NCBI GenBank assembly: GCA_025786725.1
Contig: JAHLTZ010000041.1
Span: 116,744-180,743 of the forward strand
Reading direction: 5' to 3'
Length of the DNA: 64,000 nt
From: Syncephalis fuscata
Lineage: Eukaryota > Zoopagomycota > Zoopagomycetes > Zoopagales > Piptocephalidaceae
Shown here piece after piece: positions 1-64,000 of this stretch; positions within the stretch are counted from its first letter, which is position 1, and the number at the start of each line of letters is the position of its first letter. Both the position numbers and the translations under genes were made by a program. Under the pieces are notes generated by a model. That model was given only the letters and a program-made list of their open reading frames with translations, searched no databases and had not been told where the DNA came from.

Positions 1-810
1 TACTTTAAACGCAAGGAACGTGGTGGCATTAACATGACCAACATGGTGCCACTAACAAATCTTGATCTAGATCAAGTGAAGGCCATTTTATCCGAATATA
101 AGATTCATAATGCCGATGTCAGTTTCAAATGCGATGCTACAGCCGATGATCTTATCGATGTTATTGAGGGCAATCGGTAGGTGCAGTTATATTAATATTG
201 TAGTTGTTATATTGACTAATAATTACATTTAGTGTGTATATTCCCGCTATTTACGTATTAAACAAAATTGATCAGATTTCAATTGAGGTAATTCATTGAA
301 TATAACAACTATGCCATTTATAACACTTTATTAATATTCATATTATTTATCAATATTATTAGGAATTGGATCTGGTTTACAAGATTCCTCATGCTATTCC
401 AATATCTGCACATCATGAATGGAATTTCGATGAATTGCTAGAGACTTCATGGGAGTATTTGAACCTTGTTCGCATGTAAGTGGCAGTTCATTAATATATA
501 TATATGTAAATAAATATATTTACAACAACATATGCTAGCTATACCAAGCCTAAAGGTCAACTGCCTGACTATGCTCAACCGGTCGTATTGACCAATGGTA
601 AATGTACCGTTGAGGACTTTTGTAACTCCATCCATCGTTCCATTCTAAGCCAGTTTAGAACGTAAGTAAATAATGAATCAAAGAATTGGTTACTTACAGC
701 TATTCCATAGCGCACTTGTATGGGGCAGTTCAGTCAAGCATAATCCACAGAAAGTGGGCAAGGAACACGTACTTATGGACGAAGATGTCGTGCAAATTGT
801 TAAAAAGTAG
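1..810 (+). CDS. DRG1: DRG1/Rbg1 GTPase, C-terminal part
   Basis: C-terminal portion of a developmentally regulated GTP-binding protein, a TRAFAC-class GTPase that associates with translating ribosomes. The 5' part lies outside the window. Visible exons are 1-176, 233-287, 363-475, 539-661 and 711-810 (TAG stop). They include the end of the inserted domain ([23 protein letters not shown]), the G4 motif NKID, the G5-like ISA segment, and a TGS domain ([11 protein letters not shown], ending [12 protein letters not shown]...VQIVKK). All introns are GT-AG and 50-75 nt long. The next gene downstream encodes the known DRG1 partner. The ribosome role is family knowledge; the identification rests on near-collinear similarity over the whole visible region. 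Confidence 0.96.
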
Positions 811-1491
811 GTGGATTTTATTATATTATATACTAGAATAGTAAATAACCATTCAATTGAATATTATTGCTGTTACTACTGTAGAGTGTAAGCTGGCACA
901 CCATAGCAATATTGCCATGGCTCACACAGCACCAACAATAAACACATTCAATTAAAACCAGCCGCGTCTTCTTCTTTTTCTTCCTCTTCTTGTTATTTAC
1001 TTGAGTTATCCTTGTTTTACTTTTGCATTTACTGAAATGAAATGATAAAGGATGATAAGAAAGACCACGCCTGCTCCTAATAGATTGCAAAAGGCCATGA
1101 GTTGGCTATCAGACATCATTTTGTAGACTGTAGATAAAAGTAAATGCTTTAAATGGTATATATAAGTATTATTGTTATATTAACAGGCTATTGAGCAGTG
1201 TCTACCTACATCTACCACTGTAACAAAAAGTACTACTCAATAGTAGTGGTTTGAATATGAATGGTATAAACTAGAGTGGATACTGTGTGAAGTGTGAGAA
1301 GCGAGTGTGAATGTGAGTATAGATGTAAATAAAAACGTAAATAATTGATAGTTTTTAAGAATCACTTTTTTAAACAAGCTTTATTCCGCTTGGATTCTTG
1401 CTCTTTTACGATTACACTGGTAGTGCTATTTGTTCTAGCATATTGTTCCGAGTTATTACCATACACGCTTATTAACAGATTCAACTTAAAA
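811..1491. other. Intergenic DRG1-ZC3H15
   Basis: About 680 bases between two co-directional genes. The region is AT-rich and holds only short, unconvincing open frames. I see no RNA gene or repeat. It should contain the DRG1 terminator and the ZC3H15 promoter, but I recognise no specific element. Confidence 0.6.
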
Positions 1492-2841
1492 ATGCCACCA
1501 AAGAAGGCGGGTAAGGGCGAGAAGACCGTGAAGAAGGAGAAGGCCAAGCTTATCGATGACAAAACATTTGGTTTGAAGAATAAGAATAAATCGGCCAAAG
1601 TCAATCGCTATGTTCAGCAAGTGAAACAGCAGGTCGAAGTATCGGGCAACCGTAAGGATATGGTAAGTATATTTATGGTAAAGTGTTCTAACTACTAATC
1701 TAATAATATATGTAGCAAGAGAAAGAACAAAAGAAGCGGGATCAGGAAAAAAAGAAAGAAGCCGAAGCAGCACGTAAAGCTGAATTGGCCGAGTTATTCA
1801 AGGTGGCGCAGGTACAGCAGAAAGTACCATTTGGCACAGATCCAAAGACTGTATTTTGTGTCAACTTTAAAAATGGCCATTGTGCTAAAGGAGACAAGTG
1901 TCGATTCTCACACGATCCAAATGTTGGTCGTAAACGTGACAAGATTGATTTGTATACGGATCAGCGTGCTAATCAGGAAGAAGGTAAATAGCGTGTTAAT
2001 AATATGTGATGTCTATTAATAGGGGTGTCTATAGATACAATGGATACTTGGGATCAAAGTAAATTGGAAAGTGTTGTATTAAGCAAGCATGGTAATCCTC
2101 GTGTTACCACCGAGATTGTATGCAAATACTTTTTGGAGGCTATTGATAATGGCAAATACGGCTGGTTCTGGGAATGTCCCAATGGTAAGAATATAATCGA
2201 TTGAAAACACTGATTGAGCTAAGCTGGCCAATAATATTAACTAGGTACAAAATGTATTTATCGTCATGCTCTACCACCTGGCTTTGTTTTGAAATCAAAA
2301 CAGCAACTTAAGGAAGAAGCGGAAAAGGGCAAGATTTCATTTGAAGAGTTCCTTGAAACTGAAGTAAGTCGATTGAACGAAATTGAAGAGCAAGTTAGTT
2401 AAACTATGATGCATATATATATACTATCGTTGATTAGCGTCATAAACTGGGATCCAATTTGACACCAGTGACATGGGAGAGTTTCTCGGCATGGAAAAGC
2501 TCACGAAAGGAACTTAAAGAGGCCGAAGAGAAGGCTTCTCGTCAAAAGAAAGAAGCAGCATTCCGTGCTGGTAAATCATTGCAAATCTCTGGTCGTGAAT
2601 TGTTTGACTTTAATCCGGATCTTATTAACGACGGTGAATGGGCCGATGATGATGCGGACGCGTTTGATTTGGCGGGTATGCGAGCCGAACAAGAAAAGGA
2701 AGAAGAAGCGAAGGCTAGCGCAGCTGAAAGGGCAAAGCACTGGCCGATGGCACCGATGCAATAACAACAGGTGTTGGCTCACTAAACGTCGACGAGGATC
2801 TATTTGCCGAAGAAGATCTAGGCGATCTCGATGACGACTAA
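1492..2841 (+). CDS. ZC3H15: ZC3H15 / Tma46 (DFRP1), DRG1-binding zinc-finger protein
   Basis: DRG family regulatory protein 1, which binds and stabilises DRG1 and joins it to polysomes. The ATG at 1492 opens [17 protein letters not shown], the usual Lys-rich start. Exons are about 1492-1662, 1716-1983, 2023-2184, 2245-2363 and 2438 onward. Two CCCH zinc fingers are visible: [19 protein letters not shown] and the WFWECPNG...[11 protein letters not shown] block. They are followed by the DRG-binding region ([17 protein letters not shown]). The open frame stops at 2764 after a non-conserved end. In the -1 frame from about 2738 an acidic tail ([20 protein letters not shown]) runs to a TAA at 2841, as expected for the family. 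I therefore extend the gene to 2841 and treat 2737/2738 as a one-base frame break. Confidence 0.93.
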
Positions 2842-3064
2842 GAGTAATAAACATAATAAGCGTAATAAAATTTGATGGTCCTTTGTCGTGCTCAATTAAG
2901 GCAAATTAAGATTAAGCTAGATAGTAGTAGTAGTAGGTTAGATAAATGTGTATTAAATAGTGTAAAATAAATAAATAATAATGATTTATTTAAAAGTTTA
3001 ACATTAATAAACCATGTAAAAATAAAATTAAAAAGACAGTTACGTAAATGGTTTATATAAGTGA

Positions 3065-4028
3065 TTAACATTTATTTTGCATAAAATACTCTTTCATAGC
3101 GTGCAAAGCGCGTGTGCGATGAGAAATCTCTAATTTAGTTGCTAATGGCATTTCAGCAAATCTAAAATAGGTGAATAAATGGATATTAGTTCATTCATAC
3201 GTGTTTTATTTACTAACTTACGTTTGATTAAAGCCAGCTGGTTCAAATATTGGATCCCAGCCAAAATTGGCCGGTCCACGGGCTGGTACAACGCGTCCCT
3301 AGATGAACATAGTATATAGTTGGTTGTTATAGATGGATTAAACAACAAAATAGTACATGGCTACTTACATTACAACGACCCTGGAAGAGACTGGCTCTTC
3401 ATTTGGCCCTGTGCAATAAGCAATGGTGCACAGTGCATAGGCAGTTTTATCTTCAAATCCAGTTAACATACGATTCAATCCTATATATTTCATATTAATA
3501 ATGGTATTAGTAAGTCGCACTGAAATACTAATAAAAATATTTATATCTGTTATACTTGCCATCATGTCCAATTTTATCCATAAACCATTTGCTATTATTA
3601 TTATTATTATTATTAAATTGTTGCATCTTATATTAATTAAATGGGCTATTACTTACATATAAGGACCGGGAAGTCCTTCAAGTGCATTAAAACAGAGACA
3701 CGTATCTTCCGTAATCACTGGACCATTAGCCTATTCTTTATTAATTAATATTTGCTAGACGTGTTAATACTGTTCATAACACTCACTTGACGTGCGGCTA
3801 AGCGACTTTTCTCGGCAGCAATATGCAACGGATCACCTTGTAGCTCTGGCACTATTTGGCCAATCAGTTCAGCTGAATTACGCGATAAATAAATAAATAT
3901 TTCTACTTACAATCAATCTTGGTGGATTCAACGTTGATTATACCGTCAAGCGTTGCCTTTACCTCGGCCAGCTTGTTTTTGTTGCCCGTAACAAATGTGA
4001 GTGTACGTAGTGCCTGAGAAGTAGCCAT
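3065..4028 (-). CDS. ITPA: Inosine triphosphate pyrophosphatase (ITPA/HAM1)
   Basis: Nucleotide-pool sanitising enzyme that hydrolyses ITP, dITP and XTP to monophosphates. The ATG at 4028 starts [20 protein letters not shown], carrying the family TGN.NK.EV nucleotide-binding motif. Later exons give [25 protein letters not shown] (catalytic Asp/Glu region), [30 protein letters not shown] and [18 protein letters not shown] (the conserved SHR). The TAA is at 3065-3067. There are six to seven exons with short introns, the first exon being 3911-4028. It is head to head with PA2G4. The protein is about 190 aa, normal for the family, with no breaks seen. Confidence 0.95.
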
Positions 4029-4420
4029 GGTCGTTATAATTGATATCAGCAACAATAAGCAGTTTTATTTTATTTTAATCTACTAACCTTTAGTCTAATA
4101 AATTAAACTGTTACTTGAGCATCACGTGATATGGCGGTGTTCAAGTAACAGTTTTGTTTTCTTTTGTGTGAGGTCATATCCTATAGTCAATCAATTAAAT
4201 CGTTGTTTACTCCTTATTCTCACTCACTCGCCCACTCACTTGCTTATTTGCTTCTCTTCCTTTTTCTTCCACTTGCACGGTTATTAGTAGCAAAGAGCAA
4301 ACGCGTATTCTTTTGCTGTTTTTTGTTTTTGTCTACTGATTCTCTATTCGACAAGTAGTCTCGTGCGCGTATATACATTGTTTACAGCGTGTCAGCACAT
4401 AGCTTATTACTCGTTTGATC
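4029..4420. promoter_or_regulatory. Shared upstream region of ITPA and PA2G4
   Basis: A 392-bp interval between divergent start codons. It contains a CACGTGAT motif near 4122 (E-box-like) and a pyrimidine-rich stretch (4210-4330) just before PA2G4, common upstream of highly expressed fungal genes. No TATA box is obvious. The regulatory role is inferred from gene orientation only. Confidence 0.45.
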
Positions 4421-6122
4421 ATGTCTACTGTCGAAAAGTCTGAAGCGCCTGTGGTCGACGCCACCATCAATAACTCGGATGTCGTAACCAAGTATACCAA
4501 GGCGGCCGATATTGCTAATCGTACGTCATGGCTATTTTACGAATTTAATTGTATTTATATCTAGAAATGTATTTTTCTCACGATAGGTGCATTGGCCAAA
4601 GTGACCGAAGCCTGTGTTGCTGATGCCAAACTCATCGATGTATGTAACATTGGTGATGAGTTTATTACAGCTGAACTCAAGGGTGTGTATGCAAAAGGCA
4701 AGGTACCAAAGGGTAAGTAAATAGTTAGGGGTATATTGAAAGTTTTATTAAATATTGATAACATGTATATGTAATGTTATGTGTGTGTACGGCCAGGCAT
4801 TGCATTCCCAACTACAGTGACACCTAATCATATTGTGTGCCACTTGAATCCTCTCGCCAACGACCCCGAGGCCAACATAACAATTGCCGATGGTGATGTG
4901 TTGAAGATGTAAGTGCATTATGAATAGACTGTAGATTTGCTAAACAAATTGATTTACGGCCTATTAGTGTATTGGGTGCGCAAATTGATGGATTCTGTGC
5001 AGTTGCTGGCCACACTATTGTGGTTGGTGCTTCTGAGGTTAGTTATTAAGTTATAAAACAGCACCTATACACTGTTAATACTTATGGCATCACCACTGAC
5101 TATGACGTATAGGCCAGTCCAGTGACAGGTGCTAAAGCCGATGTTATCACTGCCGCCCATGTTGCTGGCGAGGCCGTACTACGTATGATGACACCAGGTC
5201 GCTCAGTAAGTGTACAGGCGTGTTTTAAATACACGTTTATATTGTTTCGCTTTCTAATAATACCAATCGCCCAATGGTTAGAACAAATCCATTACCGAGA
5301 CAGTCGATAAGATTGCCGCTGCCTATAATGTAAAGGCCGTCGAAGGTATGATGTCTTATCAACAAGAGCAGAATGAAGTTGATGGTGGAAAGAGCATCAT
5401 TTTGAATCCAAATGAGCAACAACGCCGTGACTATAAGGAGGAGAAGATTGAAGCCGGTGAGGTCTACTGCATTGACATGATCATGTCAACTGGTGATGGC
5501 AAGGTAGGAACAAAGACTAGCGAATCTGGTAATACAATGACTAACGCGTACAATGGTATTTGTTATAGGCCCGCCCTTCGCAAATGCGTACAACGATCTA
5601 CAAGAAGACCAATAACAACTACCAACTTAAGGTGGCTGCTTCTCGTGTTCTATTTAGCGAGATTAAGCAAAAGTTTGGCAACTTCCCCTTCACTCTACGG
5701 TAAGTTTATTATTAGCCATTAACTATCGCCGTAGTAACGATTCATCCATTATGACAGCGCTCTTGAGGATAGCAACAAGGCACGCTTGGCAATTCCAGAG
5801 TGCACCAAGACAGGTGTCATTTATCCATATCCAATCTTTGTAGAGAAAACTGGTAATTGAATATAGCACTCAATGACAAGCAACTGGCCTGTACTAATTT
5901 AACGCTTGGCTACTAGGTGATACGGTTGCTCAAATCCAGTATACCGTGTTTGTTACAGCCAACGGACCTGTACGCATTACCAGCACGCCTGCATTGGACA
6001 CTGCCGTCATTCAGTCAGAACAGAAGATTGAAGATGAGGAGATTAACGCACTATTGGCCCAAACATTGGCCAAGAAGAAGAAGAAGAACAAGAAGCGATC
6101 CGGTAAATCAACCACGGCCTAG
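4421..6122 (+). CDS. PA2G4: PA2G4/EBP1-type methionine-aminopeptidase-fold protein
   Basis: Proliferation-associated 2G4 homologue (fungal Cdb4-like). It has the methionine aminopeptidase 'pita-bread' fold but is normally inactive, and it binds ribosomes and RNA. The ATG at 4421 starts MSTVEKSEAPVV. Nine exons give YTKAADIAN, FPTTVTPNHIVCHLNPLAND, DGFCAVAGHTIVVGA, the long SYQQEQNEVDGGKSII exon, YKKTNNNYQLKVAASRVL and FPFTLR, then a basic tail KKKKKNKKRSGKSTTA with TAG at 6120-6122. The basic tail is typical and mediates RNA/ribosome contact in homologues. Family length is matched (about 385 aa). No frame breaks; all junctions are GT-AG. Confidence 0.95.
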
Positions 6123-7456
6123 AGGTGAAACCAAGTGTGCCAAGCTGTCTGTAAACACGTCTACCTATTTATTCATCCTATAGGTAGATGATGCTACAGC
6201 AATGTAGTGGCGATAATAGTGGTAATCTAAGAATAGTATTGAATAGAGTATGAAGCCATTGGATCCAGATAGGCCATTACCACTATTTTTTTACCTAGTC
6301 TCAAATTATTATCCAGTAACAAGATGTCGAATTTCTTGGTTGTTTTGTTACTATTCGCACATACACATTCTTTTAGTCGTACGAGAACAATAAAATTGAT
6401 AATAAACCCATATTAAATACAATGATAATTGAATTGAATTGAATATAATAAAATTGTTATAACAAAAACGATTGTAATAATTAGTATTATGATGAGTATT
6501 AAATAAAGCTCGCTGTTTACTAAATATGATACTATTAGTGTTATTAGTATGCTTTTTATCAGTGTAATGAGCATTGGTATTTGTTATTGTAATAATTAGT
6601 GTAATCAGTGTTCGTTATCAGCATTATTGGTATAGTTAACACTCTTTATTGTTAGTATTCGTATAATAGAGTTTCGACAATCATATCCATTAACAAAGAA
6701 TAGCGCGTGAAAATACCAATAATCTCACAATGGAGGCAGCGTACAAGGGGTAAATACACTCTTGAATGGAGATTCAAGTTTCAGATTGAACGGAATAGAA
6801 ACAAAAATCCAACTAACCAACCAGTTGTGCAATGACAAAGGCCATGCATTGGGCCGTGGCAACATATGGTTAGTTAGCTGTACAGCGAACAGACGAAGCA
6901 ACAGGTGTGTACGGATCAAGGCAGTCAAGGTGAGCAGATGGCAGCAATACACGTTGCCCGAAACTATTGCCGATGCATGGATAGGCTAGCAGGTATTTAC
7001 TGCATAGTCTATGTTAGGGCAATGTTTCAACTTGGTGTATCGTGTGCTGTTCATTGCTATTCCAGATGCATCCGATACTCCGTACTTTTCCCGTCCTCTC
7101 TACTTCAATTTACTATATATACTCGTGCATCCCGACACCCAGCCTTGTGCTGAGTCACATATTCACTCGTTTATTAAGCTGTGCTATCACGGCTTCCACA
7201 TTTGCATTATTGCTGCATTCTCTTTTGTTTTCGTTCTCACTACTCTAGCACTTTGATTCGGTCCTCTTTTCATTTAAATTGATCGTGTGCGCGACTCATT
7301 GCGATATCATATCATACATATCGATTTATCTCACTACCGATAAGCATTCTGCACCACAACAACTCAACGCTCCTTCCATCTATCACTAGGCATATAAACC
7401 GCGTACGACGATTTGATTCGTAGCTTTATTCAACACTATCCAACAACAACGACAAC
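6123..7456. other. Intergenic, AT-rich, no recognised gene
   Basis: About 1.3 kb between PA2G4 and a wall-protein gene. Open frames around 6762-6989 and 7011-7256 overlap each other and show no family similarity or splice structure that I can support. The last 150 bases look like the core promoter of the next gene. Confidence 0.5.
7393..7398 (+). promoter_or_regulatory. TATA box of the secreted wall-type protein gene
   Basis: TATAAA about 64 bp before the ATG at 7457. It is followed by a CA-rich leader (aacaacaacgacaac) directly upstream of the start, as expected for a strongly expressed secreted-protein gene. The functional call is inference from motif and distance. Confidence 0.6.
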
Positions 7457-7956
7457 ATGCGTTTCTCGGCTCATACTCTTGCATTGGCCTGCCTCTTGGC
7501 TGTAGCCTTGTCTGCAGCGACCGAAGCTGTCCCTCAAGATGGTGGTAAAGGCTTACTGGGCTCACTTCTAGACACTAAAAGTGGTAAGTACTTTTATCTA
7601 ACAGTGCATCTTTTTTTTGCATGCTGGTCAAGGGGAAGGCGTGGTTATGGTAAACTATAAATAGCACAGTAGAGAAAAGAAAAAAGGCGAATAGCTAAGT
7701 TGGTATTGGTTACGCAGTATACCGATAAGATCTACAATTTAATTATAGTGTGTGTGAATGGATGTGCGTATTGTTGGTGTTGTTTTCTATTTCTGTCTTC
7801 TTTTTTTGTTTGGTACACGTTTTTGACTGTATTTTTTCTGTTCTCCTATTTTGTTCTATTCATAGTACCCTCAACTGGTGCTGGCACCGGTTCCCCTGCT
7901 GTAACTAATAGTGGTAGTCATGCACCTTCATCAGGTAATGCTCCACCCAATGCTGG

Positions 7957-7987
<31 letters not shown>

Positions 7988-8530
7988 GATACGACCAATC
8001 CTCTACATGATGCATTCTCAAAACTTACCAATGGATCTTCTGTGCCCTTACCTGTTGTAGGCGACAAGAACACATCCTCGCAAACTGGCTCTACCCCGGC
8101 TACCGGAACCGATTCATCATCATCGTCGTCGTCTTCATCGTCATCATCATCGAGCAAGAGCTCGTCGAGCTCGTCGAGCTCATCAAGCTCTTCCAATGGC
8201 TCGACCTCGACTAAAACAAGTACATCAACAAGCAAGTCCGAAACCATTAACACCGGTACTGATGGCGGTACTACTACCTCAGGCAGCGATGGTGGTGTAA
8301 CCGTTCAACCACCAACACAAACAACGACAGATAGCAACAACAAAATTGTGGTTATTACACCAACCCAGACAATTCTCGTTCCCGCTAGTAAGAAGCTGAA
8401 CTCAAATGCTGGCGACTCTGACAATGGAGCTGTTGGCAACAACACTCCATTCGGTAGCAGCGGTTCGATGTTCTCCGTCTTTACTGTAGGCGGTCTATTG
8501 CTTAGTGGCTGGATGGCTATTGGTGTATAG
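7457..8530 (+). CDS. Secreted Ser/Thr-rich GPI-anchored cell-wall-type protein
   Basis: Exon 1 is 7457-7583, exon 2 is 7866-8530; the intron is 282 nt, long for this window. The protein starts with a signal peptide (MRFSAHTLALACLLAVALSA). A mature N-terminus (QDGGKGLLGSLLDTKSG) leads into a Thr run encoded by tandem ACT codons and a Ser block of about 30 residues encoded by TCA/TCG repeats. A short conserved-looking strand follows (NKIVVITPTQTILVP). The C-terminus is a hydrophobic tail (SVFTVGGLLLSGWMAIGV), fitting a GPI-attachment signal. The low-complexity region should be heavily O-glycosylated. No enzyme domain. The neighbour at 9501 is a paralogue. The role as a wall or surface protein is inference. 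Confidence 0.85.
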
Positions 8531-9500
8531 TGCACTTTTACTACCTAGAATTCATTGATTTATTCAATGTAAATAGTGCAAAGTATTTCCATATGATGTT
8601 ATCCAATAAAGTTTATGCCTAAAATACTTATCTGAGCATTTTGACCAATGTCACTAAAGTAGTTCACACTAAGCAAATGGCTATATTTAGCAATATTGGA
8701 TTATTTAACCTTGTATTTATTATAGCGGCTAATGATTTATTCATAAACAGTAAATTGTATAACAATGTTAAATGACCCACAATACATGTTCATTATCGTG
8801 ACAACATTAGCAGAAATAAATAAGAAAATTAAATAAGCTATTGCTATTATTGTTAAAGTAAATGTAAGATGTTAATGTTTGCAAAAAGAATATTCAGTTA
8901 GTAAGCTAAATGGTACAATATATTGCAATGCAAATCAACTGGCTGTGTATTACATTATTGAACTATGTAACAAGATTTATAATTAAAATAACGTAATATT
9001 GATGGCCACAACTATTTGATCAACGTAAACTGCTTTAGTAATGCCGTCCGGGATGCTCAAGGCCAATGCACTTTTAATTTATAGCATATTGAAGAAATAA
9101 GAGTACAAGTGGCGTTGTTTTTGCGGAGAATGCAGGATCAAGGTGTATCAACGCTAAGATTGACAACTATCATTGCTATTGCCATGAAACTATTAATGTA
9201 CACATCCATATGGATGATTGCAAATAAGGCCAGGCGCATTAAGAATCATCCTGGAATTTATGTCGATCTATGAATAGCGGCCAAAAGTTTAGTTAAATGG
9301 ATAGATAGATCAGCGCTGCATGATCATTGCTGCATGTAAAAACAGAGGTGTCCATGTACTAGCCACATCTATCATAATAGTTTAGCTACATTTTCATGCA
9401 CAAGAATAAATTGGCTATGTATATATATATCATATAAAAGGACTAGAAAATAAAGCACAGTATTTGCCAGTTTTATTTCAAAATCATCACGTATCTTATT
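8531..9500. other. Intergenic between the two wall-protein paralogues
   Basis: 970 bases, AT-rich, with a likely polyadenylation signal (AATAAA near 8606) for the upstream gene and a TATAAA-like element (catataaaagg, about 9431-9440) before the downstream one. No ORF or repeat that I can support. Confidence 0.55.
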
Positions 9501-10513
9501 ATGAGCACTTTTCATTGGAAAAATTCATTAAAAACAGCCGCAGTCGCAGTTGTACTAAGTGTTGCTATTCTAGGTCCGTGGTCGAGTTATGAAAATGCCC
9601 AGGTTTGTAAGTATAGTAGTAATCATTATTGTATCAATATACCGACCTAAACACTATGTAGCTGGATTATTAGGATTAGATAATACAATAAATAGTTTGG
9701 TGGGCAGTAAAAGTGGTGGTAGTACAGATGGTGCACCTAATCGGCAGCACCGTTATCACCACCGCCACCACCGCCACCACATCCACCAGCATCACCAGCA
9801 CCAGCGCCTATGAATGATAATAGCGATCGTAAAAATTCCCAATCTTCTTCTACCTCGCCTATTAGCAGCACCAATGTACCAGCCATTGAAAATAAACAAG
9901 AAAATACACATGGCAGTCAGACAAACATAGTCCATACGTCAGAACCAGCTGGCCATCACGGTGAGTCACATTAGTGTCAGTATCTGTTGTCGCTTTGTTT
10001 TATTGATGTTAGTTGTGTATAATAATTAGAGGTTGTGTTTGCGCCTCATATGACAACGACATCAAAGGTAGTGGAAAAATCTGTTCCTTTGACCCCTTCT
10101 TCATCTTCTATTGCTAACGCAGCGACAGGAGATGCAAGTAAGATAGTGGAGGGAGTGTGTCTGTACCGGCGCCTGTTAACGGACACGACGATCCTCGTCA
10201 ACATCTTAATCATAATCAGCCGCAGCCGCAGCAGCAACATGCTAATACTGCAGCCATAGGCAAACCCACCACAACATTGGTGACAAGTATGTCGAGTCCA
10301 ACGCCTACCTTTGTTGATGGCAAGGTTGTGTGGGTTACGCCAATCCATACAGTGGTGTATAAGCGCGCCCATGCCAGTAATGATACTTTGGAGCATTCTG
10401 ATAGCACGAGCGACAAGCTTTCTTACTCAGCGTTTGGTAATCTACTGTCTATATTATTTGTAATAATGACAATTTTATTAAGTAGTAACACGGGCTTTGG
10501 CGCTTTATTCTAG
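9501..10513 (+). CDS. Paralogue of the GPI-anchored wall protein, with frame breaks
   Basis: The ATG at 9501 opens a signal-peptide-like segment (WKNSLKTAAVAVVLSVAIL). After an intron ending at 9660 the exon encodes GLLGLDNTINSLVGSKSG, matching GLLGSLLDTKSG of the gene at 7457. A Pro/Ser/Thr-rich region, an intron (about 9960-10030), and a C-terminal block GKVVWVTPIHTVVYKRA follow; the block matches NKIVVITPTQTILVP of the paralogue. A hydrophobic tail (LLSILFVIMTILLSSNTG) suggests a GPI signal. The frame breaks twice, near 9744 and 10142; one added base at each site restores it. At the first site, removing a 32-nt GT-AG segment at the paralogue's intron position also works. It is either a gene with sequencing errors or a decaying copy. 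Confidence 0.65.
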
Positions 10514-11386
10514 TCTTTTTCTTCATATTAATCACCGTAATCACCATGCCAATAACCATAAAACTAGCAAAAATATGGTAGTATTGGTAATTAGTTAATT
10601 ATTGTTATGCTGTAAAACGTCAACATTTATACGGATAATGATTAGTATTATTGATAGTTCCATTGCCAATGTCATACTTTTCATTATGTTCAACTAGCTG
10701 CCAATTACTCCAATTATTTTATAATAAACAATATAAACACTTGTTACACTCCGTTTAGTATTATAATAAAGCTCTTTACTTGACATGCCATCTATATCGG
10801 TGAATACTGATCTGGTATCAGCACTACAATGTAACAATAGCAACAATAGAGTGTACATATTGGTAAATATGACTCGTAAATAGGGTATGACTCAATGATG
10901 ACATAGGTTGCATCTAATAAAACATATATAATAATTGAATCAATCTACTAAATTGTAAATCCATCTATCCCATTGCTGCTATTGTTATTCGTCACAATTA
11001 GTTACAAAATGACTGCTATCATTGGTGGTAAGTGACCCTTATTACGTCTTCTTTCTACTTTCAAGCTAGGCTGCATAGTTTTATTTCACTTGCTGTCTTG
11101 TCGTTCTAGTCGTGTTGTTGACTATTGTGTTTGACGACGACTGTGCACCGACTCTGGACAATATTGAGCCATTGCACTTCAATCTAGTGGATTGAACGGG
11201 CTTGCTGGTGATCTACGCTTTATTCCTTGAACCGCCATCTAAAGTACCTAAAACAACAATTGTTCACTTTACCATTCTACTTTTTGTCTCAAAGCCTGTT
11301 ATCCAAATACAGACCGGCTTTTATTAACCACGCTCTATTTTATTGTTTCAGATATCGTTATTGCGCGTCAAAGGCCTGCCACCACT
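10514..11386. other. Intergenic with a possible small two-exon ORF
   Basis: AT-rich. An ATG near 11010 opens MTAIIG, followed by a good donor (gtaagtgacc) and an acceptor near 11109. Splicing would continue as VVLLTIVFDDDC, a short hydrophobic protein that I cannot identify, or it may be 5' leader of CUL3. The acceptor at about 11351 just before the CUL3 start suggests a leader intron. Confidence 0.35.
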
Positions 11387-14372
11387 ATGAATGCGTCATC
11401 GTCTGCTTTGCCAGGCAATAAGCGACTAAAGGCGCGCATCAATCCGCCCCGTCGGCCAGTAAGTTGAATGGGAAAGTCGCTAGATTCACTGATTGGTTTC
11501 TAACTGTACGTCTTCTAGACTCATAGCGCTGATCTGTATGGCGAAATGTGGCCCAAGATAGAACAGGCCATTAAACAAATTTACAATATCAATTCGTCGA
11601 GACTTTCATTCGAAGAGCTGTATCGGGCCAGCTACACACTCGTTATTCATAAAAAAGGCAGCGATTTGTATCAAGATGTAGGCAACTCGTTAAAAAAACA
11701 TCTAGAGCAAGTGACAGCCGAGAATATTGTTACGGCCTTTCCTGCCAACCGAGATAATCTGGATGACTGTGGCCGGTTTCTTAACAATCTGGCCGATTTC
11801 TGGGACCGGCATACACGCAGTATGGTGATGATTCGTGATATTCTGATGTATATGGTAAGCCATGAATAGTCTCTATAAACAGGCATATGCTAAGCATGAA
11901 TGGATACAGGACCGAGTATTTGTAAAGGCATCGGGTCTACAGCCAGTCTACGAGACAGGAATGGATATCTTTCGTGATGTCATTCTAAGATCTAAAAGCC
12001 ATCCAGTGCAAGCACAACTGCTTAATGTTATGCTAACCATGATTGAACGTGAACGACAGGAGAAGTTGTGAATACCATTGATATGCGTCGAGTAACTCAA
12101 CTACAACTACATTACCAAGTGGTAGCTCGGAAGATCAGTCAGAATCAACTGTATACCATATTGATTTTGAGAAAGAGTTTCTAAAGGTTAGCCGTGAATA
12201 TTACAACATTCAAGCCCAAAGTCTATTGGCCATTGGCGATGTGGTTGATTACTTGAACAAGGTAGGCTTACTATTTGACATAGACATCTATTTACAGATA
12301 AAATGTTTAAATCTAACATATAACTATTATTATTAAGACGGAGCGTTGGCTTAACGAAGAAGCATCTCGATCTGAAAGATATTTAACTGAAATGACCGGT
12401 CAAAAGATTCGAGAAGTTATAGAACAAGAAATGATGTCGAGCCATTTAGAGACCATTATTGAGGTAAATAATAACTATATATTAAATGTTTAAGTAGTTA
12501 TTTATTAATAACTTATAGATGGAGCGTACAGGCATGCGATTTATGCTAACTAACGAGAAAATGCAAGGTAAGTATTACTATATATACTATATATATAGAT
12601 ATTGATTATTTAACTAACTGAATCCATTAGAACTCAATTGTATGTATCGCTTATTAGGATTAGTAGAACATGGACATGCATCTATGCGCAAAACATTAAG
12701 CAATTACATTCAAGTATGCGGCAAGATATCAACGAACAGTGGCCAATGAACGAACAACCAAACCAACTGTGCCTGTAGATGATTCCACGGATAAGAAAGA
12801 ACAGAAACGACCAAGTGCCAAAGAAAAGAGTGCTGCATTGGCTATTCGATGGGTTGAATTAGTATTGGCATTACATAGTAAATTCAATCGTATACTTGCT
12901 GAAGCATTTAGTGGCGATAAAGTATTCCAGATTAGTGTTAATGAGGTAAGTAAATGTTTACTATTGTTACTATTATACTAACCACTGATTAATAGGCATT
13001 CTCCACCTTTATTAATAACAATAAACTGGCTGTAGAGTATATCTCACTCTTTATTGATGAGAACTTACAACGCGGCATTAAAGGCAAGGTTGAACAAGAA
13101 ATTGACAGTATTCTTGACAATACAGTCTCTCTATTCCGCTATATTGAAGACAAGGATATGTTTGAACGTTACTACAAACATCATCTATCACGTCGATTAC
13201 TCCAATCAAAGAGTGTATCCGACGATGCAGAACGAGGCATGATTGCCAAATTACGTGTAAGTCAATGCTAATTAAAGTGTTTAATATATTTAATATTTAT
13301 AGATCGAATGTGGTGTTCAATTCACATCTAAATTGGAGGGCATGTTTAATGACATCAAACTGTCCTCGGATATTATGCGTAACTTTAAAGATGATCAAAG
13401 TGAACGAGAAGACAAAGTAAGTAATATATATATACGTTAATATATATACACGTTAATATATATATTAATCTAATTCGTTGATAGGATTCAATAGGAGAAA
13501 TCAATGTTCAAGTACTTACTTCTACTTACTGGCCTATTACTCAAACATCCGATCAATGTGTACTGCCCTTGTCATTACGTCAAGCACAAGAAAGATTTAC
13601 ATCCTTTTATCTTGCCCAATACAGTGGCCGTAAACTAATGTTCCAAATGAATATGGTATGTATCAACAGCTATGCCATATATTGTATTAACATTATAGTA
13701 ATAGGGCACGGTTGAAGTACGGGCTTATTTCAACGAGAAACGACATGATCTTATTATTCCTACTTATGCCCTGGCCATTCTTATGTTATTTGAACAAACC
13801 GATGACTGGATCACGTATGATCAACTACTAGCAGAGACCGGCATTCCTGAAGAAGATCTACAGCGTAATCTATTTGCCTTAACATCACCCAAACACCCAA
13901 TTCTACGTAAAGACCCATCGGTTAAAGAGTCACCACTGGCCCAATCTGGCCATCGTATCTGTTTCAATACAGGATTTAAGAGTAAATTAATGAGAATACG
14001 TATTGTACCCGCCACTCCTCGTCTTGAACAAGCAAGTGAACGTAAAGCCACCATGGGACGTGTTATGGAAGAGCGACAAATACAAACGGATGCCTGTATT
14101 GTACGCGTCATGAAGTCACGCCGTACTATGGAACACAATATACTAATGACCGAAGTAACCAAGCATTAATGACTCGATTCAGACCTGATCCATCTGTTAT
14201 TAAACGCCGTATTGAATCATTAATTGAACGAGAATATCTAGAACGAGCACCCGATGACCTGTAAGTCAATAGTCTATTTACTTGTACTAGTTACTAATAT
14301 ACTATATTATATATGTATATATGTATATATATATATATTAATTATAGGAAAACCTATCATTATTTGGCCTAA
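11387..14372 (+). CDS. CUL3: Cullin-3, scaffold of BTB-type ubiquitin ligases
   Basis: Cullin scaffold that binds BTB adaptors through its N-terminus and Rbx1 through its C-terminus. The ATG at 11387 gives MNASSSALPGNKRLKARINPPRRP, then WPKIEQAIKQIYN and SFEELYRASYTLVIHKKG (cullin repeat 1), DRVFVKASGLQPVYETGMDIFRD, the homology-domain blocks FERYYKHHLSRRLLQ, FTSKLEGMFNDIKLS and STYWPITQ, and the winged-helix end IVRVMKSRRTMEHN with the neddylation Lys. It ends YHYLA with TAA at 14370-14372. About eleven exons. The frame breaks near 12065, 12092, 12714, 12736 and 14163; each is repaired by one extra base and conserved sequence continues on both sides. Most likely a functional gene with consensus deletions, but five breaks in one gene are notable. 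Confidence 0.93.
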
Positions 14373-14566
14373 GTATAGCATCTATCTATTATACTAGTTA
14401 TTTAGAATAGATATTAATGGATATCATGTAAATAGAATTATAATAATGATGCATTGCCTTTTTTCTTTTAATTTACAAGTTACTAACAACAACAACAACA
14501 ATATTACAATAATATTATTAATAATAAATGTTACATAGAATGGTTTATTAATAATCTATAAATGTA

Positions 14567-14872
14567 TTAATTTGTAGATGGTCGACGTGCAAAACATTGT
14601 TTAAATGCTTCCATTTCCTCTTTACATGCTCTCCAGTCATGTTTAGCCATATAACATTCATGTAACCGCATATTCTCATCATAACAACCAGTAGAACGTA
14701 TTCGTTGATCCCATGGATCTTCTTCATCGTCATCCTCTTCTTCTACTTCTACTTCTTTGTTGTTGTTGTTGTCATTCTGTTCTTCTACTTTCTTTGACTC
14801 TTCTTTTAGTTTATTAGATTCTAATGATTGAGATTCATTAGATTTATTAGATAGTACTTTAACGTTAGTCAT
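14567..14872 (-). CDS. COA4: COA4-like twin CX9C cytochrome oxidase assembly factor
   Basis: Single-exon 101-aa protein. An acidic, Asn-rich N-terminal half (EEEDDDEEDPWDQRI) precedes a CHCH fold. The fold has two CX9C pairs (C YDENMRLHE C and C KEEMEAFKQ C) separated by YMAKHDWRA. The order 'DPxDQ...TGC...C...DWR.C...AF..C' matches COA4/CHCHD8, an intermembrane-space protein imported by Mia40 that helps assemble complex IV. The extended acidic N-terminus is longer than in animals. It is convergent with CUL3 and divergent from ARP3. Confidence 0.85.
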   Translation of the reverse strand: MTNVKVLSNKSNESQSLESNKLKEESKKVEEQNDNNNNKEVEVEEEDDDEEDPWDQRIRSTGCYDENMRLHECYMAKHDWRACKEEMEAFKQCFARRPSTN

Positions 14873-15193
14873 TGTTGTATAAGTAGAATCAAGTTAAAAG
14901 AGTGCAATATAAGAAAGAAGAGTATATATATCCATATCCATATAGTGTACAAGTGTATCTAGTTATAGATGTTATTATACTAAAATGAATAACCATACGT
15001 CTTATCAACCAACTAATTAATCTGATGATTTTCATTAACCACATCAACGGCCCTTGTTTATCTCCTTCGTCATCCCTTTAAACCACTACTGTTTAAACCA
15101 CACACCTACGCAATTACCCTTCAGACATTCATCTTTGTTTGTGGCTATTCTATTTACTCGATCGGTGTTAGTTACTGAACATACACGTACACC
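14873..15193. promoter_or_regulatory. Shared upstream region of COA4 and ARP3
   Basis: 321 bp between divergent start codons, with a CT-rich stretch (about 15055-15190) before ARP3. No specific element recognised. Confidence 0.4.
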
Positions 15194-16867
15194 ATGGCCA
15201 ATTTACCGCCAGTGGTCATTGATAATGGCACAGGGTAAGTAGGACGTCTATTCAATGTAACCGTCAACTTATGCCATGATGGGTTGATGGGTGGGTTCTA
15301 GTTATACGAAAATGGGCTTTGCCGGTAATAGTGACCCGCAATTCATATTTCCAACGGTAATTGCTACGCGAGAGAATGCAGCCGGTGGTTCAACGCGTTC
15401 AACAGTCTCGCAATATTCAGGCAGTGGCGGTTCTAGGCTTCTGGTAACTTGGCATCGAAAAGAGGCGCGGAAGACTTGGATTTCTATATTGGACACGAGG
15501 CCATTCGCCATGGTAAATCCTATGGCTTAAACTACCCCATTCGACATGGTCAAATCGAGAATTGGGATCATATGGAGCGGTTATGGGAGCAGTCTATCTT
15601 TAAATACCTACGCTGTGAACCAGAAGACCATTACTTTCTACTCGTAAGTACCAGGACCAGTGCCAGTATATAGTATATGGTGTATAATCTGATATAATTT
15701 TATTTGTAGACGGAACCGCCACTTAATGCACCAGAGAATCGCGAAAATACGGCCGAGATCTTTTTTGAGACATTTAATATTCCAGGCATGTATATTGCTG
15801 TACAGGCTGTACTTGCGCTGGCGGCCAGTTGGGTGTCTGGTAAAGTGGCAGAGCGTACACTGACGGGCACAGTCATTGATAGTGGTGATGGTGTAACTCA
15901 CGTCATTCCTGTGGTAGGTAGACCAATATGTTTATTATTGTTCATATTCATGTTAACGTGGTCTATTTAGGCGGATGGATATGTTATTGGCAGTTCTATT
16001 AAACATATTCCTATTGCTGGTCGGGATATTACACAATTTGTGCAACAACTATTACGTGACCGTAATGAATCAGCCATTCCACCTGAGGATTCATTAGAAG
16101 TGGCCAAACGTATCAAGGAAAGCTATTCGTATGTTTGCCATGATATTGTTAAAGAGTTTCGTAAATACGATCAAGATCCAAGTCAATTCTGCAAATATCA
16201 AGGTGTTCATGGAGTGACTCAGCGGGTAAGTAGTCGTAGTCGTAGTAATTAATATTTACTAATACTTACTAATGTCTATTAGCCTTATGAAGTCGATGTT
16301 GGTTACGAACGATTCTTGGCACCAGAAATCTTCTTTAATCCAGAGATTGCCAGTTCTGACTTTTTAACCCCTCTGCCTGATGTGGTCGATAATGTTATTC
16401 AAACAAGTCCTATTGATACACGTCGTGGTCTATACAAGAATATTGTACTGTCGGGTGGATCAACGATGTTTAAAGACTTTGGCAAACGTCTACACCGTGA
16501 CATTAAGCGTACTGTAGATGCTCGTCTACGTCGTAGTGAAGAACTAAGCGGTGGCCGTCTAAAGGTATAACCTAGATAGATCGAATAGCACTAGGCGTAT
16601 AGCGTTATTAATACTGTTTATAGTCAACACCTATGGAAGTGAATGTGATATCACATAAAAAACAGCGATATGCTGTATGGTTTGGCGGTAGTTTGTTGGC
16701 TTCTACAGTAAGTAAAAGTCTATTAGTTGATGAATAGTTGCTAATTACTCGATGATGATGATGATGTATAGAGCGAATTCTACTCATACTGTCATACAAA
16801 GGCCGAATACGAAGAATATGGACCAAGTATTGCACGACATAACCGAGTATTTAATACAATTCAATAA
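15194..16867 (+). CDS. ARP3: Actin-related protein 3 (Arp2/3 complex subunit)
   Basis: Nucleation subunit of the Arp2/3 actin-branching complex. The ATG at 15194 starts [14 protein letters not shown], with the first nucleotide-binding loop. Next come [90 protein letters not shown] (second phosphate loop), [21 protein letters not shown] and [16 protein letters not shown]. The C-terminus is [13 protein letters not shown]...[18 protein letters not shown], with TAA at 16865-16867. About seven exons. There is one frame break near 15437; fungal ARP3 has a collinear variable loop there, so a single missing base is the simplest reading. The WASP gene at 38159 encodes its activator. Confidence 0.95.
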
Positions 16868-17347
16868 TGATACTGGTCTATCCATACCTATCTAAAGTGT
16901 ATCTATATATACATTTTATTGGTTAAATCATATGAATACATTAATTACAGTCACCATAACCATAACCATGACAATAATGAGAAGTATTATCTATTTATAT
17001 CTATCTATATATTTATTTGTATGTAGTATGTGTGGAATGTGATCAATCATGGGACCTGTGTATTAATTTATGTTGTCCATTTATAGTAATTACGTATTTA
17101 TATTGAATAGCCATTGATTTATATTTTTACAATTTGTTTATTGTGTTGTTGTTGTTGTTGTTCTGTCTATTCTCTACTCCGCTTATTGTGTGGTCTATTC
17201 ATTCTAATATTGCTAGTTATAATAAGCTATTTACCAGTGCTTCTACTACTTTACCGTTAATATTAATATTAATAGTCACTGCTGAAAGGCTATTATAGCC
17301 TTTGTATATTGTCTACAGTTTATTCGTTATATTGTTCATCTTGACGA
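16868..17347. other. Intergenic ARP3 to membrane-protein gene
   Basis: 480 AT-rich bases with short simple repeats (a TTG run near 17151). No gene or RNA seen. Confidence 0.55.
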
Positions 17348-18434
17348 ATGATTATATTTGTTACTACTATCGTGCATCTTGTGGTGTACACGATATTCTT
17401 ATTTGCATTTCTGGCCAATAGTATTATTACTCGGGCCAAGACATACTGGCTTCTATTTGCTATCTGTTTATGTACGTATTCTATTACTATGTGTCAAGTG
17501 ACTATCGTTATTAATGTATCCTACAGTGCAATGTGCCTCAGATATTGCTCTTATAGCATGGCCGGGTAGCTTTAGTGTTGTGGCTATTGCCGTGGCCTAC
17601 AGTTTCTTATTAATAGCACTCGTGGGTCTAACGATGGTATCCACTCGATTACTACACATTTGGTAAGTATAGAATATAAATGACCATCATGGTTATTAAC
17701 TATTATTAAATAGGTCGACTTCGGTTAAGATTATTATTCCAAATTATCCACATCGACTATTTGCTTGGTCAGGGCGTATTCTACTTGTACTCTATGGTAT
17801 TATGGCCATTGTAGCTGGTGCAGCCATCTGGCTAATGACGAATGAACGATACTTATTGACGGCATTCCGTCTATGGTATGCCTTTATGTGGTCTTATGGT
17901 ATCTTAACCCTGTATATGACAATTATTTCTATTATGGTTGGATGGAGAAAGATCCGTGCTTTACCCCCTTCGTTGGATATCCGACGCAAGCGTAATGTAA
18001 GTTGTTGTTTATATATCAATATTGTTTAGTTACTAATAGATATTATAGCAAATTATTCGATTATGTATTCTTAATTTCATTTTATTCCTTTATTTCTTCC
18101 TTGATGGATTTGGACTGCTCTACTACACGTTTATCCAGTATTCGGGATATATTCTACTATTTGCATGGTTATGTATTGCCGCCTGGCCCCGTGCTCTAGC
18201 CAATTACAGCTTGGCACCGGGTGCACCATCACCGCCCGATAGTCACGAGGGCACAATGATGGATGCCGCAGCCATGGAAGAGGAAATGGCCGGTATAAAG
18301 GAGAACAAATATACTACAGTGATCCACTGGTAGTAAATACAGATCCAGATAGTGTAGCTATATTGGAAACTGTTCCTATTGATGATGATGATGATGATAA
18401 TACCAATAAGCATCCACATGGATCCAATAGCTAA
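17348..18434 (+). CDS. Seven-helix membrane protein, unassigned family
   Basis: About 320 aa from four or five exons (junctions near 17473/17527, 17663/17714 and 17998/18049). Seven hydrophobic segments are visible in order: TTIVHLVVYTIFLFAFLANS, WLLFAICLLQCASDIALIAW, AIAVAYSFLLIALVGLTMV, RILLVLYGIMAIVAGAAIWL, MWSYGILTLYMTIISIMVGW, CILNFILFLYFFLDGFGLLY and GYILLFAWLCIAAWPRAL. A polar tail follows. The open frame ends at 18333; one added base near 18301 opens an acidic tail (SVAILETVPIDDDDDD) to TAA at 18434. The topology resembles a small GPCR-like or lipid-sensing receptor, but I recognise no signature. Function unknown. Confidence 0.75.
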
Positions 18435-18703
18435 TATTTATTAACGAATATTTATATATATTATTGTTATAAGCACTATGATTATTTTAACGAATTACAC
18501 CCAATTGTAATATAAATGGGTGCATTCAAGTTTAGTACGTGTTAATGAAGTAATTAGAATTGATTTAGTAAAAGCTATAATCTAAATACTCTATCTATTA
18601 AATAAAGTCACGTTCTACCATTAGTAATATGAACCAGTAATGATTGGTTGGTTAAATGGTTATTTATTATTTATCATTATGTTAATAAATTTGTACACTT
18701 TTA

Positions 18704-18731
18704 GTAATTAGTAATTAGTAATTAGTAATTA
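18704..18731. repeat. GTAATTA short tandem repeat, four copies
   Basis: Four perfect head-to-tail copies of a 7-bp unit in the convergent gap between the membrane-protein gene and SQS1. Nothing else is seen in 18435-18777. Confidence 0.85.
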
Positions 18732-18777
18732 AAGTTAACAACAAAATAAATGAATTTATATATGTGCAAATAAATGT

Positions 18778-21121
18778 TTATCCATGCCCAAGACCACGTC
18801 GACCAGATGGAATGACCGCCTCAACTGGATCAACTCTACCTGGATTAGTTGAACCAAGTGCTTCACCCGGTGACCATCTGTTATAGCAACATTAGTTAGG
18901 CTACTTAATCGATTGTAAAATACTTACCCCATTTTGGCTAATAGTTGATGACCAAGATTACTTGCTGATAATGCAGGTACATTGCCACCCACCACTGTAC
19001 CGGGTCGGGCTAATAATACAATACAATACAATATAATATAACATCAATGGTTTAGATAAATCGGTAGTTACGGTATAGATGCAATAAACACTCACGTTTC
19101 GTTGAAGAGGTAGATTGATTTGGTGTATTTGACCAATCTCTACTCTCTTTAACTCGTTTCCCTTTCTTGCCTACTTGTATAGATGGATCGATATACCGTG
19201 TCTGGTTGTTATATTGGCGAATAATAACATCAATAATTCTACTTGTTTCAGGCAATTCGGTACTTCTCTTCCTTGATAATATTGTATATCTAATAAATAG
19301 ATCATTAGTAGACTATAGTAATACTATATAATATTTACCGTTTATGACCTGATCCTACGCTTTTAGAGTTCAATCCATATTGTAGTGCCAATTGATGAAC
19401 AGTACGTCGTGCTGCCTTATCCATGCACGGTAGTGGTATACTGTAATGGATAGAATAACGATTAGAAATCTATTATAAAAGAACAAATTAATTACCTAGG
19501 CACCATAGGCTCCATAACAAATCCTCTAATAATTCTATTAAACAAATAGCATTAACATATTAAATATAATAATATTATAGCTTACTTATTGATCTCTCGC
19601 ATATTAATGGCTCGTTGACTAATTAACTTTTCTTTTCTTTGTTGTTTCTGTTCCTTCTTTGATAGTTTATTGCGTTTCTCTTTGGATGATCGATAATGGT
19701 TATGTTGATTATAGAGTGGCATATCATCTTCATCATCTGGTATAATAATCCATTTGGGTGAACGTGTGGCTGCTCTATTAACTGTTATAATAGATATTAA
19801 TATACATCATTGTTTTAATATTTACTTACTTTTAGTATTGGATCTGTTATATGAAAAATCGCCTGATAATACAGCTTCAAAGTTCTCAACTGATCTTGTC
19901 TTTTTAATCTGCTTCTCTTTTCTACTTAATCCACGGGCTGTTCTATCTATCATATGATCGATATCCTCATCTTGATCATCACTTGAATCGTCCCATTGAA
20001 AGTTGCCTTCAAAGTTGATCTTTTCCATTATTTCAATTCCTTCTCCTTCAGTGTCAAATTGTGGTTTAACACGCCATACTGATGGTTTAATATCTTCATC
20101 TTCTGTACTCTCATCATCTGTATCTAATATTTCAATTACTGAGTTACTAGATATCTGAATTTTGTTATTATTTTTATTTTTGTTGTTGTTGTTATCTTCA
20201 CCGTCAACGTCGATATAAAATAGGGAATCTACTGTTTTAGTATTCGATGTTGATACTTGAGATGCTGTTGTAGCCACTGACTTGTCTACTACAGCTGATG
20301 GTTCTACTTTTACTTGGTTAGATGTTTGTTGCGTACTCTGCATCCAAATAGGCCTCTAAAGTTGTCCACAGAGTCATCTGATGAATCTTCACTATCTTCT
20401 TCGCTATCCTCGTCTTCATCTTGGTATATAAATGGATCTTCAGATGTATCCAATTGAGCAAGAAATGCATTATCTTGTATAAATTGTTCTAATTTAGTCG
20501 AAGATGGTATTAATGTCTGTTCATCTTTATCTTGTCCATTTAGGCTTAATTCTTCCAATATATTCTATATAGAATTAATTAACTTAAATATGGTTGAATT
20601 AGTCATCATCTTACTTTTAAATAGTCGTCATCGTCATCATATTCGTCGTCGTCATCTAATAGAATACTGTCAATATCGATATCATCATCATCTGTATAAT
20701 TATAGGATAAGTTATAGGTTATTTAAAATATATATTATTTACCAAGAAAGATGCCTGCCTCCTCTAAATCATCTCGCCGTCCTATAGGTCGTTTGTGATG
20801 AGTAGGGACCGGTCCAGTACGACGACGATTAGTAGACCTCATTTGAATAGTGCGATACTGTTCAGTGCCTGATTGGTCTTGCATAGCTGATATGATCTGC
20901 GTAACTAGACCTGGTTCATTGCTTTGAATGGCACCTGGATGACGTGGTCGGCCACGGCCTCTACCGCGATTGCCGCCAACACCACCGCCACGACCCCTAC
21001 CACGCCCTCCACGGCCTTTACCGCCATGAGATCGGTGTTGATTCGTGTCATTCAACGCTATATAGTCGGACTGACTAGAAAACGTGGTATTCGTTTTCTT
21101 TCGACCTTGTTTACGCACCAT
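18778..21121 (-). CDS. SQS1: SQS1-like R3H and G-patch protein (Prp43 cofactor)
   Basis: Homologue of yeast Sqs1/Pfa1, a G-patch activator of the DEAH helicase Prp43 in splicing and ribosome biogenesis. The ATG at 21121 opens a basic, RGG-rich N-terminus (GGKGRGGRGRGRGGGVGG). Long acidic regions follow (DDDDIDIDSILLDDDD; SEEDSEDSSDDSVDN), then RGLSRKEKQIKKTRSVENFEA. An R3H-type block (PLPCMDKAARRTVHQLALQY, HKRYTILSRKRSTELPE) precedes a C-terminal G-patch (LGHQLLAKMGWSPGEALG...SGRRGLGHG); TAA at 18778-18780. About nine exons. A frame break near 20353 is repaired by one base. Domain order matches the family; lengths of the acidic spacers differ, as usual. Confidence 0.86.
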
Positions 21122-21286
21122 GAGCGTTGCTGTTGTTAGTACTAATAAAATATATTAAGTGAATAGGTGCTAAGAAAAAAAGAGTAAAAAGTGGCACTTT
21201 GTAAATGACACAATTGATTAAAATCAGTCACATCTACTCATATTGATTCAACTCGTTATTTGTATAATTAGTATTTGTATATTTAT

Positions 21287-22662
<1,376 letters not shown>

Positions 22663-22843
22663 AGTGTAAAGGTAAGTAGCTACTAATATGTTATGTTAGG
22701 TTATGTGGGTTTGGTCGGTCGGTTAATAAAAAGAATAATTCTCTTTTATTATTGATTTCTTTCTTTTCTCTCTTTCTTGTGCGGTATATAATACACGGAC
22801 AGTATCAGCGACATTCCTACGCGGCCATTTATTTTATGTTATC
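22663..22843. promoter_or_regulatory. Shared upstream region of KAE1 and mS34
   Basis: 181 bp between divergent starts, with a T/C-rich block (22742-22785) and TATATAATAC near 22785 oriented toward mS34. Regulatory role inferred. Confidence 0.45.
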
Positions 22844-23430
22844 ATGTCGACTGCAACAGCCAAGGTGTTCCTAAAATACAGCCAGCTACCAACTATAGCT
22901 TGGTCGAGAAAGGGAAAGAACCTGTTCCAATTACTAAGTGTAGAGGCGAATTACGGTGCCGGAAAGCGTGTAGTAAGTAGCGATCTATAGTGCTGTGTTA
23001 TAGCCACAGTAAATACACGTACTAAATGTAGTATAGACAGATTCGCGACAAAAGATTAACCGCGCTGGCGAATGCGATACATGTTATAAAATAGAATCAG
23101 TAGAGCCTAAAGTTACTAAGGGAGTAAGTAGTCAGTTAGTAGATTATTAGGAAAATGGTTCTAAATAATCGATAGGAACTGCGTAATGGCACCGCAACAG
23201 GTCGATTGTTGTGGAAGGGTGGGTTCAAGTGTAGTAAGTAGGTCTATTCTATTAACTTTAGTGTAATGTTAGAACGATTTGCTACTGCTCGACCAGTCGA
23301 GATTACTTCGGCACTTAAATATGATTGGGTTTTATTGCCAGCAGTTAAAAATCCTATGGAAGTAGCACTACGCGCAGAAGATAAGCGCCAGCGTCAATTA
23401 GAAGATTCAGAAGGAACTGAAGAGGCATAA
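22844..23430 (+). CDS. MRPS34: Mitochondrial small-subunit ribosomal protein mS34
   Basis: The ATG at 22844 gives MSTATAKVFLKYSQLPTIAW, followed by KNLFQLLSVEANYGAGKRV. Downstream exons encode CYKIESVEPKVTKG, GTATGRLLWKGGFK and KYDWVLLPAVKNPMEVALR; TAA at 23428-23430. The blocks LP..AW.......L..L......G.GK.V, G.A.G.L..KG and .DW.L.P match mS34 of the mitoribosome small subunit. About 135 aa, four exons with 40-60-nt introns, no frame breaks. mS34 is found in animals, plants and some early fungi but is missing from many model yeasts, which supports an early-diverging fungal source. Confidence 0.8.
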
Positions 23431-23763
23431 AATTATAAATATAATGTTATTAAAAGAAATTAATATAGCAATCTATTGTTTAATTAACAAATAGCAACAA
23501 TTGCACAATTGTAATAATCTTATAGTATCAAATTACATAATGCAATATAATTGTTATTTTATTTATTTTAAACTAATAATAACGGAGATAATTAATAGCC
23601 CATTAGAAGGGTATTGGTAACAATAACACTCCAGAATCAATGGTAATTACTAGTTGACGTAGCAAGATTTTATAGATTTAAAAAGTCAACTATATAAACA
23701 ATAAACTAATTAGGGAGCGTATCTGGATAATTATAGCCAGTAGTAAATAAGAAGCAGTAGTGA
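23431..23763. other. Convergent intergenic gap
   Basis: 333 AT-rich bases between the 3' ends of mS34 and ORC6. No feature recognised beyond likely 3' ends. Confidence 0.6.
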
Positions 23764-25212
23764 CTATTCTCCTCCACTAGTAATGGATGAAGGAGATTTG
23801 GTATTAGATAGACGTAGTTTTTCGAACATCTTTTCTTTCCATGTTATAGAATTGATAAATTGACGTGAATCTTTCCATGGAATAGGCGATATCTAATTTG
23901 ATCAGTGTTAATAACAATAGTCTGTAAATAATGATCTATTTAATAACCTACCATTGGATTAATACCATCAACTGGTGGTTCTCTAAGTTGCATATTCCGT
24001 TCTGTATTGTTATTATCTAGTGTGGCATTTGATGCGGCTGTTGTTGTCGACTCTTCTTTCTTGGCGGATTCAGTATCGGTTATAGTTTTACGACGTTGAC
24101 GTGTTGTTTTTGTTTTTGATGCTTCTTTCTTGTCCTCTTGTGTTGTTGAATCCGGATCTATTTTTCGTGTTCTACGTTTAGTTGGTTTAGTTGTAGTAGC
24201 TTCGTCCTTGTCAGTTTCTACTTCTCCAACTATACCATTATCATCTATCGGTTCTATTTCATGTGTTGCGATTTCATCGACTTCTTTTGTGCTGCGTTTG
24301 CGCTTATTTTTCGTAGGTTTAGTATCTGTTTTCTCGTTAGATTCGATGGACGATTGGCTGGATTGTTGAGCACTTGTTTTTCTTGTTCGTTTAGTTGGTT
24401 TAGCCGTAGGTTCAGGTGGTGCTATTTCAGTCGACGATTTCTCGCCAATGGTGGCCATTTGCGTTGCTGCCAGTTTTCTAATTCTAGCCGAAGATGGTCG
24501 GATGTGTCCCATAGGTAGATTAAGTGTTTTCAGCTCTTCAGGAGCATAATATTCAGTAAGTGCTACCACTTTATTAATTTCTTGTGCTCTTTCCCCCGAT
24601 ATAAGTCGTAGTTTTGCACGATCCACACGTATCTAAATCGATTGCTGTGTTAGTTTCAATGACCAATAAACACTTATTGCAACTTACAGCTGCCACTTTA
24701 CAACAGGCTAGAAATACACCGACTGGAAATACGGGACGCTCCCATTGCACTGCTGATAACTGCGCACCTGGTAGTGCGGCTGACCATTTTTCCTTAAATG
24801 CCGTCATTACTTGTTCACAGCGAGATAGCATGGAAATGGATCCAAACTGAACTACCAGCGACTTTAGCGTTACTCGTGACATACTCGATGGTATACCAAG
24901 TAGGTCGTGAAGCCGCATTAGCTCATTCTTGTATATCGTGATGGTCACACCGGCCAGCCGTGTAGCTAGACGTCGGTCGAGTGCCGTGTTGAATCTATAC
25001 CGTTATAGCGATTAGCCCTTTCATAGATAACAAGATAAAGTTGCTTACTTTTCACAGGCTAATTCAAGACAAACAAGAGGTGTTGCTGAATTGGTGCCAG
25101 TGCGTGCACTTGCCTGGGTGTATAGCTGCAGTGCATGTTGGACAATACGTGGATCTTCGTCCAAATTCAGCGTACTGGCAAATGCACTCAAACTATGTTG
25201 GATATTGACCAT
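23764..25212 (-). CDS. ORC6: ORC6, origin recognition complex subunit 6
   Basis: Smallest ORC subunit, with a TFIIB-like cyclin fold that helps load MCM at origins. The ATG at 25212 starts MVNIQHSLSAFASTLNL, then VQHALQLYTQASAR, TPLVCLELACEK, LDRRLATRLAGVTITIYKNE, VTLKSLVVQFGSI and VFPVGVFLACCKVAAV. A long basic and Thr/Lys-rich linker follows (TKPTKRTRKTSAQQ; KRRTRKIDPD). A short conserved C-terminal helix (ISPIPWKDSRQFINSITWKE) matches the ORC6 tail that binds ORC3. TAG at 23764-23766. About five exons, no frame breaks. It shares a very short promoter with MESH1. Confidence 0.88.
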
Positions 25213-25277
25213 GATAAAAATAAACAGTGAAACAAAATGGATTCTTATTGTCTTTTTGATATCCTCTCTACCACACA
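25213..25277. promoter_or_regulatory. 65-bp bidirectional ORC6-MESH1 promoter
   Basis: Only 65 bases separate the divergent start codons, so both 5' leaders and core promoter must lie inside this interval or overlap the opposite gene. No TATA box is seen. Confidence 0.5.
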
Positions 25278-26080
25278 ATGAACTCAACACTGACTATTGC
25301 GGCTGCACTATTAAAGGCAAACGATTTTGCTGCCCATAAGCACAGGAATCAGATACGCAAAGATGGAAAGACACGCAAGTAACGCCGTGGTTTATATGGA
25401 TATTGCGACTAACTAGCCGAATAATAGCCTATATAAACCATCCGATAGGAGTGGCACACTATTTGGCCGAGGCAGGCATTGACGATTTAGTAACGCTACA
25501 AGCTGCGTTATTGCATGACACGGTTGAGGATACCGATACAACCTTTGAAGAGGTATATATGTGTTTATTTGCTATATAGTGTAGATAACATAGTGATGTA
25601 TGAACAAAGGTTGAAGAGATATTTGGACCTGAAGTTCGTTTGGTAGTGGAGGAATGTAGCGATGACATGCAACTACCTAGGGAAGAAAGAAGACGTATAC
25701 AAGTGGAAACGTTGCCACATAAATCGGTCAAAGTAAGTGCTAGCTAATGGATATGGTATATACGACCATATACCTGACAAATGACTAGGCCAGACAAGTC
25801 AAGTTGGCGGATAAGCTTTACAACTTGCGTGATCTACTGCGAATGGCACCAATAGGATGGTAACTACCACTGATGCATAGCAAGATATATACTAACAACG
25901 ACAAAAGGACGCCAGAGCGTGTGCATGATTACTTTGTATGGTCACGCGATGTAGTAGATGGTAAGTGATTTTGTATGATAAATCATCACGTTAAGTGTAG
26001 TATTAGTTTGCCGTGGTGTTTGTGAGCCACTGGAGAAGCAGCTGGATGAAATATTCAGTCAAGTGTTGGATAAAGCTTAA
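25278..26080 (+). CDS. HDDC3: MESH1/HDDC3, metazoan-type ppGpp/NADPH phosphohydrolase
   Basis: HD-domain hydrolase of the SpoT family lacking a synthetase domain; in animals it removes the 3' phosphate of (p)ppGpp and NADPH. The ATG at 25278 gives [63 protein letters not shown] (the HD metal site), [35 protein letters not shown] and [17 protein letters not shown] at 26078-26080. The first intron is best ended at 25418 (ctaactag), which puts YINHP in frame without correction. About 190 aa, six exons, normal length. (p)ppGpp hydrolases of this kind are uncommon in fungi. Confidence 0.93.
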
Positions 26081-26376
26081 GTTGATTATGGTTTATTAAT
26101 GTTGGTTCATCATTGCACATTACAATAAACGAAGTTGTTTGAATTTATGTATTTGATTTAATGGCTGTTCATTTGTTAACAATAAAGTATTTATTTTTTA
26201 TATATTATGTCCAAGAATATGTTGCTATTTTTTGGGTACTAAGACATTATAGCGTACCGATGTATTTGCGTTGAACTACGTATATAACCGCATGATAATA
26301 CCATAATATAAAAACATAAAGATATGTGTAATATTATATTATATAATATAATATAGTCGTTGTAAGCGGTAGCAAA

Positions 26377-28136
26377 TTACGTATATGGCATATGAGGAGG
26401 TGGTGGCGGTGGGGTATTTGAAGGGCGGGGCGGAGGATATGGTGAGTTAGAAAAGTTGTATTTGTACTTGGGAGACTGCGATGTTCTTGACGAAGACCGA
26501 CTGCTAATTGTGTTGATTTGCAAACTGGCCTGGGACGGTCGATGTTCAATTTGTCGTCTTGGACTGCTGGATGATTCGCTATAGCCGTAGCCTTCTTCGA
26601 ATGAGTTTTCACTTCGTAAACGATTGGCTTCGGCAAAGAATCGTCGCTGTTCGGCATAGCGTTGCTGATGTAGAAGCACTTCTTGTTCATAGCTTTGCTC
26701 CTCCGATTTGGGCGAGTCTTGCGACGATGGACTAGACGGCTCAGATAGTAGCAGATTAGATGGGCTTGCTTTTGGCTTGACTCCTAGCTGGCGCTGTTTC
26801 TTTTCTTGCTTTTTCTTGTAATCGTACGAAATGACATACGGTGCGTATTCAGTGCCACCAAAAGCGCTAGCGCCACCACCAGCCGTGCTCGATCCAATTA
26901 CGGTAGCACCATCGTGGCCAATCATCGGATGAAGACCGCCTTTTTCTTTTTCGCTTAGTTGCAGTTTGGGCTTTTGCTTTCTTTCTCCATCCCTTGGACT
27001 GCCAACCTTGCTTCCGCTTTTCCTGCTATCGAGAGTGCAAGTTTCGCCGGCAACCGAGTTAGTCTTGCGGGAAAGAGCCAGCCCGGATGGACGGCTGGGT
27101 GCCTGTTCCGAAGACATAGCCATTTCGGCAGTAGACATAGCGGGAAAGTTACTTAATGACGACGAGTACAACATACGTTGGTCGACTAGCTTGAAAAACC
27201 CAGGCCAAATAAGCAAAATTATGCCGGTGGTTTCAAATATGGCTCTGACCATACCAAGATAGCCAGTAACCATTGGCATTGAGCGAATGCTGTTGCGCAA
27301 TGCTTCGGAAAATAGTCCTATAACCAACAGACTGTTGGCAATGATAATACGAGTCAGTTGCTAAATAAATAAACAATCAGCTATAAGTTGTTACTCTATT
27401 TATATTACTTACATGCACTTTGGTCTTGCCAGCTATTAAGTCCCTTGGCCATTCCCGGGACATTTTCCAGTATAGCCAGCATAGGTAGAAAGGTATGCAG
27501 AATATTACAAAATAGCCCCATGAGAATGTAAGTGTTAAGCCGAAGCCACGTTCAGTGTTGGATGTGCCGTTGTTAATACTGCCAGCAATTCCGATAGGTG
27601 TAAATACGCATGTTAGAAAACGTAATCCATTAATTGTCCAGCGTAATTGTCGACTACTGCCATCGCCATCCATGTCGGATATAATGCTTCGGCTGTTTTA
27701 TAGTGTATGTGTTAATTAGTTGTGTAAATAAATTGTGTCGCTATTAACTTACTTGTCTTCAATATTGGCATCTCTAGAGGTGCCAATCACACTGGTGTGC
27801 CATGCATGTAAAAACTTGTGCAAGGCCAGCGTAAGTAGAACAGTGCCAATTACCGTGGCAATACCGCAAATATAATCAGTACATCTCCTGCTGTTTCGGA
27901 AAGTACCGAATCCACTAACAAAAATGCAACTCAGACAAAGTGCGTACTATTCGATGCACATTACAATAAATAAATAGTTAAATACACAAACAAAGCTTAC
28001 CTAGCGCAAATATGGCTACACTCCAATAGGCACGAAGTCCATTACGAAATATATCAACGATAACCAGTACCAGCACACAAAAATAGCAGGCTGCTCCCAC
28101 TGTGTGTGCTGGTACCAATGCAATGTCATGCAGCAT
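26377..28136 (-). CDS. Multi-helix membrane protein with long Ser/Pro-rich tail
   Basis: Hydrophobic segments in order: GAACYFCVLVLVIVDIF, DVLIIFAGIATVIGTVLLTL (across a frame break), LRFLTCVFTPIGIAGSI, FGLTLTFSWGYFVIFCIPFY, RIIIANSLLVIGLFSEAL and VRAIFETTGIILLIWPGFF. With one less certain segment this gives six or seven. A cytoplasmic-type tail of about 250 residues follows, rich in Ser, Pro, Lys and Gln, ending in PPPPPPHMPYT with TAA at 26377-26379. The layout is GPCR-like, but I see no diagnostic motif. One base is missing near 27864. Exons include 27377-27673 and 26377-27360. Function unknown; the tail could bind SH3 or 14-3-3 proteins. Confidence 0.7.
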
Positions 28137-30596
28137 GTGTACTCAGTACAGCGGCTCAGCAAACTGCTAATGTTACGGTAATTAATACCTATTAGATCTT
28201 ATGCTATTATTCAATAGACAGACTGATTTAAGTTGAGATTAACAAAGTTGTTTTGATATTAGTTAATATTTGCTATTTTTTAAGATTATAAACAGTAGTA
28301 CTGAATAGACGATATGCGTCAAATATTTCAACTAAAAGTTGATTCAGGCGTTTTAGAGACGATAGTAGTTCAAGAAATAAAATAAACAATAAGCGTACCT
28401 ATCGACAAGATGTTAAATTACGTTGAATCGTAGTGCAAAAATTAATGGTCATAAAAAGCTGCGTACACAAGCTTTTTAAAACGCAAAAAAGTGCAATAAA
28501 GAGTAGCGACAAAGAGATATTAATGAGTAATAGAATGGAAGCGTAAATAAAACTGGCAAGGCAAGGGTAAATGTTGAATTCAACGAGCGCTACAAAATAA
28601 AATAATGTTAAAAGTCCGGTAATCTAATATAATGTTTTACGAGCCAATGAAATGCCAAGCGGGACGAGCATGGCAATCATTGGATCCAACGGCATGTGAC
28701 TAGGATGCGAGTTTTTTATAGAAATAGATTACCAAATTAGGTGGGGCTATTTTACCTTGGTTCCCTGACGTTTTGAAAATAAAAGATATGGAGACTTAAA
28801 TTCCATTTTAACGAAAGATCTTTCAGCATCGTTGAGTGCAAAATGCATCAAGATAGCATTGATATATGGAAAACAAACAAATCCGAATAGAAGATGGATT
28901 GTAGATTTTTGAAGTGTCAAATAGTGTGTGCGCACAATTGCAATAAGTTCAGACTTGTTAAATGAGTGCATTTTATTTATTTATATAGCTAGCAATCTAC
29001 CGTTTTGCTTTTCTGAATGTACTAGTGTGTCACATTTACGTATGTTGACTTAGTGGCACTATGTAATAGTAATTTTAGATAATAGTATATTTAGAAGACT
29101 CATTTTGGCAATGCTGTCATTGTTCTATAATTATATTTGCTTTTATGCTATTGATTTTTACTCTTTGTTTTATTCTATCACTTGAACAACTCTTTCATCA
29201 GTGCTTCAATTTATTTATAATCTTTGTATGTACAATGTCATTTGATTTGTGGCGTGTATTATAATATTGTATATATAATTTCTTTGTTAATTAAATAAAT
29301 ATAATTTTTTGCAAGCATTAAATAATTTACTAGTCATTTAATGTGATTTGGATGTCAAATGACAACTTGATAATATTCACACATTTAAATTAAACTTTCT
29401 ATTGAGCATGAAACTAGGAGTAATTCACATCATGGTTTAAAATACTCATCATCATAGATTTATTATACAATATGCATATATTTAGTATACATATATATTT
29501 TATTCATTTATATCACTTCCAATATGCCCTACACTACTATATATCATTCTATATTCAACTAGCCTTTCTCTATTCAAAACTGTTTTTATTTTTGTTCTAG
29601 CTGTATTATTAATAAATATTGACTAATGTTGGTCATTGCTCATGCATATATACTCAATAACTTTAACATTGCTGATCTTGTTCAATATTGCCTATTTATT
29701 ATAATGTTTATTGTTTTATTATATATTGGCTATACGCTGTCTATAGCCGTTGTCTGTTTGGTTCCAGCTCTTTTATTAATAAACATTGACATATTGCACT
29801 TAGTTTGTTCACTGAGTTATATTGATAGAACAAACAATATGAATATGAACGGAGTTATATTTTATTAATATTATTTATAAACAAACTAGATCATGCCCAT
29901 TAGTTATGATTTTAATGTTAATCAAGCAAGGTGACGGGTATATATAGCATGTGTATATTAGTGCAACAACACTAGCACAATAAAATAGAACAATTAACTA
30001 AAGAATATAAGTTGTATTGAAATGTTAAAATGGCAGTAGCTAATACAATTGTTTGTTACAATTAATCAATTTCATCAAACCATTACAATTGATTGCGTAA
30101 AATGATTTACAGCGTTAAGGTAAATGTCAACCATAGCATTAATTATTAAAAATAAATCAAATATAGACATAATCGCAATTCTATGCGGCTTTAGACAGCA
30201 ATCAATAACATACATGGCTGGCATTAATGCAAGTCCATGTAGTTGCGTAAATATCCGTGCCATGCCAATGTTTTCTAGTAGCCAGTATTGTGAAACAGAT
30301 GCTTGTTTCAGTATGAAGATTGCCATGCTTTTTCGTTATTGTTCCACACATGCTTCTGGCCTTTTTCGCAGAATCAGCCCATACTTTTACAAATTCTGAA
30401 AAACAAGGCAAGTCTGACGTGATGTTGCCATTGGATAGAATGTATTCGAGTCTGCCCCACATTTTGTAGCCGTCTGCTCTTTCTTTATACATTTATCGGC
30501 TTGTTCTCCTTCAGCTTACGTTCTTCTTGCCTCTTGTCACCACCATCTTTCTATTCTTTGTACGTCTGTACTTATTTATCCTCAATAAGCCCCATC
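28137..30596. other. Gene-poor interval with weak minus-strand ORFs
   Basis: 2.5 kb, AT-rich. On the minus strand 28971-28747 encodes a membrane-like stretch (HLLFGFVCFPYINAILMHFA), and a donor at its end could splice to a short exon near 28687. Another minus-strand open frame (30492-30202) overlaps a second one (30326-30075) in a different frame. I cannot assign any of these; they may be a decayed gene. The middle (29395-29800) is related to 60117-60440. Confidence 0.35.
29395..29620. repeat. Dispersed repeat, copy 1
   Basis: Starts ctattgagcatga, includes gtttaaaatactcatcat and a later block ctattcaaaac...tattaataaatattgac. The same blocks occur in the same order and orientation at 60117-60440. 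There is partial internal duplication around 29760-29795. Too diverged to classify; no coding potential seen. Confidence 0.6.
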
Positions 30597-31091
30597 ATGC
30601 TTCGCTTCTATACTTTGTCTTGCACGATAGCAGCAGTAGCTGTACTTGCAGCAATTACGATTATCCACCATCTGCCAACCACCGATGCCACTCTACCGAA
30701 CATACCATTGGAAAACACGGCACTTGTTGCGTCTAGTACCTCTGAAACAGCAGATACCAATCCTTTTGATAAGTGGTCCCTTGGCAAACTAAGCGGCACC
30801 CAGTTGAAGTCAATGAAAACACTCGACAGCGCGCTGGACGTTGTTATTCATCAGCTTAGCGCCACACCTCCCAGTGTCAATGATGCACGCAATGGCATTG
30901 CCACGCTACGCAAGACAAACTGGGCTTTCCATATTCCCAACGGCATTAAAGTAAACACACGCCTAGAGCAAGCGGCCAACTTTCTTGATGCATCTGACCA
31001 AGGATTTACTTATACGTTATCTCAGCTAAATGGCTTGTCACACGACTTTGTTAAGCCTTCCATTAACATGTCGACAAGCTCTCAAGCGTAA
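30597..31091 (+). CDS. Small secreted protein, family not recognised
   Basis: Single exon, 164 aa, ATG at 30597. A strong signal peptide (YTLSCTIAAVAVLAAITIIH) is followed by a mature domain without cysteines. The mature part is predicted mostly helical: LKSMKTLDSALDVVIHQLSA, VNDARNGIATLRKTNWAFHI, TRLEQAANFLDASDQGFTYT. It ends FVKPSINMSTSSQA. No GPI-like tail. GC and codon use are higher than in the flanks, so the frame is credible. It lies alone in a gene-poor region rich in repeats. A secreted surface-binding or effector-like protein is possible, but that is guesswork. Confidence 0.72.
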   Translation: MLRFYTLSCTIAAVAVLAAITIIHHLPTTDATLPNIPLENTALVASSTSETADTNPFDKWSLGKLSGTQLKSMKTLDSALDVVIHQLSATPPSVNDARNGIATLRKTNWAFHIPNGIKVNTRLEQAANFLDASDQGFTYTLSQLNGLSHDFVKPSINMSTSSQA

Positions 31092-32057
31092 TAGCGTGCA
31101 TCAAATATGCCAATAACTATAACGAAATTGAGCCCACAATTCAATAAACAATTGATTATTCTTTAAATGGCGATGTCTGCTAATAGATGTCAATAAAGTT
31201 ACATACTTTATTATTTCGCCTATTACCAAATATTAGTGTCTTGATTATATTTGACTTATGCTTTGAGTGAACCATACCCGTTTGCTTTATGTTTAAAGAT
31301 AGTAATAATTTAATTATTACTATTCTTTTTAAATTTAAGCCATTTGCATTAGACTTTATTCTTTACAATTCTTGATTGACTAAAAGTCATATTGATTGTA
31401 ATAAAACAAGCAGTTTTTAGCAAGTCATTGCCAAGCAATTCATTTTTACGCCAGAACTGCCACTGGTTAGTATCGTAAATTGTTGCTGGATGCTCAATGC
31501 TAATTATATTTGAACGAGGCCGCTTGATGGGTGCAGCCAGTGCCGCTACATTACCGTATAATCAAACAATCGATGATATCAATATTTAAGCTCAATCCTC
31601 TGTTATCAGAAATACTGTTACGCAACAGTCGATAATTATGCTCAAAATTGATTGCTAGTAATAAAACCTGTATCAGCATGTGGTAGCACAATACTAAAAA
31701 CGCGCTGTTTATTCTATATCCAAGCTGCAATGCCAAATACAATATGAATGTGAACCAATTAGTATCTTTTTATGGTTTAGAGAACTGCAGCTAGTTTAAG
31801 CACGAGAGTAAATGTCTGCAATGAAGTACAGGTTCAATGCATTAAAACTAATGCTGCACTGATATCATGCGCTGCTTGATGGAGAAAGATAGAGAAAATA
31901 AAATCTCTTGTCTAAATTAACCAACAACCAACTTCATTTTGTACAAGGTGTTGTTGGAATTACTCAACAGCAACATAATATTTATGAGTTATCCGCTGTT
32001 TGAGGTGCATGAAAATATTGGATATTGAGTGTCGATGAAAGCAACAGCAGGCATAGT

Positions 32058-32570
32058 GATGCATTGTTGCTGTTTTTGCAGAACCAATAAATTCAGTTTG
32101 CACTGCATAGTTGAATTGAGCAACGACGTAATAAAGACTATTGCGTGTATTTTTATCACACAGGTGTTGGAAGACTGCGATTGCCGCGTCATCTGTGTGA
32201 ATTTACAGCAGATTGAATAAAAATAGGACAATGCATCATCACTGCCTTTGTAGAGTTGATTAATCCAGTTTACACTGCATAATTGAATTGTGCAACAGCA
32301 CAATGAAGACTAGCGCGTGTGCTTCTATCACATGGATATAAAATCATCAATATTGTCATTGCATCTGCGTAGATTTTGAACAGGCTGAAATAGAAACATA
32401 ATGATATCGTCACTGTTTTTGTAGAACCAATAGATCCAGTTCGCACTGCATAGTTGGGGTATATAGTAGCATAGCAGACATTGATAGATGCATTTCTACT
32501 ACATTTATACTAGATGGCTAATATTGCCACATTGTTTGTGTAACTGTCGAGCAAATTGAAGCAAAAGCTG
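32058..32570. repeat. Diverged tandem repeat, unit about 172 bp, three copies
   Basis: The landmark cagtt(t/c)g/acactgcata recurs at about 32094, 32266 and 32437, spacings of 172 and 171. Each is preceded by a ctg..ttttgcagaacca/tagaaccaat-type block, and in the first two copies followed by gaagac/aagact...gcgtgt...atcaca. Identity is moderate, so the array is old. No coding role seen. Confidence 0.75.
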
Positions 32571-32711
32571 GGCAGTACATTATCACACCATTGATATGTT
32601 GGTATACGTATGCATCAAGCCACCATGTGGATGTGTTGCTATTGGTTCACATTGCACTTCAATGGTATTGTCCATACAACATAGCATGTTGGCATCACAG
32701 CATAAGCATAG

Positions 32712-32858
32712 ACTTAAATAGCCCGCAAAATACACACAAATAATTAATGATATCATTATCACACTCTACTTTCTGCCAAATACTCGCCACCATCTACTTT
32801 ATCCCAGTTACAATTTATTGTCTATTCTACTTGTTTGTCTTAACAAATCAATATCACC
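32712..32858 (+). promoter_or_regulatory. Promoter of the array-containing peptide gene
   Basis: Contains cttaaatagcccgcaaaata (TATA-like TTAAATAG near 32713), atcattatcacactctactt and ttgtcttaacaaatcaatat. All three blocks are present in the same order upstream of the paralogue at 63844 on the minus strand (63845-63990). Conservation between the two copies makes it a real promoter and suggests that the array gene is still transcribed. Confidence 0.7.
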
Positions 32859-35800
32859 ATGAAGCTTTCTATTGCCGTCGTCTGCACCATCCTCGTGGCT
32901 TTTGTGGTCAATACAGCCATGGTGGATGCTAAGCCAAATCAAATGCGTCGTGGTATGTTGCAGCTACAACAAATATTTAATAATTTTATGTTTACTGACG
33001 TTGCGTTTGATTTTTAATGATATTAGCCGGTAGGTCGTGATCATGAATCATTGTCCCAATGCTTATTGAATGCTGCTATACATATGATAAACACATTTAT
33101 ACAATCGGTAAGTGTTGATTACACATGTCTGTAATGTGCTATTAACTTTTATTTTTGACACATAATAGGTCAACTAGTATTGGCTAAGAGTAGGTTTAGC
33201 GTAAAACAAAATAAAGCACTACAATGATGATGCTAATATTCTGTATTTACATTAATAGGATGTAAACTAAGTGAAATTAATAAGCCACTCATTTAATTAA
33301 CATTGTTTTATTACCAATCTAACTTTAACAGCCAGTAAGTGCCATTGCATATTAGTTGGTTGTATAATAATTACATGTTGTGCGCTGTGTGTGTCTAATA
33401 ACTTTTATCAACAGCCCGTAAGTGCCATTGTATATTAGTTGTTTATGTACTAATTACATGTTGTGCGCTGTATGTGTTTAATAACTTGCACCGATAGTCT
33501 GTAAGTGGCATTATATATTAGTTGGCTATATAATAATTACATGTTGTGCGCTGTGTGTGTTTAATAACTTTTATCAACAGCCCGTAAGTGCCATTGTATA
33601 TTATTTTTATTTTTATTTTGAAGAGCTTGTGAGCCCCCGCTGCGCATAATTAAAGAATTTGCGCTGCTTCCCACTATATTTGGACTTTTTCCAAACTTTT
33701 AACGGGTGGACTGCCACGTTTTTGCGCAAAATCTGGTCCATATAGATTTTACACGGGGGCCATCTTCCTTTAAATGGTGCTACACAGCACTATTCTCTTG
33801 AAGTTGGTCCCAATTGGGTTTTCCTCGGCTATTCTGGCCAAGGTCTTGTTTCCGGACCTACTTATTGGGTTCTGGTTTGCAATTTGTTAACTAGAGAAAA
33901 CTGGAGGGGGGGATTTTCCACTTAAGGATTGATTCAAACTGAGGTTTGAACCCGGAGCCTTCAGCTCGGGAGACGCTGCCTTACCAACTGGGCTAGCAAC
34001 GTCCCCCGTGCCATTGTATATTAGTTGTTTATGTACTAATTACATGTTGTGCGCCGTGTGTGTTTAATAACTTGCATTGATAGAAGGTAAGTGTAATTGT
34101 ATATTAATTAGCTATATACTAATTACATGTTATGCGCTGTGTGTGTCTAATAACTTTTATCAACAGCCAGTAAGTGGCATTGTATATTAGTTGTTTATAT
34201 ATTAATTACATGTTGTGCGCTATGTGTATCTAATAACTTGCATTGATAGCCTGTAAGTGCCATCGTATATTAGTTGGCTATATACTAATTACATGTTGTG
34301 CGCTGTGTGTGTCTAATAACTTTTATCAACAGCCAGTAAGTGTAATTGTATATTAATTAGCTATATACTAATTATATGTTGTGCGCTGTATGTGTTTGAT
34401 AACTTGTATCGATAGACTGTAAGTGCCATTGTCTGTTAGTTGGCTATATACTAATTATATGTTATGCGCTGTGTGTGTCTAATAACTTTTATCAACAGCT
34501 GGTAAGTGTAATTGTATATTAATTAGCTATATACTAATTACATGTTATGCGCTGTGTGTGTCTAATAACTTTTATCAACAGCTAGTAAGTGCTATTGTAT
34601 ATTAATTAGCTATATACTAATTACATGTTATACGCTGTGTATGTCTAATAACTTTTATTAACAGCCGGTAAGTGTCATTGTACATTAGCTAGCTATATAC
34701 TAATTGCATGAGATACTCTGTGTGTGCATATGTCTAATAACTTATATTGGTAGCTAGTAAGTGACAAAGTATATTAATTGATTATATACTAATTGCATGA
34801 TATACTTGGTGTGTGTGTCTAATAACTTGTATTGATAGATCGTAAGTGACAAAGTATATTAATTGACTATACTAATTGCATGATATACTTTGTGTGTGTG
34901 TCTAATAACTTGTATTGATAGATCGTAAGTGACAAAGTATATTAATTAGCTATATACTAATTGCATGATATACTCGGTGTGTGTGTCTAATAACTTGTAT
35001 TGATAGTCGGTAACTGACGTTACATCATAATTGACTATATACTAATTACATGCTATGCACTGTATGTGTCTAATAACTTGTATTGGTAGCTAGTAAGTGA
35101 CAAAGTATATCAGTTGGCTATATACTAATCACATGCTATGTGCTGTATGTGTTTAATAATTTGTATTGGTAGATCGTAAGTGACGAAGTATATTAATTGA
35201 CTATACTAATTACATTATATACTCGGTGTGTGTGTCTAATAACTCTTATCAACAGCCGGTAAGTGTTATTGTATATTAGTTGGCCATATACTAATTACAT
35301 GCTATGCACTGTATATGTCTAATAACTTGCATTAATAGCCGGTAAGTGCCATTGTATATTAATTTGCTATATACTAATTGGATGATATATTCTGTATGTG
35401 TGTGTTTAATAGCCTGTAAGTACCATTGTATATTAATTGACTATATACTAATTACATGCTATGCACTGTATGTATCTAATAACTTGTATTGGTAGCTCGT
35501 AAGTGACAAAGTGTATTAATCGACTATATACTAATTACATTATATACTCTGTGTGTGTGTCTAATAACTTGGATTGGTAGATTGTAAGTGACAAAGTATA
35601 TTAATTGACTATACTAATTGCATGATATACTCTGTGTGTGTGTCTAATAACTCGTATTGATAGTCGGTAACTGACGTTACATCATAATTGACTATATACT
35701 AATTACATGCTATGCACTGTATGTGTCTAATAACTTGTATTGGTAGCTAGTAAGTGACAAAGTATATTAATTGACTATATACTAATTACATGATATACTC

Positions 35801-36031
35801 GGTGTGTGTTTAATAACTTTTATTGATAGATGGTAAGCGGCATTATAGACTATTTAACTATACGCTAATTAAATAATATGGATATTTAATAACTTGTATT
35901 AATAGATAGTAAGTGACGCTCTATGTTAGCTATCTATGCACTAATTATATGTCATTTAACATACTATCAATGAAATTAGACTAATCAATGCTTCAAAGAC
36001 ATTAGCATTGGTAGCATTACTAGAATGGTAG
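32859..36031 (+). CDS. Secreted peptide gene whose body is an array of one-codon exons (predicted)
   Basis: Exon 1 (32859-32952) encodes MKLSIAVVCTILVAFVVNTA then MVDAKPNQMRR plus one base. The signal peptide is nearly identical to the intact paralogue at 63844. A donor (gtatgt) follows at the point where homology to the paralogue ends. From there I predict 3-nt exons at 33027, 33259, 33332, 33415, 33498, 33581, 34084, 34167, 34250, 34333, 34416, 34499, 34582, 34665, 34754, 34839, 34922, 35007, 35090, 35173, 35256, 35339, 35413, 35496, 35581, 35664, 35747, 35830 and 35906. The terminal exon 36006-36031 ends LVALLEW then TAG. In phase 1 the joined frame has no stop and is rich in Ala, Asn, Ser and Thr, with no cysteine. 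Without splicing the product would be a 52-aa peptide ending at 33017. Gene, promoter and exon 1 are well supported; use of the 3-nt exons is inference. Confidence 0.6.
33332..35908 (+). repeat. Tandem array of 83-bp intron-like units separated by 3-nt variable triplets
   Basis: 27 regular triplets, preceded by two looser ones (33027, 33259). Each unit runs gtaagtg..., tatactaattacatg, gc(a/g)ctgt(g)tgtgt, tctaataactt, then (a/t)(t/c)(c/g/t)a(a/t)(c/t)AG. Then come exactly three bases and the next GTAA. Spacing between triplets is 83 in most steps, with 85, 89, 74 and 76 as exceptions. The 6th to 7th step is 503, which returns to 83 once the SINE and one target duplication (420 bp) are removed. 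The AG and GTAA are kept in all 27; the triplets include CCA, CCC, TCT, AAG, CCT, ACT, CTG, CTA, CCG, ATC, TCG, CTC, ATT, ATG and ATA. Confidence 0.95.
33604..34007 (-). mobile_element. tRNA-derived SINE inserted in the array
   Basis: 404-bp insertion flanked by a perfect 16-bp target duplication (gtgccattgtatatta at 33588-33603 and 34008-34023). On the minus strand it begins GGGGGACGTTGC. It has a pol III A-box-like tagcccagttgg (33984-33995) and B box gggttcaaacc (33943-33953) about 40 bp apart, as in a tRNA gene. The body is non-coding, and the element ends in an A-rich tail of AAAAT-type repeats (33604-33620). It is more GC-rich than its surroundings. It has no ORF and would rely on a partner LINE for movement. 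No second copy is in this window. Confidence 0.9.
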
Positions 36032-37093
36032 TTCAATACACTTTAGGTATATATTCGGCAAAAAACAAGTCCATTTGTCAGCTGCTGTCCAGTCCATTTG
36101 TATATCAAGCTTTGGCCAATGCTTTGGTTTATTCATCTTCTATTCTATGGAATCATAATATTATAAAAAACTTTGCAATGAGCTGCGTCCATTTAGCTAT
36201 GCAAACTTTTAGTAATAAATACATGATTTTATTTTATCAATATCTTGTCAATTTTCTATTGTTATGACCATGTCTAGTTTACATTCTCCACTTGAAAAAC
36301 ACTAATCAATTAAATATATTAAAAAATTACAGATACTCTGCGCTATGTACAAGCATATGGTGACATAACTATAGTAACATTGCCATACAAATAACAGCTA
36401 TGAACGTAAATATTGCCAAAATGAAATGAGATAAATAAAAAATCAAATATCATTAGAATGGATAGTGTGATAGTAATCAACACTTACCGATCGATATACT
36501 GCTGTGTTTTGCTGTTGTCATTATTGCTAAAAACATATTTAATATAAACGTATGTATTCAAATTGACATCATTTCATTTTAATTTGCTATACATATGAAA
36601 AGCAATATTACTGGATCAGCTAATCATTTAAAAAAACACTCAAAACTGCTGAACAACAAGAGTTTTTTGGTAATTGTAGACATTGAAGAGTAGAAATAGT
36701 TGTGAATTAACAGTTGGTCCCACAATTAATAATTATAACTATTGTTGTTTCACTCGTCACTCCGTTTTGGAAAGCCGTCTTTACCTATATGTACTTTACT
36801 CACCTTTATTACCGATAAATTCGAGGCGATTTAACTATCGCACACTAGACGAGTTATCGGCTTGTCACGGTGAATAGAAAAATATGGGCCACGAATTGAT
36901 TAGACGATACTTTCTAACTACATCGTCCTTTCTTACTAATGTCCCGACATATTTTAGTGATTACTAGTGTGTATTTATATATACCAAAACAAATTAATAA
37001 ATACTGAATATCAATAAGCTATACTATCATGCCTTTTATATCGTTTTGCATCTTCGTAGCTGGATTTTATTTTTAAAATAAGCAATAGAAATT
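36032..37093. other. 3' flank of the array gene and intergenic
   Basis: 36006-36130 is homologous to the 3' flank of the intact paralogue (minus strand about 63610-63500; shared block atatcaagctttggccaatg versus atatcaagttttggccaatg). This marks the right edge of the duplicated segment. The open frame 36025-36267 lies in this flank and is not conserved as protein. The rest is AT-rich with nothing recognised. Confidence 0.6.
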
Positions 37094-37985
37094 CTATGGC
37101 ACCACAATCTCGCCTTCAACCTGTCCTGGTTTTAGGCTTAAACTATCGAGACAACGATGATACCGTTCGAGACTTTCTCTTTTTAAATAGCGTAGCATCT
37201 TGGCCCGCTTATGAATTAGCATGCGATAGGTGCGTCGATTGTGCACGTCCTTGCGATGGCCTTCCATATGGCGTTCCAAGTTGCGTATACGCACCGTCCA
37301 CACAGCAGCTATCATTATCATAATTAGCTGTGATTTGCTATTATTACTACAAGTACTCTACTTACCTTGAACTTCAGGACTACCTGTGTCTGCTTGTTTG
37401 CGAGAAAATGTATCAACAGCATTGCGGGTATTCCATTTTACCAATTCCTTTGCACTGGCCGTGTTGATGCCAATAATTCGTCGTATCTGTTCTGCTTGCT
37501 GGTTTGCCAGACTTTTATCTTTAGCCCAGGTAGTTGACGAGTCGGATATGGTTGCTGCCAAGTCTTCTGTGACTAAGCGGTATTCATCCGGTGTAATTTG
37601 ATGCTGAATTAAAATAGGTGTAGAGGTGCTAGTCGTTGAATCTGTCGGCTTAACTGCACTGCTCGTTACGGATTGACGCGTCATATTAGGCGTTAGAAGC
37701 GAAGCAATAAACGGCGAGACTACAGTAGCGTTGGAATCTTTTATTGCAGCTTGTGATTGAGCTAGCTTTTTGCTGGCTGTTTGGCGACTAGCAAACCGAA
37801 TCTGCTGCCGGAGGCATTGGCTAAGTGCGCCTAATAATGCGATTCATAAGCATTGATTCAATAAAACGTATTCGTATGTCGATTAGCGTCAAGTAGTCAT
37901 ACGCTTACTCTATGATCTACAACTAACACGATAACTTACCCGATACCTGTTGGCAAAGACCGAAAGCTAATGGGCGCGTCGACAT
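37094..37985 (-). CDS. MRPS15: Mitochondrial ribosomal protein uS15m
   Basis: The ATG at 37985 starts MSTRPLAFGLCQQV. A second exon gives LRQQIRFASRQTASKK, together a basic mitochondrial presequence without acidic residues. After a Ser/Thr-rich spacer come ADTGSPEVQAAVWTVRIRN, LERHMEGHRKDVHNRRTYRM and LIHKRAKMLRYLKRESLERY. This is the bacterial S15 core, with the DTGSPE and H..H.KD..R motifs that contact 16S-type rRNA. It ends VEGEIVVP, TAG at 37094-37096. Four exons, no breaks. The central S15 domain is complete; the N-terminal extension is typical of mitochondrial forms. Confidence 0.93.
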
Positions 37986-38158
37986 GGCTCAAAAGTAATA
38001 AAGGGAAAATGGCGCAAATATCAAAAATGATTTCTATCATTACTGTCATCATCAATTTTATAGATTTTAATTCATTATTGTTAATTAGCCATAAAAAGTG
38101 ATACAATATATAATATAATTTATAAGTGTATTTTATTAATGTATTTAACAAAATACGT

Positions 38159-40248
38159 TTAATCTTCATCGTCCCAATCATCATCTTCCTCTTCTTCATC
38201 GTCTATTTAATCAAGTTAGATATCTAATTAGTCATCTAGTTATCCAATTACTTACCTGTATTTGTACTAAGTACTTTCCGGTGGGCAAGTAACGCACTGG
38301 CCAAAGAAGCGGCCAAATCACCGCCATTATCAGCACCTACCTCTGGACTAGACGGTCCATTGGATGCTCCACCAGCACCATTCGTTACAACACCAAGTGG
38401 CGTTGATTCGCGTGTAGTAACCGACTTCAACTTAGCCTTACTCGATGCTCGAATACTGTCGAGTAGTGCGTTACGTGAATCAGTTGGAGCAGCCACACTA
38501 GATGGCAATTTAGGAGCAGCTCCAGTATTTGGAAGTGGTGGCGGAGGAGGAATTGAAGCACTGCCTGTACCTGGTAGAGGTGGTGGAGGAGGTATAGGCG
38601 ATGACATGGACGGCAAGGGTGGTGGCGGAGGAATTGAAGCACTGCCTGTACCTGGTAGAGGTGGTGGAGGAGGTATAGGCGATGACATGGACGGCAAGGG
38701 TGGTGGCGGAGGAATTGAAGTATTGCTTGTACCTGGTAGAGGTGGTGGAGGAGGTATAGGCGATGACATGGACGGTAGAGGTGGTGGAGGAGGAATAGGA
38801 GAGGCTGCTACAGCTGCTGGTCTAAAATCTGTCGTTACTGGTGGCGGTAAAGGCGAAACAGGTGCTGGTGAAGTCTTTCTTGCTGGTGGTGGTGGCGGTG
38901 GTGGCATCTTACTTTTACGTGAAGGTGGTGGGGGTGGTGGCTTTCTTCGATCTATAGTCAGATATCAATATCAATATCAAGTATTAAATATTAAATATGA
39001 CGTTAAGTTACTCGATTCTATTTGTTTCAACTTACCTGTTGATCCAGTATTTGATTTGGCTGGTGCACCTGATTGTGGTCCACCAAGAGCAGTAACATAA
39101 TTGTATACAAATTGTGCAGTATCTTTATCTTTTAAAGCATCCTATAAATATAGTAGTTATAATAATGATCATTATGCAACAACTAATCCATAGCAATTAC
39201 CTCAGTAATACCATATTTGCCTAAATCTTGGATTAATGCCTTCCATGCTGGATCCACATTGGTCATCTAATTGCTATTGTTATACCGACTATTCCATTAA
39301 ATATACTTTAATCAATAACCTACATCAAATCCTCTATCCGGATCCCAACCGATATGGCTTAAATGTCTATAATAATATTGATTAGGTTAATGCAGTTGCT
39401 AATATATGACACTATCTATTATACCTAAAGTCAGTTGGTAGACTAATCTGTGATTTATCAATCTTTGATCGCTGCTTTTTATTTCGTGAACCGAATAAGA
39501 AGCCGCCACCGCTACGGCCACTATCTTGACCGCCATGTTTACGCGATACTTAACAAATGCAAAATATTATTATAATTAATCAATATATATATATATTATG
39601 TCAGTTTAGCTTACTCTTGGCAGATTCACGACCAATTACTTTTTTGTAAAACACGCCCGCTTCATGTTCATCCGCAAATGCAAATCCCGCTAATGCAGTC
39701 TATGGTTATATACAAATACAAATACATACATACATGCATATATATATATAAATATATAAATATTAAGCTTATAAATGTTATTCTCTATACTTACATCAGT
39801 TTCAAACGTATGAAAGAATGGCTTATCTTGATGATAATAAAAGTCTTTATACAATTCTTGCTCCCATAAGACACCTTGTCCATTCTACGGACAAGTAAAA
39901 TGTTAATAATGGTTACTTATACCTAGAACATGGCTTCAACTGAATATAGCCACAGCATATAGAATACTTACCAGCAAGTCGACTATTCGAAAGAAAAAGG
40001 CTCCATTGCGACTTTGGTCCTTTAGAAGCACTACAGCGCCCATCAGTCCACTGTAGGTCCATGTCTCTGGGCCAGGATAAGCAACGTAGAGACGAGCTAC
40101 TGTAGCCGTAAGTATTTTCTATTAACAAAGTGAATATAAGTGTTGGCATGTTTGCCAATAAATGAATAAAGCCTACATTAACTTTACTGGGCAGCGCTTT
40201 TTTGATTGCTGCCTTGTCTTCCGCATTGGGAAGCGTAGCGGATGGCAT
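38159..40248 (-). CDS. LAS17: WASP/Las17 actin-nucleation promoter
   Basis: Activates the Arp2/3 complex. The ATG at 40248 gives [20 protein letters not shown], then a WH1/EVH1 domain over several exons ([67 protein letters not shown]). A basic stretch and a CRIB/GTPase-binding motif follow ([20 protein letters not shown]), then a long poly-proline region, a WH2 motif ([20 protein letters not shown]) and an acidic, Trp-containing tail ([12 protein letters not shown]), TAA at 38159-38161. All canonical WASP modules are present in order, about ten exons. ARP3, a subunit of the target complex, is encoded at 15194. Confidence 0.93.
38531..38790. repeat. 81-bp in-frame repeats in the WASP proline-rich region
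   Basis: Three near-identical 81-bp (27-codon) units encoding alternating [13 protein letters not shown] and [10 protein letters not shown](G/S) motifs; the same block starts at about 38560, 38641 and 38722. These are predicted profilin/SH3-binding sites. The first two units are almost perfect, suggesting recent duplication and likely length polymorphism. Confidence 0.9.
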
Positions 40249-40926
40249 AGTGGTATAGTAAAAAAACTGGCTATAACCACTGCTATATCCAACGGCCTAT
40301 TGTTTACAAGTAGAATAAAACAGCAGTTGTTGTTGTAAGATGACGAGAGTTAAAGGAAAGAAACATATGGATGCCAAGATGGACTGTGATCAGTGCATGG
40401 ATTTAAATGATGTGATCACACGCACACAATTGAATGTCCATGCTGTTACTTGACTACAATACTATAAATAATAAATGATTATATTTACTTTAAACCCCCA
40501 AGACAGCAAATCTTTTTACGCAATCAATTGTAACGATTTAAATAGTTGACGAGTTGATTATATTGACTTGTGTTTAAATGATCATTTACAATAAACATTA
40601 ATGTAATATAATAACATAATTATTTCCATAAAATAGAATTGAATGTAACAGAACATTGTATTAGTAATAATATTATGCATTTAAATACATATGTAACATA
40701 CTATTTGGTTTTATTGATACATTTACTAAAGACTAATTATATTAGATACTAGCTAATAATAATAATAATACTAGAATGATGATTACTAATAGAATAAAAC
40801 AGTTGAATTTAATTAGACCCGACTTTTGAGCCTGCTTTCTAATTTATCTATAGATTATAGTACTTGTGGTAAATAAGACGCGTTGTTATTTCAATCTATC
40901 CTGCTACTTCTTCCTCTTCTTTTACC
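40249..40926. other. Intergenic WASP-Nudix (divergent)
   Basis: 678 bases between divergent genes, AT-rich with a short AAT run near 40758. Promoters of both genes are expected here; no specific motif is recognised. Confidence 0.5.
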
Positions 40927-42281
40927 ATGACGACACCTACAAAGTTCTCATTGCTAGAGCTAATTCGACGCAGCGATTGTTTTCCTTATTCGCGTGTTGA
41001 AGCAGAGAAACAATATGGCCGTCTACTTCCGCTACTCGTTGATGGACACGTTGTCGGCTTATTATCCCTGCCGTTTTGACCGCCCTAGCAGAAGATGCTG
41101 GCCATGCGTTTGTTATCACCGATAAACATGTGGCATTTACGCCCGCTTATAATTCAATGGAAACGCGTTCAAAAGTAGTAGCTGAACTAATGGATACATG
41201 GCGTAAAAATGATCGCTTTCCTGCTTTACAGGTAAGTGTCAATCGATAAATAACGAGTAAACATCCATACCATTTACTCTGTTATACCACATAATTAATA
41301 TATATATATATATAGGTTGGCGTAACGAGCTATACGCTGCCTACAAGACTGAAAGAAGCGCTGTTGGTGATAGTAGTTCTACGGCATTTGTTGTTGAGCG
41401 TTCGGGTGCTGTGCTCTTTGGTATACTGACCTTTGGTGTCCATTTGAATCTATACACCAAATGCAAAGAGACTGGCCGTATTCATATGTGGATTGCTCAG
41501 CGTAGTTCCACCAAGCCTACATGGCCTGGCTGTCTGGATAATGCAGTAAGTAACTAGCCTATTTACACACCTATCATAAAATGTACACTAATATCTACTG
41601 GATATTTAGGTGGCTGGCGGTGTTGCTTTCGGTGACAGTATTCATAAAACCGCCATTAAAGAATGCTCGGAAGAAGCGAATCTATGTGAGGCCGATGCTC
41701 GCAAGGTATATCATCTATTTAATGCATTAATACACTATACTAATCATATCAATACAGGCCCAACCTGCTGGTGCCATCTCCTACTTTACGGTTACCGAGT
41801 TGGGCATTGCGCCCGAAGTACAATATATTTACGATCTTGAATTAACAGATGATGTAAAACTTGTCCCAAATGACGGTGAAGTCGATCACTTTTATTTATG
41901 GGACATGGATGAGGTAAATAGCCACCAACTAATAACAATAACATATCATTTAATATTCATTATTTATTACTGTATATCAAGGTTCGATTAAATATGGAAG
42001 CCGACAAATTTAAACCAAATTGTGGCATGGGTAAGTAATCTATAGCTGCCCATATTAAATACATAGATGATTTGTAAATTAATATATGCACCTACACACA
42101 TATACACACACATATATATATGTATATATATATACACATATATTATGCATGGTGATACGCATGGTTAGTGGCCATCGATTTCATGTTGCGTCATGGCATT
42201 ATCAATGAGACAGAGACCGGCTACTTGGAAATGCAACAAAGATTACACCGACGCTTAGTTCTAGATGACTATTTAATGTAA
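40927..42281 (+). CDS. Nudix hydrolase with DUF4743 N-terminal domain
   Basis: The ATG at 40927 starts MTTPTKFSLLELIRRSDCFP. The N-terminal DUF4743 region includes YGRLLPLLVDGHVVGL, AVLTALAEDAGHAFVITDKH, VAELMDTWRKNDRFPALQVG and WRNELYAAY. The Nudix domain includes AVLFGILTFGVHLNLYTK, IHMWIAQRSSTKPTWPG and the Nudix box GGVAFGDSIHKTAIKECSEE, followed by APEVQYIYDLELTDDVKLVP. It ends RLHRRLVLDDYLM, TAA at 42279-42281. The family is related to the C-terminal half of fungal thiamine pyrophosphokinase fusions and plant AtNUDT20/24, which act on damaged thiamine diphosphate or similar pyrophosphates. No TPK domain is attached here. One base is missing near 41057. Confidence 0.87.
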
Positions 42282-42308
42282 CGGCTAACCATTAAATAGA
42301 TCAATAAA

Positions 42309-43441
42309 CTATGACGGTTTGCCCCAACGTTCTGCTTGTTGCACTGAAAATAAACGCCATTCATGCCAGGCAATAGCTTGTAGTAAACAGTCGCTTAAAT
42401 CGTCTTTTTTAGAACTATCTGCATAATGTTGTCGAAGACGTGGTGGACATTTTAACAATTCTTCATGATTTAACAGGGCTTTTACCAATGTAACAGCGTT
42501 CGTTTTCTTTTCTTTAGCTTTACGCTTCGTTTTAGTCGTTTTCTTTCTCTTTTTAGTTTTAGTCACCGTATCCGTTGTATCTTCAATATCTTCTCGGTCA
42601 AAAGCTTTAGGAAAATGACGTGCCACCCGTGTAGGATAGATACTTTCTACGGGCAGTCCCTTTTTGTTCAACAGTGCATGCAATAATGCCTCAACAACAT
42701 TACCACGTAATACTGGTTCTGGAATAATTTTTAAACCCATACTACGGAATCGTTGTTTCTCCACTAAACATGTACCAATATCTAGATGATGCGGTAGTTG
42801 ATCTACAAATTGACTGACTGCCATGGCATAGATATTTGGTTCATAGGTATTGTCGACACCAATATTGGTCAGTTTCCAATCAAGTACTTCAAGCCATGGA
42901 CTGACCACAGCATAGGCAATATTACGATAGCCAACATCAATAGATAGAACGGGTCGGCTCAATATATCCCTATCTTGAGTTAACACTGTATTGAAATGTT
43001 CGTGTAATCGTTCTATTTGTTCACTCTTATTACCACCCGTGGCAATACCACAGCGTTCAAGTATCTCTGCCAAATCTTGTTGGCGAAGCTGTTTTAAACT
43101 AAACTCATTATTATTATTATTAAACAGATCGACGTTTAATGACACGTCGCTTACCTGGTTATCCCTTTGTCAGTGCTATAGTAGCGACAAACGGTAGTAT
43201 TGGTATATAATGGGTATGTAATTGGACGTGAATAGGAATAAAGGCGAGTACATAGTCTATGCATATCAATAGTGGTACCACTAGTTGTAGTAGTAGTAGT
43301 AGTTGTTGTTGTTGTTGTAGCAATATAGTCTTGGAATCTCAAACGTCGTATATGGAACATTAGCAATAAAGGTAAATAATAACGTAAAAATAAATAAAAT
43401 ATCAATAAAATTGTATTATTGTTATTATTGTCGTAATTCAT
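42309..43441 (-). CDS. CCE1: Mitochondrial Holliday-junction resolvase Cce1/Ydc2
   Basis: RuvC/RNase-H-fold resolvase acting on recombining mitochondrial DNA. The main frame (43145-42309) has a SAP-like DNA-binding helix pair (FSLKQLRQQDLAEILERCGI), catalytic Asp in LSIDVGYRNIAYAV, Glu in CLVEKQRFR, IIPEPVLRGNVVEALLHALL, a Lys-rich insert, and the final acidic pair in SSKKDDLSDCLLQA. The upstream frame 43441-43151 encodes a basic, hydroxylated N-terminus (MFHIRRLRFQDYIA, a Thr run, RLYSYSRPITYPL) typical of a mitochondrial presequence. One added base near 43155 fuses it to the main frame, so I include it. The stop is at 42309-42311. Confidence 0.88.
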
Positions 43442-43632
43442 TATTTAATGCTATTACAAGTATTATATGTAAACATAAACATATGCGATCAATATTCATT
43501 ATATATAACTGTCACTTTATAAAATATTATAAGCTGTAGATGAACCGTGTATATATGTTGGTTGCTATTTATTTACGGCATCCAACTACTTTCAATAGGA
43601 TGCTTATCAAATGATCATAACTAATATCAGTC

Positions 43633-44731
43633 CTAATCCTATTGTAAATAGTTAGTCAGTGGTTATAATATCAATTAATATAATACATACCTGGCGCATC
43701 TTTAATGTGCGTGTAATAACCGTATCCGGTGTACTACAATCATAGTATAACATATTAATAAACATGTATATATATATTATATTATATTATATTATATTAT
43801 ATTATATTATTATAATAACTGTTCTTACATAACATGAACGACTGCACCCCAACCACTTAATGGATCACGATCGACAGCATTGATCAAAGCTTGTGATATC
43901 GTTTCAAATAAATCCTCTGGTTCCTATTATTAACATAAATGTTAATATAAATATTTAACAAACTAGTTCTATATCTATATGAATATCCTACTACTTACAA
44001 GATCTGGTTCCCATAATGATTCGCACATGCCGTATAGATTGGGCGACGATGTACCGCAGACAACAAAGTCTTTCGCAAAGTTAATACAGCCAATCAAGTC
44101 CATGGCACAGATAAATGGCTTATTCTTATTATCAAGACCTGCAACGACGGGTTCGGTAAAATAAGGACCAAATCTATGAAAATAATACATATAATTAGAT
44201 ATATATATATATATATATAATTAGATGAAATGTTCACTTTATCCTACTATTACTAGCCATATGCTGTAATATAGCTAGTTCAATCACTTACCGTTTCTCA
44301 TACAGGGTCGATGAAAGCATATGAGCGAATGTTTTGGGCTGGATAGTGCGTTCCTCGCGCATCTTGTACATATTGACTTTGAAGCGTAAGAGTTCCGACC
44401 TACAACAAGTTTCTCCGTTAATAGGCGGTCTTTAACAAGTCTTTAAACGATTGTTCGTTCGTTCGTTCGTTCGTTTGTTAGCACCTACATCGTTTGTACA
44501 TCGGTGGCTAGACCGGCCAGGCCGTAGTAGGTGCGGTCCGTTGCTGGAAAGACCTTTGGAAACTCGGTTGATAGCGTCATGGCTTGTTGGCCGAGACGTT
44601 TATCTGTAGCGATGGCCACGCAATCCTTTCCTACCATTGCGACTAGACAGCCGCCATTATAGTGCATGATAGACTGTAGAACGATGATGCACTTAGCTAT
44701 AGTAGTATAGCTGGTTGTGATCACTCACCAT
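43633..44731 (-). CDS. PSMB3: Proteasome subunit beta-3 (PSMB3/Pup3)
   Basis: Non-catalytic beta-ring subunit of the 20S core. Exon 1 is only the ATG (44731-44729); after a 56-nt intron the protein continues [126 protein letters not shown] and [14 protein letters not shown]. The last exon adds a single Asp before TAG at 43633-43635. Beta-3 lacks the catalytic Thr1, as expected. The intron directly after the start codon and the two-codon last exon are notable, but both junctions are canonical. Confidence 0.94.
43770..43811. repeat. ATATT microsatellite in a PSMB3 intron
   Basis: About seven head-to-tail copies of a 5-bp AT-only unit, lying in an intron near the 3' end of PSMB3. Confidence 0.85.
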
Positions 44732-44976
44732 TTTGTGTGGTTCAGTAAGTTAACAACAATCCAAAAACGATGAGTCAATATAAGATGCCAATCAGAATAA
44801 AATAAGAAGCAACTGCTGCACACGTCATCTGTCTTGTGTTAATACACTAACGCATACAATTATTATAAATACACCATTTTACAACTGTTATTATTAATAT
44901 ATTGACACTTTGGCTTAACTAACTGTCTATACTCAGTGGACAATAGGTACAAGTACGGCTGTTTAAAGTTATTTTA

Positions 44977-45320
44977 TTATTCACGACTATGTATAACTAT
45001 GGTTGGTTGGTTGATTCGACTCTAATAATCATAGTTGGGCTATTTCTTTCCAAGCTAGTATATATGCATATTAATAAACCGTTAATTAGTCGATGTAGAC
45101 TTACAGAACGTCGCATACAGTCTTTAAAGCTTTGGAATTCAGACGCGCATGCATCGCGATGAATATTCTGGTAGGTATTGACGATACACTGTCCATATTT
45201 CGTCGCCTATGAGAGTCAATAGACTGTAACCAAAAGTCCAACAAGACTTACCTGTACCGTGCACTGAGCCATACCTTGCTCAATCTTGGTAATATTAGAC
45301 ACAAGCTTATTGCCTTTCAT
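44977..45320 (-). CDS. NDUFAF8: NDUFAF8-like complex I assembly factor
   Basis: Small CHCH-like protein. The ATG at 45320 gives MKGNKLVSNITKIEQGMAQC, then after an intron TKYGQCIVNTYQNIHRDACA and SEFQSFKDCMRRS. The arrangement AxYGxC...L/H.DxCxxEFxxFxxC fits NDUFAF8 (C17orf89), partner of NDUFAF5 in complex I assembly in the intermembrane space/matrix pathway. The 3' end is uncertain: splicing at 45100 gives a stop at 44977, reading through gives one at 44997. It is divergent from mitochondrial GluRS by 220 bp. The family call rests on cysteine spacing and a short motif. Confidence 0.7.
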
Positions 45321-45349
45321 ATTCTACTTTTGCTATTACCAAATAGTAG

Positions 45350-45380
45350 TATAGTAGTAGTAGTAGTAGTAGTAGTAGTT
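45350..45380. repeat. TAG trinucleotide microsatellite
   Basis: About ten TAG units in the gap between NDUFAF8 and the GluRS gene. Confidence 0.85.
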
Positions 45381-45390
45381 AAAGGAGTAG

Positions 45391-47731
<2,341 letters not shown>

Positions 47732-47949
47732 AAATGTTTAATAAATACTAGATACTGTTACACTGTAATATAATCATCAACTAAAAGTCTATTAGTCTAT
47801 TTAAAACTGTAGTCAATGTAAAATTAATTAAATAGTCAAAAAATAGTACCCTTTCATCATTCGTAGATTGATTGGATGACATTTATACCAATAACATAAC
47901 ATGACCACAATTGTACCCAAAGTGACGTACATATTATTCGTTTTCCATC

Positions 47950-50900
47950 ATGACAGAAATCTCACCTCTAAGTCCTCCGATACTGCGAGGTTTGCAGGAC
48001 AAGGTCTACGAGAGACGGAAGGTGGCGGCCATTGAAGTGGAAAAGTGTGTAGGCACCCGCGAGTGTGTATCCAACTATATAGACCGCGACTAATATCTAC
48101 ATGTCTATCGCTCCTTCTACAGGTTAATACGCCAACTCGTTGAAACTAAAGACTATGAACGGATTACGCTTGTCATTCGCTGTCTTACCGATGATTACAC
48201 GCTTAGTCTACTGCCTAATGTGCGAAACGGTGGTGCCATTGGTTTAGCAGCCGTGGCTATTGGTTTAGGCACAGTAAGTAGTTGGACCGTGATTCAATAG
48301 TATAGCCTATAAGTGTTTAATATCAATGTATATAATACGCCAGGATGTCAACAATTACTTGAATGTGCTAATACCACCCATTACGCCACTATTTACCTCT
48401 GAGGATAGTAGTGTTCGATTCTGTGCCTGTGAAGCTATGTACAATATTGCTAATGTGGCCAAGGCAGGCATTCTTCGCTTCTTCACCGAAATATTTGATG
48501 GATTAAGTAAAGTGAGTTCAACACACTAGTTATAATGACAGTCGATTAATATAAATTGACATTACTAGTTGGTGGCTGATCCAGATAAGCAAGTGATCAA
48601 AGGAGCCAGCCATTTAAATATGTTGATTAAGAATATTGTTGCTGAACACACATCAGTACGCATGCCCGCCACTGATGAAGATGAAGATTTACAATTATCA
48701 GCGGCCCAAGAATCATTACAACAACAACAGGGTGGATTGAACTCGACCAGTTTCCTACGACCATTTACTTTAACTAAGTTTATACCGGTACTGGCGGAGC
48801 GTATGCATATCTCTAATGAGCATGTGCGCATGTTTCTTGTGCAATGGCTTACCGTACTTAATTCGGTGCCTGATCTAGAACTGGTGTTCTATTTACCGGC
48901 ATTTCTAAACGAGTTGGTCAAATTCCTTAGTGATCGTAATCAAGAAATACGTACAGCCACTGCACTGCTACTGGCAGAGTTTCTACAAGAGATACGGGAT
49001 ATTGCTATACTACGTAACGAACAACAAGCCAAAGCAAACGAAAGTGTTGTCGATTTGTCGAATTCACTCGATGATGTTGGCCATAGCAGCGGTATGTTGG
49101 GTGACCGTGAAAGTGCACCCATGGCAGGAGCATGGACACCTGGACAAGGCATAGAAATCAACTATACGCAAATTATAAAGATTTTACAGCCACATTTAAT
49201 TTCCACAGGTAATTATTTATTAATAATTATATGGACACCAACACTAATACGATGAATAGATGAAGAAATTCAACTAACAGCTATTCGTTGGTTAAATGAA
49301 TTTATGCATATTGCACAAAGTGTAATTGTGCCATTTACACCAGAACTTTTACGGGCCATTTTACCTAGTCTATCACATCAAAGATCTGATATTAGGTATG
49401 TTTATATGCTTATACGAGTTAATAGAATATTGATGAATTCACTCATCCATAAGAGAAATAGCCACACGGGCCAATCGTAATTTATTTAAACTTATCCAGC
49501 ATATTGATATTCCACAACGTAAGCAATGATATAATTGTATAGTATACCATCTATATTGATATATCAATCGGTATTACTGTTATAATAATGATAATATAGA
49601 GCCACGAGGTGGATCTACTGTTAGTTCTAATGGCACAGCTGGTCCATCAACTACCGCATCTGATGATGGTACAAATCAAGCAAATGACAGTGAAGCCGAT
49701 ACAGGCGATGTATCCCAAGATGTTAATGATCCAAATAATTCTCTATTAGAGCTGAATGATAAGAAACAGGATCCATTTGATTATCATGCAACTGTATCTG
49801 CACTGACCTTTCAGTTTATTAATGAACATGAAACAACTCGTGTTGAAAGTTTGGAATGGCTACTTATGTTACAGCGCAAGGCACCGCATAAGGTAATGAC
49901 AAAGAAGTGGCTATTATCAGCGATTGCTAATTGTATATAACACGTTAATAGATTCTAGCTACAGATGATGGATTATTCCCAGTATTATTGAAAACACTAT
50001 CTGATTCATCGGAAAGAGTAAGTCTAGTTGTATTAGGGCGATGACAGTCATTTATACTACATGATAGGTTATTCAACGGGATCTACAGTTATTGGCACAA
50101 TTCTCTGCCTATTCTGACGATACGTATTTCCGTGAATTTATGGTACATCTACTTCGTCTATTTAGCAGTGATCGACCCATGCTTGAAAATAGAGGCAGTC
50201 TTATTATCCGTCAGTTATGTCTAAGTCTCAATCCAGAACGAATCTATTTGGCATTTGCCGAAACACTAGAGATGGAAGAGGTGAGTAAAACGAGCAAGCA
50301 TTAGAGTGTAGTAAAATAAACCATTGATTGTAGGATCTTGAATTTGCCAGTATTATGGTACAGAATTTGAATATTATTCTTATTACATCGCCAGAAGCGG
50401 CCGAGTTACGTAAACGGCTAAAGAGAATGGAGATTAAGGTAAATATTGATGATGAGTATAGAGTGGCGTGTATTAAATACGCAAATCTATTAGGAAAATC
50501 AAATACTTTTTGTTGCTCTATATCGATCATGGTGCCATAATGCAGTGGCTACATTCTCGCTCTGTTTACTTGCTCAGACTTATGAACATGCAGCAAATAT
50601 GTTACAAATATTGTAAGTTTATTAAATAGCTGATTGATCTGTATTTGACCACTATATATCTATTACATTTGTTAAATAGTGCTGAATTGGATATATCAGT
50701 CAATTTCTTAATCCAATTGGATAAATTGGTTCAATTACTTGAATCACCGGTATTTACATGTAAGCAATACTAGAATCAATTAAATACGACTCTTATATTT
50801 ATTATTTGATTTAGACTTGCGTCTTCAATTGCTTGAATCGGAACGACATCCCTTCTTGTTCAAGTGTCTGTATGGCATTTTAATGTTACTGCCACAGAGT

Positions 50901-51521
50901 AGTGCATTTGCTATTCTACGTAATCGACTCAATAGCGTGGGTCCATTTAATATATCATCTGCTGCAAATAAAAGGTACTGTATCCATGATGGAGTGCCGG
51001 CTATACTTTATTAATACAATTTAATATACAGCCCGACCGATTTAATGAAGCGACAGAAACCATCGAGTGACAGTACACTGCGATTCGGTGAACTATTAAG
51101 TCATTTCCGCACAGTACAGATGAAGCACGAAGAAGCCATGAATCATGGTAAGTAGCCATATCAAATAGAATGATGATCATAGGTGTATTAATTGCATTGA
51201 TACTAATATAATAATAATGCTGATGGTAATGGTGTAGGTACTCATGGTGGCGGTATAAGTGGTAATGGTGTGGGTGGCGGCAGTGGTGGAGCATCGACAA
51301 AGCCACTGCCTTCTTCGCAGAATCGACGTCGAACGAGAGCACCGTCAACATCTCAAGCAAGTCGTACCATTAATATTAGTAATGATTTGGACAGATCACG
51401 TCACATGCAAAGTAGTGGATCGATCGGTGGTGCACGAGGTGCCGGTGCTGCATCGCCTACTGGATCACGGCCAGTTCGACGTATTGGTGGCAGTGCTAGT
51501 GGCAGTACTAGTCGTCGTTAA
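47950..51521 (+). CDS. VAC14: VAC14, scaffold of the Fab1/PIKfyve lipid kinase complex
   Basis: HEAT-repeat scaffold that organises Fab1 and Fig4 on vacuole/endosome membranes to make PI(3,5)P2. The ATG at 47950 gives [97 protein letters not shown]-type repeats and [11 protein letters not shown]. The conserved Fig4-binding C-terminal domain follows ([80 protein letters not shown]). A Gly/Ser/Arg-rich tail ends at TAA 51519-51521. About sixteen exons. An apparent break near 50490 disappears when a 55-nt intron is recognised. Confidence 0.95.
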
Positions 51522-51862
51522 CTAATGCTTCATAACACCAACCATCTTTCTCTGTCTAATTAATAAAGTATTGTTGTGATATTTGTGGTCTTTGTATTAT
51601 TGATCAGAATGATAGTATTAATAAACATTGTCTATACACAATAAAATGTAGTTTACAACTTTTCTATAGTTTATTTAGTTGATCGAACTATTTGATAATA
51701 ATAATACTAATGGCATTGCTGCTAAATAATTACTAAAATGATGTTTAATTAATCCATTTTGTGTAGATATAATAAATGTTGCTACACTTTCCTACTAGCT
51801 ATCATTATAGTGTATTTACTTATACGATAAAATGAAATGTATTAAGAATTGAATGCTGATTC

Positions 51863-53060
51863 TCATTTACAAGGTGCCGGTTCAGCTATAATGCCTTCTT
51901 CAATGCTACGACCACACTCGGGCACCTCGCTATTTGATTCATCAATAGGACGTGTACTAGGCTCAGCCACGTTGTCTTCTTTGTGTTTCAGCTCGTCGAG
52001 ACGTTTAGCAGGAATACGTGGAGAGAATGGCCGATGGCAATTATGGCTGGCCAGACTTGGATAGTATTGACGATAAGCGAAATAGGCCATGCCAAACCCA
52101 ACAATACCGCCTACAAGCACATCTTGCCAATGATGACGATAATCGCAAATACGTGAGATGCCAATGAGTGCTGCACCAATAAGCGGTATCACACAGATAA
52201 GCGGTTTAAAGACAAAGCCACGTTCATCGAAAATGTGCAGTTTGCCGGCCATATAAAGTGAAAGAAAACCAAGACCAGCAAAGCTAGCTATTATATATAT
52301 GTATATATATATAGTATTATTAGTATTTAAAGCATAGCAGATAGTAATGTGTATGCATCTACTTACTCGATGTATGGCCTGACATAAAACTGCGCATTGC
52401 ATCCAATTTAATGCCTTTGTCAGTCCACGTGCAGACATCGATGGTGCTAAGCCAAAGGGCGGATCATCTTTGACATTAGGCTTGCATCGGTCAAGAAAAT
52501 CTGGACGTGGTCTGCCCACTGTAATCTATTCAATCAAAAGCACCACTGATTAGCATAATCGACTATCCAACTATTAAATATCTAATTACCTTGGCCACTT
52601 CAGTGAAGATAGTGGTGAGTGTAAATGTTAATAGCATGCCTATAGTCAAGAGGCATTAGTTCACAGTGTTACCGGTAGCGTTGTACAGTCGTGTGTGCAC
52701 TACTTACCCAAAATGCTCTGATGCATATCAAATAGGCCACGGCGAGTCGATAGGTTGATGCCAACGACGAGTATCAAAGGCACGACAATAGCAATCACCT
52801 GGAGGCACATACATCATTAATGTGGGGTCATTTCACCAGCAAATATGTATACCAATACTTACAATAGCTTCGCCGTAGGTAATCGTTTCACGCACGGCAT
52901 AGGGAAAGCTGATAGTAACGTCGTGAACCGAGAAGTGACGCCTAAATGGCTGGACAAGCTCGAGACAGAGAGTACCGATTAAACAGATCACACAGAGCGA
53001 CCAGTCAATCAAATACGTCGGCCATAACTGGCGGAAACGGTCAGCTTGAAATTTCACCAT
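51863..53060 (-). CDS. PAP2-family lipid phosphate phosphatase
   Basis: Integral membrane phosphatase of the Dpp1/Lpp1 type, acting on phosphatidate, diacylglycerol pyrophosphate and related lipids. The ATG at 53060 starts MVKFQADRFRQLWPTYLIDW. TM segments: SLCVICLIGTLCLELVQPF, AIVIAIVVPLILVVGI and LLTFTLTTIFTEVAKITVG. The catalytic motifs are complete: KITVGRPRP, SFMSGHTS and SRICDYRHHWQDV. A further TM (PLICVIPLIGAALIGI) lies before the third motif and one (LVGGIVGFGMAYFAYRQ) after it; a charged tail follows. TGA at 51863-51865. One frame break near 52453 sits just before the PSGH-type motif; one added base gives a continuous family sequence. Confidence 0.9.
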
Positions 53061-53452
53061 AATAAACTACTATTACTACTGCAACAGCGACGACTAAATG
53101 TAATTCAAATAAAAGGTGTATTTTCTGGTCTGTCGGTGTGTCTCGGCTGTCCTTAGGATATATGCAGAAAAAACGAGAAAACGAACAAAGGTGTTTCATT
53201 CCAGTGTCAAAAAGGAGCGACATTAATAACAACAGCCTCAATAAAAGTCTGGCTACCACTAAAAATAAAAGATGGTCACGCTATTGGTCATGATCCAAAG
53301 GTAACATTACTTAATGTGGATAGTTAATTAACGCTGTTGTCTATAGTCGGATTAGTTAATAAAAGTTTATTACAGCAAACAGCAATCAGCGCTTTCCTCC
53401 TGGACTTGACTGACGCTTCATTAGATTCATCTTCTGTTTAATACGCTTCAAT

Positions 53453-53840
53453 GGGTCCTTGTTCTAAATGTTTTATGAGTATCAGCCATTTGGCTAGTGT
53501 TCATTGTCTTATAATCAACGCACCTTGGCGTTTGCTGATGCCAAGTGTACATTTTGGTCGGGTAGAGGCATCACCTCAAAGGTTGGCAAATACGTGGAGG
53601 GAATGTGGGCCCGAGCCGAGGCCACAGCACTGCCCCGTGACGACGTGTCTACTGCATCAGCTTGTCTACTCACAATAAGCATTAGTATGGCACATGTTTG
53701 GCTATTTGCCTTTTATATCCTTTGCTTACCGTCGCTGACTACCGGCATTATTGGACGAAAATAGAAAAGAGGATGTGGAAGATGCTTTATTGCCACCAGA
53801 CGATCCAGATGATCTTGGTCGAGGACTATATGACCCATAG
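53453..53840 (+). CDS. Small membrane protein, unassigned, boundaries uncertain
   Basis: A coding frame runs through SYNQRTLAFADAKCTFWSGR, GITSKVGKYVEGMWARAEAT and a hydrophobic segment (CLLTISISMAHVWLFAFYIL).  A different frame then gives an acidic end (LLPPDDPDDLGRGLYDP) with TAG at 53838-53840. The first ATG (53453) is in another frame; an acceptor at 53497 (ttggctag) suggests an unrecognised upstream exon or intron, and the switch near 53750 suggests a further frame problem. One clear transmembrane helix. I cannot name the family. It is convergent with IWS1. Confidence 0.5.
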
Positions 53841-53885
53841 TATCAATGTTACTTGTCTATAATCAACTATTAGTAGTATTGCAAC

Positions 53886-55407
53886 TTACGACATAGCTCG
53901 TTCATCCATTGAAGTAGTCGGTAATCGTTTTGTGCGATAATCGTCGCTTAATCCTAAAATAGGACGACTCCATTTATCTATTATATCGTATTATTGTTAT
54001 TATTGTTATCAATTACAAAACAATCATTATCATCAACCTACTAATAAGTCGGTCAGCCAGTCGTTGAATGGGTGCTTGAACCTTTTTGTTTTTTACGTAA
54101 AACAAAGTAACACGACCAACACCTGATTCTCTTAAATGATCAGTACTAATCGGTAACTAAATACAATAAATACGATTAACATAACGGAATAAATGGCAAT
54201 AAATCCATTATGTTACTTACATCATCGAGGATCTTAAACATCGCTTCTTGAATGTCTAATGGTGGCAAGGATCGATCGGCAAATGGCTCAAGCCACACAC
54301 GAATAGCCTCAAGAATATTGGCATCCATAAATGCATCATGCATATCAACTCTATAAACACATTATTAATACGTGATTATTGTCAATCTACAATCGGCATA
54401 ATTACTTGTTCATAGACAGCACTACTTGTTCCAAAAGCATAAGTTTGGCAAAGCCTGGCTGTTCATTGGCATGACTGTCCAAATCTTGTAGTGCTGCCTT
54501 TTGCATTGCTCGTTTCAATGCACTTGCTTGATCATCCATACGAGTGACCTCATCCTATACAGTAGCATATTGTTTAGTGTACCATCTAATCTATTGTTTA
54601 TATTTACCAAGTCTCCATCCTTTCGTCGCCGCTTTGAACGGGAAGTGGATCCTTTAATATCCTTCATAACAGAATCCATAAAATCTTTAGCAGCACTGCT
54701 TTTTGCTTTACAAGTATTAATATTAATATTAATATACATGTTAGATATAAATGCCATTTCAATGCTTACATTTGCCTCCTTGATAATCTTTATTATGTCC
54801 GACCTTCTTTATACATGAATTATACACTGCCGTTCAATTGATACTAACAAATAACTTACTCTTCATTATCTTGTCGTTGTTGTCCATCTGTTGTTGTATA
54901 CTCTCTACCTTCACCGTCGATCCGATCTTGTCCCTCTTCATTATCGAGTACATCGAGTGCATGGTGGTCGCGTTTCTTAAATCGTGGCAGTGTAAACTCA
55001 TAAGCCGGTGCTGCCGATCCACTTTTGCTCCCATCAACGTTGGCAGAAGTAGGGGCATTTGCCGCGTGTTTCTGTCCTCCCTCTAATTCATATCACGCTC
55101 TATTAAGTACTTATACGCTATACTGCCCTGTAGTTTTATTTACCATCATCGGAATCGGGTAGTTCTTCTAGATCTGAGAATTCATCATCTAATCCTTCAG
55201 CACCAAAAATATCCTCTACAGCGATCTATCAAGATGCGATGAATATACAAAAGAAGCGGTCAAGCCTAGTCATCGCTTTAGTTTACCTGGTTTGCTGGGT
55301 CATCTTGTGCCAATTCTCCATTGTTCTAACAGCAATGTTTACTATTGCTTATTACAGTCATTCTACGCATGACTACCTACCTTGTTTGTTTCTAGCTGTT
55401 CCGACAT
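53886..55407 (-). CDS. IWS1: IWS1/Spn1 transcription elongation factor
   Basis: Spt6-binding elongation factor with a TFIIS N-terminal (LW) domain. The ATG at 55407 gives MSEQLETNKNNGELAQDDPA, then acidic, disordered exons (VEDIFGAEGLDDEFSDLEEL; KRDHHALDVLDNEEG) and AKDFMDSVMKDIKGS. The folded domain follows: MDDQASALKRAMQKAALQDL, PGFAKLMLLEQVVLSMNK, ILEAIRVWLEPFADRSLPPL, LPISTDHLRESGVGRVTLFY, DKWSRPILGLSDDYR. It ends SMDERAMS with TAA at 53886-53888, although a donor overlaps that stop (tcgtaagttg), leaving room for a further exon. Eight to nine exons, no breaks. The domain is complete and matches yeast and human proteins closely. Confidence 0.92.
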
Positions 55408-55703
55408 AGCGTATTATTCTTGTGGCTATCAGCAAGGATATGTTTACTGTAATCGATTATCGGTTATGCTAGCGGGAAAAGGTGTGAAACATAGATAAAT
55501 AGTCAAATAATCGTACTTGTTGCACTGCAATATAACAATGACGAGTAATTAATTAGGTGCAAATGTGATCATTAGTAAATTCAATATTTATATTAAAAGT
55601 GTTGCAAATAGCTAATACTTAATATTTTATTGCACAATGTCATAAACAAAAGAAAAATAAACACGCAGTTATCAAAAGAGTAAAATATCCCTTAGTACAA
55701 AAT

Positions 55704-58700
55704 CTATCGTGTACCAGGTGTGATACGTGCTTGAATAGAAAATACATCGGGTACGCCCATCTCTGGAGTAGAGATCTATAGTGACAAATAAACTGTTACT
55801 AAATACACATTATTAATACAAGTACCGTAATACTTACCTCTTCTAGTTTTTTAGATTGCTCTTTTGCTTTATCGTCATCACTTGCTGCTGCTTCTACCTC
55901 TTCGGTAGGAGCTTTGGCACAACGATAAAAGCCACATTTCTAATTATACAAATAAATAAATTATATTAGCGCTATTATCTCTAGTATTCATATAGCTTAC
56001 CTCAGACCATGCATCTAAACAGATCCAACAGAAACGATAGCCGCAATAGAGACAATCAACACGATTGCAGCCATCATCGCGATCGATAAGTACACAGCAG
56101 TTTGGACAAGGTTTGCTATTATCCAGTTTCCATTGTAGATCATTCTTCATCTCATCCATACTGCGTGTACCTCGTTCAAGCATCTGTCTCAAGTATTGCT
56201 GACACGTAGTGCCGCGGTGATGTGTTTGTTCACCACACTGCATACAGATATCGCGAGTGCACTTTTGACTATTGCGCAATAAAAAATCAATAAAGATGAA
56301 TGGTTACAAGTTGTACGTACCAGCGTGTTTTAGGAAACTGGGCCACTACTTTAAATTGCAATTCGCGCCAAATAGCCGGTTCTGTTCTAGTTGACAGAGT
56401 GCCACAATAAGGGCATTGGCTTCAATGTCACGCGCCGATAAAGCACGTGTAGTTAGTCGTCGTCGTTTTCGTGGTGTCATTGAAGGTGAAAATGAAAAAG
56501 ACGAATTGTATGCTGTGGGTAATCCAGAAGGCGTTATATTGTTTTGTGGCTGTTTACCTTCACGGATTGCTTGTTGATTTGATGTTGAGCGTGGTAAAGT
56601 AAATTCTTTAAGCGTAAATGTATCCATAAAGCTAAAAGAGCTAATATAAGTATTTGACATACCATCTATACCTATACTAACCTTCTACGAACAGTCTCTG
56701 CGACATACGAAAATATATGTTCAATATTAATTTCTTCGTTATCGTTATACTCTTCAATAGCTTTAGCAAATCGTGCCAATGTATCCTTGGCCAGATCATC
56801 AAGTTCTCTTTGGTCGCTTTGATCAAAAAGATACACTTCTAGCTGTTTATGCAAATCATTTAATGCTCTAATAGTAACGATTAGTCACAGTACTATATAT
56901 TTATACATATATTACTAAATACTTACTTGACACGTTCTTCTAGATCCATATCAGTATCTGGGGGCTGGATAGCACTAATCTCCTCGCTACAATCGCCACA
57001 GTGCCGAGAGAATGGACGGTAAGGCTGGTTATACTCGTCATATCGGCTGACTACTTCCTCTGTAGCATACTGTAAAGAGTTAATAAACACTACTTATATA
57101 CATAATGTGTATTATTATATATCTTACCTGTTTCCATTCTTCTTGAGCTACTTCGTTCATACATACTGGACATTTAACTTCGGTAACTGAAAGGCCCCAT
57201 GAATTATTAACGACTTCTGCAATGTAGCGTTGGAAACACTCAAAACAGAACTGATCGCGGCATGGCTGCAGGCAAAACTCTAGCTTTTTATCAAAGCAAA
57301 TAGAGCAGCGTTCTTGCCAGTATTCCATAGTATCGGGATCAGGCGCTTCTTCCTCTTCTTCCTCTTCCTCTTCAGCCACAACGTCGTTATTATCATTCTC
57401 GTTGGCTGGCGGTGAAACGTTTTCAATGGCCACTGGATGAATGGATTCGGTCTCTAATGGTGCGGCATGATTAGCTTCTAATACTTCTGCCATGTCTTCT
57501 GCTCTTTTGGGCAATCGACCCGCCGTCGTGTCCGTACCAGCCGCGAGCGACGCCGTATCGGTTTGGTTGACAGTGGGAGGCAGAGCTATGTGATAAAGTT
57601 GTCGTAACAACCAAAAGGTAGAACGGAAAGAAAATAAAATCAGAAAGAAGCCTGGAAAACAGCACCAAAGAAAAGTGCGAAAAAGTAAATCACGTCGATT
57701 TAAGTGCCGTTGTACTGCCACGGGCAGTAGCTTTGATGCAAAGGAAAAAGGAGAAAATACGTTCATAAAATAAAAGTCCCAAATAGCACTGGCCTCTGAA
57801 TTGATGCCGACAGGATTATAGCGCTCACCGTTAACTTCTGGATCTTTTGAGTTCTCGTTTATCGGCACTGACTCTTGTTCAGCTGTTTCGGCAGCTGGCT
57901 CTTGTTCAGTTGTTTCGGCAGTTGACTCTTTATTAGTTAAAGTGGTGTCGATGGTTTGATTAGCAGATTCAGTACTATCAGCTGTTGAATTGTTTTCAGA
58001 TAGCGTAGTAATAGATGTTGTGACTTCTGATTCAGTTGCTTTTAATAAACTAGTTTGGTCTTCACTTGAATCGGACTCCACTGCTTGTGGGGTAGTAGAT
58101 GCAGTCACAGTCGGTGCTACAAAAGGTACTACTTCGCTGTTTGAACTATTAGTCAACGAAGGGAAAGCGTCTGGAAGTACAGTGCGAAGGGCAGCTAATG
58201 ATGTAGCAACCGAGTTGATGGCCTGTTCTACAGTAGCCTTTGAAGTGTCTTCATTCAGGGGGTGTTGGCCTGCAGCAGTTGTTGCTTCCGTAACTGGCGA
58301 TGCTGTTGGTGGCACCTCAGTCACAGCAGGTGTATTTTGCTCAGTTGCCGAGCTATGTACAAGTACTGCTTTTGCTTCAGCCTCTGCTTTTGCTAAAGCT
58401 TCAGTACGTGCAGCTATACTAGCTTGGAAGGCTACAAAATTTTGAGCAGCTGCAGCAATTGCCGAATGAACCGTAGCCAATTGTGCACGCGAAGGACGGA
58501 ATTTAGACGATAAAGGTGACCGATAGACAGGAGTAGCTATAGGCCGCGAGGCAGTAGGCTCAGCTGTCGGTGCTATAGAAGAGGATAAAGAAGTACAGTT
58601 GGTAGAGGGTGAAGATGAGTTAGTCGATACAGAAGATAAAGTAATGACAGGAGGAATTGCTGTGAAAGAGAATGAAAACTGGTCCAGAAAGGGAGATGGA

Positions 58701-59161
58701 AAGTCAGGTGTGACGGTCAAAGTAGGCGGTGATGCTATCTCTGTTAATGTCGTATTTACTGCTACGGTCGTTGTCATTATCGATACTGGTGCTGTTGTTA
58801 CTGTTGTGGCCTCTATCATTTGTTCTGGTAACATAGACGTGGGATCAATAACGACGATATTGGTTTCCTCATGACAGTTTTTAAGGGATCCCGACTTGAT
58901 ATTCAAAAACGTCGATTCGTTAACACGCATCACTGCACGCTCATCCATATCATCTTCTAAATCGCTATTATCATTGCTACTGCTACTGCTGCTGCTCATA
59001 GTAGTATTATTATCATTACTAGGAGACAACGACGACAGGTCAGAAGAAGATAATAGAACCGTCGATTGTATTAAATCAGGTGCCATAATACTCGACAGTG
59101 CATCAGTATTGGCGGACAATACGTTTACTGACGTCTGTTCCTCAGCTTCTGTCATTGGCAA
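55704..59161 (-). CDS. Membrane-anchored RBR (RING-between-RING) ubiquitin ligase
   Basis: The ATG at 59161 opens a first exon of about 690 codons. It starts with about 480 residues rich in Ser, Thr, Ala and acidic residues. A strongly hydrophobic segment follows (LLFRTFLWCCFPGFFLILFS, about residue 520). RING1 is CSICFDKK...PCRDQFCFECF...VKCPVC. Later exons carry a helical spacer (ELDDLAKDTLARFAKAIEEY), a Ser-rich insert, an IBR-like CTRDICMQCGEQTHHRGTTC, and RING2 CPNCCVLIDRDDGCNRVDCL with YCGYRFCWICL. The RING2 catalytic Cys should be the one in DGCNRVDC. TAG at 55704-55706. RBR ligases form a thioester with ubiquitin before transfer. The membrane anchor ahead of RING1 and the long mucin-like N-terminus are unusual. 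Confidence 0.88.
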
Positions 59162-60870
59162 TGTTTAATGTTTACCTGGATTGTAAGGTACTACTAAAAA
59201 CTCAATAAAATAATGATACAGCTGGATGTGCGTATATAGGTTATAGTATGTGTATGTGTGTATTTGAGTGAGTGAGTGAGTGAGCGTCAATAAAAGGAAC
59301 AGACAGACACAGATAATTCAAATAGCATTAAAATATGGCTATTTACATGTTTTATTTGGGCAGTTCAAAGGCTGCAACAATTATGTGTACACGATGACTC
59401 GGCATTAACAACTAGTACATATTCTACTGTGTAATAAAGCGTAAATAATTATGTCACTGAGTACAACGCTCCATCACATTGAGTCATCAGCACCATCAGA
59501 TCTTAATCTGTTTTAGTGAATCAAACTGGATTGAAATCCATGAATACTCCAATGGTTTGCGATGAGCATGCTAAACAGCCCAATTTGGTCACAGTGTCAT
59601 GCAGAAAAGATTTTCTTTGCTAGCGTTGACTGTTTTAGTAAATATAAACAACTATTGGTGTGAACTGGTGTCATGGTAAATACATTTTATACTGTTCTAA
59701 AAATACCGGATAGCATGAAAATAAATGGCTACGGCCTTAGTTGTGGATATTCAAGTTGAATGATTATTTATAGTGGCAGATTGGTAGTACAATTGAGTAG
59801 CAGATGTCAGTGGATTGAAAAGCGGCCCTATACAATTATCCGCTTGATGCACGGGGTTCTTCATACAATGTCTTGGCAATAACAGCTTTAAAAACAATCA
59901 AAACGTTAATATCTACTATTTAATATATTCTTTTTTGCTATACGAATAATTGCGCACGTTATATGTTTTATTAAATGTAGTTATTTGATTCGCAAATTAA
60001 ATTAAACATTTAATAACATTCGGATTCGAATTTATTAGCTTAAGACAACGGTACGTAGGACCTAAACGCGCATTTGCAGCATTTGCCTGCCGCCCCTTAA
60101 ACATTTAATAACATTTAATCTATTGAGCATGATGACGAGTGATAATGACATTAAAGTTTAAAATACTCATCATTATAGAGTCATTATCCAGTTTGCATAT
60201 GTTTTCTATTCACTTATATCATTGCCATTTTATTCCATATTAGCTACATTTCGTTTATTATATATTTTAATATACTTTATTCAGTCCTCTCATCATATTA
60301 TATGCCTTATAGCTTTAACATTATTTTTTATGTTTTTCTATTGTATATTTATTCTATTCAATATAATTCTATTATATAATGGCAATGCACTATTCAAAAT
60401 CGCTGTTTTTGCTACTAGCTTTATTATCAACAGGCTTTGACTGATCAATATACCTCAATGGGCAAAACAAATAATATAAAACAAATAATACAAGTATGTT
60501 GCTACGATCCCGATATTATAAGTATATTGGCATAATATTATGAACAGGAAATGGTATTAAGTGTTAAATGACTTTTAAATTATATTTATTATCTTGTTGA
60601 TAAACATGTTCTAGATTAATGCGTGTTTTTGATGTCATATGACTTTTTAATATACTAACTATTATGCTGACAACTCGTTCTATGATAATAAGTAGTTTTA
60701 GTGTCAAGTGACATATTGTTTTAGTTTATTCATATTAACAATATAACATACAATCTACGTCACTACATTTCCCTTTCCTTGCTTTGTACTTGACAGTATA
60801 TATACATTGCATATGCTTGCACATTGCATACATGCCATCTAGATAGTGGCAGTAGTTGACTACTAGTTAA
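59162..60870. other. Intergenic, gene-poor
   Basis: 1.7 kb with a GAGT microsatellite (59266-59286), AT-rich DNA and the second copy of the dispersed repeat (60117-60440). The final 100 bases include TATATATACATTGC (near 60799) upstream of a possible small secreted ORF. No other gene seen. Confidence 0.5.
60117..60440. repeat. Dispersed repeat, copy 2
   Basis: Matches 29395-29620 in order and orientation: ctattgagcatga, gtttaaaatactcatcat, then ctattcaaaatcgctgtttttgc and a tail ending tttgac. The spacing between blocks differs by about 100 bp, so the copies have diverged by indels. Confidence 0.6.
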
Positions 60871-61262
60871 ATGCAAACACTATTTACATTACTCTCTTGT
60901 ATTGCTCTTTTCAATCTTGCCTTATTTGCTAATTACCTTCTTTATTCCAATCATTGGTGCTGGCAGCTTTATTAACACAGTAAGTGCATTTATGGCTTAT
61001 TTGTATGCTATGTTAAGTGTATACTTTGTTTTTGCTATTGAATGCAATTGCAAGCCATTTGGCAATAGCTTTGCTACCTCAACAATGGTAGTGCGACCTA
61101 TTACTGTTGAGACGGTACAGGCTGTTGTCAGCACGATCCGCAGTGGCAATCTATGGCAACCAAAGCATACAGTAACTTTGGCAGCATATAAATATCACTG
61201 CCATCATTTACAGCTGTGCTGGCTACATGCACTGTTACCTCTTTGCTGTTTATTTTTTTGAT
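60871..61262 (+). CDS. Possible small secreted protein, frame interrupted
   Basis: The ATG at 60871 opens a good signal peptide (MQTLFTLLSCIALFNLALFA) after a TATA-like promoter. The frame then shifts to one reading FFIPIIGAGSFINT. A donor (gtaagtgc at 60980) may lead to an exon encoding FGNSFATSTMVVRPITVETV and VSTIRSGNLWQPKHTVTLAA. The run of plausible peptide in shifting frames suggests either a real gene with missing bases or a decayed one. No family recognised. Low confidence. Confidence 0.35.
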
Positions 61263-63634
61263 TTATTTCACCGCTTAAGTAGTTTTGTTCATCAGTATTT
61301 CTTTCTGAACAGTGACGTTTTCAAACGTAGCAATAGTACAAGTTCTAGCACGTTTGGATTTGTAGACTGTAGTATATTTAAACAGATAATGCTACTTGGC
61401 CATTGTTGTTAGCTATTACAGGCTCTACAGCCTATGGAACTATCAGCAACAAAAGTATAGCATGTGCATGTGTGTATATGTCTGAGTAAGCCAAATCAAA
61501 GCCTACAGACAATATAATTAGTAGCAAATAAACGAATTTTACTAATAAGGCATGATGGGTAGAGTATAGAATAGTCTAAAACTGAATAAATCAATAAAAT
61601 AGCCGTGAAGCTATACATAGACAATTGAGTAGGTACAGTGAGTTGAAACTATAGCAAATAAAACTAGTGATAACAAATATCAGTTGTAAATAGGCTGTGT
61701 TTATTACATGATCAATCAATATACAATGTAATAAATACAGAATAGTAATGATATAGATGAATGAATGGTATATACATACGAGATACTAAATCTATAATAA
61801 TGCGTATTTCGATGACTAATGTCGCTCACCATTCGCTTTTATTTCGTACATACAAATACGTAGTTGAACCGTTAGAGTGCTATCGAGTGTAGTCATATGA
61901 ACTCAATTGTATTAAATTGCAAACAAGTTGTTTGATATTAATGCATTATACTTGGCACAAATGAAATAACTGAATAAACCATCAATGCTATTATTTACAC
62001 GAATGATGCAGCTGTATTTATAGCAAATATAGCTAATTGTAACATGTTAATACTGTAGTATGATTCAAGTAACTGAATACTGTTCTACAGTTACCAACAG
62101 CTTTAGTTTTAGTGCTATTACAATAAAGTGAATAATCTATTTAGACTGATGATAAATGAAAACATTTATAAGAAAGTGGCCGTTGTTTAACAACTATAAT
62201 CAAGGTAGATACAGTAGCAAGATAAAAACAATGTAATATCGCGGTGCTTACGATACCATATATCAATAAAACGATATATACAATGGTTGTAGTATATGAA
62301 TACAACTAACTAGCTGTCAACAGCGGTGCAGTTTGTTGTTCAGTATATTACTTGCTTTGCTAATTAGTATGGTGCTGATATTAGTACTACTAGCAACAAT
62401 AAACACATGTTTATGTCAGCCTACTGATACATCAATTGTTATACACTCAAATGAACATGTACACTATTGTAAGCAATTAAAGTATAGGTCACTGTTTGCT
62501 GCTAGCTAGCCGTTATTAACAGCATCGACAACTGTAGGCAAGGTTGGCCTTAATCGACAATAAAAATGACTGAATGTTGTTATAATACAAAATTACAGTA
62601 TTATAAGTACGTAATTGTCTACTAGCGATTGATCCATGACATCCACCATGGAATCAAACAACATGCCAAAATAACATGTAAATAGCACAATAAGAGTATA
62701 CTAAACACTAGCACTAACAATCATAAAAAACAGCTATCCAAGGACATAGCTAGTAAATAATTGTTATTTACTGACATATGAGCAATCATAGGAACAAGCC
62801 TCAAGTTCCATTAACAATAGTATTTACTATAAGATACTAGCTTTATTGGATTACAATAAATATATCTATATATTTGGTTATATATTCATTCTCTGCCTTA
62901 GCTACAGGTGCTATTTAGTTGTTAAAATCTTAACTGTAATAATTGATAATTGAACAGAAGAATTATTTATTGTCTATTTTGTAATAGCATTAGGTTCATG
63001 TTATATTAATGTAAGCAATTAATTAGTAGCCACTAGCACTTAGATGATAGAAGTAAGCGTATGCAAGACAATAGTCATTAAGTTGCTAGTCGTTACAATT
63101 TAGTGCCAGGTTGTTAACAATCAACAACTATCCTTATATCAATACCAGTACAATATCATTTCACCATATGATAGTGATAGATTTGTTGCTATTCATGGTA
63201 TATCTACAAATAAACACAGGCAATTTTATTGCCAATATATATATCTAAAATATTCACCATCCTATGCTTATAGCTAATACAGCATAATTGTACATCTCTT
63301 GTTATTTTAACTGTTTGGTTAATAGTTAATTATTGGATGCAAATATACCATGCTTATAGATATAACAATTTGATTGTATATAGCTATGATGGAACCATAA
63401 GCTTATTACATGTTTGTGCAACTGAATAGAAACAACTAGATGCAAGCTTGTTGGTAAAATAGTGATTTTATTGGTTGGAGGTGCATAAACTGAAGCATTG
63501 GCCAAAACTTGATATATAAATAGAGTGAACAGTGTAGTTGTCAAATAGTCTTGCTTTTCACCAAACATATACCCAAAGAGTATTGGACTAGTAGTTCAAT
63601 TGCGCTACCAATGCTAGTTTCTTGAAATCATCGA
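61263..63634. other. Gene-poor AT-rich interval
   Basis: 2.4 kb without a supported gene. I see no tandem array or SINE like those near 33 kb. 63500-63634 is the 3' flank of the peptide gene and is homologous to 36006-36130. Confidence 0.5.
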
Positions 63635-63844
63635 TTATGCGCATTCCGCCTTGCATCTGCCAGGCTTGTTGCATTTTTCTTTCATGCTAGGTTTAGGGAC
63701 TCCTTCACATTCATTAATGCATTCCTTGCATTTAGCAGGATTCTTGGGGCCACGACGGACTAAGGCTGGATTGGCATCCACCATGGCTGTAGCGGCTATC
63801 AAAGCCACAACGACGGTGCAAACGACGGCAATGGAAAGCTTCAT
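63635..63844 (-). CDS. Six-cysteine secreted peptide (intact paralogue of the array gene)
   Basis: Intronless 69-aa ORF. Signal peptide MKLSIAVVCTVVVALIAATA, then a short propiece ending in VRRG (a possible dibasic processing site). The mature region of about 37 residues is Lys-rich, with six cysteines spaced C-x2-C-x3-C-x11-C-x5-C-x3-C, ending in Ala before TAA. Three disulfides are likely. The spacing does not match a defensin family that I can name. The promoter and 3' flank are shared with the copy at 32859, which lies in inverted orientation 31 kb away. It could be an antimicrobial or host-interaction peptide; that is inference from size, charge and cysteines only. Confidence 0.85.
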   Translation of the reverse strand: MKLSIAVVCTVVVALIAATAMVDANPALVRRGPKNPAKCKECINECEGVPKPSMKEKCNKPGRCKAECA

Positions 63845-63990
63845 GATGATGTTGATTTGTTAAGACAAATAAATAAAAGAGATAGTAGAGTGTGATTGGT
63901 ATAGAGTGGAGAGTAGTGCGTGTTTAGCAGAAAGTAGAGTGTGATGATGATATTGCAGTTGGTTGTGTGTATTTTGTGGGCTATTTAAAC
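63845..63990 (-). promoter_or_regulatory. Promoter of the six-cysteine peptide gene
   Basis: On the minus strand: TTTAAATAGCCCACAAAATA, a run of cacactctacttt/ta repeats, and ttgtcttaacaaatcaacat before the ATG. These elements match the promoter at 32712-32858 of the array gene in order. TTTAAATAG is the likely TATA element (63980-63988). Confidence 0.7.
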
Positions 63991-64000
63991 TTACGGCTAT

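Follow-up and report, generated by a model that had tools for sequence, protein, structure and literature searches.

Serial one-codon exons as the probable coding units of a fast-changing secreted-peptide family in the fungus Syncephalis fuscata

In Syncephalis fuscata, a zoopagomycete that parasitises other fungi, genomic sequence points with high probability to a fast-changing family of secreted peptides whose messages would be spliced codon by codon, the mature peptide being encoded at almost one codon per exon. The triplets look coding by the sequence measures given below, and their splicing is what we infer from the signals that flank them and from intronless members of the same family. 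If this reading is correct, the spliceosome joins tens of one-codon exons, in order, within one transcript—exons far below the sizes assumed in ideas of exon recognition—and the family represents a peptide-diversification system acting at the codon level. Such arrays would offer a route of peptide evolution by insertion and deletion of whole codons, and would provide a natural system for testing the limits of exon size and sequential splicing.

Structure of the window gene

The window, i.e., the whole stretch of 64,000 nt that was analysed, carries on its plus strand a gene whose exon 1 (94 nt, 32859-32952) encodes the signal peptide MKLSIAVVCTILVAFVVNTAMVDAKPNQMRR and one base of the next codon, and ends at a GTATGT donor. 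Exon 2 (CCG, 33027-33029, plus strand, donor GTAGGT) corresponds to the exon that in relatives encodes the residue after RR. At the exon-3 position (TCG, 33105-33107, plus strand) the window copy has CAA instead of the acceptor CAG, which is intact in L001, L010, L014, L038 and L041, and TCG is probably skipped here. Between CCG and the 3-nt exon GAT (33259-33261, plus strand, donor GTAAAC) lies a 12-nt exon, TATTGGCTAAGA (33178-33189, plus strand), which has 15 nt in relatives; it encodes LAK of an LAKR site, and GAT completes the R of KR. A preliminary description of this DNA had proposed a serial one-codon layout, of which the triplets stand, but it had overlooked this 12-nt exon.

The count of 29 AG-NNN-GTA sites given in that description is borne out by 29 [CT]AG-NNN-GTA[AG] sites between 33027 and 35908, as is the regular array of 27 of them, found here within 33332-35908 (plus strand) with a TRF period of 83. 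These 27 one-codon exons are, in order and with the position of their first base, CCA (33332), CCC (33415), TCT (33498), CCC (33581), AAG (34084), CCA (34167), CCT (34250), CCA (34333), ACT (34416), CTG (34499), CTA (34582), CCG (34665), CTA (34754), ATC (34839), ATC (34922), TCG (35007), CTA (35090), ATC (35173), CCG (35256), CCG (35339), CCT (35413), CTC (35496), ATT (35581), TCG (35664), CTA (35747), ATG (35830) and ATA (35906). A spacing of exactly 83 bp recurs 19 times among the 26, and the rest are 74, 76, 85 (three times), 89 and 503 bp, the last because a SINE-like insertion of 404 bp (33604-34007, no strand assigned), flanked by a 16-bp target-site duplication (33588-33603 and 34008-34023), occupies one array intron. 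The SINE-like element (TTTTATTTTGAAGAGC...) recurs within arrays, lying in introns of L014, L022 and L049 as well as of this gene (at least four genes in all), and gave no match in Rfam; a search of the 64,000-nt window against Rfam at the gathering threshold and a tRNA scan likewise returned no match.

The final exon most likely begins at 35980 (plus strand; 35980-36060 covers its first part), where ATTAG/ACTAATC would yield xAC-TAA, the AC-TAA stop being followed by the 3' UTR. The corresponding start in several relatives is AG/AATAACC or a variant of it (giving xAA-TAA; altered in L044 and L047), and the intronless L013 reads through this site without an intron. The conserved AG/AATAACC favours a start at 35980, and on this ground 36006, which had been put forward earlier, was rejected. 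Thus assembled, the product would be a 65-aa preproprotein, MKLSIAVVCTILVAFVVNTAMVDAKPNQMRR-AVLAKR-STLSQATSNSATANHLANPAASHFANDN, probably cleaved at RR and KR, for which we take Kex2 sites to be the analogy.

Array introns are about 80 nt long with strong signals (GTAAGT, YTAATAAC, TAG). That these are the signals of introns in neighbouring genes, as had been claimed, agrees with two ordinary introns of the window, read by eye, which show like signals: GTAATT...ACTAATACG...TAG, in an ORF that we take to be Vac14-like, and GTAAGT...CTAATAA...TAG, in a PAP2-domain gene. The public model BDF19DRAFT_425841 (P0008) opens with exon 1 of the window gene, and the array is absent from it; ordinary gene finders thus miss such genes, so that parts of secretomes may be hidden. 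Public gene models were rejected as evidence of RNA: the ones inspected either run on into introns or leave the arrays unused.

Exon length, reading phase and coding character

The pattern CTAATAAC-N6-14-AG-N0-30-GTAAGT has 92 matches in 28.95 Mb, 88 of them with exactly 3 nt before the donor, against 4 matches in a backward-read control; with TTAATAAC in its place there are 228 matches (backward control 15), exactly 3 nt being found in 91 of 100 among the matches listed. The AG-NNN-GTAAGT layout, which the preliminary description wished to see sought in other copies, is thus present genome-wide. That description, which treats the layout as that of one gene, missed two things: the family extends across the genome, and the window also contains an intronless paralogue (P0007, 69 aa, belonging to a cysteine-rich branch; 63635-63844, minus strand). 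The exon 1 shared by the family, judged by inspection of its sequence to be a signal peptide (MKLSIAVV...), has at least 150 relatives in the genome (325 candidates, of which 150 were scored).

In a splice-chain model whose weight matrices scored nothing but intronic bases, and which was free to choose any exon length from 1 to 60 nt, 3 nt was the length called for 491 among 500 internal exons (29 loci, near-identical copies left out) and for 467 of 482 in a first run with near-duplicates, figures to which a possible circularity attaches through the training of the matrices on sites with 3-nt spacing. Since strict patterns recover 79 of 424 microexons in 18 genes, the genome-wide pattern matches suggest some 1,600 microexons in the genome, a crude figure in which duplicated contigs are counted.

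Exon 1 sets phase 1, in which a codon consists of the last base of one triplet and the first two of the next. Only 3 of 457 phase-1 codons are stops, compared with 15.4 (sd 3.0) in within-gene shuffles of the triplets, none of 5000 of which had three or fewer. These stops sit in L041, L058 and L049, that of L049 adjoining a 2-nt unit. Phase 2 has 58 stops where 54.1 are expected; phase 0 has none in 489 codons (7.3 expected), a shortage that may reflect the resemblance of AGTAA-like strings to donors. Codon usage was compared with that of 19 ORFs (60 aa or more) from intronless family members: the triplets fit in phase 1 (-0.08 bits per codon, with their own base composition as reference) and not in phase 0 (-0.95) or phase 2 (-0.82). 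Several copies look decayed, namely L011 (with a 2-nt exon 3), L016, L017, L044, L047 and L052, and the stops of L041 and L058 are in frame.

The gene at C2:654469-661200, in which 69 one-codon exons and a single 2-nt exon were called, remains free of stops for 61 codons in a row, 62 consecutive triplets giving EQKLQSFATQLQQEIDSFRPSCSEDIQKLYDQADKLHDELLKLNKFHEYIKQYGQLHQQDG. The loci L005, L006 and L050 all correspond to this gene, and its predicted product resembles a coiled coil; a heptad-like stretch similar to it occurs in L052, which has no ATG at exon 1. A protein search with the C2 product returned two candidates, none of them scored, and its mature part had no match in its own genome; L061 and L062 were rejected as its relatives, their similarity lying mainly in the signal peptide. 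Other arrays (L015, L021, L022, L041 and L080) read as proline-rich peptides, e.g., ETPRPPRPAPPRPG and PAPAPAPAPA, and in that of L080 (C19:2900-5800) exons of 3 and 15 nt make up a higher-order block that is repeated.

Spliced products and intronless paralogues

Among 56 distinct signal-peptide loci in the DNA examined, 37 are followed within 1.5 kb by three or more microexon sites; the other 19 are not, in a sample chosen partly for arrays and with 11 of the 19 covered over just 301-567 bases beyond the start. Eighteen of these 19 carry an ORF of 64 aa or more, the exception being L012. L012 (C1:496442) and the intronless L013 (C1:523550) are identical at 795 of 798 upstream bases; past exon 1, L012 enters unrelated-looking sequence. 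The S. fuscata protein BDF19DRAFT_419028 matches L013 at 100% identity; protein searches with L013 and with a profile of 12 products found S. fuscata proteins only, and the mature part of L013 matched nothing but itself in its own genome.

The intronless L013, L070 and L061 encode RRAVEPLAKR, HRDVVPLAKR and RRDAAPLAKR, respectively. Exons of 94+3+3+15+3 nt give AVAPLAKR in the microexon genes L001 (and its near-copy L003), L010 and L014, DVSPLAKR in L038 and GVVPLAKR in L041. An xVxPLAKR pro-segment would thus be obtained by splicing in 6 of 11 rows (five distinct genes), of which, the PLAK motif having been part of the search, only the flanking residues and the phase are independent. The remaining 5 of 11 have no clean segment: L034 splices to DAPLVKR, the window gene (row L009) fits with AVLAKR if TCG is skipped, and L011 (2-nt exon 3), L016 and L017 do not match.

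A second point of comparison is a C-x2-C-x3-C motif—defined after L049 had been seen—that lies near the mature start in six intronless paralogues, one of them that of the window (63635-63844, minus), and in the public protein P0013, compared at the protein level alone. Read by hand, L049 has 33 exons, all 3 nt long except for one of 6 nt, which together would give RRGKEECQKCLAECDENYYRNNYYEEYMSCKKDCECS, in a model that uses two GC donors and other weak sites and leaves out one 2-nt unit; L031 would be spliced to RRGLEECWACMDECTTIYTTA, its locus sequence stopping before the gene end. When a profile of seven cysteine-branch proteins was compared with array peptides in all three phases, hand-read L049 and L031 came out on top, both in phase 1, with weak E-values (0.012 and 0.02); the automatic model of L049 was third (0.076). 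Of 20000 shuffles of the L049 triplets, 1 reached the profile score, 49 contained the bare motif and 191 attained the alignment score to L037 alone; of 20000 shuffles of L031, none showed the motif and 22 attained the alignment score to L037.

Spliced L049 and intronless L037 are collinear, with 624 of 772 upstream bases, 76 of 94 bases of exon 1, 47 of 102 in the array codons and 426 of 670 in the final exon and 3' side identical. About 3 kb of one-codon exons in L049 thus faces 40 uninterrupted codons in L037 for the same kind of peptide. The comparison with intronless paralogues supports the earlier claim of one-codon exons, in the phase of exon 1, in a gene for a secreted protein.

Array introns, origin and mechanism

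The array introns form one family, interior identity being 0.71 within genes and 0.63 between them, as opposed to 0.31 with interiors shuffled (108 introns in 18 genes; no start was found for L027 in this sample). A consensus structure was sought in the 108 introns and none emerged. An intron profile (nhmmer) matched only in arrays, within the window and 8 loci.

Triplets differ between units more than intron interiors do in all 19 arrays measured. Among 15 paralogue pairs, triplets change faster than introns in 9 and show no change in 6, two of the latter (L041/L042 and L041/L043) having 10% intron difference. Triplet changes amount to 16 of 42 against 41 of 1005 in introns for L010/L011 (Fisher p 4e-11), and to 15 of 54 against 254 of 1887 for L039/L055 (p 0.008). 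In L039/L055 the donor sites also differ less than the intron interiors (0.018 versus 0.135), a figure somewhat biased because the sites were picked in one partner. Whole-unit exchange may contribute to triplet divergence alongside selection. The near-identical L040 and L059 are set apart by the presence or absence of two entire units (162 bp; VPVPV versus VPV), and the near-identical L018 and L019 likewise by whole units (244 bp). Because the codons lie between near-identical introns, recombination could add or remove whole codons without frameshift, a mode of gain and loss that would suit a fast-changing secreted peptide.

As for origin, introns may have been gained, introner-like, after each codon of an intronless gene, rather than lost through cDNA from the intronless copies. 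This would be compatible with codon-by-codon splicing, and both the family identity of the array introns and the promoters retained by intronless copies are in line with it. We nevertheless regard it as rather doubtful, since insertion would be required at almost every codon and always in phase 1, the intron profile, run on the window and 8 loci, matches nothing outside arrays there, and loss through cDNA needs just one event per gene. Introner-like elements and fungal stwintrons, for which many introns of one genome share sequence (PMC8469720, PMC4457414), resemble the array introns in their similarity across genes; the S. fuscata introns differ in standing in tandem, 3 nt apart, and, within the nine sequences searched (the window and 8 loci), in one gene family only.

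Nearest in kind are two families of small-exon genes. The micro-exon genes (MEGs) of schistosomes have secreted products and very small symmetrical exons of varying length, with alternative splicing yielding related proteins (PMC4350168). The S. fuscata family shares with them secretion, as judged from exon 1, a coding region made mostly of very small symmetrical exons and a mature part that is less conserved than the signal peptide. It differs in exons almost all of 3 nt, up to 69 per gene, and in a single intron sequence family; no homology with MEGs is apparent, and the protein searches described above found S. fuscata proteins only. The bicycle genes of aphids are putative effectors with about 17 exons on average, in phase 2 (PMC9168663); both families have numerous small internal exons that keep almost without exception to a single phase, whereas one-codon exons, phase 1 and occurrence in a fungus set S. 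fuscata apart, and the likeness involves no homology. Isolated microexons of 3 nt and 1 nt can be spliced (PMC4674806; PMC7392893; PMC12940212) and RPS24 has three consecutive microexons (PMC12686416, PMC11162997); the 3-nt and 1-nt cases are isolated ones, in contrast with the serial arrays of S. fuscata. Word searches of one open literature library found no precedent for serial arrays of one-codon exons. On balance we favour the view that the architecture is an undescribed one, comprising dozens of genes, more than 1000 one-codon exons (by crude extrapolation), a ratchet of one codon per cycle, recombination that would insert, delete and exchange single codons without frameshift, and finished peptides fixed at times as intronless copies via cDNA.

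In the proposed mechanism, exon 1 would contribute the signal peptide and the dibasic RR and end one base into the next codon; each 3-nt exon would then supply bases 2 and 3 of one codon and base 1 of the next, and the last exon two bases and the stop. Since exons of 3 nt follow an exon 1 of 94 nt, all introns are in phase 1. With just 3 nt between them, the acceptor and the donor of one exon should not be usable simultaneously, and introns would therefore be removed one after another, most simply from 5' to 3'. Each splice would add one codon to exon 1, bringing it against the next GTAAGT, so that a 5'-to-3' splicing ratchet keeping a codon per step is probably at work, with the triplets normally all included.

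The earlier proposal of a combinatorial peptide, i.e., real exons chosen in many combinations to give a cloud of peptides with single-residue differences, finds no support here and is unlikely. All exons share one phase, so any subset stays in frame, and so does the copy with a broken acceptor (TCG, CAA); however, the cysteine spacing of L049 and L031 and the PLAKR segments agree with those of intronless genes when the triplets are all kept in their order, and these features, like the coiled-coil-like C2 product, need ordered triplets and as a rule all of them. Near-consensus sites at nearly every unit point to regular inclusion, and the sequence comparisons gave no sign of exon choice.

Very unlikely, in our judgement, is a minisatellite of intron sequence within one long intron, whose units would be ignored while a short protein is made from exon 1 and a bit downstream. 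The public model P0008 at the window locus does this, the repeats are tandem with a period of 83 and the triplets vary freely between units; but the 3-nt length is fixed while introns vary, stops are avoided in one phase only, in which the codon usage fits, and the spliced products agree with intronless paralogues. Recursive splicing with the triplets as stepping stones lost from the message is extremely unlikely: closely paired acceptors and donors are a hallmark of ratchet points (PMC8605326), but ratchet points join the two directly, whereas 3 nt that look coding intervene here, and these introns are short, at about 80 nt.

The recursive-splicing device suggested earlier is possible as one retaining each triplet. 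PMC8605326 describes ratchet points in long introns, at which 0 nt are left and the donor is regenerated stepwise; the array sites are alike in placing an acceptor right before a donor, and unlike in their short introns and in the 3 coding nt that would remain per step. At donors reading GTAAGTGA (window 35909-35919, and similar donors), an intron retained after a phase-1 exon would be read xGT-AAG-TGA, an immediate stop, and retention at successive donors of this kind would yield a ladder of truncated peptides.
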